This document shows positions 1-64,000 of a DNA stretch of 64,000 nucleotides, in pieces. The translations under genes were made by a program, and so were the position numbers. The stretch lies in the NCBI GenBank assembly GCA_022828105.1, contig JAJEJC010000010.1:1-64000 (forward strand). The letters run 5' to 3'. The stretch comes from Dehalococcoidia bacterium (GTDB taxonomy: Bacteria > Chloroflexota > Dehalococcoidia > Bin125). How positions within the stretch are numbered: the first letter of the stretch is position 1; every line of letters begins with the position of its first letter. The notes under the pieces are model-generated. The model worked only from the letters and a program-made list of their open reading frames with translations. It was not told the origin of the DNA and ran no database searches.

Positions 1-639
1 CGCGCCGCGCCGCTCTTCCGGCACCGTGTCGGTCATCCGGGTCGACGCGCCCGGCGAGATCGCGTTGGCGGTCGCGCCGTAGCGTCCCAGTGCGTTCGCG
101 CAGCTATAGGTGAAGCCGACGATGCCCATCTTGGCCGCTGCGTAGTTGGGCTGACCGGGCGCGCCAAAGATGCCCGAGACCGACGAGAAGTTGATCAGTC
201 GGTAGTGACCCTTGCGCTCCGAGCGCCAGTGGATCGCGGCGTACTTGGTCAGGTTGAAGTGACCCTTCATGTGCACGTCGACGACCGCGTCCCACTCCGC
301 CTCGGTCATGTTGAAGACCATCCGGTCGCGCAGGATGCCGGCCGTGTTGACCACGATGTCGAGGTCGCCGAAGTTGTCCAGTGCGTCCTTGACGATGCCC
401 TCGGCGGCGTTGTAGTCGGAGACCGAGGAGTAGTTGGCCACGGCTTCGCCGCCGGCGTCGCGGATCTCGGCGACCACCTGGTCGGCGGGCGCGGCTGCCG
501 CGCCGGAGCCGTCGACGGCTCCGCCCAGGTCGTTTACGACGACCTTCGCCCCCTCGGAGGCAAACAGCTTGGCCGTCTCGGCCCCGATCCCGCGGCCGGC
601 GCCGGTGACGATCGCCACGCGGCCATCAAGCATTCCCAT
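1..639 (-). CDS. SDR-family oxidoreductase (3' end outside window)
   Basis: Short-chain dehydrogenase/reductase, NAD(P)-dependent and cytosolic. The reading frame stays open to base 1, so 213 residues are visible and the C-terminus is missing. The cofactor motif TGAGRGIG is at residues 12-19, catalytic Ser is near 153 and YxxxK is Tyr166/Lys170. The long loop NDLGGAVDGSG after the second strand and the segment GILRDRMVFNM resemble the SDR domain of multifunctional beta-oxidation (MFE-2 type) 3-hydroxyacyl-CoA dehydrogenases, so a hydroxyacyl-CoA substrate is plausible but not proven. The usual NNAG motif reads NTAG. The start MGMLDG was chosen because it directly precedes the first beta-strand of the Rossmann fold. 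Confidence 0.9.
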   Translation of the reverse strand, partial: MGMLDGRVAIVTGAGRGIGAETAKLFASEGAKVVVNDLGGAVDGSGAAAAPADQVVAEIRDAGGEAVANYSSVSDYNAAEGIVKDALDNFGDLDIVVNTAGILRDRMVFNMTEAEWDAVVDVHMKGHFNLTKYAAIHWRSERKGHYRLINFSSVSGIFGAPGQPNYAAAKMGIVGFTYSCANALGRYGATANAISPGASTRMTDTVPEERRGA

Positions 640-769
640 GTCGAGTTGTCCTCTCTGCCCGCCCGGTGATGTCTGGGTCGAGCGGGAAAAATTTCACAGA
701 TACGCATAGGCTACCATCGCGGTTCGATAGCTTCCGATGGCCAGAGCACTCCCGCAGGTTGGGAGGTCG

Positions 770-1129
770 TCAGTGCCGCGGACCGCGGCGATTTGGGTCC
801 GGCGCGGAGTCCGAGAGCTCCCGAGATTCGGGCGTCTCGCTCACGACGGGTTCGTAGAGGCCGAGTTGCGGCGGACCCTGGAGCACACCGGCGACGGTGC
901 CCTGGGCGTGTCCCTTGCGGAATGCTTCCGACTGCGTCCAGGCATGGAAGGCGGCGGCGTCTTCCCAAGCCGAGTAGGAGATATAGTCCCCCGGCTCTGC
1001 GCCGCGCAGGAGCATGAACTGGACGAAACCCGGCACCTCCTTGAGGTATGACTCGCGTTCTTTCCAAATCTGTTCCCACTCCGCTTCCCGCTCGACGTTG
1101 ACATTGAATCGGTTCATCGCCAGGTACAT
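770..1129 (-). CDS. Antibiotic biosynthesis monooxygenase (ABM)-like protein
   Basis: Small protein of 119 residues with the ferredoxin-like alpha/beta pattern of the ABM superfamily: an N-terminal strand with MNRFNV, a helix with WEQIWKERESYL, VPGFVQFMLLRG, then YISYSAWEDAAAFHAW followed by an SEAF-like segment. The WEQIW...GF..F.LLRG layout is closest to the HmoB/IsdG-like branch, some members of which degrade heme, but the heme-ligating residues cannot be assigned with confidence. The start at MYLAMNRF was preferred over a longer version because the fold begins there. The C-terminal 25 residues are polar and probably disordered. It is a single gene whose neighbours give no clear context. 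Confidence 0.7.
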   Translation of the reverse strand: MYLAMNRFNVNVEREAEWEQIWKERESYLKEVPGFVQFMLLRGAEPGDYISYSAWEDAAAFHAWTQSEAFRKGHAQGTVAGVLQGPPQLGLYEPVVSETPESRELSDSAPDPNRRGPRH

Positions 1130-1225
1130 GGCTTGCCTCGCATCGTGTTCGCTGTGGGTAAGAGGTTGACGTGCAATCGGACTACGCCGCACGATTCGAT
1201 GGATATGCGCGTAAGCTCAGTCTAG

Positions 1226-1753
1226 ATGAGCCGACCACGAACTCTCCTGACGATTGCCCTGCTGTCGGTGTTGGCGCTCGGATTCAGCGCCTGCCGACCG
1301 CCGTTGGCCGACGACATTGACGAGCTCGCGGACGACGTGGCCCGCGCGACCGAATCGGCGCAACGAGCCCAGGTCCTCGCCGCGCTTGAGCCGCTCGATC
1401 CGCTCCGCTACCACCACCACGATGCCACGATTCGCCACGAGGGACGCATTCCGGCCGACGCCGTGATCTGGGCGACCCGCGCCCGTGAGACGCTGAACTG
1501 GGTCGACTGGCCGGTCGAACTCGACGCGCACGTCGAGCAGTATGCCGAATGGCTTGACTCGTTGCTCGCCGCCATGCGCAACGACGACGCTCATGCCGCC
1601 GCCGAGCCCTCGAAAATCACCCACGCGCTCGCGCATACCTTTGAGGCGACGCTCGAAGCATGGCTGAGCAGCGAATCGCTCCCGGCCGTGCCCGAGTTGG
1701 CGGGCCTGGAACCTCCGATGCACGACAATACTCATGGCGGCCACGACGAATAA
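1226..1753 (+). CDS. Predicted lipoprotein of unknown function, copper-operon leader gene
   Basis: A 175-residue protein with a signal peptide and lipobox LGFSAC (acylated Cys23), so it should be anchored on the outer face of the membrane. The mature part is helical and acidic, with His clusters (YHHHDATIRH near residue 63 and a C-terminal HDNTHGGHDE) that could bind a metal such as copper. I recognise no named domain. Its 3' end overlaps the next gene (CopC-like) by 20 bases, so the two are probably translationally coupled. Position at the head of a CopC/CopD cluster makes copper handling or cytochrome oxidase metallation a reasonable guess only. Confidence 0.65.
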   Translation: MSRPRTLLTIALLSVLALGFSACRPPLADDIDELADDVARATESAQRAQVLAALEPLDPLRYHHHDATIRHEGRIPADAVIWATRARETLNWVDWPVELDAHVEQYAEWLDSLLAAMRNDDAHAAAEPSKITHALAHTFEATLEAWLSSESLPAVPELAGLEPPMHDNTHGGHDE

Positions 1754-2405
1754 GCGACGCCTGCTCACGCACTTGATGCTCGGTCTGCTCTTCAGCGCAG
1801 CGGCCGCTTGTCTGTTCGCGCCCGACGCCGCGGCCCACGCCGCCTACGAGTCATCCTCGCCCGCCTTCGCCGAAGTGCTCGACGAGTCGCCCGACCAAGT
1901 CAGCATCCGCTTCAGCCAGGAACTCTTTCGCCGCGAAGGAGCCAACGCAATCAGCGTCCAACATGCCGATTCCGGTGACCAGGTTGCCGTCGGACCTGCA
2001 GTGATCACCAATGACGACCGTCGACTCATGGCGGTGGGCGTGCGAGACACGCTCGCGCCCGGACGCTATCTGGTCTCCTGGATCAACCTGTCGGCCGAGG
2101 ACGGCGACGAAGACTCTGGCACGTTTCCCTTCTACGTGGCCAGCCAACCCACCGACGCGGAACAGTCCGACGATCGCCGCATCGCCGCCGACTTGCTGAT
2201 CTCCTATCCCGGCGACGAACCGCAGCCGTCATCTACGAATCCGACGCCCGCTCCCACCGCCCCCGCCGTCGTGCGCGCGGACGACACGCCTGATCCGGGA
2301 CTGGGCATGGGACCGATCCTCTTCCTCGGCGTCGGCATTGCGGCGGGATTGGTCCTGGTTGGCGCGCTCGGCTACCACCTCGGCTCGCGGAGACGAGGCG
2401 CATGA
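1734..2405 (+). CDS. CopC-domain protein with C-terminal membrane anchor
   Basis: 223 residues: signal peptide, then a CopC-type beta-sandwich starting at AHAAYESSSPAF, with the family hallmarks PDQVSIRFSQEL and LAPGRYLVSW. A Pro/Thr-rich linker leads to a C-terminal membrane helix (LFLGVGIAAGLVLVGALGY) and basic tail, so the domain is tethered outside the cell. CopC proteins bind copper through an N-terminal His and, in many members, a DGH motif. Here the N-terminal His is present, but the DGH position reads DGDEDSG, so copper affinity may be altered. The second CopC domain in this operon (gene at 3430) keeps DGH. The gene overlaps its neighbours on both sides (20 and 4 bases). Confidence 0.85.
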   Translation: MAATTNKRRLLTHLMLGLLFSAAAACLFAPDAAAHAAYESSSPAFAEVLDESPDQVSIRFSQELFRREGANAISVQHADSGDQVAVGPAVITNDDRRLMAVGVRDTLAPGRYLVSWINLSAEDGDEDSGTFPFYVASQPTDAEQSDDRRIAADLLISYPGDEPQPSSTNPTPAPTAPAVVRADDTPDPGLGMGPILFLGVGIAAGLVLVGALGYHLGSRRRGA

Positions 2406-3433
2406 TGCACACTGCCATGCACATTGCCATGCGCACTGCTGCCGCGCTCGCCGTGGCGATGCTCTCCGGCGCGCTGCTCGCTTGCGGCTCCGGCGACACC
2501 GGGGCCGAGCGCCGTATTCCAGTACCTGGATTGCTGGTCTACACGGTCGGCGTCGACCTCTGGATCCAGGACGAGGATGGTTCGCGCCTGCTGATCGCAG
2601 CAGCACAAGACCAGCAGCTTCTCCATCCGGCCATCTCGCCGGACGGGACCCGAGTGGCCTACGTCGTGTTCCAACTCACGCACGCGGAAGGAGCGACGAT
2701 CGGCACCGACCTGGCAGTCTCCAGCATCACCGAACCCTCGCAGCAGGTCGTCACTGAGCGCAGTGCTGCGGCTGAGTTCTTCTGGAACCCACGCTGGACT
2801 CCCGACGGCGACGGGCTGATCTTCACGCACGAACCGGGCGACGCGCCAATCAGCGTGAAACGGCTGCACCTGAGTAGTGGATCGGTCGAACTGCTGCGGG
2901 AAGACGCCCGCGATGCCGACATCTCGTCCGACGGCGCGCGGATCGTGTTCGTCAGCGCTCCCTACAGCGGCGACCCGCATCTGGTCGTGCGACGGTTGGC
3001 GGATGGCGCGGAGACCGTGCTCGATCCGGAACGGTCCTGGCAACCGCGACCGTTCCGCATTCCCCGCTTCAGCGCCGACGGCCGGAGCGTGCTGTTCTCC
3101 GCCGGCCAGTACCTGCCGCAGGTCTCGGCGGTCGCGCTGACACGCAACGGTCCCGAGGACATCTGGCGCTATGACCTCTCTGCCGGTGAGTTGCGGCTGC
3201 TCGCGGCCGTCAGCGAGGACCAGCCCGACTTCTCGCTCTCCGCCGACGGCCGCCACACGCTGATCTTTGGCGCGTTCGGGACCTACCTGATCTCCACCAA
3301 TACCGCGGAGCCTGCCTATGCCGTCGCGCCGGGCGAGTTTCACGGCTGGATCGACTGGATCGGAACCGTGAGCGACGAGGAGTGGGCGGCGATCCGCGAG
3401 TCGGTCTTCGAGACTCCGGGCGTGGCGCAATGA
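2402..3433 (+). CDS. TolB-like beta-propeller lipoprotein
   Basis: 343 residues. The signal peptide ends in the lipobox ALLACGSG (Cys28). The rest is made of repeated propeller blades of the TolB/PD40 type, e.g. HPAISPDGTRVAYV, NPRWTPDGDGLIFT, DISSDGARIVFV, PRFSADGRSVLF and FSLSADGRHTLIF. Such propellers usually act as extracytoplasmic protein-binding scaffolds. The start overlaps the preceding stop as ATGA, and the last bases overlap the next gene the same way, so all four genes from 1226 to 5706 look like one coupled operon. The first codons contain a 12-base tandem repeat with several in-frame ATGs (see separate entry), which makes the exact start uncertain by up to nine codons. Confidence 0.8.
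   Translation: MMHTAMHIAMRTAAALAVAMLSGALLACGSGDTGAERRIPVPGLLVYTVGVDLWIQDEDGSRLLIAAAQDQQLLHPAISPDGTRVAYVVFQLTHAEGATIGTDLAVSSITEPSQQVVTERSAAAEFFWNPRWTPDGDGLIFTHEPGDAPISVKRLHLSSGSVELLREDARDADISSDGARIVFVSAPYSGDPHLVVRRLADGAETVLDPERSWQPRPFRIPRFSADGRSVLFSAGQYLPQVSAVALTRNGPEDIWRYDLSAGELRLLAAVSEDQPDFSLSADGRHTLIFGAFGTYLISTNTAEPAYAVAPGEFHGWIDWIGTVSDEEWAAIRESVFETPGVAQ
2405..2440 (+). repeat. Three tandem 12-bp units at a gene start
   Basis: Three near-identical 12-base units (ATGCACACTGCC, ATGCACATTGCC, ATGCGCACTGCT) follow the first ATG of the propeller lipoprotein gene. Each unit begins with an in-frame ATG, and together they encode the n-region of the signal peptide. Being 12 bases long, unit gain or loss would keep frame. 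Confidence 0.8.
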
Positions 3434-5706
3434 AGCGCGTCGGTCTGTTCGCCGCAGTCTTGGTGGCCGTGGTCGCGACGCTGTTCCTGTTTGCCCGCGA
3501 CGCCGATGCCCACGCGCTGCTCGCCCGCGCCGATCCGCCGATCAACGCCTCGCTGCGCGAGTCGCCGACTCGGATCACGCTGTTCATGACCGAGCAGCTC
3601 CAGCGCACGCACAGTTCCGTACAGGTGCTGGACAGCGGCGGCCAGCGCCGCGACATCGGCGGCGCCGAGTTCTCCGACGCCGTACCCACGCAGATGAGCG
3701 TCCGCGTGCTGCGGCTTGACCCCGGCGTGTACACGGTGGCCTGGGAGACGCTCTCCGAGGTCGACGGTCACACCTGGACCGGCTCCTATGTGTTCTCGGT
3801 GCTCAATCCCGACGGTTCCGCGCCGGCCGGCAGCGGCATTGAGATCGACCTGGATCGACCCGGTCCGCCGGTCGCCGCCGACTCCGTCGTCAAGGCCATC
3901 GGACTCGGCGCATTGGTGCTGTTCGTCGGCGCGGTGTGCGTCTCGGCGCTGCTGCGTCCCTCGCCCGTATCAGCGCTCACGCCGTTGATGGCCGTGGCCG
4001 TGGTCGTCGGTCTCGCCGCGACCGGCTACGAGACCGTCGCGGGCGCGCTCAGGCTCGGTGACATTGGATTCCTTGGCGATATCCTCTTCGACTCCCGCAA
4101 CGGCCTCTGGCTGCAACAGCGCTGGTATGTCCTGATCGTCGCTGCCTTGCTACTCGCCTGGCGCCTCGCTCGATCCTCTTCCCTCCTGGAGCGTGGAAAT
4201 CGCAACTCTCTTCCCTCTCCCCCCCGGAGGGGGGGAGATGCCGAAGGCAGAGGGGGGGGCTCCCACCGCATGCTGCTGCTCATCCTGGCCCTGATCGCCG
4301 CCGTCTGGCTGGCCTCGTCCTCCGCCATCTCGCACGGCGCGGCGATCGGCTCCGGCTGGATCTGGGGCACGCTGTTCGATGCGCTGCACCTGGCGGCGGT
4401 CGCCGTCTGGATCGGCGGACTGGCCGCGCTACTCATCGCTGTCCGCGCCAACCCCGGCGACCGGATCGAATCGGTCCGCCGCTTCTCCGTCGTCGCCGCG
4501 CTGCTCGTGTCGATCCTCGTCGCCGCCGGTCTGCTCTCGGCGCTGATCCAGATTCCCGACATCGACGGCATCGTCGAGACCGATTGGGGCGCAGCCTTCA
4601 TCGTCAAGATGATCGGCCTGGCCCTCCTGTTTGGCGCCGCCGGCGCCAATGCGTTCTTCTTGCGGCCCCGCGACGCAGCCGCTTCCGGCGCGGACCCGGT
4701 CCTGGTTCGCAGATTCTCCCGAATGATGCGAGCCGAGCTCGTCCTTGGGCTCGCCGTGATCGCCGTCTCCGGCGTGCTGACCCAGCTTCCCTCGCCGGCG
4801 AGCGCCCAGCCCGAGGTCCAACAGAAAGACAACACGATCGTCGAGACGATCGCTCGCGGCGATGTCCTCGCATCGCTGGAGATCTCGCCCAACCTGGTCG
4901 GATTCAACACCTGGACTGCGACCATCGATGCGCCGGATGAGAATCCGGTCGAGATCATGTTGCTGCGCTTCCGTTACCAGGATCGCAGCGTCGGGCCGGT
5001 GACCGTCGCCGCGACGAAGATCGGCGAGAACCGGTTCCAGCTCGAAGGCGCGTACTTTGGCCTACCCGGTGACTGGACGGTTGAGATGGAGATGCGCCGG
5101 GCATCCGGCGATGATCTGGTCGGCGGCGTCCGCGCGAGCGTCGAGTCGGGCTACCAGGCCTCGCCGTTCGCCGCCGACCGAGGCGGCGCGCTCGCCCTGC
5201 CGCTGACGCAGATGGACTGGAACGGGGTCGGCGCGCTGTGGGCGTTCCTGATCGCGGCGCTGGCCTGGATCAATCGGCCCCACATCCGCGCACGCTGGGG
5301 TCCGCGCGGCGGTGACGCCGCCTTCGCCGGCGGCGTGTTGGGACTAATCGTCGCGGTGGTCTTGCTAACCGGGCTGCACGTCGAGCCTGGACGCACCCTG
5401 GCCAATCCCGTGTTGCGTAGCGAGGAGTCGGTCGAGCGCGGCGAGGCGCTGTTCGCCCGCAACTGTGTCTCCTGCCACGGCGAACAGGGCGCGGGCGACG
5501 GTCCGCTGGCCGACACGCTGCCAGCGCCTCCGGCCAACTTCACGGTCCATGTTCCGTTCCATCCCGACGGCGTGCTGTTCGCGTGGATCACGGACGGCAT
5601 TCGCGGCACCGGCATGCCCGCCTGGTCGCCCCAGCTCTCCGATCAGGAGCGATGGGATCTGGTCAACTTCCTCCGCGCGAGTTTTGATGTCCCGGCAGCC
5701 CGGTGA
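3430..5706 (+). CDS. CopC-CopD-cytochrome c fusion protein
   Basis: A 758-residue membrane protein. Order: signal peptide; CopC domain (from HALLARADPP, containing LDPGVYTVAW and the copper-binding-type VDGHTWTGSYVF); a CopD-type multi-helix membrane domain (about residues 150-460, with GAAIGSGWIWGTLFDALHLAAV-type helices); a periplasmic beta domain (about 470-590); another helix; and a C-terminal cytochrome c domain with heme motif CVSCH (Cys679, Cys682, His683) and likely axial Met729 in GTGMPAW. CopC/CopD act in copper uptake; the fused cytochrome c suggests electron transfer at the membrane. An interspersed repeat lies in frame at about residues 262-277 between two membrane helices. The start was set at the ATG overlapping the previous stop (ATGA), immediately before a good signal peptide. 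Confidence 0.88.
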   Translation: MKRVGLFAAVLVAVVATLFLFARDADAHALLARADPPINASLRESPTRITLFMTEQLQRTHSSVQVLDSGGQRRDIGGAEFSDAVPTQMSVRVLRLDPGVYTVAWETLSEVDGHTWTGSYVFSVLNPDGSAPAGSGIEIDLDRPGPPVAADSVVKAIGLGALVLFVGAVCVSALLRPSPVSALTPLMAVAVVVGLAATGYETVAGALRLGDIGFLGDILFDSRNGLWLQQRWYVLIVAALLLAWRLARSSSLLERGNRNSLPSPPRRGGDAEGRGGGSHRMLLLILALIAAVWLASSSAISHGAAIGSGWIWGTLFDALHLAAVAVWIGGLAALLIAVRANPGDRIESVRRFSVVAALLVSILVAAGLLSALIQIPDIDGIVETDWGAAFIVKMIGLALLFGAAGANAFFLRPRDAAASGADPVLVRRFSRMMRAELVLGLAVIAVSGVLTQLPSPASAQPEVQQKDNTIVETIARGDVLASLEISPNLVGFNTWTATIDAPDENPVEIMLLRFRYQDRSVGPVTVAATKIGENRFQLEGAYFGLPGDWTVEMEMRRASGDDLVGGVRASVESGYQASPFAADRGGALALPLTQMDWNGVGALWAFLIAALAWINRPHIRARWGPRGGDAAFAGGVLGLIVAVVLLTGLHVEPGRTLANPVLRSEESVERGEALFARNCVSCHGEQGAGDGPLADTLPAPPANFTVHVPFHPDGVLFAWITDGIRGTGMPAWSPQLSDQERWDLVNFLRASFDVPAAR
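4213..4260 (+). repeat. Interspersed palindromic repeat, copy 1 (inside CDS)
   Basis: Copy of the roughly 50-bp element found eight times in this window: a C-run/G-run hairpin followed by GATGCCGAAGGCAGAG and a G-run. Here it sits inside the CopC-CopD-cytochrome c gene and is translated in frame as a Pro/Gly/Arg-rich loop (PPRRGGDAEGRGG). Confidence 0.9.
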
Positions 5707-5780
5707 GTACGCGCTAGCTGATAGGCTTGAGCCAACCGAGCAGATCGGCGCGCAGCGCTGGAGGAAGACAGGACCAGACC

Positions 5781-6815
5781 ATGGTGACCGCTATTGAGAA
5801 CCCGGGACTCAACCTTGACTGGCTGAACTTGGAGACGGACGACGAGTTCGAGATCAAGACCGGCCGAAAGGGCGTCACTCTCCAGTCCATTAACCAGCGC
5901 ATGGCCGGTGTCGAAGGCGTGGACCAGGCCGACTGGCGCTCCTTCGCGCCGCGCGGCATCGAGGCCGACCCGCGCTCCAACGCCCACGCCCGTCAGTACC
6001 GCGACAAGGGCGATGTCTGGTCCGAGTCGGCGATGCTGCTCTACGAAGAGGCGCTGCAGCGGCAGTGGTCCTCGGCGCGCGACATCCCCTGGGACACGAT
6101 TGGCGACCAGCCCGACGACATCGAAAAGGCAATGTGCACGCTCTGCACGTTCCTCACTCAGGTCGAGTTCATCGCCGGCGACGTGCCCGGCCGATTCCTC
6201 GAGTCGGTCCACCCCGACTTCTTCGAGTCTCAGCTCTTCCTCGGAACCCAGCTCATGGACGAAGCGCGCCACCTCGACGTCTTCCGCAAGCGCGTACTGG
6301 TCAATGGCGGCGGGATGTCGCCGGCCGGACTTGGCGCCGTGGGCCTGCTCGCCATTGACGACTTCACCGAGATGACCGCCATCCTCCACCTCTTCGCCGA
6401 AGGCCTGGTCCAGTCGCTCTTCCGCATGGGCGAGCTGATCGGCCAGAACGAGGCCGAGAAGCGCATGTTCCGCCTCTCCGCGCAGGACGAGTCGCGTCAC
6501 CTCGCGTTCGGTGTGACGCACACCAAGTACACCGTCGAGACGCAGCCCTGGCGCAAGGAAGAACTGCACCACTACCTCGACATCAACGAGACCGTGCAGA
6601 ACACGCAGGCCGGCCTGACCACCAACCCGATCACGGGCGAGGCGCTGGCCGTGCTCGCCGGCGGCGGCATCGAGTACCTCGACGAGGGTTACAACCTGCT
6701 CATGCTGATGCGCAAGAAGCAGATCAACGAGTACTACCACCGCCTCCAGGTGGTCGGCCTCGGCGACCGCCTCGACCGCATGGCGCCCGACCTGCGCGAG
6801 CTGATCACCGTCTAG
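5781..6815 (+). CDS. Ferritin-like diiron protein (RNR R2-like fold)
   Basis: 344 residues, mainly helical. It shows a complete set of candidate diiron ligands with ferritin-like spacing: Glu129 (TQVEFIAGD), Glu161-x-x-His164 (DEARH), Glu207 (LFAEGL) and Glu237-x-x-His240 (DESRH). This fits the ribonucleotide-reductase R2/R2lox/AurF-like superfamily, whose members are dioxygen-activating oxidases or oxygenases. The exact reaction cannot be read from the sequence. The start ATG has a purine-rich RBS (GGAGGAAG) about 15 bases upstream. The next gene (7015) is a paralog with most ligands lost, which suggests an active/inactive subunit pair. Confidence 0.8.
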   Translation: MVTAIENPGLNLDWLNLETDDEFEIKTGRKGVTLQSINQRMAGVEGVDQADWRSFAPRGIEADPRSNAHARQYRDKGDVWSESAMLLYEEALQRQWSSARDIPWDTIGDQPDDIEKAMCTLCTFLTQVEFIAGDVPGRFLESVHPDFFESQLFLGTQLMDEARHLDVFRKRVLVNGGGMSPAGLGAVGLLAIDDFTEMTAILHLFAEGLVQSLFRMGELIGQNEAEKRMFRLSAQDESRHLAFGVTHTKYTVETQPWRKEELHHYLDINETVQNTQAGLTTNPITGEALAVLAGGGIEYLDEGYNLLMLMRKKQINEYYHRLQVVGLGDRLDRMAPDLRELITV

Positions 6816-6828
6816 GCTCCCCGCGCTG

Positions 6829-6874
6829 CCCTCTCCCCTTGCGAAGCGGGGGGAGATGCCGAAGGCAGAGGGGG
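6829..6874 (+). repeat. Interspersed palindromic repeat, copy 2
   Basis: Intergenic copy of the same element between the two ferritin-like genes. Its second hairpin is GCC-GAA-GGC, and the first hairpin's loop reads TTGCGAA. Confidence 0.9.
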
Positions 6875-6920
6875 ATGCCCATTTGCCGACTTAAGCGAGT
6901 CAAACCTGGCAGAACCGAGC

Positions 6921-6972
6921 AGAATCTGACCTCAATCCGGACAAAGTCTGACCAGAATTGACCAGAATCGAG
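6921..6972 (+). repeat. Cluster of short TGACC/AGAAT direct repeats
   Basis: Between the two ferritin-like genes the motif AGAATcTGACC recurs in degenerate form (TCTGACC, TCTGACCAGAAT, TGACCAGAATCGAG), three TGACC units in about 50 bases. It lies 40-90 bases upstream of the 7015 start and could be a regulator-binding array. No regulator is identified. Confidence 0.45.
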
Positions 6973-7014
6973 CCAGCTGGACGCCGCTCGACCTGAAAAA
7001 CACGGGAGATCCCC

Positions 7015-8289
7015 ATGCCCGCCCTTTCACCCGCCCAAAAGATGCGCGCCCAGGTCCGTGGCTGGTCCGCCGAGTTGATCGAGCGCGCCGAGCAGTCCGC
7101 TGCCACGGGCACACAGCTCGACAACATCCTCAACATCGCAATTGAGCCCGATCGCGTCAGCAAATGGCTGGACTTCGTCGAGAACGATCCAGAGCATCCG
7201 TTTGCGCAGGCAAGCTTCATCATGTTCGAGAACGGCGGCGAGACGGGTCTCAGGCCGACCGCCTCCGAGGACGGCATGAGGCTCAGCGATGTCGATATCG
7301 GTTCATACGGCCACGTGCCCGATGTCTGGAGCTACCGCAACGACCTGCCCCGTGGCACGCGCCCGGTGCCGGGCATGTACATGCCCGCCGGCTACGCGAT
7401 CTACGACCGAACCGAAGTCTGGGCCGAGGGTGTCGCCGACCTCTACGAGGACGCCATCCGCGACCGCTGGGTCCCCGCCACCGACCTCGACTGGGAGAAC
7501 CGCGAGGAACTCGCGCCCGAGGTCGAGCGCGCCACCGGCCAGCTTTGCGCGATCTACTCGACCTACGGCATCGCCGAGCAGAAGATCATCTCCAAGTGGC
7601 TGGAGGAGATCTCCTACGGCTTCCACGAGGTCAAGCTGTTCCTCGCCACCCAGGTTTACGACGCGGGCCGCAAGGTCGAGGCGCTGCGCAAGCGCGCCCT
7701 GCACGGCTCCGGGATTATCGGCAAGGCGCCGCTCTCGGACGTCACCGAGAGCTGGTACAACGCCCTGACGTTCACCGACATGATCATCGCGCTGGACGTC
7801 GTCTACAAGTCCTACGAACTGACCGCGTTCGAGTGCGCCACCGACTGGGCCCGCTCGGACTTCGACCGTGACCTGTTCGCGCGCCTCGCCGAAGACAGCA
7901 AGCGGCACCTCGAGTACGGCCTCAAGCACCTGGAGTGGTACAACCGCTACGCCGAGCGCGCCGACCTGGAGCTGCCGATCTTCTTCATCAAGGCCGAAGG
8001 CGGTCTCTCCTCCGAGTTGGCTCAGTCGCCGCTTGAGCGCGAGGCGCTGGCCGTCCTCTATGCCGACGGCGTTGAGCGGCTCGACGCCGGTGTTGAGGAA
8101 CTGCGCAAGCTGCGGGAGAAGCAGTACCACGACTACCTGCACCGGCTGCACGAGCACGGCTTCGACCGGATCGGCGAAACGGCGACCATCCTCGGCCTGG
8201 TCACGCAGGACCCGCTGCTCAAGGCGCTCAACCCCGAGGCGCTGGTCGAAGGCGCAGCCGCCGGCACCACCGCGACCGATCGCGACTAG
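7015..8289 (+). CDS. Degenerate paralog of the upstream ferritin-like diiron protein
   Basis: 424 residues, clearly homologous to the 5781 product over the whole helical core (matching segments ELF/KLFLxTQ, FRKR/LRKR and EALAVL...LDxG...RKKQ/REKQ). Five of six expected metal ligands are replaced: Glu129 to Gly185, Glu161 to Ala217, His164 to Lys220, Glu207 to Lys265 and Glu237 to Ser295. Only the final His (His298) remains. It also has about 80 extra N-terminal residues. Because the frame is intact and the core is conserved, it is probably a functional non-catalytic partner, as the beta subunit is in bacterial multicomponent monooxygenases, rather than a pseudogene. This role is inference. 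Confidence 0.75.
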   Translation: MPALSPAQKMRAQVRGWSAELIERAEQSAATGTQLDNILNIAIEPDRVSKWLDFVENDPEHPFAQASFIMFENGGETGLRPTASEDGMRLSDVDIGSYGHVPDVWSYRNDLPRGTRPVPGMYMPAGYAIYDRTEVWAEGVADLYEDAIRDRWVPATDLDWENREELAPEVERATGQLCAIYSTYGIAEQKIISKWLEEISYGFHEVKLFLATQVYDAGRKVEALRKRALHGSGIIGKAPLSDVTESWYNALTFTDMIIALDVVYKSYELTAFECATDWARSDFDRDLFARLAEDSKRHLEYGLKHLEWYNRYAERADLELPIFFIKAEGGLSSELAQSPLEREALAVLYADGVERLDAGVEELRKLREKQYHDYLHRLHEHGFDRIGETATILGLVTQDPLLKALNPEALVEGAAAGTTATDRD

Positions 8290-8326
8290 TCGCTCTCGCG
8301 ACACAATCAGCACGTAGCATTGCGCT

Positions 8327-9127
8327 GTGGTGTCGCACGAGATCGAGATCAACTACGAGATCGACGGGCCGTCCGATGGGCGGCCCGTGCTCTTTGTCCA
8401 CGGCATTCTCACCTGCCGGGCGCACTGGCTGCTCAATCTGCCCGCGTTCCACGACGCGGGTTTCCGCAGCATCGCTGTAGACCTGTTCGGCCACGGTTCG
8501 TCTCCCTCGCCCGAGGACGAGGCCGCATACCATCCCGACCGATACACGGAGCGGTTCAGCGCGCTGCGAGAGCTCGTCGATGCCGAGCGCTGGTTCGTGG
8601 TCGGCCAGTCGCTGGGCGCCGCGCTGACGCTCAACTATGCGATGTCGCGTCCCGACGAGGTAATCGCCCACGTCGTGACCAACTCGCATTCCGCCTTCGG
8701 CGACCCGACCCGGATTGGCAATCCCCAGGCAGCCCGGGAGCGGGCGCAGATGATGATCGACGGCGGGATCGATGCGGTCATGCGCCACCCGCTCAACCCG
8801 CGGCGCGCCCGAGCCTTTAGCGACGCACAACGCGCTCGGTTCGACGACGCCATGCTGCTGAGTTCCGCCGACGGCATCGCGCGGACGATGCTGTATACCT
8901 CGCCCCACACGCCGCTGCGCCATCGCCTGCCGGACAATCCGGTCGACACACTGCTAGTCGCGGGCGATCGCGAGGAAGGCTTCACCGCCGCTCGCGAGTG
9001 GGTCGAGTCGAACGCAGGCAACTTCCGAGTCGAACGCGTCCCCGCCACGCACGCCGTCAACATCAGCGCAGCCGACGACTTCAATAGAATCTCCATAGGG
9101 TTCCTGGAGCAATTCTTGGACGGATGA
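8327..9127 (+). CDS. Alpha/beta hydrolase
   Basis: 266 residues, GTG start. A complete alpha/beta-hydrolase fold: oxyanion strand with VLFVHGILTCRAHW, nucleophile elbow VGQSLG (Ser95), acid Asp214 (AGDREEG) and His242 (ATHAVN). The layout resembles esterases, lactonases and dehalogenase-like hydrolases acting on small soluble substrates; the substrate is unknown. It stands in a plus-strand run after the ferritin-like pair (38-base gap), so it may belong to the same pathway. Confidence 0.88.
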   Translation: MVSHEIEINYEIDGPSDGRPVLFVHGILTCRAHWLLNLPAFHDAGFRSIAVDLFGHGSSPSPEDEAAYHPDRYTERFSALRELVDAERWFVVGQSLGAALTLNYAMSRPDEVIAHVVTNSHSAFGDPTRIGNPQAARERAQMMIDGGIDAVMRHPLNPRRARAFSDAQRARFDDAMLLSSADGIARTMLYTSPHTPLRHRLPDNPVDTLLVAGDREEGFTAAREWVESNAGNFRVERVPATHAVNISAADDFNRISIGFLEQFLDG

Positions 9128-9148
9128 ATGTCGCAGGGAGGTTGACCG

Positions 9149-11083
9149 GTGGAGGAGTCCGTTGATTTCACTCCCCTCCTGCTGGTCAGCATCCTGGCCG
9201 TCGCGGTCCCCTTCGTCGCCTGGAGACTGACCGGCGGCCTGCTCCCGGCAGTGGTCGGCGAAGTCCTGGTCGGCATCCTCTTCGGCGAACCGGTCCTCGG
9301 GATCATCACCAGCGAGAACGAATGGCTGACCTTCCTCGGGCTGTTCGGCTTCGCCTACCTGATGTTCCTCTCTGGGCTGGAGATCAACCTCAGCCTGCTG
9401 GGACAGTCGCCTGGGCGGCGCTGGTATGTGCCCGGAATCGCGTTGCGCCATCCGTTAATTTCCGGGGTCGTGCTGCTGATCCTCGTGATCGTGTTCACCT
9501 ATGTCGGCTTGCACCTGATGAGCGCGGTCGATCTGATCAACTCGAGCCAGATTCCCATGCTGCTCTTCATCCTGATCGCGACCGCGGTCGGCGTGATCGT
9601 GCCTGTGCTCAAGGATCGTCCCGACCTGGGGCGGATGGGACAGTCGCTCCTGGTCGGCGGATTCCTGCTGGAGTTCGTCGCCATCGTCGGCGTCGGCGTC
9701 GTGGCGGCGCTCGAACGCGAGGGCATTAGCTGGAAGATATTCCTGATCCTGGCGGTCCCGGCGGCGCTGATCTTGATGGTCTGGTTGTCAAGAGTCGGCA
9801 GCGGCCGATTCCCGATCATTCCTCGAACCATGCACGAACTCGCCCAGACATCCTCCCAACTCAAGATCCGCGCCTCCCTTGCCCTGCTGGTGATCTTCGT
9901 GGCGCTGTCGCAGGTCGCCGGCACCGAGATGGTGCTGGGCGCATTCGTCGCCGGACTGGCGGTCACGGTCGTCTCGCCCCGGCACGGCTCCGCCCTGCGC
10001 GGCAAGCTCGACGCGCTGGGCTACGGATTCTTCGTACCGATCTTCTTCATCCACGCCGGCGCGACCCTGGACCTGGGCGCGGTCTTCGACTCGGCCGAGT
10101 CGCTGATCCTGGTCCCGGCCCTGCTCCTGGTCGCATTCGGGGCCAAGATGGCGCCCTCCCTCATGGGTTTGGCGCCGGCCTGGGGGTTAAGGCCCGGATT
10201 GGCCGGCGGCTCGCTGCTGAGCGCCAACCTCTCACTGGTGCTGGCGGCGGGCGCAATCGCTGCCGACCTCGGCGTAATCGATGAGGGCCTGCACGGCGCG
10301 TTGCTCTTGATGGCCCTGCTGACCACCGTGCTGGCGCCGATGATGTTCTCCTCAATCGCCGGTCGTGCGCCGACGCAGGAGGATGGCCACACGCTGATCG
10401 TGGGCGGCGGCGACCTGGCCAGGACGCTGTCTGAACGGCTCATGGCCGGCGGACGGCAGGTGATCGTCCTGGATCGCGATCCGGACGCCGCAACCAAATG
10501 GCGGCCGCTTGGTGTAGAGAGCGTCGTCGGCGACCCGCTCGACGCATTGACCCTGATTAGCGTGCGGTTGCTGCAGACCGACGTGGCGGTGATCGTCGAT
10601 TTCGACGAGCCCGATCAGGTCATCGACTACACGCGGTCGATGCGGCGGATTCATCCGACGTTGAGAGTCGTGACCTGGGTGTCGGAACACGATGTGCAGT
10701 TTGAGCAACTCGATGTCGAGGCGCACTCGCTGTCGGATGTCACCGCGCTCGCACTGGAAGAAGCAGTGTTGCGGCCGGGCCTGCACACGGCGCGCAGCGA
10801 CCCGGAGTCGGGACTGGTGGAAGTGGAAATGCTCAACCGCGAGTTCGACGGCCACACCCTGCAGGAGATCGACTTCGAAGGCGATGTCCGCGTATTGGTC
10901 GTGATGCGCGAGGGCGAGTCATCGGTGGCGACCGGCGACACCTCGATCTTTATGCACGATCGGTTGACCCTGGCCGGAGAGCCGGCCTCGGTGGCGCTGA
11001 TGAGCAGCCGCTTCCAGCAACGCAACCGTCATCGATGGTTGATCGATGTGCGAGCGAGTCGGCGGTCGCAGCGAACGGTCTAG
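9149..11083 (+). CDS. CPA2 (Kef-type) monovalent cation/proton antiporter with RCK domain
   Basis: 644 residues, GTG start with RBS GGGAGG. About 12 membrane helices occupy residues 1-400 (Na+/H+ exchanger fold, with LAVTVVSPRHG and FIHAGATLDLG regions). A TrkA-N/RCK nucleotide-binding domain begins at about residue 414 with LIVGGGDLARTL, followed by a TrkA-C-like domain (about 552-620, containing LQEIDFEGDVRVLVV). Family members exchange K+ or Na+ for protons and are gated by nucleotides bound at the RCK domain. The stop codon shares the tetranucleotide CTAG with the stop of the convergent CcdA-like gene. Confidence 0.88.
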   Translation: MEESVDFTPLLLVSILAVAVPFVAWRLTGGLLPAVVGEVLVGILFGEPVLGIITSENEWLTFLGLFGFAYLMFLSGLEINLSLLGQSPGRRWYVPGIALRHPLISGVVLLILVIVFTYVGLHLMSAVDLINSSQIPMLLFILIATAVGVIVPVLKDRPDLGRMGQSLLVGGFLLEFVAIVGVGVVAALEREGISWKIFLILAVPAALILMVWLSRVGSGRFPIIPRTMHELAQTSSQLKIRASLALLVIFVALSQVAGTEMVLGAFVAGLAVTVVSPRHGSALRGKLDALGYGFFVPIFFIHAGATLDLGAVFDSAESLILVPALLLVAFGAKMAPSLMGLAPAWGLRPGLAGGSLLSANLSLVLAAGAIAADLGVIDEGLHGALLLMALLTTVLAPMMFSSIAGRAPTQEDGHTLIVGGGDLARTLSERLMAGGRQVIVLDRDPDAATKWRPLGVESVVGDPLDALTLISVRLLQTDVAVIVDFDEPDQVIDYTRSMRRIHPTLRVVTWVSEHDVQFEQLDVEAHSLSDVTALALEEAVLRPGLHTARSDPESGLVEVEMLNREFDGHTLQEIDFEGDVRVLVVMREGESSVATGDTSIFMHDRLTLAGEPASVALMSSRFQQRNRHRWLIDVRASRRSQRTV

Positions 11084-11919
11084 GCGGAGCGAACGGTTGC
11101 TTGCTCGGAGCCGATGCCGGCGAGATGACCGAGGTAGATCGGGACGAGCGGCAAGACGCAGGGGCTAATGAAGCTGACGAAGCCTCCGACGAATGCGAGC
11201 GCCGCCGATCCGGCGTTGAGGTCGAGCATCTCGGTCGACGATCCGTCGGAACCGGCCACGATGTCGACCCCGAAGCTGCCCAGCGCCTCATTCAGCACGA
11301 CGACGCGGTCGAGCGCAATCAGCATCCCGACAAAGACCAGCAAAACGCCGGAGACCACGCCGATCAGCGGCATCCATCGATTGAGCTTGCGCAGGAACTG
11401 GGTCGATGCCCCGAACGTCGCGCCGACGAGCAGGAATGGAATCCCCAGTCCGGCGGCGTAGCAAATCAGCAGAATCACGGCCTGGAACAGCGAGGCAGAG
11501 TCCAATGCCAGGACCAAGATGCCGGCCAGGATCGGACCCACGCAGGGCGTCCAGCCAACGGAGAAGGCGACGCCAACGACCAGCGAGCGTCCGTAGTCGG
11601 CCGCGGCGCGGACTCGGGAGGGTTCGCCTTCCGGCGTCTCGGCTGCCGGCGCTCCCGGTGCGCCGACCTGGAAGCTGCGATAGAGGAAGGGAATCGTAAT
11701 CACCTCGGCCAGGTGCAGGCCGAGCACGACGAGCATGGCGCCGGCCACGCGCTGGAACCAGATCAGCTCGTTCTGGAAGGCCGATCCCAGCGCGCCGAGC
11801 AGCGCGCCGAGCGCCACGAAGACCACGCTGAACCCGAGCACAAACGCGGCGGCGTGCAGAAACACCACGCGACGCGCCGTCGTTCCTCCGCCAGGTACCG
11901 TCCCAGTTGCGACCGCCAT
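11080..11919 (-). CDS. CcdA-like thiol/disulfide membrane transporter, circularly permuted
   Basis: 279 residues, six predicted membrane helices. CcdA/DsbD-beta proteins carry reducing equivalents across the membrane for cytochrome c maturation using two intramembrane Cys. Both Cys motifs are present: WTPCVGP (Cys126) and SPCVLPLVP (Cys254). In ordinary CcdA the SPCVLPLVP helix is the first one. Here the protein starts with what is normally helix 2 (RRVVFLHAAAFVLGFS), runs through helices 3-6, and ends with helix 1 (ALAFVGGFVSFISPC). A linker with GSDGSST joins old C-terminus to old N-terminus. No extra helix-1 segment is seen upstream, so the order is permuted rather than duplicated. Confidence 0.85.
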   Translation of the reverse strand: MAVATGTVPGGGTTARRVVFLHAAAFVLGFSVVFVALGALLGALGSAFQNELIWFQRVAGAMLVVLGLHLAEVITIPFLYRSFQVGAPGAPAAETPEGEPSRVRAAADYGRSLVVGVAFSVGWTPCVGPILAGILVLALDSASLFQAVILLICYAAGLGIPFLLVGATFGASTQFLRKLNRWMPLIGVVSGVLLVFVGMLIALDRVVVLNEALGSFGVDIVAGSDGSSTEMLDLNAGSAALAFVGGFVSFISPCVLPLVPIYLGHLAGIGSEQATVRSA

Positions 11920-11965
11920 GTGCTCAAGTGTACGTCAACGTCCCTGCCGGGGGCGCAAGCTTGGC

Positions 11966-12844
11966 TTAGTGCGAGACTCCGGCGTCTTGCTCTGCCGACA
12001 GCATGGTGGCCATCGGCGATTTCATGCCCAGACCGCGATTCCTGGCCCGATTGAGCATGTCACTCGCGGCAGACGCCATCGGCGAGGGGATGCCCTGCTC
12101 CCTCGCCACCTGGACTGCCAGCGAGACGTCCTTGGCCGCCCATTGCAGGAAGAAAGGAGCGTCGTCGAAGTTGCGTTCCAGCAGCGTTGAGGCGTTGCGG
12201 ACATAGTTCTGGGCCGAAGCGACGCTCATCACCTCAACGGCCTGTTCCGCATCCAAGCCCGCCGCCTCGGCCATGACAAGGGCTTCGATCAGCAGCTGAC
12301 CGCTGCCGATCGAGACCATGTTGTTGGTGATCTTGGCCAGTGCGCCCATACCCAGCTCGCCCATGTGGAAGACGTGAGAGCCGATGCACTCCAGTACATG
12401 CCGGTAGGCGTCGAACGCTGACTTGTCGCCGCCGACCATGACGGCGAGCGTCGCGTCGATCGCGCCCTGGACGCCGTTTGACACCGGCGAGTCGAGGAAC
12501 AGCACGCCTTGTTCTGCGGCGCGCTCGGCCAGCAGCTTGACGGTCGAAGGGAGATTCGTGGAGAGGTCGAAGCAGACCAGTCCCGGGTCGGCGCCTTCCA
12601 GGATGCCCTCCGCGCCGCGCAGCACCGACGTGACCTCAGGAGGTCCGGGCAGCGAGGTGAGCACGACCTCGGTCTGCGCGGCGACGGCAGCAGGAGACTC
12701 CGCCCAGGTCGCGCCCAGCTCGATCAGATTCTCGGCCTGCGCTTCGACCAGGTCATGCACGACGACCTTGTGGCCGCCCTTGATCACATTGGCGCACATT
12801 GGGTTGCCAATGTTGCCGACCCCGATGAATCCCACGTCGGTCAT
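11966..12844 (-). CDS. Beta-hydroxyacid dehydrogenase (3-hydroxyisobutyrate dehydrogenase family)
   Basis: 292 residues. N-terminal Rossmann domain with GFIGVGNIGNPM (residues 5-15), the substrate-binding DSPVSNG loop and the catalytic Lys segment KITNNM, followed by an all-helical C-terminal domain. These features define the NAD(P)-dependent beta-hydroxyacid dehydrogenases (3-hydroxyisobutyrate, tartronate semialdehyde and 6-phosphogluconate-like enzymes). The precise acid is not determinable. It is divergent from the acyl-CoA operon starting at 12917, with 72 bases between the starts, so both may share a regulatory region. Confidence 0.9.
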   Translation of the reverse strand: MTDVGFIGVGNIGNPMCANVIKGGHKVVVHDLVEAQAENLIELGATWAESPAAVAAQTEVVLTSLPGPPEVTSVLRGAEGILEGADPGLVCFDLSTNLPSTVKLLAERAAEQGVLFLDSPVSNGVQGAIDATLAVMVGGDKSAFDAYRHVLECIGSHVFHMGELGMGALAKITNNMVSIGSGQLLIEALVMAEAAGLDAEQAVEVMSVASAQNYVRNASTLLERNFDDAPFFLQWAAKDVSLAVQVAREQGIPSPMASAASDMLNRARNRGLGMKSPMATMLSAEQDAGVSH

Positions 12845-12916
12845 CGCAACTCTCCTGCCTGGTCTCTGGAGTGAACTGACGGGAAGGGTAACGCGGGTCC
12901 GGGGTATCCTGCGTCG

Positions 12917-14119
12917 GTGACTGAGCGAGACCCCGATCGAGCACCAGGGCCGTTGGACGGCGTGAAGGTCGTCGAAGTCTCGGACACGCCGGCCGGCGCG
13001 TATTGCGGGCGGCTGCTGGCCGGGATGGGCGCGACGGTCACGATGATTGAACCCCCTGAAGGCTCCCGGATCAGACGCAATGGACCGTTTCGCGCGGACG
13101 TACCCGACTTCGAGGGCGGCGCGTCCCACCTGCATCTCAATCGACGCAAGCAGTCGCTGCGTCTGGACCTCCGCAGCGCTACGGCCAGACGTCTCATTGA
13201 CAAGGAGCTTGCCAAGGCCGATGTCACCGTGATCGACGTGGACCGTCGCCGCTGGAGCGAGTGGGGCATCGACCCCGACGCACTTCGCAGACGTCATCAA
13301 CAGCTTCATGTGTGCACGATCACGCCGTACGGACTGGACGGCCCCAAGTCGCACTGGCGCGGCTCGGAGTTGACCCTCTACGCGGCCGGCGGATATCTGC
13401 GAATCGGCGGCGAGCCGGACCGCGAGCCGGTCAAGGCCTGGGGTGAACAAGGTCACTTGCAAGCCGGCCTGCACGCGGCGCTGGGAATCGTCGCTGCGCT
13501 GCATGCAGATGTCGACGGTCAGCTGATCGACACCGCAACGGTTGAGGCGTTGTCGTTCCTGCAGGGCGGCGGCTACCAGCATGCCTGGTTCCACGATCTC
13601 GACCCGGTCCGCAATGGCGCGCGACTGGTCGGCTTTGGACCGGGACATCTGTATCCTTCCACGATCCGTCCCTGTGCCGACGGTTGGGTCCACGCTCACT
13701 GCAACAATCGCTATCCCGAGGCCATGGCCGTGCTGTTCGATGAGCCGCGCCTGGCCGAACCCGATCTGCTGGCCGAGCTGATGGGTCGGGCCGACGACGT
13801 CGACGAGTTGATGGTGCCCACGCTGATGCAGACCCCGCGCCGCGAGATGGTGCAACGCGCGCAGGAGATGCGGATCCCGTTCACCGAAGTGCTCGCGCCG
13901 TCCGAGGTGATTTCGGACATCGACGGCCACCATGCCTCGCGCGACTTCTGGCAGTCAACGCCGCATCCGCGCGACGGTGGACTTCTGACGCCGGGTCCCG
14001 CAGTTCGCTTCGGCAAGACCTGCTGGGCCGATGGAACAGCGCCGATGTTGGGTCAGGACAACGCTCGCCTCGGGACTCCCGCCGAGCGCGCACGTTGGAG
14101 GCGCGCCGGTGTTGCCTGA
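12917..14119 (+). CDS. CaiB/BaiF-family CoA transferase, first of a tandem pair
   Basis: 400 residues, GTG start. Class III CoA-transferases move CoA between carboxylic acids through an aspartyl-CoA anhydride. The N-terminal PLDGVKVVEVSDTPAGAYCGRLLAGMGA motif region, LNRRKQSLRLDL and ITPYGLDGP are typical. The likely catalytic Asp is Asp205 in QLIDTATVEAL. The second CaiB gene starts eleven bases before this one's end, so the two are translationally coupled and may form a heteromer. Confidence 0.88.
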   Translation: MTERDPDRAPGPLDGVKVVEVSDTPAGAYCGRLLAGMGATVTMIEPPEGSRIRRNGPFRADVPDFEGGASHLHLNRRKQSLRLDLRSATARRLIDKELAKADVTVIDVDRRRWSEWGIDPDALRRRHQQLHVCTITPYGLDGPKSHWRGSELTLYAAGGYLRIGGEPDREPVKAWGEQGHLQAGLHAALGIVAALHADVDGQLIDTATVEALSFLQGGGYQHAWFHDLDPVRNGARLVGFGPGHLYPSTIRPCADGWVHAHCNNRYPEAMAVLFDEPRLAEPDLLAELMGRADDVDELMVPTLMQTPRREMVQRAQEMRIPFTEVLAPSEVISDIDGHHASRDFWQSTPHPRDGGLLTPGPAVRFGKTCWADGTAPMLGQDNARLGTPAERARWRRAGVA

Positions 14120-15398
14120 AGCCTCGCTAATCCCGTTCCTTGATTCGCCGCGACGCCCGCTGGACGGGATCCGCGTGCTCGATCTGACCTCAGCCGTGGC
14201 CGGACCGGTCGCAACCCAGTTGCTTGGAGCGCTCGGCGCGGAAGTGATCCGCATCGAGACTCCATGGGCGAAACCGCGCAACCCGTCCTCGGCGTTGCCG
14301 CATCGAACCGAGACTCCAGACGAGCCCTGGAACCGCGAGCCCCGCCAGAACGAGCTGGCCAACAGCAAACGCTCCGTCGCCCTCAACCTCACCACGGACG
14401 CAGGCCGCGAGACGTTCCTCGACCTGGTCGAGCGATCCGACGTCGTCCTGGAGAACTTCTCGCCCCGCGTGATGGGCAATTTTGGGCTCGAATGGGACAC
14501 GCTGAGCGAGCGCAATCCGCAGATCGTCTATGTAGCGATGCCCGCATTCGGCAAGTCGGGTCCGTGGCGCGACCGAATCTCGTACGGACCCGGGATTGAT
14601 GCGATGAGCGGATTGTCGTGGCTGACCGGCTACGCCGACGGTTCGCCGCTCAAGCCGGGCAACTTCTACTGCGATCAGAATGCCGGTCTGCTGGCTGCGC
14701 TCTCGACCGTGGCCGCGATCATGGCTCGCTGCCGGGTCGGGGGACAGACTGTCGAACTGGCCATGCTCGAAGGCGAACTGCAGCTCATCGGTGATGCCAT
14801 GGTTGGCCAGCAACTCTCCGGCCGCGAGCCCGTCCGAATCGGCAACGAACACACGTCGGCCGCGCCGCACGGCGTCTATCCGGCCGCGCCGCTGCTTGGC
14901 AATCCGGATTCGTGGATCGCGATCGCCTGCCGAACCGATGCCGAGTGGAGGTCGCTGCTCAGCGTCTGGGGCGATGAATCGCTGTGCGCGGATCGCCGTT
15001 TCTCCACCGGCTTGCGCCGTTGGAAGCACCGCGCCGAGTTGGACGCGCTCGTGCGAGACTGGACCCGCTGTCAGGATCCGGAAGCGCTGTCGCAGCGCTT
15101 GCAGCGCGCCGGCGTGCCGGCCTCGCCGGTGATGGGTCCTCGGGCGCTGCTGCGCGACGAGCAGGTGCTGGCCCGCCACTCGGTCGGCGGGCTCGAACAC
15201 CCGCAGGTCGGACTGTCGCCCGCGCCGCAGGCCGCCTTCCGCCTATCCGACACGCCAGCGCCGCCCAAGAACGCCGCGCCCCTTTTTGCGGCCGACACGA
15301 TTCCCGCGTTGCGGGAAGTCTTGGGATACTCCGAGGAGCGCATCGCCGAGCTGTTTGAGACGGGCGCGGCCAGCGACCGGTTACAGGAACACCCATGA
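14109..15398 (+). CDS. CaiB/BaiF-family CoA transferase, second of a tandem pair
   Basis: 429 residues from a GTG that overlaps the previous gene; a longer frame exists upstream but lies inside that gene. Family motifs: PLDGIRVLDLTSAVAGPVATQLLGALGAEVIRIE-type N-terminus, NSKRSVALNL, VVLENFSPRV and YVAMPAFGKSGPW. At the position of the catalytic Asp, the sequence is QTVELAML, i.e. Glu216 instead of Asp. If the alignment is right, this subunit would be impaired or use Glu. Together with the first copy this may be a two-subunit transferase with one canonical active site. Confidence 0.86.
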   Translation: MLPEASLIPFLDSPRRPLDGIRVLDLTSAVAGPVATQLLGALGAEVIRIETPWAKPRNPSSALPHRTETPDEPWNREPRQNELANSKRSVALNLTTDAGRETFLDLVERSDVVLENFSPRVMGNFGLEWDTLSERNPQIVYVAMPAFGKSGPWRDRISYGPGIDAMSGLSWLTGYADGSPLKPGNFYCDQNAGLLAALSTVAAIMARCRVGGQTVELAMLEGELQLIGDAMVGQQLSGREPVRIGNEHTSAAPHGVYPAAPLLGNPDSWIAIACRTDAEWRSLLSVWGDESLCADRRFSTGLRRWKHRAELDALVRDWTRCQDPEALSQRLQRAGVPASPVMGPRALLRDEQVLARHSVGGLEHPQVGLSPAPQAAFRLSDTPAPPKNAAPLFAADTIPALREVLGYSEERIAELFETGAASDRLQEHP

Positions 15399-15417
15399 TC
15401 CCGAGAACGAGGTGACG

Positions 15418-15816
15418 ATGCCGATCCGAAAACCCTGGACACAGCCGTCCGCCGAGACGATCCGAGCCATTCCCGCCGTGGTCGGCGTGTATGAGATCGC
15501 GGACGCCGAAGGCAACCTGCTCTACATCGGACAGGCCGGCGGCCGGGAGCCGTTCGGGTTGCGCACACGCATCGGGCTGCACTTCGGGCTTGACGCCAGC
15601 AGTGACGATCCGAATCCGGTGCTTCGCGAACGGGCGGCGCAGTTTCGCTGGGAGGCGAACCAGCAGTACACGACCAAGCGTCTGGAAATGCTGATGCAAT
15701 ACCAACGAGACGAGGGCGTTGAGTGGCCGCCCGCCCACACCGCCGGCGACTGGCGAGACACACCGCAGCTCGGTCGCTTGAGGCGGTCGCAGCAGGTCGG
15801 CCAGTCACGGGGATAG
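15418..15816 (+). CDS. Small GIY-YIG-like protein
   Basis: 132 residues. The segment VVGVYEIADAEGNLLYIGQAGG has the spacing of the GIY-YIG nuclease core (GVY...YIG), followed by an Arg-containing helix (LRTRIGLHF). A catalytic Glu equivalent is not obvious, so nuclease activity is uncertain. It sits between the CoA transferases and the acyl-CoA dehydrogenase in the same direction (19 bases after the former, 12 before the latter), so it is transcribed with metabolic genes for no clear reason. Confidence 0.6.
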   Translation: MPIRKPWTQPSAETIRAIPAVVGVYEIADAEGNLLYIGQAGGREPFGLRTRIGLHFGLDASSDDPNPVLRERAAQFRWEANQQYTTKRLEMLMQYQRDEGVEWPPAHTAGDWRDTPQLGRLRRSQQVGQSRG

Positions 15817-15828
15817 AGGAGCACTCCG

Positions 15829-16998
15829 ATGGAAGTCTTGATGAGCGAAGAGCAGCGGATGATCACGCAAGCCGTGCGCCGCTTCGTCCGCGAGGAAGTG
15901 CAGCCGCTGGAGCGAGACCTCGACCCCGATGCGGTCGAACTACCGCCCGGCGAGCTCGAACGGCTCAAGGGCATCGTCCAGCAGATGGGTCTCTACCACA
16001 TCGACGTGCCGGAGGACTACGGGGGACCGGGACTGCCGCTGCCGACCCGCGGCCTGGTCGCCGAAGAGATGTCCCAGCACCGCGCCGGGCTCTACCTGCC
16101 CTGCTACGGCGCGTTCGGCTCGGCTGGTCTGGCGCAGCTTTACGCCGCCTCCGACGACCAGAAGGACCGCTATCTCTACCCCATGCTGCGCGGCGAGAAG
16201 AAGGCCTTCTTCGGACTGACCGAGCCGTCGGGCGGCTCCGATCCCGCCCGCGCGATTCAGACCCGGGCGGTCAAGGACGGCGACGACTGGATTCTCAACG
16301 GCTCGAAGCTGTTCAGCTCCGGCGCCGACCGCGCCGACTTCGGTCTCGTCTTCGCCCGCACCGACCCGGAGAAAGGGCGGCGCGGGATCTCCGCCTTCCT
16401 GGTCGACACCGATTCGCCCGGTTTCGAGGTCAGACGCGTCGTGCATACCCTCCGCTCGGCCAACTACGGCACCGAACTCTCCTTCGACGATGTCCGCGTG
16501 CCGGCTGCGAACCTGGTCGGCGAAGAGGGCGGCGGTTTCTCCCTGGCCAACAACAACCTGACCCGCCAGCGAATTCCCTACTCGGCGACCTGCGTCGGCG
16601 TCGCCGTCGCGGCGCAGGAAATGGCGATCTCCTACTCGCAACAGCGGGAGACCTTCGGAGCGGCGCTCGCGTCTCGCCAGGCGATTCAGTGGATGATTGT
16701 CGACAACGAGATCGACATTCGCACCGGACGGATGATGTACCTCGCCGCGGCCGAAAAGGCGGAGTTGGGCGAGCCCTTCCGATTCGAGGCCGCGATGGCC
16801 AAGCTGACCTCGACCGAGGGTGCGAGCCGCGTGGTGGACCGCGCCATCCAGATTCACGGCGGCATCGGCGTGACCAAGGACCTGCCGCTCGAGCGCTGGT
16901 ACCGAGAGATGCGCATCCGCCGGATCGGCGAGGGTCCTTCCGAAGTCCAGAGGATCATCATGGCCCGCGACCTCCTCGGCCGAGGCAGCAGCGGCTAA
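15829..16998 (+). CDS. Acyl-CoA dehydrogenase
   Basis: 389 residues, the usual family length. N-terminal helical domain, FAD-binding beta-domain with the FGLTEPSGGSDP motif, and C-terminal helical domain ending in ERWYREMRIRRIGEGPSEVQ. The probable catalytic base is Glu368 of the IGEG motif. It oxidises an acyl-CoA to the 2,3-enoyl-CoA, passing electrons to ETF. RBS GAGGAG precedes the ATG. It is followed after 32 bases by an enoyl-CoA hydratase/isomerase gene, which fits consecutive beta-oxidation steps. Confidence 0.93.
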   Translation: MEVLMSEEQRMITQAVRRFVREEVQPLERDLDPDAVELPPGELERLKGIVQQMGLYHIDVPEDYGGPGLPLPTRGLVAEEMSQHRAGLYLPCYGAFGSAGLAQLYAASDDQKDRYLYPMLRGEKKAFFGLTEPSGGSDPARAIQTRAVKDGDDWILNGSKLFSSGADRADFGLVFARTDPEKGRRGISAFLVDTDSPGFEVRRVVHTLRSANYGTELSFDDVRVPAANLVGEEGGGFSLANNNLTRQRIPYSATCVGVAVAAQEMAISYSQQRETFGAALASRQAIQWMIVDNEIDIRTGRMMYLAAAEKAELGEPFRFEAAMAKLTSTEGASRVVDRAIQIHGGIGVTKDLPLERWYREMRIRRIGEGPSEVQRIIMARDLLGRGSSG

Positions 16999-17030
16999 CG
17001 TACGCACGATTCAACGAACAGGACCATCAC

Positions 17031-17792
17031 ATGAGCGAGATCATTGAAGTTGCCGTAGATGGCGCGGTGCGAACCGTCACGCTGAACCGACCGGAGAAGC
17101 GCAACGCGCTGAACAGCGAGATGCTGACCGAGTTGCACGCCGCGTTCGCCGGCGGGCCGTCGGCGGACGAGCGTGTTGCGGTGGTCCGCGCCAACGGACC
17201 CGTCTTCTGCGCGGGACTCGACCTGCGCGAACGCGAGGAAGGCCTGCCCGGCGGCGACGTCTCGATCGAGCAGATGCTCGACGCGATCCAGCACTGGCCG
17301 CTGCCGGTCGTCGCCGTCGTCCAGGGCGACGCCATCGCCGGCGGCAACGAGCTGGCCCTGCACTGCGACTTCGTCGTCGCCGATGTCGAGGCAAAGTTCG
17401 GCATGTCGCTGGCCCAGATTGGCCTCGCGCCGTCCTGGTTCCTGGCCAAGAAGTTGATCGAAGTCGCCGGTCCGGTGGCGACCAAGGAGATCCTTCTGCT
17501 CGGCGACCGCATTCCCGCCTGGCGGATGCACGAGTGGGGCGTGATCGCCCGCGTCGCGAACGCCGAGGAACTCGAAGAAGCAGCCGAAACCGTGATCGAG
17601 CGACTGAGTAAGAACGCCCCCCTCAGTCTGCGCGCGATGAAGGCGCTGATCAACCGAGAAATGGACTTCCGCGATCACATCCCGCATGAGGATGTCGACG
17701 AACTCGTCGCCGCGGCCAGAAACTCCAGCGACGCCAAAGAGGGCATCCGAGCTCTCTTCGAGCGCCGCCCAGCAGAGTTCGCCGGGGAATAG
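17031..17792 (+). CDS. Enoyl-CoA hydratase/isomerase family protein
   Basis: 253 residues with the crotonase fold: LNRPEKRNALN, the oxyanion-hole segment FCAGLDLRE and the AIAGGNELALHCD motif. Hydratases use two Glu. The second is retained (Glu153 in ATKEILLLG), but the first position (normally in a PE motif) is Leu127 in MSLAQIG. Crotonases with only the second Glu are often delta-enoyl-CoA isomerases, so an isomerase role is at least as likely as hydration. It is the last gene of the acyl-CoA operon and ends 12 bases before the convergent CocE gene. Confidence 0.9.
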   Translation: MSEIIEVAVDGAVRTVTLNRPEKRNALNSEMLTELHAAFAGGPSADERVAVVRANGPVFCAGLDLREREEGLPGGDVSIEQMLDAIQHWPLPVVAVVQGDAIAGGNELALHCDFVVADVEAKFGMSLAQIGLAPSWFLAKKLIEVAGPVATKEILLLGDRIPAWRMHEWGVIARVANAEELEEAAETVIERLSKNAPLSLRAMKALINREMDFRDHIPHEDVDELVAAARNSSDAKEGIRALFERRPAEFAGE

Positions 17793-17804
17793 CCGAGCGG
17801 CTTG

Positions 17805-19706
17805 CTAGCGCGACATCGGCGCGTCGGACGGGCGGCGGAAGGCGAAGCCGTCGGAGTTTCCGTTGAAGCCTCCCTCGACGACCTGTGCCGTTGGCGTGAC
17901 CGACTCGTTGACGGTTGGCAGGATCAGCCTTGACGCCCGCTCGCCGCCGATGCTGATGGTCAGCGTCGCCTGGTCACCCTGGGTGGGGACGACGAGGTTG
18001 TCCGCATCGGCGGCCGCGATGGTCAGGCGGACGCGCTGACTGGCCCGGACGATGGCCGAGACCGGATACATCTCGACCTGGACGTCCATCGCTTCGCCGG
18101 GGTTGACCGGCGCGAGGTCGGCCTTGCTCCAGCTATGCCAGACCGGACCCTCGTGACCGCCGGGATCGTCGCCGACTCGGCGATGGGCGAAGTTGAGAAA
18201 TCCCTCCGAGAGGTAGGCGGCCGATCCGTCCGCGGCGATCTGCTCCAACGTCACGACGACCGCGCCGCGGTCTGAAGATGTCGCGAGCTCAAGCTGGACG
18301 GCCGGCCATCCGGTGATCTCGACGTCATCCGCCAGCGGCTCGCTGGTGAAGCTCAGGCAGCTCTCGGCGCGCGCGTTGAGGTCGACCGTGTTGACGTAGA
18401 GATCCTGGCTGTAGTAGCTGTGCCGGCTCATTGTGCCCAGGCTCACGTCGTGGTCCACCTCGTACGTGACCTGCTCAGCGGCATTCGGGCGAGAGTCGGA
18501 GAGCGCGCCGTCGGCGCCGAGCCAGTGCGACCGGCTGCGCGCCTCGGGCAGCGGAAGGCGCGGGGCTGACTTCCACTGCGTCGCGCCCGACGGCTCGCTT
18601 GCGCCGTAGTGAACCTGCGGATCGTCCATCACGCCGTTGTCGACGTCCCTGAGCCAGTAATCGAACCAGCGCAGCAACTCGGGGTCGCCGCCCTGTCCGT
18701 GATTCCAGGGACCAACGATCATCTTCTTGGGGACGTCCAGACGATTGAACGCGTCGATCAGATAGCCAGGGAATGTCAGGTCCCACCAGCCGGTGACGAG
18801 ATATGTGGGCACACCACTTGCGTTGATCAGGTCGGTGGAGTCGAACCAGCCGCTGCCGACCTCACCCAGGCCGATGTCAGGTCGCGGCTGGCGACGCATC
18901 AGGCCGTCGTACGACGACATCCGCGTGACATCGCGCGGGTCCATCTCCGAGAACGCTTCGACCCAGCGATACCCGTCGGGCGAGTGCGAGTCCATTGCGT
19001 CTCGTTGCAGAGCGTCGCCGTCGGGACCGTCAACGGGGGCGGACTGTTCGTGTTCGGAGAGGCCCTTGTGCAACTGTTCCCAGACGCGGGCGAAGCTGCT
19101 GATTGCCAGGCCGCCGTCGACATAACACTGCGGCAGCCCCGGGTATTGCGGAGCGATGCACTTGAGGCCCTCGGGCTGGTGCGCGGCCGTGAAGAACTGG
19201 ATCATTCCCTCGTAGGAAATGCCGACCATGCCGACACGGCCGGTCGACCAGTCCTGTGCGCAAATCCAGTCGATCACCTCGGCAATGTCATGGCCGGCCA
19301 GCCAGGAGTCGTTGTACAGCTCGCCGAAGGAAGCGCCGGTGCCGCGCAGGTCGAGCGAGACAAAGCGATAGCCGTGGTGGATCAGGTCCCGCGCGATGGG
19401 GCGCTCCTCGTACTGCGTGACCAGCTCGCCCGGCTCAATCGCGCGCAGCTCGTGCTGGTAGCGCGCCGCCGACGTGCCCTCGCCGGTCAGGACGAACGAG
19501 CGGCGGTACGGCGTCGCATGCAGCACGGTCGGCGACGGAGACTCGATCCGCCGACCGTCGAGCGCAGGATGCAGGACATCGATGGCGATCCGGCAGCCGT
19601 CCTGCATCGTCAGGTAGAACGACTCTCGCTCGTAGCCGTCGGCGACGACCTCGGTGTAACCCTCGTAGACGCCGAGCATTGATCGTTGGGATTGTTGGTC
19701 TGACAT
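17805..19706 (-). CDS. CocE/NonD-family hydrolase
   Basis: 633 residues: an alpha/beta-hydrolase domain (about 25-350) with DLRGTGASFG and nucleophile motif GISYEG (Ser164), then a C-terminal jelly-roll domain (about 380-620, with ITGWPAVQLELATSS and VRLTIAAAD). This is the X-Pro dipeptidyl-peptidase/cocaine-esterase architecture; members hydrolyse esters or amides. Substrate unknown. No signal peptide is evident. It is divergent from the P450 gene (95-base gap), so co-regulation is plausible. Confidence 0.9.
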   Translation of the reverse strand: MSDQQSQRSMLGVYEGYTEVVADGYERESFYLTMQDGCRIAIDVLHPALDGRRIESPSPTVLHATPYRRSFVLTGEGTSAARYQHELRAIEPGELVTQYEERPIARDLIHHGYRFVSLDLRGTGASFGELYNDSWLAGHDIAEVIDWICAQDWSTGRVGMVGISYEGMIQFFTAAHQPEGLKCIAPQYPGLPQCYVDGGLAISSFARVWEQLHKGLSEHEQSAPVDGPDGDALQRDAMDSHSPDGYRWVEAFSEMDPRDVTRMSSYDGLMRRQPRPDIGLGEVGSGWFDSTDLINASGVPTYLVTGWWDLTFPGYLIDAFNRLDVPKKMIVGPWNHGQGGDPELLRWFDYWLRDVDNGVMDDPQVHYGASEPSGATQWKSAPRLPLPEARSRSHWLGADGALSDSRPNAAEQVTYEVDHDVSLGTMSRHSYYSQDLYVNTVDLNARAESCLSFTSEPLADDVEITGWPAVQLELATSSDRGAVVVTLEQIAADGSAAYLSEGFLNFAHRRVGDDPGGHEGPVWHSWSKADLAPVNPGEAMDVQVEMYPVSAIVRASQRVRLTIAAADADNLVVPTQGDQATLTISIGGERASRLILPTVNESVTPTAQVVEGGFNGNSDGFAFRRPSDAPMSR

Positions 19707-19801
19707 GGCATTGCTCCTCACTGGGCACGTACGGGCCAGTACAGATTGATACGCTCGGAGTGAGGATACCCGCGCCGCAAGCATCGAGCGGGAGAGGGAT
19801 C

Positions 19802-21076
19802 ATGACGACAATGGCCAGCGGACTCGACCGGATCGACCTGGTCACGCCCGAACGCTACGGCAGCGAAGGCTATCCCTGGGACGACTGGAAGCTGCTGCGC
19901 CGCGAGGCGCCCGTCTACTGGTACGACCGACCGGACGTGACGCCGTTCTGGGCGATCACGAAGTACGACGACATCCAGCAGATCTCCCGCGATCCGGAGA
20001 CGTTCATCAGCAGCCAACGCCTCGTGATCCGCTCGGCCGGCTCGGGCGACGGCGGGGCCACCGATCCCTCGCTGACGGTGCCCAATCTGATCAACATGGA
20101 CCCGCCCGAGCACGGCAAGTACCGCAACGCGACCAGCCGCCGATTTTCTCCGCGCGGCATGCGGTTGCTGGAGGATCGAATCGACGAGATCGCCGAGGAC
20201 GTGATCGACGACGCGGCGGCCCACCTGGTCAGTCAGCTCACCGATCGGCGGGAGATGGACTTCGTCCGGGATGTGTCCGCGCGCATGCCGCTGGCAGCCA
20301 TCTGCGAACTGCTGGCGGTCGATCGCGAGTCCTGGGAGGATCTGTTCCGCTGGACCAATGAGTTCCTCGGCTCGGAAGACCCCGAGTACCAGCAGGGACG
20401 CACCCGCCGCGAGACCTGGCATTCGGGGATGCGCGGCCTGCAGGGCTACTTCTTGGCCCACATCGAGCGCAAGCGCCGTCAGCCGGACGAGAGTGTGATG
20501 ACCACGCTGGTCCAGGCCGAGATCGACGGCGAGCCGATGCCCGACCACATGATTCTCTCCTACGCGATTCTGCTGATCCTGGCCGGCAACGAGACGACTC
20601 GGAACGCCACTTCGGGCGGGATGCAGGCATTGATCGAGCATCCCGACCAGTTTGCGCTACTGCGCGATCAGCCGGACCTCCTCGACAGCGCCGTCGAGGA
20701 GATGCTGCGCTGGACGTCTCCAGTGGTCCACTTCGCCCGCACCGTGACGCGGGACACGGAAATCCGCGGCGTGCCGATCAAGGCCGGCGAGACGCTGGCC
20801 ATGTGGTATCCCTCGGCCAATCGCGACGAGGACGTGTTCGACAACCCCGACCTTTTCGACATCACGAGGTCGCCCAACGACCACCTGGCCTTCGGCGGTT
20901 TCGGCGAGCACTTCTGCCTCGGCGCGAACCTCGCCCGCCTCGAAATGCGCTCCATCTTCCGCCACCTGATCGACAAACTCGACGACTTCGCCATCGACGG
21001 CGAAGTCGAGCGGCTCTCGTCGGGGCTGATTGGTGGGATCAAGCGTTTGCCGGTGTCGTACTCGGTGCGTAGCTAG
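19802..21076 (+). CDS. Cytochrome P450
   Basis: 424 residues, soluble bacterial type. I-helix oxygen-activation motif AGNETT (Glu264-Thr266), ExxR in VEEMLRW, and heme-ligand loop FGGFGEHFCLGANLAR with Cys372. The DPPEHGKYRN segment and AGNETT resemble the bacterial CYP families that hydroxylate terpenes, steroids or fatty acids; it is not assignable to a numbered family here. Redox partners are not in the window. The start has RBS GGGAGAGGG. Confidence 0.95.
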   Translation: MTTMASGLDRIDLVTPERYGSEGYPWDDWKLLRREAPVYWYDRPDVTPFWAITKYDDIQQISRDPETFISSQRLVIRSAGSGDGGATDPSLTVPNLINMDPPEHGKYRNATSRRFSPRGMRLLEDRIDEIAEDVIDDAAAHLVSQLTDRREMDFVRDVSARMPLAAICELLAVDRESWEDLFRWTNEFLGSEDPEYQQGRTRRETWHSGMRGLQGYFLAHIERKRRQPDESVMTTLVQAEIDGEPMPDHMILSYAILLILAGNETTRNATSGGMQALIEHPDQFALLRDQPDLLDSAVEEMLRWTSPVVHFARTVTRDTEIRGVPIKAGETLAMWYPSANRDEDVFDNPDLFDITRSPNDHLAFGGFGEHFCLGANLARLEMRSIFRHLIDKLDDFAIDGEVERLSSGLIGGIKRLPVSYSVRS

Positions 21077-21102
21077 TCAACCCGACATGTATGCGTGGGC
21101 CA

Positions 21103-21873
21103 TCAGTCGGCGACGATGTCCCATGCTCGAAGTCCGTAGACGCCAGGAGCAGTTCTAATGAAGGTGGACCGGGAGCCGTTCTCGTTGATCTCGACGACAA
21201 GGCGGGAGTTCACGGTTGCTTCTGGGGTCTTTCCAGTGGTCCTCCACGCTCCGGATGACAACAGTCGGTCAGTGATTTCTCTGTAGTGCAGTGGTTCTCC
21301 TGCGCGGCTCAGGACGAAGGCGATCTTCTCCACGAGGGGTACTCCCTCTGGAACGGCAAGGCTCTCGAAGGAAGAGTCTCGTGAGGACGCAGAGTGTTCG
21401 AGGCGTTGAGCCCTGACTTCTCGGGCTGGAGCTCTGCGCGAGAGGTCGTAGGTGCCTCTGGAAACTCTTGTAAGTCGATGGTCATTGAAGTAGCGAGACA
21501 GCAATGTGTTTGCCTCTCCCTTGCCGCCAATCTCAAACCCCCGATTGACCAGAACTTCGTGAATCTTCTCGTAGTGCATTGGTGCGCCGTGCTCACGGAT
21601 GAGGTCTACGACAGCGTCTGCATCGGCGAACGGTCGTCGGACGACTCTGCCTGGGACGGCACTGCCGTTTGACTGGTCGTTAGACAATAGGCTCCGTAGC
21701 TGGTCAACCCGGTGAGCCGCCTCGAGACGTCCATCGCGTGCCGTGGTTAGGCCTCTCTCTAGATTCGCAATCTCGGCGTCGTATTCCTTGATCGACTGCT
21801 GTAAGGCCCTGATCTGCTCCTTGACGATCTCGACGAAGCCTTCTTGGAACCCGCTGGTAGCGTTCTGTGCCAT
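21103..21873 (-). CDS. Coiled-coil protein with two HARE-HTH-like winged helices
   Basis: 256 residues. N-terminal coiled coil (about 10-65, IKEYDAEIANLERGL). Then two winged-helix units of similar pattern: residues about 85-145 (HYEKIHEVLVNRGF ... LTRVSRGTYDLS) and 182-252 (HYREITDRLLSSGAW ... TFIRTAPGVYGL). The pattern 'G.P.HY.EI...L...G' plus 'F.R...GVYGL' matches the HARE-HTH domain found in RNA polymerase delta subunit and some restriction endonucleases, where it is thought to bind DNA. Base composition looks visibly lower in GC than the neighbours, hinting at transfer. It stands alone, with no methylase or nuclease next to it. Confidence 0.7.
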   Translation of the reverse strand: MAQNATSGFQEGFVEIVKEQIRALQQSIKEYDAEIANLERGLTTARDGRLEAAHRVDQLRSLLSNDQSNGSAVPGRVVRRPFADADAVVDLIREHGAPMHYEKIHEVLVNRGFEIGGKGEANTLLSRYFNDHRLTRVSRGTYDLSRRAPAREVRAQRLEHSASSRDSSFESLAVPEGVPLVEKIAFVLSRAGEPLHYREITDRLLSSGAWRTTGKTPEATVNSRLVVEINENGSRSTFIRTAPGVYGLRAWDIVAD

Positions 21874-22103
21874 GTCGCCTCTCCTTCTGCTGGGCTATAT
21901 AGGAATGTTAGCACGGACTTTCAGGGCCTGTCAAGCGTTGTGCACAGCATTGTCAGCATTCTCTGCCAGCGAAGCTCTCCTCTAGGCAGATGTTCGTCAG
22001 AGTCGTAGCGCCTTGAGGATCTTGGTCGGGGCGCGCTGCCTCCATCCTGTGGTCAAGACAGCTCAGACAGGGGGCTTCCGATTGAAAGAGAGGGCAGCCA
22101 CAG

Positions 22104-22865
22104 CTACAGCGTGGCGCCCCCGTCGACGGTGATCGTCTGACCCGTCACGAAGACGTTCCGCTCGATCAGGGCGACGATGGCGTCGGCGCAGGTCTCCGGG
22201 GTCGCCACGCCTCGCAATGGGGCAGTCTGACCGAGACGCTGCCGCCCTGCTTCGTAGGTGTCCTCGCCGAGGCCGCCGCGCAGCCAGCGGCCCTCGATGA
22301 AGCCGGGAGCGATGGTATTGATCCGGATTTCCGGGCCCAGCACCCGTGCCAGCGACTTGGTGATCACGTTCACGCCCGCCTTGCTCGCCGCATACGGGAT
22401 ACAGGAGCCGCCGCCGCCCGCGCCCGCGACGCTGCTGACGTTCACAACCGCGCCTTCTCCCGCCGCCCTCATGTGCGGCGCGGCGGCGCGGGTGCAGTTG
22501 AACACGCCGCGCAGGTTCGCGCCGAGGATGTCGTCCCAGACCTCGTCGGTCACGGCCTCCAGGTCGTCGTGGGCGATGAAGTGAGTCATGCCTGCGTTGT
22601 TGACCAGGATCTCCAGGTGACCAAACTCGTCAATCGCTGCCTGGATCAACTTGCGGCAGTCGGCGTCGGCGCGGGTATCGGCTTGCACCGCGATGGCCGC
22701 GCCGCCTGCTGCCTGAATCTCGTCAACGACGCGCTGCCCCGCGTCCGCGCCGCGGAAGTAGTTGACGGCGACCGAAGCGCCAAGCGAGGCGAGCAGCTTG
22801 GCCGTCGCTTCGCCGACGCCGGAGGACGATCCCGTCACGACCGCGACCTTGCCGTTGATCTCCAT
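22104..22865 (-). CDS. SDR-family oxidoreductase (3-oxoacyl reductase-like)
   Basis: 253 residues, classical SDR: VTGSSSGVGEATA cofactor loop, NNAGMTHF, VNVSSVAG and PYAASKAGV (YxxxK), ending TGQTITVDGGATL as in FabG-type enzymes. NAD(P)H-dependent reduction or oxidation of a hydroxyl/keto group; substrate unknown. The start at MEINGK precedes the first Rossmann strand and has a purine-rich stretch (GGAGACAC) upstream. It is followed on the minus strand, across a repeat, by no coupled gene. Confidence 0.92.
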   Translation of the reverse strand: MEINGKVAVVTGSSSGVGEATAKLLASLGASVAVNYFRGADAGQRVVDEIQAAGGAAIAVQADTRADADCRKLIQAAIDEFGHLEILVNNAGMTHFIAHDDLEAVTDEVWDDILGANLRGVFNCTRAAAPHMRAAGEGAVVNVSSVAGAGGGGSCIPYAASKAGVNVITKSLARVLGPEIRINTIAPGFIEGRWLRGGLGEDTYEAGRQRLGQTAPLRGVATPETCADAIVALIERNVFVTGQTITVDGGATL

Positions 22866-22931
22866 GTGTGTGTCTCCGTTTGTACATGCGAGAGGCCGCT
22901 CCAACTGGAGCGGCCTCTGAACGTTTGAGGG

Positions 22932-22982
22932 AGCCCCCCTCTGTCCCTACGGGACATCTCCCCCCGCGCAGCGGGGGGAGAG
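22932..22982 (-). repeat. Interspersed palindromic repeat, copy 3 (inverted)
   Basis: Reverse-orientation copy between the SDR and the amidohydrolase. The second hairpin is GTCCC-GTA-GGGAC (read on its own strand), differing from the common GCC-GAA-GGC yet still fully paired. Confidence 0.9.
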
Positions 22983-22995
22983 ATTGAACCCGGGT

Positions 22996-24195
22996 TTATC
23001 CCCCGCCGCCGGCGGCGGCTGCTGCGGCGAGGCCGGCGGGCATCACCTCGGGGATGTCGATGTTGTAGAGCCTGGCCGAGTTTTCCCAGAGAATCTTGCG
23101 CTGCACGTCCTCCGGCTGACCGGAGAGGCCGGCCTCGATCGTCTCCTGCACGTTGCCGTAGAGGCAGGTCGGGTGCGGGAAGTCGGTCTCGAAGAGGATG
23201 TTGTCCGCGCCGATGTCCTCGATCAGCTTCTGCGGCGCGATCTTCTCGAACCAGTAGCAGGCGTAGACCTGGCGGCGGAAGTAGTCCGAGGGCATCATCT
23301 CGAACTCCGGCCGCGCTTTGCGGATATCGGCCGCGAGGAAGTGATAGTCGCAGCTCTCGAGGCAGAACGGCACCCAGCCGATGCCCGACTCGACTGAGAT
23401 GAACTTCAACTCAGGGAAGCGCGGCAGCACGCCGCAGAGCAACAGGTCGGTCATCTGCAGGCCGTTGGCCATGAACAGCACCGTCGACGTGCGCGCGTAG
23501 GTCACTTCGGGACCGTCCACGGCCAGGCGATCGGGCGTGAAGCCGTCGGTGAAGTCGCCGGAGCCGATGTGGAACGAGATGGGCAGGCCGGTGTCGGTAG
23601 CGATGTTCCAGAGCGGGTCCCAGTGCCGGTCGCCAAGGAACGGCTGGCCGTGCGACTGCGGGTCGCCGGTGAAGAGGATCCCGCGCATGCCCTTGGGCGC
23701 CACTCGCTCGATCTCCTTGACCGACGCATCGATGTCCCAGAAAGGAATCGAGATGTTGGCCACGAAGCGTTCCGGCGCGACCGAGATCCAGTCGATCTGG
23801 AAGTCGTTCCAGGCGCGCACGCAGTCGAGCATCAGCTCGGGATCCTTGAGCGAGAGGAAGCGTTGTGAGGCGAAGCCGGCCACGTTGGGATACAGCACCT
23901 GCGCGTAGACGCCGGTCTCGTCCATCAGCTTGAGCCGCTCGTGCACGTCGAAGGAGGCCGGATGCGCTTCCTCGTAGGTCGGTGGCGAGCTGGGGAACTT
24001 GCCCTTCCAGCCGGCAAACACGCCCGAGGGCGCGTTGGCGACCTTGTCGTCGCCGACGAACCAGGCGTTCGTGCCCTGGTCGTCCTGCTTGACGTGCAGC
24101 ACGCGGTCGCCCCACTTGGAGGAGACGCGCGAGGTCCAGAGGTCGGCGGGTTCGGTGATGTGGGTGTCGGCGTCGATGAATGTCTGGAACGCCAT
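22996..24195 (-). CDS. Amidohydrolase family protein (ACMSD-like TIM barrel)
   Basis: 399 residues. It starts with FIDADTHITEP, the metal-binding D-x-H strand of the amidohydrolase-2/ACMSD group, includes SFHIGSGDF, the ISVESGIGWVPF strand and ends with the metal-site ILFETDFPHPTCLYG. Members are metal-dependent decarboxylases or hydrolases of aromatic acids (e.g. gamma-resorcylate, ACMS). A long insertion with a WxxR region is typical of the large Chloroflexota/actinobacterial subgroup. The C-terminus is an Ala/Gly tail. Substrate unknown. Confidence 0.88.
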   Translation of the reverse strand: MAFQTFIDADTHITEPADLWTSRVSSKWGDRVLHVKQDDQGTNAWFVGDDKVANAPSGVFAGWKGKFPSSPPTYEEAHPASFDVHERLKLMDETGVYAQVLYPNVAGFASQRFLSLKDPELMLDCVRAWNDFQIDWISVAPERFVANISIPFWDIDASVKEIERVAPKGMRGILFTGDPQSHGQPFLGDRHWDPLWNIATDTGLPISFHIGSGDFTDGFTPDRLAVDGPEVTYARTSTVLFMANGLQMTDLLLCGVLPRFPELKFISVESGIGWVPFCLESCDYHFLAADIRKARPEFEMMPSDYFRRQVYACYWFEKIAPQKLIEDIGADNILFETDFPHPTCLYGNVQETIEAGLSGQPEDVQRKILWENSARLYNIDIPEVMPAGLAAAAAAGGGG

Positions 24196-24272
24196 GTGGA
24201 CTCCTTCGATTGGGCGAGTACGGATTGTGCGCATTGTAACGGCCGCAACACTCGGATGCGCGCAATGACTCG

Positions 24273-25985
24273 TTAGGGAATCACCGGCTCGCCCGAGATC
24301 GCCTTGATGATGTCGAAGTAGCTGATCACCACGACGAACACGAGCAGGGCGGCGAAGCCGGCCATGTGAACCAGGCCCTCGCGCTCGGGACTGATCTTCT
24401 TGCCGCGCCGCGCAATCTCAATCAGAACGAACATGATCCGCCCGCCGTCGAGCATCGGCAGGGGCAGGATGTTGATGATCGCCAGGTTGAGCGAGATCAG
24501 CGCGGCCAGCTCGATCAGTCGCGTCCAGCCGGCGCGGTCGACGACTTCTCCGGTCACGCGGGCGATGCCGACCGGACCGGACAGTTCGATCGGGTCGCCG
24601 CCGGCGATCCACGAACGGATCCGGTTGCGGACGAGGATGAACGTATCGCGGGTCTGGGTCCATCCCGCTACGACGGCCTCGCCCAGCGATGGACTGTGTC
24701 GCTCGATGACCCGCGAGGCGTCGGCGACGGAGATGCCGGTTGCGCCCTGGGGCACCTCGATCCTGGCGCCCGGCGGCGGATGCACGGGATCGATGTCGAG
24801 CGCGGCGTACACGGAGGCCATACGAACCGATTCGTCGATGGCGATGCTGAGCATCGTGTCGCCTTCCTCGGTCGTGTATGTGACGCCGCCGGGGAACTCC
24901 AGATCGAGCCCCTCGCGCAGTTCCTCGGTCTCAATGCCCCAGCCTGCAATCACGGATGCTGGGGAAACTCCGAGCCGGTCCGCAATCTCGTGCACCGAAT
25001 CTCCGGCCTGGACCACATGCTCCAACGGTTGCGGGGCAAGTCGGGCATGGACCACGGCCTCAAAGCGCTCAGGAGGCTGCGCGGCGCCGCCTGTGGCGAG
25101 CGCGTCGGTCGTCGGGCGCTCAATCGTAAAGACGAGATTCTCGCCCAGGTTGAGCTGAATCGCGCGCTGCAAGTCCAGCGAGTTGCGGATCTCATTTCCG
25201 TCAACCGCGATGATGCGGTCACCGGCTCTGAGGCCCGCCTGGTGCGCGGGAGCGTGTTCGATCGTGCTCGTGATCACCGCCGGTCCTGCGGAGACGTTGT
25301 CCGGAATCAGCGCGCCGAGCGCAAACAGGAACAGCGGCAGAATGGCGTTGACCGCCGCGCCCGCGGCAAGGATGCCAATCCGCGTCAGCCGCGACTTGGC
25401 TCCCAGCGATCGCGAATCGATGCCGACGGTCAGACCGCCGATCTCCGCTTCGCCCTTGTCGTTCAAGAACTGTGAGCGAATCTCGGGCGTCGTGTCGTAG
25501 TTGCGCGGGCGTGGATGATCGTGATCAGGCTGTTCCTCATGCGTCAAGGTCAGTGACCAACTGGTCTTGCGACCGTCCGCTTCGGTGTGGTCGAAGGCGA
25601 TCACGCGCTTGTTTTCGCCCATCGTGGACAGCATGCGTTCAATGAACTGGTCGGGCGAGACAACCCGCTTGCCGTTGACCTGGAGGATGCGGTCGCCGGG
25701 TACGAAGTGCTTGGTCATTCGCGAGTCGCGATCGACCGCGGTGATCAGCAGGCCCGAGGCCTCTTCGCCGGTCAGTCGGACGAACCCTCCGATCGGCAGC
25801 CAGTTGAATGAGTAGAGCGTCTCGCCGAACTGCCAACCCTTGCCGATTCGCGGTGGCAGGCCGACGCCAAACTCCTCGACTCGGACGCCGGCCAGCTTGG
25901 CGGCGACGAAGTGTCCAAGTTCGTGCAGGATGACGAGGCCCAGCAGGATGCCGATGAACGGCAGAATCGTCTCGACGAAGACCAT
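24273..25985 (-). CDS. rseP: RseP-type site-2 protease with two PDZ domains and a LysM-like insertion
   Basis: 570 residues, longer than the common 350-450. Intramembrane zinc protease: HELGH at 21-25 and LDG at 512-514 supply the zinc ligands. PDZ-like domains lie at about 75-150 and 230-310 (GLRAGDRIIAVDGNEI). Between the second PDZ and the last catalytic helices, residues 323-413 form two LysM-like repeats: HVVQAGDSVHEIADRLGVSP and YTTEEGDTMLSIAIDESVRM, each followed by a hydrophobic closing strand. LysM binds peptidoglycan or chitin, so this suggests cell-wall sensing by the protease. It is the last gene of the dxr operon, 89 bases downstream of dxr. Confidence 0.9.
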   Translation of the reverse strand: MVFVETILPFIGILLGLVILHELGHFVAAKLAGVRVEEFGVGLPPRIGKGWQFGETLYSFNWLPIGGFVRLTGEEASGLLITAVDRDSRMTKHFVPGDRILQVNGKRVVSPDQFIERMLSTMGENKRVIAFDHTEADGRKTSWSLTLTHEEQPDHDHPRPRNYDTTPEIRSQFLNDKGEAEIGGLTVGIDSRSLGAKSRLTRIGILAAGAAVNAILPLFLFALGALIPDNVSAGPAVITSTIEHAPAHQAGLRAGDRIIAVDGNEIRNSLDLQRAIQLNLGENLVFTIERPTTDALATGGAAQPPERFEAVVHARLAPQPLEHVVQAGDSVHEIADRLGVSPASVIAGWGIETEELREGLDLEFPGGVTYTTEEGDTMLSIAIDESVRMASVYAALDIDPVHPPPGARIEVPQGATGISVADASRVIERHSPSLGEAVVAGWTQTRDTFILVRNRIRSWIAGGDPIELSGPVGIARVTGEVVDRAGWTRLIELAALISLNLAIINILPLPMLDGGRIMFVLIEIARRGKKISPEREGLVHMAGFAALLVFVVVISYFDIIKAISGEPVIP

Positions 25986-26074
25986 GGGGTCAGCGTACTA
26001 GTGGATTCGGAGTGTCGTTCTCGCGGCGTCCCAGCTCGCTCAGTCCCCGGCGCACGCTCAGTGCTCGATGACGC

Positions 26075-27238
26075 TCAGACGGCCGCGGCGATCCTGCCGG
26101 TGGTGAAGCCCCGCGCCCAGGCGTCGGCGGCGTCGATTGCGTCGATGTCGGGATCGGCCGTATTGCGATGCGCATCCATGGCCTGGTTGACGTACTCCGC
26201 GATTTCCGTGAACCGAATCCGTCGTTCGAGGAACGCTTCGACGGCGACTTCGTCTGCCGCGGCCATCACGGCGGGATAGGTGCCGCCGGCTCGTCCCGCC
26301 TGCTGCGCCAGTTTGAGGCAGGGATAGCGGTCGAGGTCGGGCCGCGAGAAGTTGAGCGTGCCGACCGATGCCAGGTCCAACGGCTCGACCGTCGGCTGGA
26401 GCCGCTGCGGATAGGACAGCGCGAGCTGGATCGGCAGCTTCATGTCGGGATATCCGAGCTGTGCCTTGACCGAGCCGTCGCCGAACTCGACCAGCGAGTG
26501 GACGATTGACTCGGCATGCTGCACAATCTCGACCCGCTCGTAGGGCACATCGAAGAGCCACTTGGCCTCGATCGTCTCCATGCCCTTGTTCATCAATGTG
26601 GCGCTGTCAATCGTGATCTTGTCGCCCATGTTCCAGGTGGGGTGGTCGAGCGCCTGCTCCGGGCTGACATCGGCCAACTCGTGGGCGGGAAGATGACGCA
26701 ATGCGCCGCCCGAGGCGGTGAGCAGGATGCGGCGGATCTCGTGCCCGTCTTCACCCCACAGACATTGCCAGATGGCCGAATGTTCGGAGTCGACCGGGCG
26801 CAGTTGTCCGCCGCCGCGATCAACGGCATCGCGGACAAGCTGACCGGCCATCACCACGACCTCCTTGTTCGCCAGCGCGACGGCGCCTCCGCGCTCGAGC
26901 GAGGTCAGGGTCGGTTCGAGTCCCGCGCGTCCCGCCGTGCCCACCACGAGCACGTCGCCGTCCGGATCGGCGGCCATTTCATCCATCGAGAGCACGGACG
27001 CGCCGCTGTCGCGCGCGATCTGAGCGAGGCGCCTCTCATCGTCGGAGGCGGCCCAGAGGTACGTTGGCCGAAACTCGCCCGCTTGCGATTCGAGCGCGTC
27101 GAGATTGCGCCCAGCCGCGAGGCCGAGCAGGCGGAATCGTTCCGGCATCGCCCGCACTACGTCGAGCGTCTGGCGACCGATGCTGCCGGTTGAACCGAGC
27201 AGTACGAGATTCACGGGCGGTTGCGTCACGTTGTCCAT
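26075..27238 (-). CDS. dxr: 1-deoxy-D-xylulose 5-phosphate reductoisomerase
   Basis: 387 residues, normal length. Converts DXP to 2-C-methyl-D-erythritol 4-phosphate with NADPH, the second step of the MEP isoprenoid pathway. Seen: NADPH loop LLGSTGSIGRQTLDV, LANKEVVVMAG, the metal-binding PVDSEHSAIWQCL, TASGGALR, and the flexible-loop/active-site region HPTWNMGDKITIDSATLMNKG. The start overlaps the end of cdsA by 13 bases, implying coupling. Confidence 0.97.
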   Translation of the reverse strand: MDNVTQPPVNLVLLGSTGSIGRQTLDVVRAMPERFRLLGLAAGRNLDALESQAGEFRPTYLWAASDDERRLAQIARDSGASVLSMDEMAADPDGDVLVVGTAGRAGLEPTLTSLERGGAVALANKEVVVMAGQLVRDAVDRGGGQLRPVDSEHSAIWQCLWGEDGHEIRRILLTASGGALRHLPAHELADVSPEQALDHPTWNMGDKITIDSATLMNKGMETIEAKWLFDVPYERVEIVQHAESIVHSLVEFGDGSVKAQLGYPDMKLPIQLALSYPQRLQPTVEPLDLASVGTLNFSRPDLDRYPCLKLAQQAGRAGGTYPAVMAAADEVAVEAFLERRIRFTEIAEYVNQAMDAHRNTADPDIDAIDAADAWARGFTTGRIAAAV

Positions 27239-28065
27239 TGCACGAAGAAATATACGACGGGCAGCCCGAAGAGCAGGGAATCGAGTCGGTCGAGCACTCC
27301 GCCATGTCCGGGAATCAGGTTGGAGGAGTCTTTGACGTCCATTGCCCGCTTGAACAGCGACTCGACGAGGTCGCCCAACTGCGAGAGCACGGGCAGCACG
27401 ATCGCGAGCAGGACGAGCGGCCAGACTGCGACGTCGAGGCCGAAGATCTGATCGAGCGCGATGGTTGCCCCGAATCCGCCCAGCCAACCGAACAGTGCGC
27501 CCTCGACGGTCTTGTTCGGCGATACGGACGGCGCGAGCTGATGCCGCCCCAGCAGACGCCCGCCGGCATAGGCGGCCGCGTCCGTTGACATTACCGCCAA
27601 CATCGCCAGCAGCACCCATTCGATCCCTTGATCGAATCCCCGGACGAAGATGAACGCCGCTCCCGGCACGGCCAGATAGAGCACGCCGCCGATCATCGCC
27701 AGCCCGCCGCTCAAGACCTTGCGCAACTGCTGAGGATCGGGTGTCGACACCCGCGCGACAGCCGAGATCGTCGTCACACCAGCGATCGCCAGCGTGCCGA
27801 TGATCAGCGGAGTCACGACCGGCAGCTTGGGATGTACGGCGGCGGCAACGATTGCCGCAACCGTGGCATCGGCGACGATGAACAGGGCGCTGCGCGGCTT
27901 GACGCCGACGATCACGGCGATCTCGCCGAGGGCAATCGCGAGCGCCAGCGCGATCAGCGCGGCAAAGAGGTTGGGACCAATCAGGATCGCGCCGACGATG
28001 ATCGGCATGCCGACCGCGGCGCTGGCCAGCCGCAGTCCAAGCCCGCCGGCGACCAAGCCCCTCAT
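27226..28065 (-). CDS. cdsA: Phosphatidate cytidylyltransferase
   Basis: 279-residue membrane protein with about eight hydrophobic segments. Makes CDP-diacylglycerol from CTP and phosphatidate. The family signature is present near the C-terminus: SPNKTVEGALFGWLGG, then LSQLGDLVESLFKRAMDVKD and LIPGHGGVLDRLDS. Position between uppS and dxr is the conserved bacterial order. Two repeat copies separate it from uppS. Confidence 0.96.
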   Translation of the reverse strand: MRGLVAGGLGLRLASAAVGMPIIVGAILIGPNLFAALIALALAIALGEIAVIVGVKPRSALFIVADATVAAIVAAAVHPKLPVVTPLIIGTLAIAGVTTISAVARVSTPDPQQLRKVLSGGLAMIGGVLYLAVPGAAFIFVRGFDQGIEWVLLAMLAVMSTDAAAYAGGRLLGRHQLAPSVSPNKTVEGALFGWLGGFGATIALDQIFGLDVAVWPLVLLAIVLPVLSQLGDLVESLFKRAMDVKDSSNLIPGHGGVLDRLDSLLFGLPVVYFFVQWTT

Positions 28066-28080
28066 GCCTCACCACTCTCG

Positions 28081-28130
28081 CTCTTCCTCCGCGGAGCGGG
28101 GGGAGATGTCACGCAGTGACAGAGGGGGGC
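28081..28130 (+). repeat. Interspersed palindromic repeat, copy 4
   Basis: Copy with second hairpin GTCAC-GCA-GTGAC. It lies head-to-head with copy 5, fourteen bases away, between uppS and cdsA. Confidence 0.9.
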
Positions 28131-28144
28131 GGCTCGTGAGGAAC

Positions 28145-28192
28145 TCCCCCCTCTGCCTTCGGCATCTCCCCCCGCCAAGCGGGGGGAGAGAG
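28145..28192 (-). repeat. Interspersed palindromic repeat, copy 5 (inverted)
   Basis: Reverse-orientation copy with the common second hairpin GCC-GAA-GGC. With copy 4 it forms a large inverted pair that could fold into a long hairpin inside the uppS-cdsA transcript. Confidence 0.9.
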
Positions 28193-28212
28193 GCGTTTGG
28201 AGCCGACAGAAT

Positions 28213-29016
28213 CTACTGGCCATTGGCGGGTCGTCCGCCGAAGTTTCGGGTTCGCTGGGCGAATGCCGCCAGGGCTTCGTCGACATCTTGCTCGTCGAAA
28301 TCGGGCCAGTACGTGTCGGAGAAGAGGTATTCCGCGTAGGCCGCCTGCCAGAGCAGGAAGTTCGAGACCCGTTGATCGCCTCCGGTGCGGATGATCAGAT
28401 CGGGATCGGGCAGTTCGCTGGTGTACAGGTACCTGGAGAGCATCCGCTCGGAGATGTCGTCGGGGCTGACGCCGTCGGCTACGATCCGGCGCACCGCATC
28501 GACGAGTTCAGCGCGGGAGCCGTAGTTGAACGCCACACAGACGGTCATGCGATCGTTGTGACGGGTCAGCGCGATCGCCTCGTCGATCTTGCGCCGCAGC
28601 CGTGCGTCGAGGGCGTCGAGCCGACCGATGTAGCGCAGCTCGACGCCTGCTTCATGCAGCGGCCGCACCTCGCGATCAATCGTCGAGGACAGGATGCGCA
28701 TCAAACCGCGCACTTCGGGGCCGGGCCGCTTCCAATTCTCCGTGGAGAACGCGAACAGGGTCAGACAGCGGACGCCGCGCTCGGCAAACGCCTCGATTGC
28801 GGCGCGGATGTTCTCAGTGCCGGCGCGATGTCCGTCGGTGGGCCGCAGACCACGCTGCGCCGCCCAACGGCCGTTTCCGTCCATAATCACGGCGACGTGC
28901 CGGGGAATCGGCGCGGAGTCGCCCGGATGCGCGCCATTCGCCGACGTGTGTGACAGGTCATGCGGAATCGCAGGCAGGGCGGGCGCGGCAACGCTGGAGG
29001 CGAGAGGAGTGGACAC
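28213..29016 (-). CDS. uppS: Undecaprenyl diphosphate synthase (cis-prenyltransferase)
   Basis: 267 residues; the core starts at about residue 39 (HVAVIMDGNGRWA, with the catalytic Asp), followed by GHRAGTENIR, LTLFAFSTENWKRP, and ends with PDLIIRTGGDQRVSNFLLWQAAYAEYLFSDTYWPDF. The N-terminal 38 residues are low-complexity and an internal start is possible, but none is better placed. Makes the lipid carrier for cell-wall synthesis. It ends two bases before... the start lies three bases after the frr stop, so it is coupled to frr. Confidence 0.96.
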   Translation of the reverse strand: MSTPLASSVAAPALPAIPHDLSHTSANGAHPGDSAPIPRHVAVIMDGNGRWAAQRGLRPTDGHRAGTENIRAAIEAFAERGVRCLTLFAFSTENWKRPGPEVRGLMRILSSTIDREVRPLHEAGVELRYIGRLDALDARLRRKIDEAIALTRHNDRMTVCVAFNYGSRAELVDAVRRIVADGVSPDDISERMLSRYLYTSELPDPDLIIRTGGDQRVSNFLLWQAAYAEYLFSDTYWPDFDEQDVDEALAAFAQRTRNFGGRPANGQ

Positions 29017-29018
29017 AA

Positions 29019-29591
29019 CTAGACCTCGAGGAGCTCGCGCTCCTTCTGACTGCCCGCAGCGTCAACTTTAGCGATGAACTGGTTCGTCAGGGTGTCGAGT
29101 TGCGTTTCGGCGCGATGTTCCTCGTCCTGCGACAGATCGCCGTCGCGTTGCATGCCGCGCAGATCATCGTGGATGTGTCGGCGCACGTTGCGGATCGCCA
29201 CGCGAGCGGTTTCGGTTTTCTGGTGCACGACCTTGACCAGGTCGCGCCGTCGTTCTTCGGTCAGCTCTGGCAGGGCGAGTCGGATCAGGATGCCGTCCGA
29301 TTGCGGGTTGATGCCGATGTCCGACGTCTGAATCGCCTTGGTGATCGGGTCGAATGCGTTCTTGTCCCATGGCTGGATCGCGATCAACCGGGCTTCCGGC
29401 GTCGAGATGGTCGCCAACTGATTGAGCGCCATCGTGGTGCCGTAGTAGTCGACCCGAAGCTGGTCGACCAGCGAGGTGTGCGCGCGTCCGGTGCGGACCG
29501 CCATCAGGTCTCGTTCCAGCGCGCTGACCGCGCCCTCCATTCGCGAGTTGGCGTCGTCGAAGGCAAGGTCGAGTAGCTCGTTCTCCGGCAT
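29019..29591 (-). CDS. frr: Ribosome recycling factor
   Basis: 190 residues, standard length. Splits post-termination ribosomes with EF-G. Seen: MAVRTGRAHTSLVDQLRVDYYG, ISTPEARLIAIQPWD, INPQSDGILIRLALPELTEERRRDLVK-like motifs, all diagnostic. Located between pyrH (37 bases) and uppS. Confidence 0.98.
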   Translation of the reverse strand: MPENELLDLAFDDANSRMEGAVSALERDLMAVRTGRAHTSLVDQLRVDYYGTTMALNQLATISTPEARLIAIQPWDKNAFDPITKAIQTSDIGINPQSDGILIRLALPELTEERRRDLVKVVHQKTETARVAIRNVRRHIHDDLRGMQRDGDLSQDEEHRAETQLDTLTNQFIAKVDAAGSQKERELLEV

Positions 29592-29628
29592 CTTGCGCTC
29601 CCGTCGCTCGCTGGCGACCGGCGCGGCG

Positions 29629-30375
29629 TTAGCCGGCCAGACGCGTATCCCCGTGATCGACGCGTGTGCCCTCGCGTACCAGGTCGGGACCGTCGATCAC
29701 CGTCTTCACGATAGCGTCAGCCGCCTCGATGTTGAACACGACGATCGGCAGCGAGTGCTCTTCACAGAGTGCCAGCGCCGAGGCGTCCATCAGTACGCCA
29801 AGATTCTGCTGGAGCGCGTCGCGATAGTTGAGCTGCGCATAGCGGGCGGCCGTTGCATCGACGGCCGGGTCGGCCGTGTACACGCCGTCGGTGCCATGCT
29901 TGCCCATTAGGAGCTGGTCGGCGTCAAGCTCGATACCGCGCAGTGCGGCGGCCGTGTCGGTCGTCACGTAGGGATTTCCGGTCCCGCCCACGCAGAGCAC
30001 AATCCGGCCCTTCTCCAGGTGGCGGATGGCGCGGCGCCGGATGAAGATCTCGGAGACCTGTCGCACTTGCAGCGCCGACATGGTCCGCACTTCGCCGCCC
30101 GCCGCCTCGATCGCGTCCTGCAGCGCGAGGCCGTTGATCACCGTGGCGAGCATGCCGGCATAGTGCGCGGTTGCCTCGCTCATCCCGAGTTCGGCCGCGA
30201 GCCGTCCGCGGAAGAGATTGCCGCCGCCCACCACCACGCCCATCTCGACGCCGCGTCTACGGCATTCGACAATCTGCCGCGCAATCTCGTTGAGCGCGCT
30301 CGGGTCGATGCCTGAGTCGCGCTGTCCCTGCAGCGATTCTCCGGAGACCTTGAGGACGACTCGGGGAGACGCCAA
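29629..30375 (-). CDS. pyrH: UMP kinase
   Basis: 248 residues. Phosphorylates UMP to UDP. Motifs: VVLKVSGESLQG, VVVGGGNLFRG, MLATVINGLALQDAIE, GGTGNPYVTTDTAAALRGIEL and MGKHGTDGVYTADP. The start appears to be TTG, one base after the tsf stop codon; the preceding GGGCGAG can serve as RBS. No ATG or GTG is better placed without losing the first strand. Confidence 0.97.
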   Translation of the reverse strand: MASPRVVLKVSGESLQGQRDSGIDPSALNEIARQIVECRRRGVEMGVVVGGGNLFRGRLAAELGMSEATAHYAGMLATVINGLALQDAIEAAGGEVRTMSALQVRQVSEIFIRRRAIRHLEKGRIVLCVGGTGNPYVTTDTAAALRGIELDADQLLMGKHGTDGVYTADPAVDATAARYAQLNYRDALQQNLGVLMDASALALCEEHSLPIVVFNIEAADAIVKTVIDGPDLVREGTRVDHGDTRLAG

Positions 30376-30376
30376 C

Positions 30377-30871
30377 CTACTCGCCCACTTCGAACCGGAC
30401 GAAGCGAGCGACTTCGACCTTCTCTCCGATTGACGCGATCACGTCGTTGATCCGGTCGTTGATCGTCTGCGACCCGTCGCGGATGAATTCCTGGTCAAGC
30501 AGCGCAATCGCGCCCTCGTCAGCGTCCGCGGGGATGTCCTCGGCGCGGACCGCGGCGGGATTCATCGACGCGACCTGCAGCGCGATGTCGTGCGCCAGGT
30601 CCTGGAACTGGTCAGTCTTGGCGACGAAGTCCGTCTCACAGCGCAGATCGACGAGCACGCCGATGCGGTCTCCGTGAACGTAACTGTGGATGACGCCCTG
30701 GCCAGCGGCGCGGTCGGCGCGCTTCGCGGCGGTGGCGATGCCTTTCTCGCGCAGCGCGAGTCGGGCCTGCTCCATGTCGCCGTTTGCGTCGGTCAGCGCC
30801 TGGCGGCAGTCCATCACCCCGGCGCCGGTCTCGGCGCGCAGCTCCTTGATCTGGTCAATCGTTACGGGCAC
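30377..30871 (-). CDS. tsf: Elongation factor Ts (short form)
   Basis: 164 residues from a GTG start with RBS GAGGAG. Nucleotide-exchange factor for EF-Tu. The N-terminal UBA-like domain (IDQIKELRAETGAGVMDCRQAL) and core with CETDFVAKTDQFQ are present; one of the two dimerisation subdomains of long EF-Ts is missing, as in the short forms of Thermus and several other phyla. A longer upstream frame exists but is not conserved in pattern. Confidence 0.96.
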   Translation of the reverse strand: MPVTIDQIKELRAETGAGVMDCRQALTDANGDMEQARLALREKGIATAAKRADRAAGQGVIHSYVHGDRIGVLVDLRCETDFVAKTDQFQDLAHDIALQVASMNPAAVRAEDIPADADEGAIALLDQEFIRDGSQTINDRINDVIASIGEKVEVARFVRFEVGE

Positions 30872-30932
30872 GTTGGTTGCTCCTCTGGACAATGGTTGGG
30901 CAGCGGATGATCCGTCGAGCGGCGCAAAGCGG

Positions 30933-31688
<756 letters not shown>

Positions 31689-31755
31689 CCGGCTCCTCAG
31701 ATGCTTCTCGCGTCAAGTCACGTGCAGTCCGTCCCCTGGAGGGGCGATGGAATCG

Positions 31756-31761
31756 AGTATA
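31756..31761 (-). promoter_or_regulatory. Possible -10 element upstream of rpsB
   Basis: On the minus strand a TATACT hexamer lies about 70 bases before the rpsB ATG, in a place suitable for the promoter of the long housekeeping operon. No convincing -35 hexamer sits at the standard distance, so this is tentative. Confidence 0.3.
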
Positions 31762-31845
31762 CGCATGTGTCGCGCGTAAGCGCATCGAGCGCGGCTTCGT
31801 GATAGCTTGCGCAGTGTTGTCCCATGTTCTTTGCGGAGGAAGTTC

Positions 31846-32163
31846 GTGCCCCGCTACGTGTACGAGTGTTTCGAGTGCGGTCACACGGTCGAGAAGCTTG
31901 AGGGCTGGAGCGCTCCCGCGCAGCAACCCTGCACCGAGTGCGACCAAACGCTGCAGCGCATCCCCAGCCCGCCGGCGATCGTCTTCAAGGGTTCCGGCTG
32001 GTACTCGACTGACAGCAAGAAGAGCAACTGGAAGTCGCGCCGCGACGAAGACCGCGACGGCGGTCCCGACGGCGCCGACGAGGCAGGCTCGGATCGCGAG
32101 GCCGCGTCCGATGACGGCGCCGGCTCCTCCGAGCGCGAACCCTCGACCGCGGCAACCGACTGA
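31846..32163 (+). CDS. FmdB-family zinc-ribbon protein
   Basis: 105 residues, GTG start with RBS GCGGAGGA. Begins PRYVYECFECGHTVEKL, with two Cys pairs (CFEC and CTEC) typical of the FmdB regulatory zinc ribbon, then IVFKGSGWYSTD, the conserved end of that domain. The remaining 45 residues are Asp/Glu/Ser/Arg-rich and disordered. Role of the family is unclear. It is divergent from rpsB and lies 33 bases before dtd, so they may be co-transcribed. Confidence 0.9.
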   Translation: MPRYVYECFECGHTVEKLEGWSAPAQQPCTECDQTLQRIPSPPAIVFKGSGWYSTDSKKSNWKSRRDEDRDGGPDGADEAGSDREAASDDGAGSSEREPSTAATD

Positions 32164-32196
32164 CTTCGCCCGCATCGCAGCCCGAACTGACCCGCG

Positions 32197-32661
32197 ATGA
32201 GAGTCGTCCTGCAACGCGTCAGCCGCGCGTCGGTGATAGTTGACGACCGAGTGGTCGGCGCGATCAACGACGGGCTGCTGATTCTCGTTGGCGTCGCCGC
32301 CGGAGACGGCGAAACGCAGGCGCAGGCGCTCGCGTCCAAGGTCGCCGGCCTGCGCATCTTTGCCGATTCCGAGGGCCGCATCAATGAGAGCCTGCGCGAC
32401 ATCGGAGGGTCGGCCCTGGTGGTCAGTCAGTTCACGCTGCACGCAGAGGTGCGCAAGGGACGACGCCCCAGCTTCACTGCAGCCGGCAGACCGGAAGTAG
32501 CCGAGCCGCTGGTCGACCACTTCGCGCAGTCGCTGCGTTCCCATGGAGTTCCGGTCGAGACGGGCGAGTTCGGAGCGCTGATGTCGGTGGAGCTGGTCAA
32601 CGAGGGACCGTTCACGATAGTGATCGACTCAGCCGACCTGGAGCGCTCGCGTCGCGGCTAG
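32197..32661 (+). CDS. dtd: D-aminoacyl-tRNA deacylase
   Basis: 154 residues. Removes D-amino acids (and Gly) mischarged on tRNA. Diagnostic segments: [49 protein letters not shown] (active-site SQxT) and the cross-subunit [20 protein letters not shown], close to the Gly-cisPro-type motif region. Typical length. Confidence 0.97.
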
Positions 32662-32694
32662 TGGTTGGTTCGCCTGCGCCCAATCCGCGACCGG

Positions 32695-33558
32695 TCAGTC
32701 CACGACGATGTCGAGCGCGATGTCCAGCGACGGAGCCGAATGCGTCAACGACCCCAGCGAGATGAAATCCACGCCCGCTCTGGCGATCTCGGGAATCTGC
32801 TCAATCGTGATGCCGCCGCTGGCCTCGGTGCGGGCGTTGTAGACGCGCGCGACCTCTACGGCGGGGGGCAGGTCTTCGAGCGCGAAGTTGTCCAGCAACA
32901 GTGCGCCGGCGCCCGCGTCGAGCGCTTCGCGCGCCTCTTCGAGGTTGGTCACTTCGACTTCAACCCCGGTCGCAGGTCCGACATTGGCAATCGCGGCGCG
33001 GACGGCGTCGCCGAGGCTGCCTCCGGCGAGCTTGACGGCGGCAATGTGGTTGTCCTTGATCAGCACGCCACCGGCCAGGGAATCGCGATGGTTGAGTCCA
33101 CCGCCGCAGCGGACGGCGTAGCGCTCGACCGGCCTGAGTCCAGGCGTGGTCTTGCGGGTGTCTAGAATCCTCGTGCGCGAGCCGGCCGCTGCGACCGCGC
33201 GGGCCGCGAGCGTTGCCGTGCCGCTGAGACGCTGCAGCCAGTTGAGCGCGGTGCGCTCGGCCCGCAGCAGCGGATCAAGTTGCCCGCCGACGTCGGCAAT
33301 CGGCTGGCCCGCCGAAACCGGATCGCCGTCGCTGACCTGGGGCAGAAAGCGCACGTCCGGATCCAGCGCGGCAAAGGCGGCGAGGGCGAAATCAAGCCCG
33401 CAGATCACGCCTTCGGCGCGCGCCGTCAGTTGCGCGTTGCCCTGCCGCCAGTCAATCCACTTGCTCAGTGAGCCCGTGGTCAGGTCAAGGTCGGCGCGAT
33501 CCTCGGCCAGGGATGTGTCAACGAGACGCTGGACGACGTTGAGATCGAGTGCGGTCAT
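32695..33558 (-). CDS. nadC: Nicotinate-nucleotide pyrophosphorylase (carboxylating)
   Basis: 287 residues. Converts quinolinate and PRPP to nicotinate mononucleotide, the third step of the aspartate route to NAD. Seen: EDRADLDLTTGS, AERTALNWLQRLSGTATLAA, ILDTRKTTPGLRP, AVRCGGGLNHRDSL and IKDNHIA, with phosphate-binding FISLGSLTHSAPSLDI. Its ATG overlaps the nadB stop (ATGA). Confidence 0.98.
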   Translation of the reverse strand: MTALDLNVVQRLVDTSLAEDRADLDLTTGSLSKWIDWRQGNAQLTARAEGVICGLDFALAAFAALDPDVRFLPQVSDGDPVSAGQPIADVGGQLDPLLRAERTALNWLQRLSGTATLAARAVAAAGSRTRILDTRKTTPGLRPVERYAVRCGGGLNHRDSLAGGVLIKDNHIAAVKLAGGSLGDAVRAAIANVGPATGVEVEVTNLEEAREALDAGAGALLLDNFALEDLPPAVEVARVYNARTEASGGITIEQIPEIARAGVDFISLGSLTHSAPSLDIALDIVVD

Positions 33559-35051
33559 TCTCGCGCCAACTGCCAGAGGCTGTGCCGATGCCAGGTTGGG
33601 TCTTCGCCGGGATGGTCGAGGCGCAGGTGCCCCCCGCGCGACTCGGTGCGTTGCAGGGCAGCCTCGGCGATCAACCGCGCCGTCAACGTCGCCAGCGGCA
33701 GCGATGGGTCCACCTGCGTCGGCGGTTCGGCCGACCATTCGCTAAATCGATCAAGCGCGTTCTGCAGTCCAGCTTCGTTTCGAGTAATCCCGACCAGATC
33801 GTTCATCGTCGCTTGCAGGCGTTCAAGCGACGGCGCGCAGCCTTCGAGTCGCCAGTGGAGTGTGCGCATCTCGCCGCTCGGCGCTCGGGCCGGGCCCGGC
33901 TCCCGACGAATCGCGTCGATCGCCCGCGAAGAGAAGACTGCCGCCTCGAGCAATGAGTTGGATGCCACGCGGTTCGCCCCGTGCGCGCCGGTTGAGGCGC
34001 ACTCGCCAGCCGCATACAGGCCCGGCACCGTCGTCCGGCCTGCAACGTCCGTGTACACGCCGCCCATGTGATAGTGCGCCGCTGGCGCGACCGAGATCGG
34101 TCCGGCGGTGATGTCGTGTCCGCGATTCAGCGCGCCGCGATAGACGCCGGGGAACCGCTCGCGCAAGAAATCGGCGTCGAGATGCGAGATGTCGAGCATC
34201 ACGTGATCGGCGTCGTCGCGGTGCATCGTCTCGGTGATCGCGCGCGCGACCACGGATCGCGGCGCCAGTTCCGCGTCGGGATGAACCTGGATCATGAATC
34301 GCTCGCCTGCAGCATTCCGCAACACCGCGCCCTCGCCGCGCAACGCCTCGGAGATCAGAAAAGCGCTGTTTGCGCCCAGCAGCGCGGTCGGATGGAACTG
34401 CACGAACTCGGGGTCGCGCACGACCGCGCCGGCTCGGAACGCGAGCGCGATTCCGTCGCCGGTGGCGTTGGCAGGATTGGTCGTTGTGCGATACAGCGCG
34501 CCCGCGCCGCCGGTGGCCAACAACACGGCGTCGGCGAGCAGCGTCTCACGCCCGTCCGTGACAACGCCGACGCAACGTCCCGCCTCAACGATCAGCTCAC
34601 TGACCGTCACATGGGTGCGGACATCGACATCACACTCGGCCAGTCGAGCCACCAAGGCCGACTGGATGTGCACGCCCGTCCGGTCGCCGCCGGCGTGCAG
34701 GACGCGAGGAATGGTGTGTGCGCCCTCGGTCGCCAGCGCCAGAGCTCCGTCCGCCTTGCGGTCGAATTCCACTCCGAGCTGGAGCAGCCGTTCGATCGCC
34801 TCGGGACCGTCGCCGGTGAGCGCGTGCACTGCGTCCGGATCGCACAGCCCGGCGCCGGCGCGGATGGTGTCTTCGGCGTGCCGGCGCGGATCGTCCAGCG
34901 CCGCGACGGCTGCGGCGATCCCGCCTTGCGCCCGCTGCGTGTTGGTCTGCTCAAGCGGACCCTTGCTCAGCAGCGTGACGTCGGCGAATTCCGACGCCAG
35001 CAGGGCGGCATTGATGCCGGCCAGTCCGCTGCCGATGACGAGGATGCGCAT
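33555..35051 (-). CDS. nadB: L-aspartate oxidase
   Basis: 498 residues, FAD-dependent. Oxidises L-aspartate to iminoaspartate for NadA. N-terminal FAD-binding VIGSGLAGINAALLA, TQRAQGGIAAAV, FVQFHPTAL, MLDISHLDADFLRERFPGVY, AAHYHMGGVYTD and the C-terminal GLYAAGECASTGAHGANRVASNSLLEAAVF are all characteristic. The start at MRILVIGS matches the family; the nadA stop lies 25 bases upstream. Confidence 0.98.
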   Translation of the reverse strand: MRILVIGSGLAGINAALLASEFADVTLLSKGPLEQTNTQRAQGGIAAAVAALDDPRRHAEDTIRAGAGLCDPDAVHALTGDGPEAIERLLQLGVEFDRKADGALALATEGAHTIPRVLHAGGDRTGVHIQSALVARLAECDVDVRTHVTVSELIVEAGRCVGVVTDGRETLLADAVLLATGGAGALYRTTTNPANATGDGIALAFRAGAVVRDPEFVQFHPTALLGANSAFLISEALRGEGAVLRNAAGERFMIQVHPDAELAPRSVVARAITETMHRDDADHVMLDISHLDADFLRERFPGVYRGALNRGHDITAGPISVAPAAHYHMGGVYTDVAGRTTVPGLYAAGECASTGAHGANRVASNSLLEAAVFSSRAIDAIRREPGPARAPSGEMRTLHWRLEGCAPSLERLQATMNDLVGITRNEAGLQNALDRFSEWSAEPPTQVDPSLPLATLTARLIAEAALQRTESRGGHLRLDHPGEDPTWHRHSLWQLARE

Positions 35052-35076
35052 GATTGCTGGTCGTTGCCGCGCTTGC

Positions 35077-36294
35077 CTAGGTGATCGCCAGCATTCGGTC
35101 GAGCGCGACGCGGGCCCACCTGCGGGTGTCGTCGTCGACGGTGATCGGGTTGACCACTCGTCCCGCAACCAGCGACTCCGTCACCCAGGCCAGGTAGGCC
35201 GGGTGAATGCGGTACATAGTCGCGCAGGGGCAGACCACCGGATCGAGGCAGAAGGCGGTCTTGCCTTCCGACGCAACCTCTTCGTTGAGCCGGTGCACGA
35301 GATTAATCTCCGTGCCAACTGCGTACACCCCCGGCGGGCCGTTGCGCACGTAGTTGATGATGAACTCGGTCGAGCCGTCGGCGTCGGCGGCGTCGACGAC
35401 CTGTTGCGTGCACTCGGGGTGGACCACGACGCGCACGCCGGGATGCTCCTCACGGGCGCGCTCGATCTGATCGACGCGGAAGCGGATGTGAACCGAGCAG
35501 TGGCCTTGCCAGAGCAGGATCTTGCTCTCGCGGATGCGATCCTCGCTGAGCCCGCCGTTGACCTTGCGCGGGCTCCAGACGGCGGTCTGCGCCCGTGGGT
35601 CGATGCCGAGCCGCTTGCCCGTGTTGCGTCCCAGGTGTTGATCGGGGAAAAACAGGACCTGATCGCCCTGTTCGAAGGCCCACTCCAGCACCGCCATTGC
35701 GTTCGACGAGGTGCAGACCGCGCCGCCGTTCTTGCCTACGAACGCCTTCAACGAAGCGGCGGAGTTCATGTAGGTGATTGGGATCACGCGGTCGGTGTCG
35801 ACTACCTCGCCCAGGTCGTCCCAGGCGTCGTAGACATCTTCCGGCTGAGCCATGTCGGCCATCGAACATCCGGCCGCCAGATTGGGCAGGATCACGGTCT
35901 GCTCGGGCGAGGTCAGGATGTCGGCGCTCTCGGCCATGAAGTGGACGCCGCAGAAGACGATGTAGTCGGCCTCGGCGTTCTCGGCCGCCTGCTGCGCCAG
36001 CTTGAACGAGTCGCCGCGGAAGTCGGCGAATTCGATGATGTCGTCGCGCTGGTAGTGGTGCCCGAGGATCAGCAGCCGTTCGCCGAGCCTTGCCCGCGCG
36101 GCGCGGATGCGCTCGCGCAGTTCGTCGCCGGAGAGTTGCAAGTACTGATCGGGAATCTCCGGCTGCCAGTTGGGCAGGTGCGGCTCCGACACGAGGGGGA
36201 TGGTCGCAATGTCGGTCTCGCAGGCTTCGTCGGGAAGGTCCGGCGGCAGCGTGTCCGGTACATAGCTTGTCTCGACGACGACGGCTTCACTCAT
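35077..36294 (-). CDS. nadA: Quinolinate synthase
   Basis: 405 residues, 4Fe-4S enzyme condensing iminoaspartate with DHAP. Seen: LILGHHYQRDDIIEFADFRGDSFKLA-type N-terminus, IVFCGVHFMAESADIL (first cluster Cys), AGCSMADMA, ITYMNSAASLKAF, CTSSNA, VHPECTQQVVDAAD and the third Cys region LDPVVCPCATMYRI. An ATG at 36312 is an alternative start, but the chosen one lies just downstream of the NrtR-like operator, leaving the operator outside the coding region. Confidence 0.97.
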   Translation of the reverse strand: MSEAVVVETSYVPDTLPPDLPDEACETDIATIPLVSEPHLPNWQPEIPDQYLQLSGDELRERIRAARARLGERLLILGHHYQRDDIIEFADFRGDSFKLAQQAAENAEADYIVFCGVHFMAESADILTSPEQTVILPNLAAGCSMADMAQPEDVYDAWDDLGEVVDTDRVIPITYMNSAASLKAFVGKNGGAVCTSSNAMAVLEWAFEQGDQVLFFPDQHLGRNTGKRLGIDPRAQTAVWSPRKVNGGLSEDRIRESKILLWQGHCSVHIRFRVDQIERAREEHPGVRVVVHPECTQQVVDAADADGSTEFIINYVRNGPPGVYAVGTEINLVHRLNEEVASEGKTAFCLDPVVCPCATMYRIHPAYLAWVTESLVAGRVVNPITVDDDTRRWARVALDRMLAIT

Positions 36295-36312
36295 AATCGT
36301 CAAACCCATCAC

Positions 36313-36333
36313 TTAGTGTCAGTGTGACACTAT
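36313..36333. promoter_or_regulatory. NrtR-type operator before nadA
   Basis: A perfect inverted repeat, TAGTGTCA-gtg-TGACACTA, spaced by three bases and extended by imperfect T/A flanks to 21 bases. It contains the GT-N7-AC core known for NrtR operators. It lies 20 bases upstream of the nadA start and between nadA and the nrtR gene, which encodes the matching regulator. Expected effect: repression of nadABC when ADP-ribose/NAD status is high. Confidence 0.82.
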
Positions 36334-36436
36334 CAATCTTGATCAGTGTTGCAAATCCGCAGGGGGGTTGTCAAGAGACGGTAAATCAGATCGTGGATCA
36401 AACGGCACTCGACATAAGAGAACCGTCGCCGAGCGT

Positions 36437-37111
36437 TCAGCTTCGATTGGCGAAGCGATACAACCGCGCTGGACGATGCCGGCCGTCGCTGCGCAACTCC
36501 GATGTCGCCGCGATGAAGTCGGTCGCCAGCAGTCGCCGGCGGAAGTTGCGTTTGTCCAGCGTCCGGCCCAGGATCGCCTCGTACACCTCTTGCAGCTCGC
36601 GCATCGTGAACGTCGTCGGCAACAGCGAGTAGGCCGCGTCGGTGTACTGCAGCTTGCCGATCAGCCGCGTGCGCGCCACGTCGATCACCAGCTCGTTGTC
36701 GAACGCGAGCGGCGGAATCTCAGCCAGGCTCCACCACTCGGGACGCCAGGCCGTGCGCTGTGCGAGCCGCACGCGGGCCGGATCGACGAGCGCGAACCAG
36801 GCGACGCCCACGCTGCCTTCGTGCGGCGAGGCGTCCAGATCGCCGAACGTGTAGAGCTGTTCGAGGAAGACGTCGGTCACGCCCGTTTCCTCGGCCAGCT
36901 TGCGAACCGCGGCCTGTTCGAGCGACTCGCCGTGTTGCAGCGCCCCGCCCGGAATCGCCCACCGGCCTTCGGCCGGAGCGGCCGATCGTTCGATCAACAG
37001 CACCTGCAGCGCGCCCTCGACGACGGTGAAGATCACGACCAGCACCGCGACCGCCGGCCGGCGCGGTTGCGCCTGGCCGCTGCTTGAGGGCTGAGTCGTT
37101 GGAGTCGTCAT
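36437..37111 (-). CDS. nrtR: NrtR, Nudix-related transcriptional regulator of NAD metabolism
   Basis: 224 residues. N-terminal Nudix domain (about 20-145) with box GGALQHGESLEQAAVRKLAEETGV at 56-78, in which the catalytic REx pair reads RK, consistent with an effector-binding rather than hydrolytic Nudix domain. C-terminal winged helix (about 150-224: LLPTTFTMRELQEVYEAILG, DKRNFRRRLLATDFI), the hallmark of NrtR. ADP-ribose is the known effector. It lies just upstream of the nadABC operator on the same strand; a longer upstream start would overlap miaB, so MTTPTT was chosen. Confidence 0.92.
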   Translation of the reverse strand: MTTPTTQPSSSGQAQPRRPAVAVLVVIFTVVEGALQVLLIERSAAPAEGRWAIPGGALQHGESLEQAAVRKLAEETGVTDVFLEQLYTFGDLDASPHEGSVGVAWFALVDPARVRLAQRTAWRPEWWSLAEIPPLAFDNELVIDVARTRLIGKLQYTDAAYSLLPTTFTMRELQEVYEAILGRTLDKRNFRRRLLATDFIAATSELRSDGRHRPARLYRFANRS

Positions 37112-37127
37112 CTCATCGTCGTCGCGG

Positions 37128-38480
37128 TCAGACGGGCTGACCCTGCAGGCTCCACGGTCCGACACGCGTTACCGTCACGCTCAGCATGTCGCCGGGAGCG
37201 TAGGCGCCGGCCGCGGCGTCGAAGTGGACCAGCTTCATCGTTCTCGTGCGTCCAGTGTGGCGCTCCAGACCCTCATGCTCGGAGGGCCTGGTCGATTCCA
37301 GCAGCACTTCGACATCATTGAGCAGATAGCGATTGTTGATCCGGAACGAGATCTCCCGCTGCAAGTCTTCGATTCGGTGCAGCCGCTCCATCTTCAGTTC
37401 GTGGGGCACATCGTCGGGCTGGTTGCGCTGGGCGTACGTCCCGGTTCGCGGACTGTAGGCCGCCACGTGCACCTTGTCGAATCGCAACTCCTCGAGCAGG
37501 TCGTAGGTCTCCTGGAAGTCAGCGTCCGACTCTGCCGGAAAGCCCACGATTACATCGGTTGAGATGCTCACCTCCGGCCAGAGCGAACGCACCTTCTCGA
37601 CCCGATCGCGGAATTGCGCAACGCTGTAGCCGCGGCGCATGTTGGTCAGCACATTGTCCGAGCCTGCCTGAACGGGCAGCGAGAACGCTTCGCAGACCTT
37701 GGGCAGTTCCGCCATTCCTTCCAGGATGCGGTCGGTCATGTCGGGCGGATAGCTGGTCAGTTGCCGGATCCTGCGCAGATTCGGCAAGTCGTGGATTGCG
37801 CGCATCAGGTCTGAGAGATCCGCACGCTCGGTCTCCGGATCGACCGGCGGCTGATCCTTGCCGTAGGCCTCGACCGTCTGCCCCAGGAGCGTGACTTCGC
37901 GCACGCCGCGCAGCGTGTGCGCCTCAATCTCGCGCGTAATCTCATCGATCGGCCGCGAGCGCTCCCGTCCCCGCCGCAGCGGCACGATGCAGTAGGTGCA
38001 GAACTTGTCGCAGCCTTCGATCACCGGCACGAACGCGGTCGGCCGCGTCTCATCCGGAAACACCTCATTCCACTGGGTCGGCCAGAACTCGCCGCCGTCG
38101 TCCTCCGCTTCAGGGATGCCTGGCAAGTCGAGCAGTCCGACGACCTGGTCGAAGCGTTGCGGCTGGGCCCAGGTGTCGACGAAGTCGAAGCGCCGCGTGA
38201 TCGGATCGTCGCCGCGAGCCGTGTGCGGTCCGACCATGCAGCCCATGACGGCGATCTTCAGATCGGGATTCGTTCGCTTGAGATGCTTGAGCGATCCGAG
38301 CTTGGCTTGCGCCTTGTCCTCGGCGTGCTGGCGCACCGCGCAGGTGTTGAGCACGATCAGGTCGGCGTCGCGCGCCTGGTCAGTCGGCTCCATGCCCAGC
38401 CGCCGCAGACCGGCGGCCAGCTTGGCCGAGTCGGCCGTGTTGACCTGGCAACCGACGGTCCAGATGTGGTACTGCGACAT
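37128..38480 (-). CDS. miaB: tRNA-2-methylthio-N6-dimethylallyladenosine synthase
   Basis: 450 residues. Three parts: N-terminal UPF0004 domain with Cys11, Cys47 and Cys81 for the auxiliary 4Fe-4S cluster; radical SAM domain with CDKFCTYC (Cys157, Cys161, Cys164); C-terminal TRAM domain (about 385-445). Methylthiolates position 37 of tRNAs reading U-initial codons. The motif usually written LGQNVNSYG is LGQTVEAYG here, but IVPLRRGRERSR and LPVQAGSDNVL are of MiaB type; another MTTase specificity cannot be excluded. Confidence 0.92.
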   Translation of the reverse strand: MSQYHIWTVGCQVNTADSAKLAAGLRRLGMEPTDQARDADLIVLNTCAVRQHAEDKAQAKLGSLKHLKRTNPDLKIAVMGCMVGPHTARGDDPITRRFDFVDTWAQPQRFDQVVGLLDLPGIPEAEDDGGEFWPTQWNEVFPDETRPTAFVPVIEGCDKFCTYCIVPLRRGRERSRPIDEITREIEAHTLRGVREVTLLGQTVEAYGKDQPPVDPETERADLSDLMRAIHDLPNLRRIRQLTSYPPDMTDRILEGMAELPKVCEAFSLPVQAGSDNVLTNMRRGYSVAQFRDRVEKVRSLWPEVSISTDVIVGFPAESDADFQETYDLLEELRFDKVHVAAYSPRTGTYAQRNQPDDVPHELKMERLHRIEDLQREISFRINNRYLLNDVEVLLESTRPSEHEGLERHTGRTRTMKLVHFDAAAGAYAPGDMLSVTVTRVGPWSLQGQPV

Positions 38481-38554
38481 TGCTCGTTCCTGAAAGCTCC
38501 CACTCGGCATTCGGTAACTCCCGGCGCACATCGGGGGGAGAAGGGAGGGCAGCG

Positions 38555-38644
38555 TGGCGGAGGGTGAGGGATTCGAACCCTCGACGGAGTTTCCCCCGAA
38601 CCCGCTTAGCAGGCGGGCGCACTAGGCCACTATGCGAACCCTCC
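38555..38644 (-). tRNA. tRNA-Ser (anticodon GCU)
   Basis: Minus-strand cloverleaf of 87 nt plus encoded CCA. Acceptor stem GGAGGGT pairs with ACCCTCC; the anticodon loop CTGCTAA gives anticodon GCU for AGC/AGU; a long variable arm (GTTCGGGGGAAACTCCGTC region) and T-arm GAGGGTTCGAATCCCTC follow. Discriminator G and CCA are encoded at 38558-38555. It lies between miaB and a divergent hydrolase gene. Confidence 0.97.
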
Positions 38645-38745
38645 GGATTCAGATTAGCAGCGCAGGCGACATATCCTGCGCTGAGCAGCGCATGGTGTCG
38701 GGACAATGAGGCCACACTTTGGGCAACAAGATAGGCGGATTGGCG

Positions 38746-39720
38746 ATGCGAGAACGGCTCACTCGGGTCCTGGAGTCGGTGCGCGCCCAGGCGAGCCCGA
38801 CAGCGATGCTCGCCAGTCGATGGACGCCGTTCCTGGGCGCATTCGTTGCCCTGGCGGCGGGCCTGGCGCTCGCCGTCGCGCTCTCGCTGGCGACCAGCGT
38901 CGACTCCGAAGAAGCGTTCGTGCTGCAGTCGTCCGACGGGGCGCGATTCGTCGCCGAAGTCAACGGCGACGGCGACGTCTGGGTGCTGCTCGGCCACATG
39001 TATCCGACCAAGAACACCAAGCCCACGCATCGGGGCATCTGGGACCAGTTTGCCGAACGCCTGGTTGTCGAGGGCTACCGCGTGCTGCGCTGGGACTTCC
39101 GCTGTCACGGCGAGTCGCCCTGTGTCTACAGCGACCGGCCAATCGAAGACGTTCCCGACATCTACCGCGAGTGGGAAGCGGCGATCGACTATGCCATCGA
39201 TCAGGGCGCCGCGACCCTGTACGGCATCGGCGTCAGCATGGGCGGGACGAGCCTGATGCAAGTTGCCGCCTATCGCGACGAGTTCAGCGCAGTCAGCGCC
39301 ATCTCCAGCCCCAACCAGTTTCCCAACAAGCCGCCCAAGGACTCCGACCGCGCGACCGATGAGGGCTTCGACAAGATCGAGGGACTGAGCACCGTTGGCG
39401 AGATCCAGGCGCCCAAGCTGTTCATCGCCGGCGCTCGAAACCAGTGCGCCTACTGGCAGTCCAACCGCTACTTCCGCGCCGCCGGCGAGCCGGTCCGATT
39501 TGTGATCTACGAGACCGACCTGCACGGCACGGAGATCCTCGACGATGCGGAGATTGGGCCGGACGCGGTCGGCGAGGTACTGGCTTTCCTCGCCGATCCG
39601 AACGGCATCCTGGGCAAGGAAAAGCGCAACCTGGCTCCCGACGCCGACCCCGACGAAGAGTGTTGGCCGCCGGAGGACAACGAAGACGACGTAGACGAGG
39701 ACGACTCAACCCGGGATTGA
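38746..39720 (+). CDS. Membrane-anchored alpha/beta hydrolase
   Basis: 324 residues. One N-terminal membrane helix (about 27-50, PFLGAFVALAAGLALAVAL), then an alpha/beta-hydrolase domain outside the membrane: VLLGHMYPTKNTK oxyanion strand, WDFRCHGES, nucleophile motif GIGVSMGG and a late LHGTEIL His. A strongly acidic C-terminal tail (DNEDDVDEDDS). Substrate unknown. A TTG nine codons upstream is a weaker alternative start. Confidence 0.8.
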   Translation: MRERLTRVLESVRAQASPTAMLASRWTPFLGAFVALAAGLALAVALSLATSVDSEEAFVLQSSDGARFVAEVNGDGDVWVLLGHMYPTKNTKPTHRGIWDQFAERLVVEGYRVLRWDFRCHGESPCVYSDRPIEDVPDIYREWEAAIDYAIDQGAATLYGIGVSMGGTSLMQVAAYRDEFSAVSAISSPNQFPNKPPKDSDRATDEGFDKIEGLSTVGEIQAPKLFIAGARNQCAYWQSNRYFRAAGEPVRFVIYETDLHGTEILDDAEIGPDAVGEVLAFLADPNGILGKEKRNLAPDADPDEECWPPEDNEDDVDEDDSTRD

Positions 39721-39768
39721 CGCTCCCGGTCGACCGTCAGGCCGACTCACCTGGTCTGGTTTGAGAAC

Positions 39769-39972
39769 TCAAGACTTCGCGCGCTTGCGGAGCAGTCGCT
39801 GCGTGACCGGCACCAGCACAATCACCGAGACCGCGCCGACAACGATCCCCACGACCACATCGACCGTCAGGCTGAGGATGACCATCAAGGCAATGCCGAC
39901 CAGCGGCGCGATCAGCCCGGCCAGTGTCGCAATCTGACCCTGCTGCCTTGGACTGAGCGGACCTTCGGACAT
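39769..39972 (-). CDS. Small two-helix membrane protein
   Basis: 67 residues with two hydrophobic helices (about 15-37 and 39-57) and a basic C-terminus (RLLRKRAKS). No family recognised. Its start lies three bases after the sucD stop on the same strand, so it is probably translated from the sucCD message. Confidence 0.6.
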   Translation of the reverse strand: MSEGPLSPRQQGQIATLAGLIAPLVGIALMVILSLTVDVVVGIVVGAVSVIVLVPVTQRLLRKRAKS

Positions 39973-39975
39973 CGC

Positions 39976-40902
39976 CTACGCCTGCTCGACCGCACCAGGC
40001 GGCTGGTACTTGCCCGCTTCCTCCAGCACCCGGCGCATCGTCGAGCCAATCTCGGCGGGGCTGCGCGAGATCACCGCGCCCGCCTCTTCCAGCGCCTTGA
40101 TTTTCGCTTCGGCGGTACCCGCCTCGCCCTCGATAATCGCGCCCGCGTGACCCATCCGACGTCCTGGCGGCGCGGTCGCGCCCGCGATGAACGCGACGAC
40201 CGGCTTGGTCATGCTGCGCTTGATGTAGGCCGCCGCCGCCTGCTCGGCCAGTCCGCCGATCTCGCCGATCAGCACCACCGCGTCCGTGTCCGGGTCGCTT
40301 TGGAAGCGGCGCAAGATCGCCTGTTGCTGTTCGCCGATGATCGGATCGCCGCCCACCCCAACGCAGGTCGACTGACCGATGCCCGCGCGTGTCAGCTGGT
40401 CGACCGCCTCATACACCAGCGTGCCCGAGCGCGAGACCACACCCACATTGCCGGGCATGAACACGTCGGGCGGATGGATTCCCACCCTGCACTGCGAGGC
40501 CGGCTGGATGATGCCCGGGCAGTTCGGACCGATCAAGCGGCTCTTCGAGCCCTCCAGCGCCGTCCGCACGCGGATCATGTCGTGGACCGGGACGCCCTCG
40601 GTGATGCACACGATCAGCGGTACCTCGGCGGCGATGTTCTCCAGGATCGCGTCGGCGGCGCCCGGCGCGGGCACGTAGATGATGCTGCAGTTCGCGCGCG
40701 TCTTCGAGACCGCCTCGACGACGGTCGGATAGACCGGAAACTCGTGCGAGCCGTGATTGAATGTGTCGCCGCCGCGGAATCCCGGATGCACGCCGGCAAC
40801 CACAGTGGTGCCGTAATCAAGCGAGCGACGGATCTGGTTCTGACCCTCGTTGCCGAGGCCCTGGATCAGCAGCCGCGTGCGGTTGTTGAGGAGGATGCTC
40901 AT
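39976..40902 (-). CDS. sucD: Succinate-CoA ligase, alpha subunit
   Basis: 308 residues. CoA-binding N-terminal domain and the ligase domain with the phosphohistidine loop GRRMGHAGAII (His). Also seen: ITEGVPVHDM, LIGPNCPGII and SRSGTLVYEAV. With SucC it interconverts succinyl-CoA and succinate with nucleotide triphosphate formation in the TCA cycle. 22 bases downstream of sucC. Confidence 0.97.
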   Translation of the reverse strand: MSILLNNRTRLLIQGLGNEGQNQIRRSLDYGTTVVAGVHPGFRGGDTFNHGSHEFPVYPTVVEAVSKTRANCSIIYVPAPGAADAILENIAAEVPLIVCITEGVPVHDMIRVRTALEGSKSRLIGPNCPGIIQPASQCRVGIHPPDVFMPGNVGVVSRSGTLVYEAVDQLTRAGIGQSTCVGVGGDPIIGEQQQAILRRFQSDPDTDAVVLIGEIGGLAEQAAAAYIKRSMTKPVVAFIAGATAPPGRRMGHAGAIIEGEAGTAEAKIKALEEAGAVISRSPAEIGSTMRRVLEEAGKYQPPGAVEQA

Positions 40903-40924
40903 GCGTCGGTTCCTTACACCAATA

Positions 40925-42214
40925 TCAGCCGTCGGAGCGTGACCGGCGGCGACCCGACTGGGCCGCTTCGACCGCCAGCGCGGCCGCGTCGCCAAGTTCA
41001 TCGGCGGTCTGCACGGCAATGCCCGAGTCGTGCAGCACGCGTCGGCCTTCTTCGACGTTGGATCCATTCAGTCGGACGACGAGCGGCTGCGTGATCTTCA
41101 GCTCGTTGACCGCGTCGACGACGCCCTCGGCAACAATGTCGACGCGCGCCAGCCCGCCGAAGATGTTGATGAAGATCGTCTTCACGTCGGGGTCGTTGAC
41201 AATGATTCGCAGGGCTTCGACGACGCGGTCCTTGCGGTTGACCGTGCCGATGTCGAGGAAGTTGGCCGGCTCGCCGCCGTGCAGCATCAGCGTGTCCATC
41301 GTCGCCATCGCCAGTCCCGCGCCGTTGACGACACAGCCGATGTTGCCGTCCAGCTTGATGTAGGAGCCGATGTTGGCTTCCTCCGCCTCGATCTCAACCG
41401 GGTTCTCCTGCGATCGGTCGCGCCATTCCTCGTAGCCGCCGTGGCGGAAGGCGGCGTTGTCGTCGACGCCCACTTTGCCGTCGATCGCCAGCACGGTTCC
41501 CTCAGAAGTAAGCACGAACGGGTTGACCTCGACCAGCGAGGCGTCCATGTCGATGAACACGCGGTAGAGATTGGCGAACATGTCGCCTGCCGCCCGGATT
41601 GCCGAGGTCGGAATCCCAAGCCGGCTCGCCAGCGAACGGCCGCGGAAGGCGGGGAAACCCTCGACCGGATCGACCGGCACCCGCAGCACGGCGCGCGGGT
41701 TCGTGCGGTTGACCTCTTCAATCGACTGGCCGCCCTCGGCCGAGGCGATGATCAACGGCTGGCCGTTGGCGCCGTCAACCTGCACGGAGAAGTAGTACTC
41801 GTGCGCAATCGACGATTGCTGCTCGATCAACACGGCCGAGATCGGAACGCCGTCCGCTCCGGTCTGGACGCTGACCAGGCGGCTGTCCTTGTCCATCATC
41901 GGCCGGAATTCCTTGAGCGCCTCTTCGACGCCGCTCGCCAGCCGCACGCCGCCGCGGCGGCGTCCGACAATCTGGCCTTCGCTCTTCTCGGGATCGGCGA
42001 TCAACTCGGCGTAGACGCGGCCGGCGCGATCACGCTTGACCACGCGGCCCTTGCCGCGTCCGCCGGCGTGGACCTGCGCTTTGACCACTACGTCGGGGCC
42101 AATCTCCTTGAGCAGATCGCGCGCTTCACGCTCGTCGGTCACCGGACCTCCGTCGGGCACGGGCACGCCGTGCGCCTTGAAGATCTGCTTGGCCTGATAC
42201 TCGTGGATATTCAT
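40925..42214 (-). CDS. sucC: Succinate-CoA ligase, beta subunit
   Basis: 429 residues, slightly longer than the E. coli protein. ATP-grasp N-terminal half: MNIHEYQAKQIFKAHGVPVP, VVKAQVHAGGRGKGRVVK, then VEVNPFVLTSEGTVLAIDGKV and the GxGxAMxTMD loop NGAGLAMATMD, and C-terminal INIFGGLARVDIVAEGV. The last 20 residues are Arg/Ser-rich and unusual. Confidence 0.97.
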   Translation of the reverse strand: MNIHEYQAKQIFKAHGVPVPDGGPVTDEREARDLLKEIGPDVVVKAQVHAGGRGKGRVVKRDRAGRVYAELIADPEKSEGQIVGRRRGGVRLASGVEEALKEFRPMMDKDSRLVSVQTGADGVPISAVLIEQQSSIAHEYYFSVQVDGANGQPLIIASAEGGQSIEEVNRTNPRAVLRVPVDPVEGFPAFRGRSLASRLGIPTSAIRAAGDMFANLYRVFIDMDASLVEVNPFVLTSEGTVLAIDGKVGVDDNAAFRHGGYEEWRDRSQENPVEIEAEEANIGSYIKLDGNIGCVVNGAGLAMATMDTLMLHGGEPANFLDIGTVNRKDRVVEALRIIVNDPDVKTIFINIFGGLARVDIVAEGVVDAVNELKITQPLVVRLNGSNVEEGRRVLHDSGIAVQTADELGDAAALAVEAAQSGRRRSRSDG

Positions 42215-42306
42215 CGTCGCCCGCCAGCTGGTCGTGCCTGCATGAGTGCATTCCGGATACCGTCGATACCGAACATAGCTGCGCCCGAAACGTTGGGCAA
42301 TTGCTC

Positions 42307-43911
42307 ATGACACTGAACGACCTGCACGGTCACAGACTGCCGCGCCGTGAGCTGCTGAGGCGAATCGGAGTCGTCTTCGGTGGACTGAGTGCAACCGCAT
42401 TGGTTGGCTGCGGCGGCGAAGAACCGGACCAGCAAGTCCAGAATACCGCGCCGCAGCCGGACCCTCGACCAGAGCCGCAATCGCAACAGGCTCTGACCGC
42501 GCCCGACCAACAGGTGCAGCCGCACCAGAAAGTCGCCCCGCAACCTCAACCGGTCGCGGACGAAGAGTCACAGCCGCAGCAGGTTCAGCAGCCTCAGAGC
42601 CAGCCGCAACCTGCCCAGCCGCAACCTGCTCAGCCGGAACCGCGTCCCGAGCGGCGCCTGCTCGTTCCGGACCTGCCCGTCGGCGACTACGAACTACAGG
42701 ACCCCGCGTTCGACCCGGTCGCCGGAGCGCGAGTCGACTACGGAGTGATCGAAGGCGCGGGCTACCGGATCGAACTGCCCGAGCAGTGGAACGGCGAGCT
42801 CGTCCTCTGGGCGCATGGATTCCGCGGCCTCAACGACGAAGGCAGCGGCTACAGCAACCGGCTCAGCTTCGACGACATCCCGGCGCGCGACGTGACAATT
42901 GGGCAGGGGTACGGCTGGGCGACATCGACGTACCGCGCCAATGGCTACGTGCCCGGCCTGGGCGTCGACGATTTGCTGCGGGTCAAGGACCGCGTCGCGG
43001 AAGTCGCTCGACCGCCGAGCCGCACCTACATCGCCGGCGGATCGATGGGCGGCGCGACTGCGCAGCTCATGGCTCAGGAGTTCCCCGAGGAGATCGCGGC
43101 CGCCCTCGCCTTCTGCCCGGCCATGGGCAACGTCTGGGTCGTTGACTACCTCGTCGCCTGGCACGCGCTCGCGCATTACCTGATCGGCAGCGAACCGCAA
43201 CGGCTCGATGTGACTGGGATGATCGACTGGAGCTCCACGCTGGGCGTCGCCGACGACTCGGGACTCCATCTCAGCGCGCTCGGCGAGCAGTTTGCCGCGC
43301 TGATCGAGGACTTCAGCGGGGGCGAGCGCTGGGGATTCGAGGAGGGCCTGCGCCAGCAGTGGAACGTATCGTTCGCGCTCGGCGCGGTGCTTTGGCCGGA
43401 CATCGTCGACACGGGAACGCTCGCTCCGGGATCCGTGGTCGAGATCGCTGGGCAACAACCGCCCGCCGACACCCGCGACCACGTCTACTCGGCGGATTCC
43501 GCCGCCGGCATTGACCTGGAACGGCTCAACGCCGAGGTGATCCGGGTCGCCTCGGATCCCGTGCGCCGCCACGACCCCGGGATCGGACTGCCCAGCGGCG
43601 TTCTTACGGTCCCGCTGCTCACGATGACGACGACCGGCGACCTGTTCACGCCGATTCACCTGTCCCGCGACTATCAGAGACTGCTCGCCGAGACGGGTAA
43701 CGCTGCCAACCTCGTCGTCCAACCGGTCCGCCGGGCCGGACATTGCAACTTCTCCGAGCGGGAGTCACTCGGCGCGATCACCAGCATCGTCGCCTGGCTC
43801 GGCTTCGGCTTGGTGCCCCCCGGCGACGACCTGCAAGGCGACCTCAGCACGGTTGGCACTCGCTTCACGGACCCATTCGACGAGCACGATCCCCTGCGTC
43901 CCCTCCAATGA
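42307..43911 (+). CDS. Tat/lipoprotein-type secreted alpha/beta hydrolase with Pro/Gln linker
   Basis: 534 residues. The N-terminus carries twin arginine (LPRRELLRR) and a lipobox-like ATALVGCGG (Cys37 or so), so export by Tat and lipid anchoring are likely. A Pro/Gln-rich linker of about 80 residues contains QPQPAQ repeats. The catalytic domain has LWAHGFRG, nucleophile motif GGSMGG and a late GHCNFSE His, with lid helices between, as in secreted tannase/feruloyl-esterase-like or polyester-type hydrolases. Substrate unknown. Confidence 0.8.
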   Translation: MTLNDLHGHRLPRRELLRRIGVVFGGLSATALVGCGGEEPDQQVQNTAPQPDPRPEPQSQQALTAPDQQVQPHQKVAPQPQPVADEESQPQQVQQPQSQPQPAQPQPAQPEPRPERRLLVPDLPVGDYELQDPAFDPVAGARVDYGVIEGAGYRIELPEQWNGELVLWAHGFRGLNDEGSGYSNRLSFDDIPARDVTIGQGYGWATSTYRANGYVPGLGVDDLLRVKDRVAEVARPPSRTYIAGGSMGGATAQLMAQEFPEEIAAALAFCPAMGNVWVVDYLVAWHALAHYLIGSEPQRLDVTGMIDWSSTLGVADDSGLHLSALGEQFAALIEDFSGGERWGFEEGLRQQWNVSFALGAVLWPDIVDTGTLAPGSVVEIAGQQPPADTRDHVYSADSAAGIDLERLNAEVIRVASDPVRRHDPGIGLPSGVLTVPLLTMTTTGDLFTPIHLSRDYQRLLAETGNAANLVVQPVRRAGHCNFSERESLGAITSIVAWLGFGLVPPGDDLQGDLSTVGTRFTDPFDEHDPLRPLQ

Positions 43912-43919
43912 CGGGCTTT

Positions 43920-43965
43920 ACTCTCCCCCCGCATAGCGGGGGGAGATGCCGAAGGCACAGGGGGG
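43920..43965 (+). repeat. Interspersed palindromic repeat, copy 6
   Basis: Intergenic copy between the secreted hydrolase and the convergent selenoprotein-like gene. Second hairpin GCC-GAA-GGC. The final AGAG is ACAG here. Confidence 0.9.
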
Positions 43966-44002
43966 CAGCAAGAGCGACCACGAGGGACGCCCCAACCGGG
44001 AA

Positions 44003-45232
44003 CTATCGCGCGAAGCCGGCCGGGATCATCCCGATCACCAGGCCGGCGACTCGCCGATCCTCGCTCTCGCGCATCCGACCTACGATCTGTCGCAGCACCG
44101 TCCCCAGCAGGGTTTGGTTGAACAGCCAGTCGTTGAGGTCCGCATCGGTCGGATAGTTCGCGCCCGGCTGAGCCGTCACCGCCTCGTGATAGAAGGCGCG
44201 CAGGTCGTCCGAGGCGAACTTGAGCCTTACCGGCATCGGGTGATTCCAGTCAATCTCGCCGTCAGACGGCTCGGCGCCCGTGGCGAAGTCGGCCAGCAGC
44301 GCGGCCAGGTCTTCCACCTGTTGCAACGACGCACCGGAGATGCCGACCGTCGATCGCCCGCGCCGCTTGACCGACTCGGCGTGCCAGGGCGCGAGTTGGC
44401 GAATCTCTCCGATCAGCTGGTCGCGCAGCACCTCGGCCTCGTCGGCCGGCTCCGGCGGAGCCAGCGCGACCGCGCAGGCCCACGGGTCGTCGCCGGAGGT
44501 CGGCGCGTCGTGCGGGTAGTCGGCGAGCGTGGTTCCGGACGCCGATTCCAGCAGGTCTAGCGCCGTGCGCAGGACGTCGCGCTGGAAGTCGGGCTGATCG
44601 GGCGATCCCAACGGGCGTCCGAGCGGGAACGGCACGAACAACGAACGCGGCGGCTTCATGCCCTCGGCATGCTCACGGATCAGCGATACGCCGGTCGTCG
44701 CCACGCGGCCCTCACTGCCGCGTTCGATGTAGTGGCTGAGCGCGCACACGGCGCGCGTGCAGAACGGTCAAACCGGTGTCAGGAACGCCGCGTTGACTCC
44801 GTCTTCGGCCAGCAACCGGCCGATCTCCTCTCCCGTCTTCTCCAACCGCGTGGGATCGGGCTGCGCGCCCATGAACGAGTAGTGATAGCGGCTCACGCCC
44901 GCGATCACGCCCTGCTCGGCCAGCTCGCGCAGCCGTTCGAGCGGAAACACGGTGTTGATGTCCTGTTGGAATCCGGAGCGGTCGAAGTTGACCGACAGAT
45001 GCGACATGCGCAGGTCGGCGAAGTCGATCTCGCCCGGAATCAGCCGGTACTCGACCGATCCCGGATTGAACGGCCGGTCGTCGTGCGCGTGCATGCCGGC
45101 CGTCGTGACGATCGCCACCGTCGTTTCCGACAGCGGTCGCGGCGCAATCCACGGCTGCGGCTCAATCTCCGGCAATGGCAGACTGAGCAGGTTCTTGGCC
45201 ATGTCGGGGTGCATGTCGGACGTGCGGACCAT
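44003..45232 (-). CDS. GrdB-like (glycine/sarcosine/betaine reductase B family) probable selenoprotein
   Basis: 409 residues if the in-frame TGA at 44768-44770 is read as selenocysteine (residue 155). The frame continues without other interruption for 255 codons after it. The flanks fit the family: before it PFNPGSVEYRLIP, NTVFPLERLRELAEQGVI and YHYSFMG; around it FLTPV-U-PFCTR, i.e. a U-x-x-C redox motif where relatives have C-x-x-C or, in GrdB, U-G-T-C. After it come RSLFVPFPLGRPLG and further conserved helices. A hairpin starts 11 bases after the TGA (see SECIS entry). Members reduce C-N or related bonds or act as redox proteins; the substrate is unknown. A sequencing error (TGC to TGA) is the alternative. 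Confidence 0.75.
44740..44756 (-). promoter_or_regulatory. Candidate bacterial SECIS hairpin
   Basis: Read on the minus strand, GCGCGC-CGTGT-GCGCGC begins 11 bases after the TGA. It gives a perfect 6-bp stem with a five-base loop whose second base is G, about 19 bases from the TGA, within the range described for bacterial SECIS elements. A GC-rich genome makes chance hairpins common, so this is supportive, not proof. Confidence 0.5.
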
Positions 45233-45328
45233 GAGGAGGCTCCGAGTAGTGCTGGGCGGTGGACGCAGGATATCCCATCGGGGGGCGCTGATAGTCTGAC
45301 TGCATTGAGCAAGTTCAGGAGTGGGGCA

Positions 45329-45670
45329 ATGCCGGAAGACACGATTGAAGTGAGCGTGCGCATGGCCGACCGCGGCGAGGTCGGCTACCGGATGGTCTCG
45401 GCCTCGATCAGCAACCGCGAGGGCTCGCTGGCCGGCGCGCCCGTCGCCTTCACGATCGTTGACGGACCCGGCACCCTGGCCTCAGCCGGCGGCCGCGAGC
45501 GAACTGTCGACTCCGACGAGTGGGGCATCGCCGAGGTCAACTGGTACCCCGAGCAGCACGCCCGCTCGTCGCCCGAGGCCGACGTCGTCCAGACCGTCAC
45601 GATCAAGGCCGTCTGCGAGTCCGCCGCCGACGTCTCCCTCAACGTCGCCTCACCACTCTGGAAGCACTAG
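45329..45670 (+). CDS. Small protein with an Ig-like fold pattern
   Basis: 113 residues, mostly alternating beta-strands: VSVRMADRGEVGYRM, GAPVAFTIVDGPGTL, WGIAEVNWYP and TVTIKAVCESAADVSL. The 'VAFTIVDGPG...A...W G.A.V.' pattern resembles bacterial Ig-like (invasin/Big) domains. No signal peptide is present. The ATG is close to GTGGGG; a much longer upstream frame is a shadow of the opposite-strand gene. Divergent from the selenoprotein-like gene by 96 bases. Confidence 0.55.
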   Translation: MPEDTIEVSVRMADRGEVGYRMVSASISNREGSLAGAPVAFTIVDGPGTLASAGGRERTVDSDEWGIAEVNWYPEQHARSSPEADVVQTVTIKAVCESAADVSLNVASPLWKH

Positions 45671-45681
45671 CCAATCCAACG

Positions 45682-45730
45682 CTCCCCCCGCTCTGCGGGG
45701 GGAGATGTCACGGAGTGACAGAGGGGGGGG
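45682..45730 (+). repeat. Interspersed palindromic repeat, copy 7
   Basis: Copy with second hairpin GTCAC-GGA-GTGAC, a third sequence version of that stem. It lies 15 bases before the start of the 45746 gene, where it could affect that gene's leader. Confidence 0.9.
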
Positions 45731-45745
45731 GCCGAGGCTCCGACC

Positions 45746-46486
45746 ATGCAACGCGATCCACAACCCCCCGACCCGGACCTCCCCGCCTGGCTGCAGAAAG
45801 CCGACAGCATTCCCCAGGTCGACCCTGTTGCCGTGCTCGGCGCCGCGCCGACGCTCTTCTATCTGATCTTCAATGCCATCGCCGGCGTCCGACCCGCGAT
45901 CGCGGCCGCCGTTATCGTCGGCGTGGCGGTCTATGCGATTCAGCGTCACTACCGCCCGCAGATCACGATGGTGCGCTGGCTGATGGTCTTCAGCGTCGCC
46001 TTCAACGTCGGCTTCGGCGTCTGGGGACTGGTCGAGGGCGACGGCAAGGTCTACTGGGCCCGCGACTTCATCGACAACTTCGTGCTCGGCGGCCTCTTCC
46101 TGCTCAGCGTCTTCCTCGGCCGCCCGATCGTTAGCGCCCTCGTCCGCGAGACGTTTCCCGAGCTGCGCGAACGCATGCCGGCCGACCACCGCGTCTGGAT
46201 CCGTCTGACCATCGTCTGGGGACTCTACATCGCGCTCGCCGGCGTGCTGCGCTGGTGGATCCTCGACCAGGTCAGCGCCGGTACGTACGCATTGATCCGA
46301 CTGCCCCTCGGCTGGGGGCTCGGCCTGCTGCTGATGCTCTGGACCTTCAACAGCCTCCGCCGCGCCACGCGCGAGGTCGCCCTTGAGCGCCTGCGCCCAG
46401 ACCCCGGCGACTCAGGCCAGGAGTCTGGCCCAGCATCAGGCGATGCCGGCGAAGTGGTCGCGGATGCCGAGATCGCCGAACGCTGA
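45746..46486 (+). CDS. Membrane protein, possibly DUF3159/septation-protein-like
   Basis: 246 residues with about five or six hydrophobic helices (first APTLFYLIFNAIAGVRPAIAAAVIVGVA-type). The sequence FLLSVFLGRPIVSALVRETFPEL and the general plan resemble DUF3159-type membrane proteins of actinobacteria, but this is a pattern match from memory. The C-terminus is polar and overlaps the 3' end of the convergent dehydrogenase gene by 51 bases. Confidence 0.65.
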   Translation: MQRDPQPPDPDLPAWLQKADSIPQVDPVAVLGAAPTLFYLIFNAIAGVRPAIAAAVIVGVAVYAIQRHYRPQITMVRWLMVFSVAFNVGFGVWGLVEGDGKVYWARDFIDNFVLGGLFLLSVFLGRPIVSALVRETFPELRERMPADHRVWIRLTIVWGLYIALAGVLRWWILDQVSAGTYALIRLPLGWGLGLLLMLWTFNSLRRATREVALERLRPDPGDSGQESGPASGDAGEVVADAEIAER

Positions 46487-47521
46487 GCGGAACCACTCGA
46501 TCACCTCAGGGTGATAGGGAATGCCCCGCTCCGAGCGCTCGATCTCCTGCTCGTGCTCCTCCAGACCCGCGTAGATCACCCGCTCCTCGCCCGGCGCCGT
46601 CGGCGTCTCGCGCAGCGCCCGCAAGTACTCGTCCATGTGTCCCTTGAACTCGTCCACATCGGTGAACGAGGCGATGTTGAAGACCGTGAAATGATGCCCC
46701 ACGCCGTTGAAGCGGAACAGCGCCGAGCCCGCGCTGGCCATGATCCCGCTCAGGATGTCGATCATCACCGCCAGCGAGTAGCCCTTGTGCGACCCGATCT
46801 CGCGCGTCCCGCCCAGCGGCAGCATCAGGAACTCGTCCGGCGTCTGACCCGACTCCATCATCGGCGTCCCGTCCGCCGTCGCCACCCAACCGGGCAGCAA
46901 GTCCTCGCCCAGACGCTGCGCCAGGCGGATCTTGTTGCCCGCCACCGACGACATCGAGGCGTCGAAGATGAACGGCGCTTCCTCGTTGGCCGGCGCGGCG
47001 ATACTCATCGGATTCAGCCCAACCATCGCCTGCGCCCCGTGCGTCGGCGCGACCAACAGCCCGCCGACCGTCATCGAGAGCCCGATCATGTCGTGCTCCA
47101 GCGCCATCTGCGCGTGATAGGCCGCTGCGCCGAAGTGTCGCCCGTTGTTGCAGACCACCGTCGCCACGCCCTGGTTGCGCGCCTTCTCGATCGCCAGCTC
47201 CATCGCCTGCGGACCGACCGTCAGGCCCAGACCGCGGTCGCAATCGATCGTCGCCGCCGCCGGCACGTCGCGCTCGACGGTCCAGTTCGGCGTCGGGTTG
47301 ATCTCGCCAGCCTGGATGCCCGAGACGTACGCGCGCAGCATGTTCGAGACGCCGTGCGAGTCGATCCCACGCAGGTCGGCGTAGAGCAGCGTGTCGGTGC
47401 TGCGCGCCGCGTCGTCCTCGGGCATGCCCAGCGTGGTGAAGATCTCGTGCACCGCGCCGCGCATCGCATCTCCGGGCACGCGCACGGCGATCTCTTCGGG
47501 AACGGCAAACTGCTTCAGCAT
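46436..47521 (-). CDS. Malate/L-lactate dehydrogenase family (Ldh_2) oxidoreductase
   Basis: 361 residues. NAD(P)-dependent family also containing sulfolactate, ureidoglycolate and 2,3-diketogulonate dehydrogenases. Seen: ADLRGIDSHGVSNMLRAY (catalytic His), GRHFGAAAYHAQMAL, GLNPMSIAAPA, FDASMSSVAGNKI and IGSHKGYSLAVMIDILSG. The specific 2-hydroxy acid is not determinable. It shares 51 bases with the convergent membrane-protein gene; the chosen start MLKQF is the best placed, preceded by GAGG. Confidence 0.9.
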   Translation of the reverse strand: MLKQFAVPEEIAVRVPGDAMRGAVHEIFTTLGMPEDDAARSTDTLLYADLRGIDSHGVSNMLRAYVSGIQAGEINPTPNWTVERDVPAAATIDCDRGLGLTVGPQAMELAIEKARNQGVATVVCNNGRHFGAAAYHAQMALEHDMIGLSMTVGGLLVAPTHGAQAMVGLNPMSIAAPANEEAPFIFDASMSSVAGNKIRLAQRLGEDLLPGWVATADGTPMMESGQTPDEFLMLPLGGTREIGSHKGYSLAVMIDILSGIMASAGSALFRFNGVGHHFTVFNIASFTDVDEFKGHMDEYLRALRETPTAPGEERVIYAGLEEHEQEIERSERGIPYHPEVIEWFRSAFGDLGIRDHFAGIA

Positions 47522-47743
47522 GATCGAACTCCTCGGCACTGATTCCTGCGCAGGCTACCGCCGATCTGAGACCTGCTTGTCAAGCGAAGTGTGCCGCATG
47601 AGCGCTTTGTGGGCGCGTTGTCCGGTGTTCGCCGTTCGCTCGTTCCACGCGTCACAAAGCGGCATAGCGTCGGAAGTGAAGGGATCGGACCGACGGCGCG
47701 GTGCCGTCAGCCGGACTTCAATCAATCGCGAGGAGCGCGCCCC

Positions 47744-47995
47744 ATGATTGCCCCGACCGACCCTAACCCGTTCGCACCCAGCACGGCCGCCGAGCGGCAG
47801 GCGCGGGAGTCGCACATGCGCGAGGTCGCTCGCCGCCGCTGGGAGGCGCAGCAGGAGCAGCGCCGCCGCCGCCAGCGCCGGCTCTCCCTGGACCGCGTCA
47901 AGCTGATCCGCGAACTCCGCCCCGGCCGAGCCGTCGCCGGCTCCCTCTCCCCCGTCTACAACATGTTCAACGACCACTTCCTCCGCCGCCGCTAA
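47744..47995 (+). CDS. Small Arg-rich hypothetical protein
   Basis: 83 residues. A short N-terminus rich in Pro/Asn, a charged helix (RQARESHMREVARRRWEAQQEQRRRRQRR, likely coiled or nucleic-acid-binding), and SPVYNMFNDHFLRRR at the end. No family recognised. RBS CGAGGAG precedes the ATG, and a strong terminator follows 25 bases after the stop, which supports a real gene. Confidence 0.55.
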   Translation: MIAPTDPNPFAPSTAAERQARESHMREVARRRWEAQQEQRRRRQRRLSLDRVKLIRELRPGRAVAGSLSPVYNMFNDHFLRRR

Positions 47996-48020
47996 CCCAG
48001 CCGACACGAGGAATCCAGCC

Positions 48021-48048
48021 AAAGGGCGACCCACATGGGTCGCCCTTT
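48021..48048. terminator. Bidirectional intrinsic terminator
   Basis: Perfect 12-bp stem AAAGGGCGACCC/GGGTCGCCCTTT around a four-base loop (ACAT), with A and T ends on both sides. It lies between convergent genes ending at 47995 (+) and 48071 (-), so it can serve both. Confidence 0.85.
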
Positions 48049-48070
48049 GCCGATTCTGAGTGCGCAATGC

Positions 48071-50224
48071 TCACTCCAGCCAATCGGGACAAGCGAAAAC
48101 GCCGCCAAGATTCTGGCCACCGATAGCGAGCCACTTGCCATCTGATGACCAGGCGGCCCGATGCCGCAACACGCCCTCGCTCGCAGGGTCTCGGCAGGTG
48201 TTGGCGATGTTGACCAACCCGAGGTGGTTGCCGTCTCGGTCGACAACGATTAGGTGCGAGCTGTTCCACGCCCTCATGGCCAACCCGTCCGTCAGATCGA
48301 AGCTGTCCGACGCGAAGTGATTCATGGTCCCGTCATGATTCCAGCCGTAGTTGTCGCGCAAGCCTCTGTGCCAGGCACGTCCTCCGATATCCACATGAAT
48401 ACCTTCACTGGTTGCCGTATCGACAAGTATCAGAGCCGCGATAAACCACCGCCATCTGATCACAGCGCTGACCCGCCCCTCACACCACACCGCTTCGATG
48501 TCGATGCTGTCCAAATCGTCGCGGTAATCCTTAAGCAGGCTCGCAAGTCTGGACTGAACTGGGTCGCTCGATTCAAATTCCACTATTCGTATCTCGTGGT
48601 GAACAGCGTCGTAAGTCCAGAAGTCTCCAGCGACCAAGTCAACGAACAGAGCGTGTTTATCGCCGTACGACCAACTCGTCAGAAGTCTCTCACTCAGATC
48701 TCCTCCGCCGGTAGCTGTGCGAAACAGATCGGCGCCTTCGCTCCGCTCCCACGACCAGGTGGAATCGCTGACGCCGAGAAACTCGCCGTCTAGCGAGAAC
48801 ACCAACTCGCCCCCTCTAGATTCACCGCTCGCGTCGGTGCAACTCCCAGGTGCGGCAATCGTGCTGTCGCCTCGAAGCTCCCAGGGATTGTCGTAGCCCC
48901 CGGGGTATGGAAGTGTCATTACACAGTCGAGGTCCCCGAGCACGTGCGACCCAAGCTGGTCGAAGACTGCGACGCGGCCATCTACGTGCAGGATTATGGA
49001 GGTTGGTACGACATACTCCCGACCTGGCACAAAGACCGAGAACGCGACAGCTTGGCTATTGGGAGCCCACTCCGGAGCAAGGAACCAGTTGCTGTTCCAC
49101 ACCGAATCTGCTGTGAGCCCGTGGTTGCGCACTTGCGCAAGCAGCGACACCGGCGCTGAACCATTGAGCGGCAGAATGAGGGCATAGTGCCCTTCGTCGC
49201 AGTCTGGTCCCGCCGGCAAGCATAAGTGATCGATTGCTAGATGCCGACCATCAGGAGACAGCGTCGCAAGTCCGGGCGGCCGGCGAACAAACTCCAACTG
49301 GTCCGTCTCCGGACGCCACTGCCAGATGTACTCGTCGTTGTGGGCGAGGAGCCAACCCCAGGGCAACCACATCCACTCGTTCGCCTTGGGCAGGATTTTG
49401 CCCTGCCCCGCTTGGAAATCGTCGCCTGGGAACACGACTGTCTCGTCGCCGATCAGCACGGGCAGGTCGTCGATCGTGATGTCGCTCGCCAGCAGGGACA
49501 CTTCGTCCTTCGGAGCGCCGAGGATCTTCGATTGCTCGTCATCGATCGCCAGCAGCCGCACCTCGGCGCCGTCCGCAGACTGGCCCATGACGCCGTACTC
49601 GACCCCTCGCCACTCGGCCAGGATTGCCGGCGCTGTCTGACGTAGCACCGACCGTTCGTCGATCTCGCCCAGATCCACCGCGGTCGACCGAATCCAACCC
49701 TCAAGCCCGTCCCCATACGAGATTCGGTACCAGCCGCCTCCGCCATATAGCACCAGCACCGACTCACCCGCCGCCACCCGATCAACCGTCGGCCAGGCCA
49801 GTCCCGGCCGCACGCGCACATCTGCATCCGCAAGCACAACCCCCGGCACGTCGGTCAGGCCCTCCGCCGGTTCCTCGTCCGCCGGCTCGATTTCCTCGCT
49901 CTCTGTCTGAGCCGATGTCGCAGCCGCCTCGGTGGATGGAGTATCGGATGCTTGCGCGTCCTCCTCCACCGTCGATCTCTCCGCCGGCACGGAGTTCTCT
50001 TCCTGTCTCGCCGGTGGTTCGACTGACTCCGCAGCCGGATCAGGGTCGTCGGCCCGCGCCATCGATTGCGCCGCCGATTGCCCTTGAGCTTCCTGTTCCC
50101 CTGCCGTTCCCGCCACCTGCTGTGGCTGAGCCTGTGGCTCCGACACCGAATCCAGCTCCTCGCCCCCGCATGCCGATACGGCCAGTGCAAGCACAACCAA
50201 ACGGCAAAGCCACAGCACCCTCAT
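48071..50224 (-). CDS. Large lipoprotein with SH3 domain and propeller-like repeats
   Basis: 717 residues. Signal peptide and lipobox ALAVSACGGE (Cys19). A disordered, acidic linker of about 100 residues rich in Glu, Ala and Ser. Then a bacterial SH3-like domain (ADVRVRPGLAWPTVDRVAAGESVLVLYGGG...GWIRSTAV). The rest has blades like TLSPDGRHLAID, APEWAPNSQAVAFSV and AAWSSDGKWLAIGG, suggesting a beta-propeller of PD40/WD40 type. SH3b domains often bind cell wall. Function unknown. The start MRVLWLC was chosen for its signal peptide; longer versions add no signal. Confidence 0.78.
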   Translation of the reverse strand: MRVLWLCRLVVLALAVSACGGEELDSVSEPQAQPQQVAGTAGEQEAQGQSAAQSMARADDPDPAAESVEPPARQEENSVPAERSTVEEDAQASDTPSTEAAATSAQTESEEIEPADEEPAEGLTDVPGVVLADADVRVRPGLAWPTVDRVAAGESVLVLYGGGGWYRISYGDGLEGWIRSTAVDLGEIDERSVLRQTAPAILAEWRGVEYGVMGQSADGAEVRLLAIDDEQSKILGAPKDEVSLLASDITIDDLPVLIGDETVVFPGDDFQAGQGKILPKANEWMWLPWGWLLAHNDEYIWQWRPETDQLEFVRRPPGLATLSPDGRHLAIDHLCLPAGPDCDEGHYALILPLNGSAPVSLLAQVRNHGLTADSVWNSNWFLAPEWAPNSQAVAFSVFVPGREYVVPTSIILHVDGRVAVFDQLGSHVLGDLDCVMTLPYPGGYDNPWELRGDSTIAAPGSCTDASGESRGGELVFSLDGEFLGVSDSTWSWERSEGADLFRTATGGGDLSERLLTSWSYGDKHALFVDLVAGDFWTYDAVHHEIRIVEFESSDPVQSRLASLLKDYRDDLDSIDIEAVWCEGRVSAVIRWRWFIAALILVDTATSEGIHVDIGGRAWHRGLRDNYGWNHDGTMNHFASDSFDLTDGLAMRAWNSSHLIVVDRDGNHLGLVNIANTCRDPASEGVLRHRAAWSSDGKWLAIGGQNLGGVFACPDWLE

Positions 50225-50324
50225 ACAGCAAGAAACGTACCGCGCTTTTGCAATGTTCCCAACCTCACCCCAACAAACCCGGATACGATCAGAACATACG
50301 TCCATCCACATCAAGGAGGCGACC

Positions 50325-50645
50325 ATGCCCAATCCCTATCACTTCCGAGCCAGAATCGACCGCCTCTGGCGACGCTCCGAGGCCCACAACCCTGGCTACA
50401 TCCGTCTCAAGGCCCTCAACACCATCCTGCGCGAGATATTCGCCCCAACCGAGCGAGCCCGCCTCAATCACGAGATGTACTTCGCCACCGACCCCTACGA
50501 CGTCGCCCGCCACCAACTCCGAGACCTCTACGACCGTGCCGACCTGTTCCCATCTCCCCCCGCAGAGCGGGGGGAGATGCCGAAGGCAGAGGGGGGCTCC
50601 CCACAAGGCGAGGAATCGCCCGAGGAAGACGACGACCCGTTGTAA
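50325..50645 (+). CDS. Small hypothetical protein with repeat-derived C-terminal segment
   Basis: 106 residues with RBS AAGGAGG. The N-terminal 75 residues look real and helical (RLWRRSEAHNPGYIRLKALNTILREI...DPYDVARHQLRDLYDRADLF). The C-terminal part SPPAERGEMPKAEGG is a translation of interspersed repeat copy 8, followed by an acidic tail (EESPEEDDD). The native protein may have ended differently before the repeat inserted. No family recognised. Divergent from the lipoprotein gene by about 100 bases. Confidence 0.6.
   Translation: MPNPYHFRARIDRLWRRSEAHNPGYIRLKALNTILREIFAPTERARLNHEMYFATDPYDVARHQLRDLYDRADLFPSPPAERGEMPKAEGGSPQGEESPEEDDDPL
50552..50596 (+). repeat. Interspersed palindromic repeat, copy 8 (inside CDS)
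   Basis: Copy within the 3' part of the 50325 gene, in frame with no stop. Second hairpin GCC-GAA-GGC. Confidence 0.9.
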
Positions 50646-50785
50646 TCGCCAATCTTCGCTCTCTTTTCGGCCGCTGTTTTTTTCTCTAGGGGTTCCCGCC
50701 ATCCCGCAGCCCCGCCGTGCCCGATAGCGCAACCGGTTGTCGAGCCCAGGCAGGTCGCTGGTACACTGCGGGCTGCGTGAATGAA

Positions 50786-50827
50786 ATCACGTGATCAAGC
50801 CATGTTCGCGCAGCGGAGCGCTGCGCG
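50786..50827. promoter_or_regulatory. Palindrome plus hairpin in the leader of the DUF35/thiolase operon
   Basis: Two symmetric signals lie within 75 bases of the DUF35 gene's GTG: the perfect 10-bp palindrome ATCACGTGAT (50786-50795) and a perfect 9-bp hairpin CGCGCAGCG-GAG-CGCTGCGCG (50807-50827). A weak promoter-like pair (TTGTCG at 50737 and TACACT at 50762, 19-base spacing) precedes them. They could be an operator and a transcript hairpin; no regulator is known. Confidence 0.4.
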
Positions 50828-50860
50828 GCCCACACGCACGATTGTTGAGAGGGGAGCGCG

Positions 50861-51283
50861 GTGGCCGACTACACCAAGCCGATTCCCAGCCCGGATCCGG
50901 TCTCGCAACCATTCTGGGACGGGGCCAAAGAGGGGAAGCTGATGCTGCCCCGCTGCGACGACTGCAACCGGGTCCACTGGTACCCGCGAGTCATCTGCCC
51001 CTTCTGCCACTCGATGAACATCGAGTGGGTCGAGGCCACCGGCCGAGGCACCATCCACACTTTCGCCGTCCAGCACAACAAGGGCCTCGTCGCCCGCGGC
51101 TGGGGCGATGAGGTGCCCTACGTCACGGCCTACATCGACCTCGCCGAGGGCGACCGCATGCTGACCGTGCTCAAGGGCGTCGACCCCAACGACCCCGACA
51201 GCATCCAGATCGGCGGCGCCGTACAGATCGAGTTCGAGGAAGCCTCCGACGACGTTCACATCCCCTTCTGGCGGCCAGTCTGA
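50861..51283 (+). CDS. DUF35 OB-fold/zinc-ribbon protein (thiolase partner)
   Basis: 140 residues, GTG start with RBS GAGAGGGGA. N-terminal helix with PFWDGAKEGKLMLPRC, a rubredoxin-like zinc ribbon (CDDC and CPFC pairs), then an OB-fold domain (GRGTIHTFAVQHN, PYVTAYIDLAEGDRML). Such proteins pair with thiolase-like enzymes next door and are thought to help form the acyl-CoA condensing/cleaving complex. The thiolase gene follows after 42 bases. Confidence 0.92.
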   Translation: MADYTKPIPSPDPVSQPFWDGAKEGKLMLPRCDDCNRVHWYPRVICPFCHSMNIEWVEATGRGTIHTFAVQHNKGLVARGWGDEVPYVTAYIDLAEGDRMLTVLKGVDPNDPDSIQIGGAVQIEFEEASDDVHIPFWRPV

Positions 51284-51325
51284 GCGCGCCAAACGACATC
51301 ACTCTGAAACACACAGGAGAATCAC

Positions 51326-52594
51326 ATGCCTGGTGAAGCATCAAAGGCCGCCGCGATCATCGGCGCCGCCGAAGCCAACGACATCGGCTACCCGCAGACG
51401 CCGAAGTCGTCCCTGACCCTCCACATCGAGGCGATCAACAACGTCTGCGACATGACCGGCATCCCGATCGCCGCCATCGACGGCATCTTCTCCGCCGGCT
51501 GGTCGCCGCAGATCGCCGAGTATCTCGGTCTGCACCCCAAGTACATCGACACCACCGCCGTCGGCGGCTGCTCATTCGAGATGCACGTGCATCACGCGCT
51601 GGCGGCAATCCACGCCGGCGTCATCAACGTCGCGCTCGTCACGCACGGCGAGATGGGCTTCAGCCAGCGCTTCACGCAGGGCAAGGGCACCGGCCGTCCG
51701 GGCGGCGCCGGCGACCCCTGGGACCCGGGCACGCAGCACACCATGGCCTACGGCCTGGGCGGCGCGCCGACCTCCTACTCGCACGCGCTCAACCGGCACA
51801 TGGCCCGCTACGGCACGACGCAGGAGGACTTCGCCGAGATCGCCGTCGTCACCCGCGAATGGGCGACCCTCAACCCCCGCGCGGTCATGTACCGCAAGGC
51901 GGGCGAGGGCGACCTGCCCCCGCTGGAGAAGGGCGAATGGGGCGGCGGCAAGCGCGGTCACACCTTCGGCGGCCCGATCACCGTCGACACCGTGATGAAC
52001 TCCCGCCCCATCTCCTGGCCGATCAAGCTGCTCGACGTCTGCCTGGTCACCGACCACGGCGGCGCGGTCCTGATCACCGGCCCCGAGCTGGCCAGGACCT
52101 CCAAGACCCCGCCCGTCTGGATCGCCGGCGCGGGCGAGTCGATCTCGCACTGGAACATGCTCGAAATGGGCGAGTTCACCAAGACCTCCGCCGGCCGCTC
52201 GGCGGCCGCGGCCTACAAGATGGCCGGAATGGGTCCCGAAGACATGGAAATGGCCATGATCTACGACTCATTCACGGTCACTGCCGGGATCACCGCTGAA
52301 ATGCTCGGCCTCGCCCCCGAGGGCGAAGGCTTCCGGCTCTGGAAGGACCGCCACGCGGCTCCGGGCGGTCGGCTGCCGATCAACACCAACGGCGGCGGAC
52401 TCAGCTTCAACCACTCCGGCATGTACGGCATGCAGCTCCTGGTCGAGGCCTACCGCCAGCTCTCCGGCACCGCCGAGGACGACGGCTTCTCCGGCGACCC
52501 GGGCAAGCAGACCAGCGCCCGAAGCTGCGTCGTCAACGGCACCGGCGGCTCCCTTTCGACGACCGGCACGCTCGTCCTCGTCTCCGACGACTAA
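51326..52594 (+). CDS. SCP2-type thiolase-family protein
   Basis: 422 residues. Thiolase fold: N-terminal AIIGAAEANDIGY, VGGCSFEMHVHHALAAI (nucleophile region), ALVTHGEMG, LLDVCLVTDHGGAVLI, MIYDSFTVTAGITAE, and INTNGGGLSFNHSGMYGMQLLVEAYRQL with ARSCVVNGTGGSLSTTGTLVL. With the DUF35 partner it probably cleaves or condenses a beta-ketoacyl-CoA. Residues about 191-215 (GEGDLPPLEKGEWGGGKRG) are an extra loop between the helix ending NPRAVMYRK and PITVDTVMNSRPIS, not expected in the family and similar to translated palindromic repeats. Confidence 0.9.
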   Translation: MPGEASKAAAIIGAAEANDIGYPQTPKSSLTLHIEAINNVCDMTGIPIAAIDGIFSAGWSPQIAEYLGLHPKYIDTTAVGGCSFEMHVHHALAAIHAGVINVALVTHGEMGFSQRFTQGKGTGRPGGAGDPWDPGTQHTMAYGLGGAPTSYSHALNRHMARYGTTQEDFAEIAVVTREWATLNPRAVMYRKAGEGDLPPLEKGEWGGGKRGHTFGGPITVDTVMNSRPISWPIKLLDVCLVTDHGGAVLITGPELARTSKTPPVWIAGAGESISHWNMLEMGEFTKTSAGRSAAAAYKMAGMGPEDMEMAMIYDSFTVTAGITAEMLGLAPEGEGFRLWKDRHAAPGGRLPINTNGGGLSFNHSGMYGMQLLVEAYRQLSGTAEDDGFSGDPGKQTSARSCVVNGTGGSLSTTGTLVLVSDD

Positions 52595-52606
52595 TGCACG
52601 CCTCCC

Positions 52607-52646
52607 CTCCCTTCTCCCTCTCCCCGAGGGAGAGGGTTGGGGCGAG
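52607..52646 (+). repeat. Palindrome of a second repeat type
   Basis: TTCTCCCTCTCCCCGAGGGA followed by GAGGGTTGGGGCGAGG. It is a C/G-rich inverted repeat distinct from the eight-copy family (no GATGCCGAAGGC part). It lies between the thiolase stop and the TPP riboswitch and may also act as a terminator for the thiolase operon. Confidence 0.6.
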
Positions 52647-52687
52647 GCCCTACTGCCGTTCCGCTGTGTTAACCTGACCCACAACAA

Positions 52688-52778
52688 AGCCGGGGTGGTC
52701 CACCGTCGAGACGACGGGTCCAGGGCCTGAGAACACACCCGCCGAACCTGATCCGGGTAATGCCGGCGCAGGGAGCGC
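52688..52778 (+). promoter_or_regulatory. TPP riboswitch
   Basis: The aptamer core is visible: CTGAGA (52727-52732), then ACCCGCCGAACCTGATC and GGGTAATGCCGGCGCAGGGA, matching the pyrimidine- and pyrophosphate-sensing arms of the thiamine pyrophosphate riboswitch. About 57 bases later comes the thiD ATG; between them CCCC (52815-52818) can pair with GGGG (52824-52827) that overlaps the likely Shine-Dalgarno, suggesting translational control of the thiamine operon when TPP is abundant. Confidence 0.95.
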
Positions 52779-52834
52779 AGCGAACTTCAGGCCCGCCCAA
52801 CCAACCGACGACCGCCCCACAGCGGGGACTCGTA

Positions 52835-53626
52835 ATGCGCGTCGTCTGTTCCATCGCCGGATCCGACTCCTCCGCCGGCGCCGGTATCCAGGCCGACCTC
52901 AAGTCGATCACAGCCAATGGCGCGTATGCCGCCACGGTGATCACCGCAGTGACCGCGCAGAACACGCTCGGCGTCCAGGGCGCCTGGCCGCTCCCGCTCG
53001 AGTCGGTTGCAGAGCAGATCGCATCCGTCTTCGACGACCTCGACATCGCCGGCGTCAAGACGGGCATGCTGGGCGGCTCGGACATGATCGAGCTGGTCGC
53101 CCGGGAACTTGAGCATCGCAGGCCCCCGTTCGTCGTGGTCGACCCGGTGATGATCTCCAAGACCGGGTTCGCGCTGCTCGCAGAAGACGCCGCCTCGACC
53201 CTGCGCGACCGCCTGCTGCCGCTGGCGACGCTCGTGACGCCCAACGTGCACGAGGCGGAGGCGCTGACCGAACTGTCGATCAAGACCGTTGACGACGCGC
53301 AGCAGGCCGGCGAGCTGCTGGTCGAGGCCGGAGCCTCGGCCGCGCTGGTCAAGGGCGGCCACCTGGAAGGCGCGCCGGCAACGGACGTGCTCGTCACTAG
53401 GGACTCGATCGAGATCTTCGAGGGCGAGTGGATTGACCAACGCCACACCCACGGCACCGGATGCACCTACGCCTCCGCCATTGCCGCGCGGCTCGCGCTC
53501 GGTGAAGAGTTGACGACCGCCGTCGCCAGGGCGAAGGACTACGTGACCGAGGCCATCCGCGGCGGCATCGAGATCGGCGGCGGCGTCGGTCCGACCGATC
53601 ACTTCTGGATGACGCGCGATGACTGA
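52835..53626 (+). CDS. thiD: Hydroxymethylpyrimidine/phosphomethylpyrimidine kinase
   Basis: 263 residues. Phosphorylates HMP and HMP-P to HMP-PP for thiamine assembly. Seen: AGSDSSAGAGIQADLKSI, VTAVTAQNTLGV, VKTGMLGG, VVVDPVMISKTG, VTPNVHEAEAL, VKGGHLEG and the anion hole/base motif HTHGTGCTYASAIAARLA. First gene after the TPP riboswitch; the stop overlaps the thiE start by 8 bases. Confidence 0.97.
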   Translation: MRVVCSIAGSDSSAGAGIQADLKSITANGAYAATVITAVTAQNTLGVQGAWPLPLESVAEQIASVFDDLDIAGVKTGMLGGSDMIELVARELEHRRPPFVVVDPVMISKTGFALLAEDAASTLRDRLLPLATLVTPNVHEAEALTELSIKTVDDAQQAGELLVEAGASAALVKGGHLEGAPATDVLVTRDSIEIFEGEWIDQRHTHGTGCTYASAIAARLALGEELTTAVARAKDYVTEAIRGGIEIGGGVGPTDHFWMTRDD

Positions 53627-54269
53627 CGCCAAGAGCCGGATCGGCCGCCTGCACGTGATCACCGACGAGGTGCTGCAGACCAGGTTCAGTCACGTCGAGC
53701 TCGCCGCTGCCGCCGCAGCCGGCGGCGCAGACGTGATCCAGTACCGCGAGAAGCGGCCGACATCGACCAACGAGTTGATCCGCGTCTGCGCACTGATGAG
53801 CGTCGCCTGCCGGGAGCACGGCGCGACGATCCTGATCGACGACCGCGTCGATGTCGCCGCCGCCGTCGGCGCGACCGCGGTCCACCTCGGCCGCGACGAT
53901 CTGCCTCCCGACGTAGCCCGCAGGATCCTCGGCCCCGACGCCATCATCGGCGGCACCGCCAACTCCGTCGAGGAGGCTGTCAAGGTCGCCGAACAGCCAA
54001 TCGACTACCTCGGCGTCGGACCGGTCTTCGGCACCACTTCCAAGGGCGACCGCGCCGCGCCGATGCTCGGCCTGGAGCGATTCGCCAAAGTCTGCGCCGC
54101 CGTCGATCTACCCGTGATCGGCATCGGCAGTATCACGGTCGACCGCGTCGCCGATGTCCTCGCCGCCGGCGCATTCGGCGTCGCCGTGCTGTCGGCCGTC
54201 GTCTGCCAGGACGATCCGCAAGCCGCGACGAGCGCCTTCGCCGACGAGATCGCGCGGGTGACCTCATGA
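53619..54269 (+). CDS. thiE: Thiamine-phosphate synthase
   Basis: 216 residues, TIM barrel. Joins HMP-PP and thiazole phosphate. Motifs: GRLHVITDE, DVIQYREKR, LIDDRVDVAAAVGATAVHLGRDDLP, GGTANSVEEA, YLGVGPVFGTTSKGDRA and VIGIGSIT. The phosphate-binding and pyrophosphate-binding residues (REK, TTSK) are intact, so this copy is the active synthase, unlike the TenI-like paralog at 60891. Confidence 0.97.
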   Translation: MTDAKSRIGRLHVITDEVLQTRFSHVELAAAAAAGGADVIQYREKRPTSTNELIRVCALMSVACREHGATILIDDRVDVAAAVGATAVHLGRDDLPPDVARRILGPDAIIGGTANSVEEAVKVAEQPIDYLGVGPVFGTTSKGDRAAPMLGLERFAKVCAAVDLPVIGIGSITVDRVADVLAAGAFGVAVLSAVVCQDDPQAATSAFADEIARVTS

Positions 54270-55405
54270 CCGATGTCGCAATCGTCGGCGGCGGTGTGAT
54301 CGGACTCTCCTGCGCCTTCGAGCTGGCGCGGCGAGGCAGGTCGGTCACCGTGCTTGAGCGAGAACAGCCCGGCTTCGGCGCATCGACCGTCGCCGCCGGC
54401 ATGCTGACGCCTTCCTTTGAGGTCGAGCTGACGCCGCAATCTCTGGTCGAGTTGCAGCTCGACAGCCTGCGCCGCTACCCGCAGTTCGTCCGCGAGATCG
54501 AGGCGGCCGGCGGACAGTCCTGCGGCTACCGCGACGAGGGCTCGCTCTGGGTCTCGCGACATCGCGACGACGAACTCGAACTCGATCACATTCTCAAGAT
54601 TCAACAGGAGCGAGGCCTGCCCGCCCGACGAATGACCGGTCAAGAAGTACGACAGGTCGAGCCGTATGTCTCGCCGCGCGCCGTTGGAGGACTGCTGGTC
54701 GAGTCCGACCACCAGGTCGACAGCCGCAAGCTCGTCCCCGCGCTCCACGCCGCCTGCCATGCGGTCGGCGTTGAGTTGCGCACGCAAACGGCCGTCAAAT
54801 CGGTCGAGCGAGCCCGCGGATCGCTGCAACTCACGCTGGAACACGAGGCGTCCGCCTCCACGCTGAACGCCGAACAGGTCCTGCTGGCCGCAGGCGTCTG
54901 GCTGGAAGACGGCCTGATCACTCCGCTGCCCAGGATCGGCATGCGGCCGATCAAGGGACAAATCGTCCATCTGCAGGGCGAGCCGTTGGCGCGACATGTG
55001 CTGCGCAACAGCGATGTCTACCTTGTCCCCCGTCACGGCGGCAGACTGCTGATCGGCGCGACCGAGGAAGAGCAGGGCTTCGACATGAATCCCACCGCCG
55101 GCGGCACACTCGACCTGCTGCGTTTCGGCTTCGAGGTCCTGCCCGGCATCTACGACCTCGACGTCGCCGAGATCGATGTCGGTCTGCGTCCCACCTTCCA
55201 CGACCACATGCCGGTCCTTGGTCCGACCACGACCGACGGCATCTACATGGCATCGGGCCATTATCGAGGCGGCGTCCTGCTCGCCGCCGCCACGGCCCAC
55301 TGGATGGCCGAAGTGATGACCACAGCCGACGTGCCCGAGCATCTGGAGCCGTTCAGCTTTGATCGCTTCCTCGGCCAGCGCGCACAGCAGGAGGCGGCCG
55401 GATGA
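54266..55405 (+). CDS. thiO: Glycine oxidase ThiO, first copy
   Basis: 379 residues, FAD-dependent. Oxidises glycine to the imine used by ThiG for the thiazole ring. N-terminal [33 protein letters not shown], the substrate domain, GMRPIKGQIVHL, LVPRHGGRLLIGATEE, and C-terminal GLRPTFHDHMPVLGPT with YMASGHYRGGVLLA. ATGA overlaps link it to thiE and to a second thiO, 55402. Confidence 0.93.
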   Translation: MTDVAIVGGGVIGLSCAFELARRGRSVTVLEREQPGFGASTVAAGMLTPSFEVELTPQSLVELQLDSLRRYPQFVREIEAAGGQSCGYRDEGSLWVSRHRDDELELDHILKIQQERGLPARRMTGQEVRQVEPYVSPRAVGGLLVESDHQVDSRKLVPALHAACHAVGVELRTQTAVKSVERARGSLQLTLEHEASASTLNAEQVLLAAGVWLEDGLITPLPRIGMRPIKGQIVHLQGEPLARHVLRNSDVYLVPRHGGRLLIGATEEEQGFDMNPTAGGTLDLLRFGFEVLPGIYDLDVAEIDVGLRPTFHDHMPVLGPTTTDGIYMASGHYRGGVLLAAATAHWMAEVMTTADVPEHLEPFSFDRFLGQRAQQEAAG

Positions 55406-56577
55406 ACCACACCACGAGCGCCACTGATGTCGCCGTCGTCGGCGCGGGCGTCATTGGCCTGTCCATCGCGTTCGAGCTGGCCCGACGCGGCCGTGAGGTC
55501 GTAGTGATCGAACGCGACCGCCCCGGTCAACACGCCAGCACCGTCGCTGCAGGTCTGCTCGGCACCGCGGCGTTGCCGCTCGGCGAGCAGGACGACATCT
55601 ACCCGCTCAAACTCGACAGCCTCCGCCGCTACGCCGATTTCGTCGCCAGTGTCGAGTCGGCGAGCGGCATGGACGCCGGTTATCGCACCGACGGCACGCT
55701 CTGGATCGCTCGCGACGCAACGGAAGACGCGCTGCTCGACCAGCTGAATGAAGAGCGGCAGCAGCGCGGACTCGACTCGCGCCGGATCGCCGCCGCCGAG
55801 GTGCAAGCGCTCGAACCCAATCTCATTGGAGACCTGGTCAGCGGGTTGCTCGTAGACGACGACGTCCAGGTCGATCCTCGCCAACTCCTACCCGCGCTCG
55901 CACGTGCCGCGCAGGCGTCGGGTGTGCGCATCATCGAGCAGCAGGCCGTCTCCCACGGCGACTTCGACGAGACGAAGGATCGTTGGGCGCTGGCTAGCGG
56001 CCAAGAGGTCATTGCCGAATGCAGCAACATCGTGGTCACGGCGGGTCCGTGGTGCGATCAGATCGCACGCCCGACCCGCGAAACGAACAACCCGCTCGCA
56101 CCTAGCGGCGTCGGACCAGTCAAGGGGCAACTCCTCCGGCTGCGCGGACCCGGCCTGATCGACCGCTGTATCCGCACCACCAACATCGATATCGCGCAGA
56201 GACGGCACGGCGAACTGATCGTCGCCTCGACCAAGGAGCCCGAAGCAGGCTGGGACCTCTCGCCTACGGACGAAGCGCGGGACGAGTTGCTGCGCCGCGC
56301 CTACGGCGTCTTGCCCGCATTGCAGGATGTCGAGCTTGAGGAACACAGCGTCGGCTTGCGGCCGGCGGTTGACGATCACATGCCGATCATCGGCTCGGCC
56401 GGACGGCCCGGACTCTGGATCGCAACCGGTCACTACCGGCACGGCATCCTGCTTGCGGCGGCGACCGCTCACTGGTTGGCCGAGACGATGGAACGCGGCG
56501 AGACGCCCACGATGATCGCTCCCTACGGCGTCGATCGACTGGAAGCGCAGCCGCAGAGTTTGGAGGCAGCCTCATGA
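55402..56577 (+). CDS. thiO: Glycine oxidase ThiO, second copy
   Basis: 391 residues, homologous throughout to the preceding gene ([76 protein letters not shown]). Two adjacent, coupled copies in a thiamine operon are unusual. They may form a heteromer, have diverged in substrate (another amino acid or sarcosine), or be simple dosage duplication. The catalytic FAD residues appear intact in both. Confidence 0.88.
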
Positions 56578-56798
56578 CCCAGGCGCAGACATCGTTGGCG
56601 GTGACGCTCAACGGCGAAGAGCTGATGCTGGCAAATCCGTCCTTACCCGAGGCGCTCTGCGAACTCGGCTACGACCCCGAGCAGCAGGGCATCGCCGTCG
56701 CGATCAACATGTCCGTCGTCCCGCGCAGCGAGTGGCCACAGACCAGCATCGCCGACGGCGACCGGATCGACATCGTCGGCGCAAAGCAGGGCGGATAG
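56574..56798 (+). CDS. thiS: Sulfur carrier protein ThiS
   Basis: 74 residues, ubiquitin-like fold: [10 protein letters not shown], the helix [26 protein letters not shown], and [17 protein letters not shown] with the terminal GG that is thiocarboxylated. Carries sulfur for thiazole synthesis. Overlaps the second thiO (ATGA) and ends nine bases before thiG. Confidence 0.96.
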
Positions 56799-56806
56799 GT
56801 CGAGTC

Positions 56807-57628
56807 ATGGTTTCCACACCCAAGGCAGTCGAGCAGGACACCTGGACCCTCGCCGGACGCGAGATGCGCTCTCGTGTCATTCTCGGCACGGCCCGCTATC
56901 CCTCGCAGGAGACGCTGCTCGCCTCGCTTGAGGCCTCCGGGACGGAGCTGGTCACCGTCGCGCTGCGGCGCGTCAACGTCGGCTCCGCCGACGGCTCGGA
57001 CCCGACCAATCTCTACACCCTGCTCACCGAACGCGGCTACGGGCTGCTGCCCAACACGGCCGGCTGTTTCACCGCCGCCGACGCGGTGCTGACCGCCGAG
57101 CTGGCCCGCGAGGCGCTGGGCGTCTCGCTGGTCAAGCTGGAAGTGATCGCCGACGAAGACACCCTGCTGCCCGACACCGAAGGGCTGCTCGAAGGGGCGC
57201 AGGAACTGATCCGCCGCGGCTTCGACGTGTTGCCCTACACCAACGACGACCCCGTCACCGCGCGCAAGCTCGAGGACATCGGCTGCGCCGCGGTGATGCC
57301 GCTGGGCGCGCCAATCGGATCGGGACTCGGCATCCGCAACCCGCACAACATCCAATTGATCAAGGAACGCGCCGGCGTGCCCGTGATCGTCGACGCAGGC
57401 GTGGGTACGGCCTCCGATGTGGCGATCGCCTTCGAGCTGGGCTGCGACGCGGTGCTGATGAACACCGCAGTCGCCCGCGCCCGCAATCCTGTCCGGATGG
57501 CACGCGCCATGAACGCCGCCGCCCGCGCCGGCCGCGACGCGTTCCTGGCCGGGCGCATGCCGCGCAAGTTCTACGCCGAGGCCTCGTCGCCGGCCGAGGG
57601 CATGATCTCGCCCCTCGAAACCTCATGA
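56807..57628 (+). CDS. thiG: Thiazole synthase
   Basis: 273 residues. Forms thiazole phosphate from DXP, dehydroglycine and ThiS thiocarboxylate. Seen: [51 protein letters not shown] (Schiff-base Lys), [47 protein letters not shown] and [14 protein letters not shown] is supplied in the same organism by the MEP pathway (dxr at 26075). Confidence 0.97.
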
Positions 57629-57665
57629 ACCACCGTGCGAAGCGGATAGTGAATGGAACAGGAGT

Positions 57666-58310
57666 GTGACCGTGACGGAATCATCGTTGGCGCAACGTCT
57701 CTGGGACGACAACCGCGACCTCGCGGAAGCGTGCCTGGAGCATCCCTTCCTGGTCGGACTGGCCGACGGCAGCCTGTCCGAATCGCGCTACGGCCTGTTC
57801 GCGCAGCAGGACCACTTCTACCTCGACGCCTACGCCCGCTCCTACGCCTGGGGCGCGGTTCGAGCGCACGACTGGGGGACTCGCCGCCAGTTCGGCTCGC
57901 TGCTCGCCGGCATCCTCACCGAAGGCACGCTGCACGAGAAGACGGCGCCCGAGCTGGGCGTCTCGCTCGAAGACGTGCAGCCGCTGCCGGCGGCCCGTGA
58001 GTACACGGACTTCCTCCTCGCCACCGCCGCGACCGGCACGATCGGCGAGCATCTGGCCGCGATGGCGCCCTGCGCCAAGCTCTACGGCTGGCTCGGCGCG
58101 CGCCTCGCCGACCAGCCCTACGACGAGCGATACGGATTCTGGATCGACATGTACTCCGGTCCCGGCTACCTGGAGAAGGTCGAGATCATCATGGACATGC
58201 TCGATCAGCATGGTGAGGACTCGGCCGCCGAAGCGATCAAGTTCCGCACGGCGATGGAGCTTGAGTACCACTTCTTCGACTCGGCCTGGGTGAACGGAGA
58301 CTCGCAGTGA
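57666..58310 (+). CDS. tenA: Aminopyrimidine aminohydrolase TenA
   Basis: 214 residues, all-helical; GTG start (a second in-frame GTG six bases later is equally possible). TenA hydrolyses aminopyrimidine breakdown products of thiamine to HMP, or thiamine itself. The nucleophile Cys (MAPCAKLYGW) and late Glu (MELEYHFFDSAW) match the C-type TenA pattern, as does FLVGLADGSL at the start. With ThiXYZ next door it fits formylaminopyrimidine salvage. Confidence 0.94.
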   Translation: MTVTESSLAQRLWDDNRDLAEACLEHPFLVGLADGSLSESRYGLFAQQDHFYLDAYARSYAWGAVRAHDWGTRRQFGSLLAGILTEGTLHEKTAPELGVSLEDVQPLPAAREYTDFLLATAATGTIGEHLAAMAPCAKLYGWLGARLADQPYDERYGFWIDMYSGPGYLEKVEIIMDMLDQHGEDSAAEAIKFRTAMELEYHFFDSAWVNGDSQ

Positions 58311-59329
58311 GCCTCCATCGCATTGCCGCCGTCCTGCTGGGAGGTCTGCTGATCCTGCTCGGTGTGCTCGCCGCCGCCTGCGGCGAGGACGAGCCCGACC
58401 TGATCCGCGTCCAACTCGACTGGACCCCGAACACCAATCACACCGGCGTCTACGTCGCGCTCGCGCAGGGATGGTACGAGGACGAGGGCGTCGACGTCGA
58501 AATCCTGCCTTACAGCGGTGCGAACGGCGACCTGCTCGTGGCCGAGGGCGTCGCCGATGTCGCGTTCTCGTTTGCGACCACCGTGCCCTTCTCCCGTGCC
58601 GTGGGTCTGGACGTGGTCAGCATCGCTGCGGTCCTGCAGAAGAGCCCGACCGAGATTGCCGTGCTCAAAGACGGGCCGATTACCCGACTGCGCGACCTCG
58701 ACGGCGGGCTTTACGCCGGCTGGGGTCTGCCCTACGAGTTGCCCCAGTGGCGCACCGTGATCCAGGCCGACGGCGGCGAGGGCACGGCCGAGCTGGTCGT
58801 GCTCGACACCGGCGCCTACGACGCGCTGCTCGCCGGTCGCGTTGACGCGGTCGAGATCTTCGTCACCTGGGAGGGCCTCGACTGGGATCGGCAGGGGATC
58901 GAATACCGCACCTGGCGTCACGCCGACTTCGGCGTCCCCGACCGTCCGGCCGTCCTGCTCGTCACCTCGGGCGAGGCGTTGGATGAGAAGGAGGACGCGC
59001 TCGTCCGATTCATGAGAGCCACGCTGCGCGGCTACGAGTTCGCCGTCGGCGACCCCGAAGAGGCGGGCCGGTTGCTGATCGAGACCGCCGGAGAGGACGC
59101 CTTCCCCGACCCTGAACTGGTCTACGCATCGGCGAGCCTGCTGGCCAACGAGTACTACGTCGCCGCCGACGGCCGCTGGGGCACGCAAACCCTGTCGCAG
59201 TGGTCGGAGTATCCCGGATGGCTGTATGAACACGGCCTGCTGACCGACGAGAACGGCGTTCCCCTGTCGTCCGAACCCGACTGGTCGGCCCACTTCGACA
59301 GCGAGATCATTGAGGCGGCGCGAGAGTAG
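58307..59329 (+). CDS. thiY: ThiY-like substrate-binding lipoprotein (NMT1/THI5 family)
   Basis: 340 residues, GTG start overlapping the tenA stop. Lipobox LGVLAAACGED (Cys25), then a type-II binding protein: RVQLDWTPNTNHTGVYVA, GWYEDEGVDVEI, VADVAFSFATTVPFSRA and GLPYELPQWRTV. Members bind formylaminopyrimidine or HMP for ABC uptake. The LDWTPNTNHTG motif is diagnostic of the THI5/NMT1 group. Confidence 0.93.
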   Translation: MSLHRIAAVLLGGLLILLGVLAAACGEDEPDLIRVQLDWTPNTNHTGVYVALAQGWYEDEGVDVEILPYSGANGDLLVAEGVADVAFSFATTVPFSRAVGLDVVSIAAVLQKSPTEIAVLKDGPITRLRDLDGGLYAGWGLPYELPQWRTVIQADGGEGTAELVVLDTGAYDALLAGRVDAVEIFVTWEGLDWDRQGIEYRTWRHADFGVPDRPAVLLVTSGEALDEKEDALVRFMRATLRGYEFAVGDPEEAGRLLIETAGEDAFPDPELVYASASLLANEYYVAADGRWGTQTLSQWSEYPGWLYEHGLLTDENGVPLSSEPDWSAHFDSEIIEAARE

Positions 59330-59347
59330 CAAGAGCGGCAGGGGCTG

Positions 59348-60115
59348 ATGCTACAGGTTGAGAGCGTCGGCAAGCGCTACGGCTCGGACGACGGCGCCGT
59401 CGTCGCGCTCGAGGATGTCTCCCTGACCGTCGCCGACGGCGAGTTCGCCGCGCTCGTCGGTCCTTCAGGATGCGGCAAGACGACGTTGCTCAACCTGATC
59501 GCCGGACTCGACGACGCCGACCAGGGCCGCATCGTCGTGGACGGCGAAACGCCCGCGCCCGAGGATCGACTGACACGCTTCGGCTACATGCCGCAGCAGG
59601 ACATGCTGTTCCCCTGGCGGACGGTGCTGGAAAACGTCTCGCTCGGGCTTGAAGTCCAGGGATTTCCTGCACGGGAAGCCCGCGATCGCGCGGCCGAGCT
59701 GTTTCCGCAGTTCGGTCTCGGCGGATTCGAACAGCGCCGACCGCACGAGCTCTCGGGCGGGATGCGGCAGCGCGCCAGCTTCCTCCGCACCTACCTGCTC
59801 GGGCGACCGTTTCTGCTGCTGGACGAACCGTTCGGCGCATTGGACGCGATTACCCGTGGACAACTCCAGGGCTGGTTCGCCGAGACCTGGAACCGGATCG
59901 GCGGCTCCGCCCTGCTCGTCACCCACGATCCGCACGAGGCGGTCGCCCTCTCCGACCGCGTCTACGTGATGTCGCCCCGGCCCGGCCGGATCACCAACGT
60001 GCTTGACGTGGACCTGCCGCGTCCGCGAACCGCCCGCGCTGCGGAAACCGAGGCGGCGCACCGGCTGATCGACGCGCTGAGACACGAGACCGAGTCAGCC
60101 GGAGCGTCGGCGTGA
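59348..60115 (+). CDS. thiZ: ThiZ-like ABC transporter ATPase
   Basis: 255 residues. Walker A GPSGCGKTTLL, Q-loop YMPQQDMLFPWRTVLEN, signature LSGGMRQRASFLRTYL, Walker B FLLLDEPFGALDA and switch His LLVTHDPHEA. This layout is the nitrate/sulfonate/taurine-type ATPase group that includes ThiZ. It energises pyrimidine uptake through ThiX and ThiY. Confidence 0.95.
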   Translation: MLQVESVGKRYGSDDGAVVALEDVSLTVADGEFAALVGPSGCGKTTLLNLIAGLDDADQGRIVVDGETPAPEDRLTRFGYMPQQDMLFPWRTVLENVSLGLEVQGFPAREARDRAAELFPQFGLGGFEQRRPHELSGGMRQRASFLRTYLLGRPFLLLDEPFGALDAITRGQLQGWFAETWNRIGGSALLVTHDPHEAVALSDRVYVMSPRPGRITNVLDVDLPRPRTARAAETEAAHRLIDALRHETESAGASA

Positions 60116-60894
60116 ACGGCAGGCCGCTGCAACGCGAGCTGATCGTCAGCGTGGCCGCGCCGGTCGGCCTGGTCCTCGTCGTCCTGCTCGGCTGGCAAGC
60201 CTACGTCTGGCTGTCCGATATCCGTCCGCAGACGCTGCCCGGACCGATTCGCATCGTGCGCGAGAGCATCGAATCGGCGGGCGCAATCTGGGAACACTCC
60301 CTGGTCACCATGTCCGAGGTTGCCGCCGGCTTCGCGATCAGCATCGTCTGCGCACTGGCGCTGGGACTGCTCCTGGACATGTCGGCGACGGTGCGGCGGG
60401 CTGTCTATCCGCTGATCGTCGCCTCGCAGGCGGTTCCGATTCCCGTCGTCGCGCCGCTGATGATCGTCTGGTTCGGCTTCGGCGTGACGCCCAAGATCAT
60501 CGTGATCGGACTGTTCACCTTCGTCCCGATCGTGCTCGGCTTCGCCGCCGGTCTCGCCGCGACCGAGCGTCCGACGACCGATCTGATGCGCACGTTCGGC
60601 GCGTCGCGCTGGCAGATGTATCGCTACGTCAAGATTCCCGCCGCCTTGCCCGACTTCTTCACTGGCCTGCGCATCGCCGCGATCTACGCCGTCCTCGGCG
60701 CGATCTTCGGCGAACTGGCAGGCGCAACCGACGGGCTCGGCATCTTCCTTGAGCAGTCGCGGCTCTCGTTCCGCACCGACCTCGTCTTCGGCGCCATCTT
60801 CGTGGTCACGATGATGAGCTATCTGTTGTTCCTCGCCGTGGTGCTGCTCGAACGCCGCGTCATCCCCTGGCGATTCCAGAGGCGCGAGCCATGA
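60112..60894 (+). CDS. thiX: ThiX-like ABC transporter permease
   Basis: 260 residues, about six membrane helices, with the EAA loop GLAATERPTTDLMRTFGASRWQMYRYVKIPAALPDFFTGLRI-type region that docks on the ATPase. Overlaps thiZ and the following tenI-like gene by 4 bases each. Confidence 0.94.
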   Translation: MNGRPLQRELIVSVAAPVGLVLVVLLGWQAYVWLSDIRPQTLPGPIRIVRESIESAGAIWEHSLVTMSEVAAGFAISIVCALALGLLLDMSATVRRAVYPLIVASQAVPIPVVAPLMIVWFGFGVTPKIIVIGLFTFVPIVLGFAAGLAATERPTTDLMRTFGASRWQMYRYVKIPAALPDFFTGLRIAAIYAVLGAIFGELAGATDGLGIFLEQSRLSFRTDLVFGAIFVVTMMSYLLFLAVVLLERRVIPWRFQRREP

Positions 60895-61493
60895 TCCTCC
60901 ACCGACTGATGTTGATCGCCGACCAGCAGGGCTCGGCCGGACAGCCGCTCCCCGACGTGATCGTGCGCGCTGCCAACGGCGTCGGCGGCCGCCTCGTCGT
61001 CCAGTTCCGCGAACGCGACCTGCGCGACGCGGACCTGATCGCGATCATCCGAGCCGTCCAACGACGGATGCCGCCCTTGACCACGCTGATCGTCAACGAT
61101 CGGCCTGACGTCGCGACCGCGCTCGAGATCGGACTCCACTTGCCGGCGTCGTCCGACAGCCCCGCAGGTCGCTACCCATTGTTCGGCCGGTCGGTACATA
61201 ACGAGCAAGAGGCGCTTCGGGCGCTGGACGCCGGAGTCGACTACGCCGTCGTGGGCACGATCTTCGAGACGGCGTCCCATCCCGGGCGACCGGGCGCGGG
61301 ACTGGCGCACTTGGCCAACCTGCGCGACACGCTGTGCAACATCCCGTGCTACGCCATCGGCGGCATCGACGCCGAGCGGGCGCCCCGGGCCGTCGACGCG
61401 GGCGCATGGGGCGTCGCCGTGCGGACCGCAATTCTCAGCGCCGACGACCCGGCCGAAGCCGCCTACCTGCTGCACAGTAGTCTGCCCGCATGA
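60891..61493 (+). CDS. tenI: TenI-like protein (thiazole tautomerase candidate)
   Basis: 200 residues, ThiE-like barrel but diverged: MLIADQQG, LVVQFRERDL (REK of ThiE is RER), LIVNDRPDVATALEIGLHLP, GRSVHNEQEALRALDAGVDYAVVGTIFETASHPG and AIGGIDAERAP. The pyrophosphate-binding features of ThiE are altered (TTSK reads TASHPG), as in TenI, which isomerises the thiazole product of ThiG before ThiE uses it. Position at the end of a thiG operon supports this. It could also be a second, weak ThiE. Confidence 0.82.
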   Translation: MILHRLMLIADQQGSAGQPLPDVIVRAANGVGGRLVVQFRERDLRDADLIAIIRAVQRRMPPLTTLIVNDRPDVATALEIGLHLPASSDSPAGRYPLFGRSVHNEQEALRALDAGVDYAVVGTIFETASHPGRPGAGLAHLANLRDTLCNIPCYAIGGIDAERAPRAVDAGAWGVAVRTAILSADDPAEAAYLLHSSLPA

Positions 61494-64000
61494 CCACCGA
61501 CGCTCCCTTGCGGAAGGTGATCGAGGGCCGGTCCCCTTCCGGATTCGGCTCCGTCAGTCGTGCTCGGGCGATGCTAAACAACGGCCAGAACGCGCTCGGT
61601 CCGCTCGCCGACGACCTCCGCAGCGCGCTCGGGCTTCCCTCCGATGTCCTGTTCGACCGGCCCTCGCGGCTGCTCTACGCGACCGATGCGTCGCTCTACG
61701 AGATGGAACCGGTCGCGGTCGTCTTCCCTCGCACGCCGGCCGACGCGGCTGCCGCGGTCGAGGTCGCCCGAGCGCACGGCGTTCCGGTGCTGCCGCGCGG
61801 CGGCGGGACGAGCCTGGCCGGACAGGGCGTCAACCACGCCGTCGTGCTCGACTTCACCCGGCACATGAACGCGGTGCTGGATATTGATCCCGATCGCCGC
61901 ATCGCTCGCGTCCAGCCGGGACTCGTCCTCTCCGAGCTGAACAAGGCCGCCCGCCACTACGGACTGCACTACCCGATCGATCCCTCGACTGCTAACCGCG
62001 CGACGATCGGCGGCGGGATCGGCAACAACTCCTGCGGCACGCACAGCGGCCTCTACGGCAAGACCGTCGATGTCGTTGAGTCAGTCGATGTCATCCTCTC
62101 CGACGGCGAGGAATTACGCTTCGATCACACCGACGAGCGACGCCTGCGCGCGCTGATCGACGCCGGTGGACGCGAAGGTCGGCTCTATCGAGACCTGCGC
62201 GATCTCGCCGAGCGCGAGCGCGACGAGATCGGCCGGCGCTTCCCCGACATCCCGCGCCGGGTCTCGGGCTACAACCTCGAGACGCTGCTTGCTCCCGACG
62301 GGGTCAATCTCTCGCAGATGGTGGTCGGGTCCGAGGGCACGCTCGCGGTGGTCACCGAGGCGACCGTGCAACTTGCTCCGTTGCCGCGTCGCCGCGGCAT
62401 CTTGGCCGCTCACTTTCGTACCCTGATTGAGGCGGCTGAAGCGTCGGTTGTGGCCAACGCTCGCAACCCGGCTGCCATCGAGCTGGTCGACGACATCATC
62501 ATCGAGCGCTGCCGCTCCAGCGTCGGCTACGCGCCGCTGGCCAGCTTCGTCGTCGGTGAGCCGGGGGCGATCCTGCTGATTGAGTGCTTCGCCGACTCCG
62601 ATGCCGACCTCTCGGATCAGTTGCGCGCGATCGAAGCCGATCTCGAATCGCGCGCCATGGGTTACGCCAGCCTGATCGAGACCGACCCTGCAGCTCAAGC
62701 TCGGATGTGGCAGATGCGGCAAGCCGGGCTCGGTCTGTTGATGTCAGTGCACGGCGATCCCAAGCCGGCGGCGTTTGTCGAAGACACGGCAGTGCCCCCG
62801 GAGCGGCTGCCGGAGTTTGTCGCTCGATTCGACGCCGCCGTGCGGAGCAAGGGGCTGCGCGCCGGGTACTACGGCCACGCTGCCGCCGGCTGTCTGCACA
62901 TTCGACCCGTGGTCAACGTCAAGGACCCGGCCGGATTGGAGCAGACTGAGGCGCTCGCGCTCGAGATCGCCGACCTCGTGGTTGAGTTCGGCGGCTCGCT
63001 CTCCGGCGAGCACGGTGACGGCATCGTTCGCGGCGCGTTCCTGGAGAAGATGTTCGGCCCACGCCTGGTCGATGCCTTCCGCGAGACCAAGCGCATCTTC
63101 GATCCGGACGGGCTGCTGAATCCGGGCAAGATCATCGATACCCCGCCCTTCCGTGACAACCTGCGACTCAGCCCCGACACGGTCAACGCCGAACCAAAGG
63201 GCTGGCTCGACTTCAGCGCCGAGGGCGGACTCGCCCGGGCCGTCGAGATGTGCAACGGCCAGGGAGCGTGCCGCAAGTTCGACGGCGGCATGTGTCCCTC
63301 GTTCATGGTCACGCAGGACGAAGAGCATTCCACGCGCGGCCGGGCCAACCTGCTGCGCCAGATTCTCAACGGCGCGATGCCGCTGGAAGAACTCTCGGGC
63401 GATCGCCTCTATGAGGCGCTGGACCTGTGTGTTGAGTGCAAGGCGTGCAAGGCCGAGTGTCCCTCGGGCGTCGACCTCGCCAAGATCAAGTACGAGGTGC
63501 TGGCGCATCGACGCGAGGCTCGACGCACCCCCCTGCGGGATCGTGGCTTCGCGCAGATCTCTGCGTTGCTCCGCATGGGCTCGATTGCGCCCGGACTGGC
63601 CAATGCGCTCGCTTCGTCGCTGCCTGCTCGCGCGTTGCTCTCAATGATGGGCATTCAACGCGCCCGCCCGCTTCCTCGCCTCGCGCCCATGACCTTCGAT
63701 CGCTGGTTCCGCGATCGCGCGACCCCTCAAGCTCCGCGCGGCAACATCGTGGTGTTCGACGACACGTTCACCAACCATGTGCATCCCGAAGTCGGCGCCG
63801 CGATGGTGATGCTCATCGAGGCTCTGGGCTATCGGGCCGTTCGGGTGGAGCAGAGCACGTGTTGCGGCCGGCCTTCGATCTCTAAGGGCTTGTTGGATCG
63901 CGCGCGTTCCCAGGCCCGTCAGAATCTCGACGCGCTGCTGAGCCACGCGCAGGCAGGGACGCCGATCGTCGGCGCTGAACCGTCATGTTTGTTGTCGCTT
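61490..64000 (+). CDS. FAD-linked D-2-hydroxyacid dehydrogenase fused to an Fe-S domain (3' end outside window)
   Basis: 837 residues visible and still open at the window end. The ATG overlaps the stop of the previous gene. Part 1 (about 60-530): FAD-binding PCMH-type oxidase of the GlcD/D-lactate dehydrogenase group (VAVVFPRTPADAAAAVEVA, LPRGGGTSLAGQGVN, IGGGIGNNSCGTHS, VGSEGTLAVVTEATV, GEHGDGIVRGAFLEKMFGP). Part 2 (about 570-700): 4Fe-4S domain with CNGQGACRK...CPSFM and CVECKACKAECP. Part 3 (from about 745): cysteine-rich CCG domain (TCCGRPSISKG). This is the YdiJ/D-2-hydroxyglutarate or D-lactate dehydrogenase architecture, passing electrons to the respiratory chain. Its link to thiamine genes is only positional. 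Confidence 0.92.
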   Translation, partial: MTTDAPLRKVIEGRSPSGFGSVSRARAMLNNGQNALGPLADDLRSALGLPSDVLFDRPSRLLYATDASLYEMEPVAVVFPRTPADAAAAVEVARAHGVPVLPRGGGTSLAGQGVNHAVVLDFTRHMNAVLDIDPDRRIARVQPGLVLSELNKAARHYGLHYPIDPSTANRATIGGGIGNNSCGTHSGLYGKTVDVVESVDVILSDGEELRFDHTDERRLRALIDAGGREGRLYRDLRDLAERERDEIGRRFPDIPRRVSGYNLETLLAPDGVNLSQMVVGSEGTLAVVTEATVQLAPLPRRRGILAAHFRTLIEAAEASVVANARNPAAIELVDDIIIERCRSSVGYAPLASFVVGEPGAILLIECFADSDADLSDQLRAIEADLESRAMGYASLIETDPAAQARMWQMRQAGLGLLMSVHGDPKPAAFVEDTAVPPERLPEFVARFDAAVRSKGLRAGYYGHAAAGCLHIRPVVNVKDPAGLEQTEALALEIADLVVEFGGSLSGEHGDGIVRGAFLEKMFGPRLVDAFRETKRIFDPDGLLNPGKIIDTPPFRDNLRLSPDTVNAEPKGWLDFSAEGGLARAVEMCNGQGACRKFDGGMCPSFMVTQDEEHSTRGRANLLRQILNGAMPLEELSGDRLYEALDLCVECKACKAECPSGVDLAKIKYEVLAHRREARRTPLRDRGFAQISALLRMGSIAPGLANALASSLPARALLSMMGIQRARPLPRLAPMTFDRWFRDRATPQAPRGNIVVFDDTFTNHVHPEVGAAMVMLIEALGYRAVRVEQSTCCGRPSISKGLLDRARSQARQNLDALLSHAQAGTPIVGAEPSCLLSL

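Follow-up and report, generated by a model that had tools for sequence, protein, structure and literature searches.

A predicted selenocysteine-containing, PrdB-like protein with an added helical domain in a Dehalococcoidia bacterium

In the window analysed here (the whole stretch of 64,000 nucleotides from a Dehalococcoidia bacterium) a gene of 409 codons has a single interruption, an in-frame TGA that almost certainly directs the insertion of selenocysteine (Sec) at codon 155. The product is probably a Sec-containing, stand-alone reductase related to PrdB. A sequence-only reading of the same DNA had proposed a new selenoprotein with a U-x-x-C motif in a GrdB-like family. The Sec machinery of the genome, the conservation of the TGA and the covariation of the predicted SECIS support the selenoprotein, its motif and its family; the word "new" did not stand, because UxxC members of pfam07355 have already been reported from the Sargasso Sea and GOS data (PMC1088965, PMC2398784). 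What appears to be new, as far as our tools show, is a separate Sec-only clade with an extra domain and with no PrdA/GrdE partner found. No description of this clade, of its domain or of the absent partner was found in the literature consulted, most of it outside subscription journals.

Selenocysteine at codon 155

The gene lies on the minus strand, which the sequence-only reading had not given, and the TGA that it had placed at 44768-44770 was recovered (read as 44770-44768, in the context FLTPV-U-PFC). The list of open reading frames holds the gene as two halves of 154 and 248 residues, counted from the list's own start codons, in the same frame. Family sequence does continue beyond the TGA as had been claimed, over 254 residues and then TAG rather than over 255 codons. 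The following features were assigned:

44003-45232, minus strand: selenoprotein gene, ATG at 45232, TAG at 44005-44003, 409 residues with predicted Sec155
44528-45232, minus strand: PrdB-like alpha/beta domain, residues 1-235 (TIGR04483 over residues 24-230, E 1.4e-31; Pfam GRDB; pLDDT 85.6)
44768-44770, minus strand: in-frame TGA, predicted Sec155 of U-P-F-C (TGA in 31/31 loci and 87/87 genes of the scan; aligns with annotated PrdB TGA)
44759-44761, minus strand: Cys158 of UxxC, partner of Sec155 (invariant in alignments A1, A2 and A6)
44740-44756, minus strand: predicted apical hairpin of a bacterial SECIS, GCGCGC - CGUGU - GCGCGC (covariation in 43 sequences; arm shuffling in 93)
44474-44476, minus strand: Cys253 (W-A-C), present in 90% or more of 57 sequences with the extension and missing in a few divergent members
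44006-44515, minus strand: C-terminal helical domain, residues 240-409, which marks the long clade (model pLDDT 91.2, helices only)

Across 60 related genomes, TGA was present in the matches that cover position 155, and in all 31 loci then read it stood in the same column. A scan of 84,980 species genomes used only the residues downstream of the TGA as query, which removed any bias of the search towards TGA. It returned 220 relatives; among the best 80 loci, every one of the 87 readable long genes had TGA at the Sec column and none had Cys. Long homologues with TGA occur in Dehalococcoidia, Acidimicrobiia, Gamma- and Alphaproteobacteria and Desulfobulbaceae. It had been suggested that relatives carry the redox Cys at this position. 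This is true of some short relatives (about 240 aa) from the same phylum, which read LTAG-C-PLC; the long relatives all have TGA.

In a tree of the shared domain with the Sec column masked, the 70 extension-bearing proteins formed one side of a branch (SH-aLRT 98; a quick search with this support measure only, and with short relatives drawn from the phylum, not from outside). Sec was present in all 70 of these non-redundant long-clade proteins, and Cys in 7 of 26 short ones sampled in the phylum. The tree requires three changes between Sec and Cys, all of them outside the long clade, since that clade has no Cys. The closest genomes are Dehalococcoidia MAGs, including bin125 (record MPNM) of the sponge Aplysina aerophoba, and the host bacterium is sponge- and sea-associated.

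A second Sec-containing member, 46% identical, was found in the same genome (G000:C7:343034-344263, locus L023) beside clpS- and recQ-like reading frames, named by eye. Tandem Sec paralogues in two or three copies were seen in genomes of the same genus (L113, at 3905-5233, 6129-7463 and 7521-8849; L121; L123; L126). In an alphaproteobacterial MAG, two adjacent Sec members are separated by a few bases (L156, 7539-8765 and 8773-10017) and are possibly a heteromeric pair.

The 6-bp hairpin with a G-containing loop that had been noted at SECIS distance was located at 44756-44740, 12-28 nt past the UGA, with the loop CGUGU. Folded as a single sequence it was no better than shuffles (z -0.44), and covariation was therefore used. 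All sequences align without gaps over 48 nt from the UGA. Among 43 sequences, 91.5% of cells were paired between stem columns 15-20 and 26-31, where shuffled data gave 77.4±1.6%; double changes numbered 41, compared with 12.3 in the shuffled data. When whole 3' arms were shuffled among 93 sequences, 428±6 of 558 positions were paired, compared with 492 observed. Pairing statistics of this kind are inflated by relatedness, which is retained in controls with the stem partner slid by 1-3 columns; these gave at most 63% pairing. The stem pairs vary jointly with the amino acids (CGC..GCG, GGT..ACC, TCC..GGA, CAC..GTG, TAC..GTA), RNAalifold, unaided, recovers five of the six pairs, and the GU of the apical loop is nearly invariant. 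We regard the hairpin as real, and predict that it is the bacterial SECIS of a genuine selenoprotein. An Rfam scan of the 64-kb window detected a TPP riboswitch (52681-52791, plus strand, 58.9 bits) and a tRNA, and nothing else.

A search for selA, selB, selC and selD had been recommended as a check, and all were found in the host genome (2.74 Mb, 97% complete). SelA scored 525.7 bits, SelB 349.9 bits (with its neighbour in frame, above the curated cut-off) and SelD 353.5 bits; ARAGORN read the anticodon of tRNA-Sec as TCA. The SelD gene has an in-frame TGA of its own, in ARCGGUGSKFGPE. In the family, all 20 genomes searched had SelA above the cut-off; so did 28 of 33 homologue-bearing genomes, compared with 10 of 28 homologue-free ones. 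In a study of Aplysina aerophoba symbionts, SelA and SelB were reported from most bins (PMC5649159). One genome of the same class, given as 95% complete (G037), has four short homologues with TGA and no SelA match; a missing contig, a diverged SelA or another way to read TGA are the possibilities.

Family, architecture and candidate reaction

The protein matches Pfam PF07355 (GRDB) with 39.3 bits, above the gathering cut-off of 22 bits, and 14 of 14 members of alignment A1 match this family with E values no worse than 0.1. Of the NCBIfam models, TIGR04483 (PrdB) scored highest with 109.8 bits, GrdB-type models giving at most 53.3 bits, and the Sec is aligned onto the TGA of both Peptoclostridium and Acetoanaerobium PrdB. 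These scores identify PrdB rather than GrdB as the closer named relative. The TIGR04483 cut-off of 300 bits is missed by the window protein and passed by PrdB of Peptoclostridium (310) and Acetoanaerobium (421). TIGR01918 gave 50.9 bits, over profile positions 219-422 only, and its full-length cut-off is 65.45 bits. The window protein falls under every NCBIfam cut-off; because no NCBIfam selenoprotein model reaches its cut-off, automatic annotation likely splits such genes at the TGA.

Proteins of the long clade have about 390-480 aa. Their C-terminal domain (about 170 residues) matched no Pfam family. In the model, Sec155 lies in the alpha/beta domain immediately ahead of a helix. With the whole model as query, Foldseek found nothing in the PDB at E<=0.001. 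In VIA-align, LacI/periplasmic-binding-like and Rossmann-like chains aligned over residues 32-246 with Z as high as 8.1, and one MlrC (microcystinase C) chain reached 7.4; all of these scores are within the range of common alpha/beta arrangements. For the C-terminal domain alone, no relative was identified in the PDB (best Z 4.4, Foldseek E 0.9), a result that does not amount to proof of a new fold. A family-profile sequence search of the PDB gave no credible match.

In the mechanism described in the literature for GrdB and PrdB, a selenolate attacks a carbon of the substrate. On the comparative evidence, SelB and Sec-tRNA, directed by the downstream hairpin, almost certainly read UGA codon 155 as selenocysteine. 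By analogy, the selenolate would attack a small organic molecule, the step put forward for GrdB, PrdB and FarB. Cys158 would resolve the seleno-adduct to a selenenylsulfide, which a thioredoxin-type donor would re-reduce. Cys253 is a possible third redox residue that perhaps acts alongside Sec155 and Cys158. The fused helical domain may close the active site, or may supply the specificity given by a second subunit in the known enzymes. The genome yielded no pyruvoyl-forming PrdA/GrdE proprotein, and so the enzyme probably acts without a partner subunit. Whether it would act on C-N or C-X bonds is, by this analogy, about an even question; for FarB, the proposal of selenolate attack has been extended to a C-F bond (PMC10838667).

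The neighbours of the gene in the window are a hydrolase in convergent orientation and a short ORF in divergent orientation, and the gene has no operon partner there. Across the genus, and likewise in one other genus, sucC/sucD adjoin the selenoprotein gene, which may be plain synteny. In most of nine proteobacterial loci the homologue is followed immediately on its 3' side by a TauD-type gene, dehydrogenases lie near proteobacterial homologues, and Rieske, FMO-like or luciferase-like oxygenases and AMP-ligases were seen near other members. The proteobacterial neighbours hint weakly at a role in oxygen-dependent catabolism of organic compounds, weakly because the contexts vary from lineage to lineage and there is no operon around the window gene. 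The repeat GCGGGGGGAGATG has eight copies in the window compared with 0.36 expected (6846, 22955, 28096, 28163, 43936, 45695, 50551, 50567), two of which flank the selenoprotein gene region.

The neighbour genes, from which the lineages look oxygen-using, would also suit a Se-dependent redox or detoxifying protein (acting on peroxide, disulfide or sulfoxide) built on a PrdB-like scaffold, instead of a C-N/C-X reductase. UxxC is a thiol-redox motif, and such a role is common among marine selenoproteins (PMC2398784). We consider this reading unlikely, though deserving of attention: the sequence around the PrdB-like domain is extensively conserved, which points to a specific small substrate, and the fold searches gave no thioredoxin-like match.

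Much less credit can be given to a PrdB subunit that acts with PrdA in Stickland-type reduction of proline. The D-proline reductases known come from anaerobes that ferment amino acids. The enzyme needs the PrdA proprotein, its pyruvoyl group coming from a PF09338-type chain. The top NCBIfam match and the shared positions of Sec and Cys speak for such a subunit. However, PF09338 (PrdA/GrdE) had no match in the host genome, while the positive control gave five matches in an Acetoanaerobium record, one of them adjoining prdB. At 97% completeness there is a small chance that the partner sits in the missing part. TIGR04480 and GrdA (PF04723) had no match in the host genome either, with the positive control silent as well in both cases. 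There are no prd genes among the neighbours, and PrdB proteins are without the C-terminal domain seen here. Because the protein belongs to a long clade with this extra domain, scores far under the PrdB cut-off and has no PrdA/GrdE homologue in its genome, it is unlikely to be a D-proline reductase; a stand-alone PrdB-like reductase is the reading that we prefer.

Two further explanations would deny Sec at codon 155. A sequencing artefact or stop mutation (a reading error or a pseudogene) is scarcely conceivable and is in practice refuted by the comparative data, even if the SECIS hairpin is unremarkable when folded by itself: every long homologue has TGA there, the hairpin covaries, 14 further genomes of the genus keep the TGA at the identical codon, and dN/dS is 0.04-0.22 (strong purifying selection) both before and after it, which in practice excludes a sequencing error. 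An altered genetic code with TGA as Trp or Gly, which the open frame alone would allow, has just as little to commend it: the selenoprotein gene stops with TAG and its neighbours with TGA (43909-43911, 46484-46486), so TGA is an ordinary stop elsewhere, a complete Sec machinery is encoded, and residue 155 falls on the Sec column of PrdB, where short relatives have Cys.

Comparison with known systems

The window protein is homologous to PrdB over residues 24-230, with Sec in the same column and UxxC in both. The two are 32-35% identical, and the motif is LTAG-U-GTCHR in PrdB and LTPV-U-PFCTR here. PrdB ends at about 240 aa and requires PrdA, whereas the window protein has a further 170 residues and no PrdA/GrdE homologue was found in its genome. 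With GrdB, GrdF and GrdH (PF07355, TIGR01918) of glycine, sarcosine and betaine reductase it shares UxxC and matches the C-terminal half of GrdB; it differs in having no GrdB N-terminal half, in scoring under the subfamily cut-off and in having no GrdE homologue found. FarB is likewise a GrdB homologue, and its Sec has been proposed to attack the C-F bond; it is, however, anaerobic, with FarE (a GrdE homologue) and a radical-SAM protein as proposed partners (PMC10838667). Short Cys relatives in Chloroflexota (L064, L065, L069-L071, L074-L077) share the N-terminal domain, with C-P-L-C for U-P-F-C, but they are without the C-terminal domain and stand elsewhere on the tree.

Few selenoprotein families are as abundant in ocean metagenomes as "PrdB", yet the D-proline reductases known come from anaerobic fermenters of amino acids. 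In the marine reports of 2005 and 2008, UxxC "PrdB" (pfam07355) made up 42 of 310 selenoproteins of the Sargasso Sea and 235 sequences of GOS (PMC1088965, PMC2398784), and "proline reductase" accounted for 6.4% in a later survey (PMC9402790). The window protein shares Pfam family, motif and abundance at sea with these proteins, and the marine counts may well include members of its clade; D-proline reduction was assigned there by homology (PMC1088965, PMC2398784). It is conceivable, at slightly less than an even chance, that much of the marine "D-proline reductase PrdB" is a separate, stand-alone reductase family of oxygen-using bacteria, in which a helical domain replaces PrdA/GrdE and Sec cannot be replaced by Cys. 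With 70 non-redundant proteins from several phyla and no change from Sec to Cys seen, the clade offers a good case in which to study why selenium cannot be dispensed with there. Given its own domain and the PrdA partner that was looked for and not found, one widespread group at least should not carry the annotation of proline reductase.
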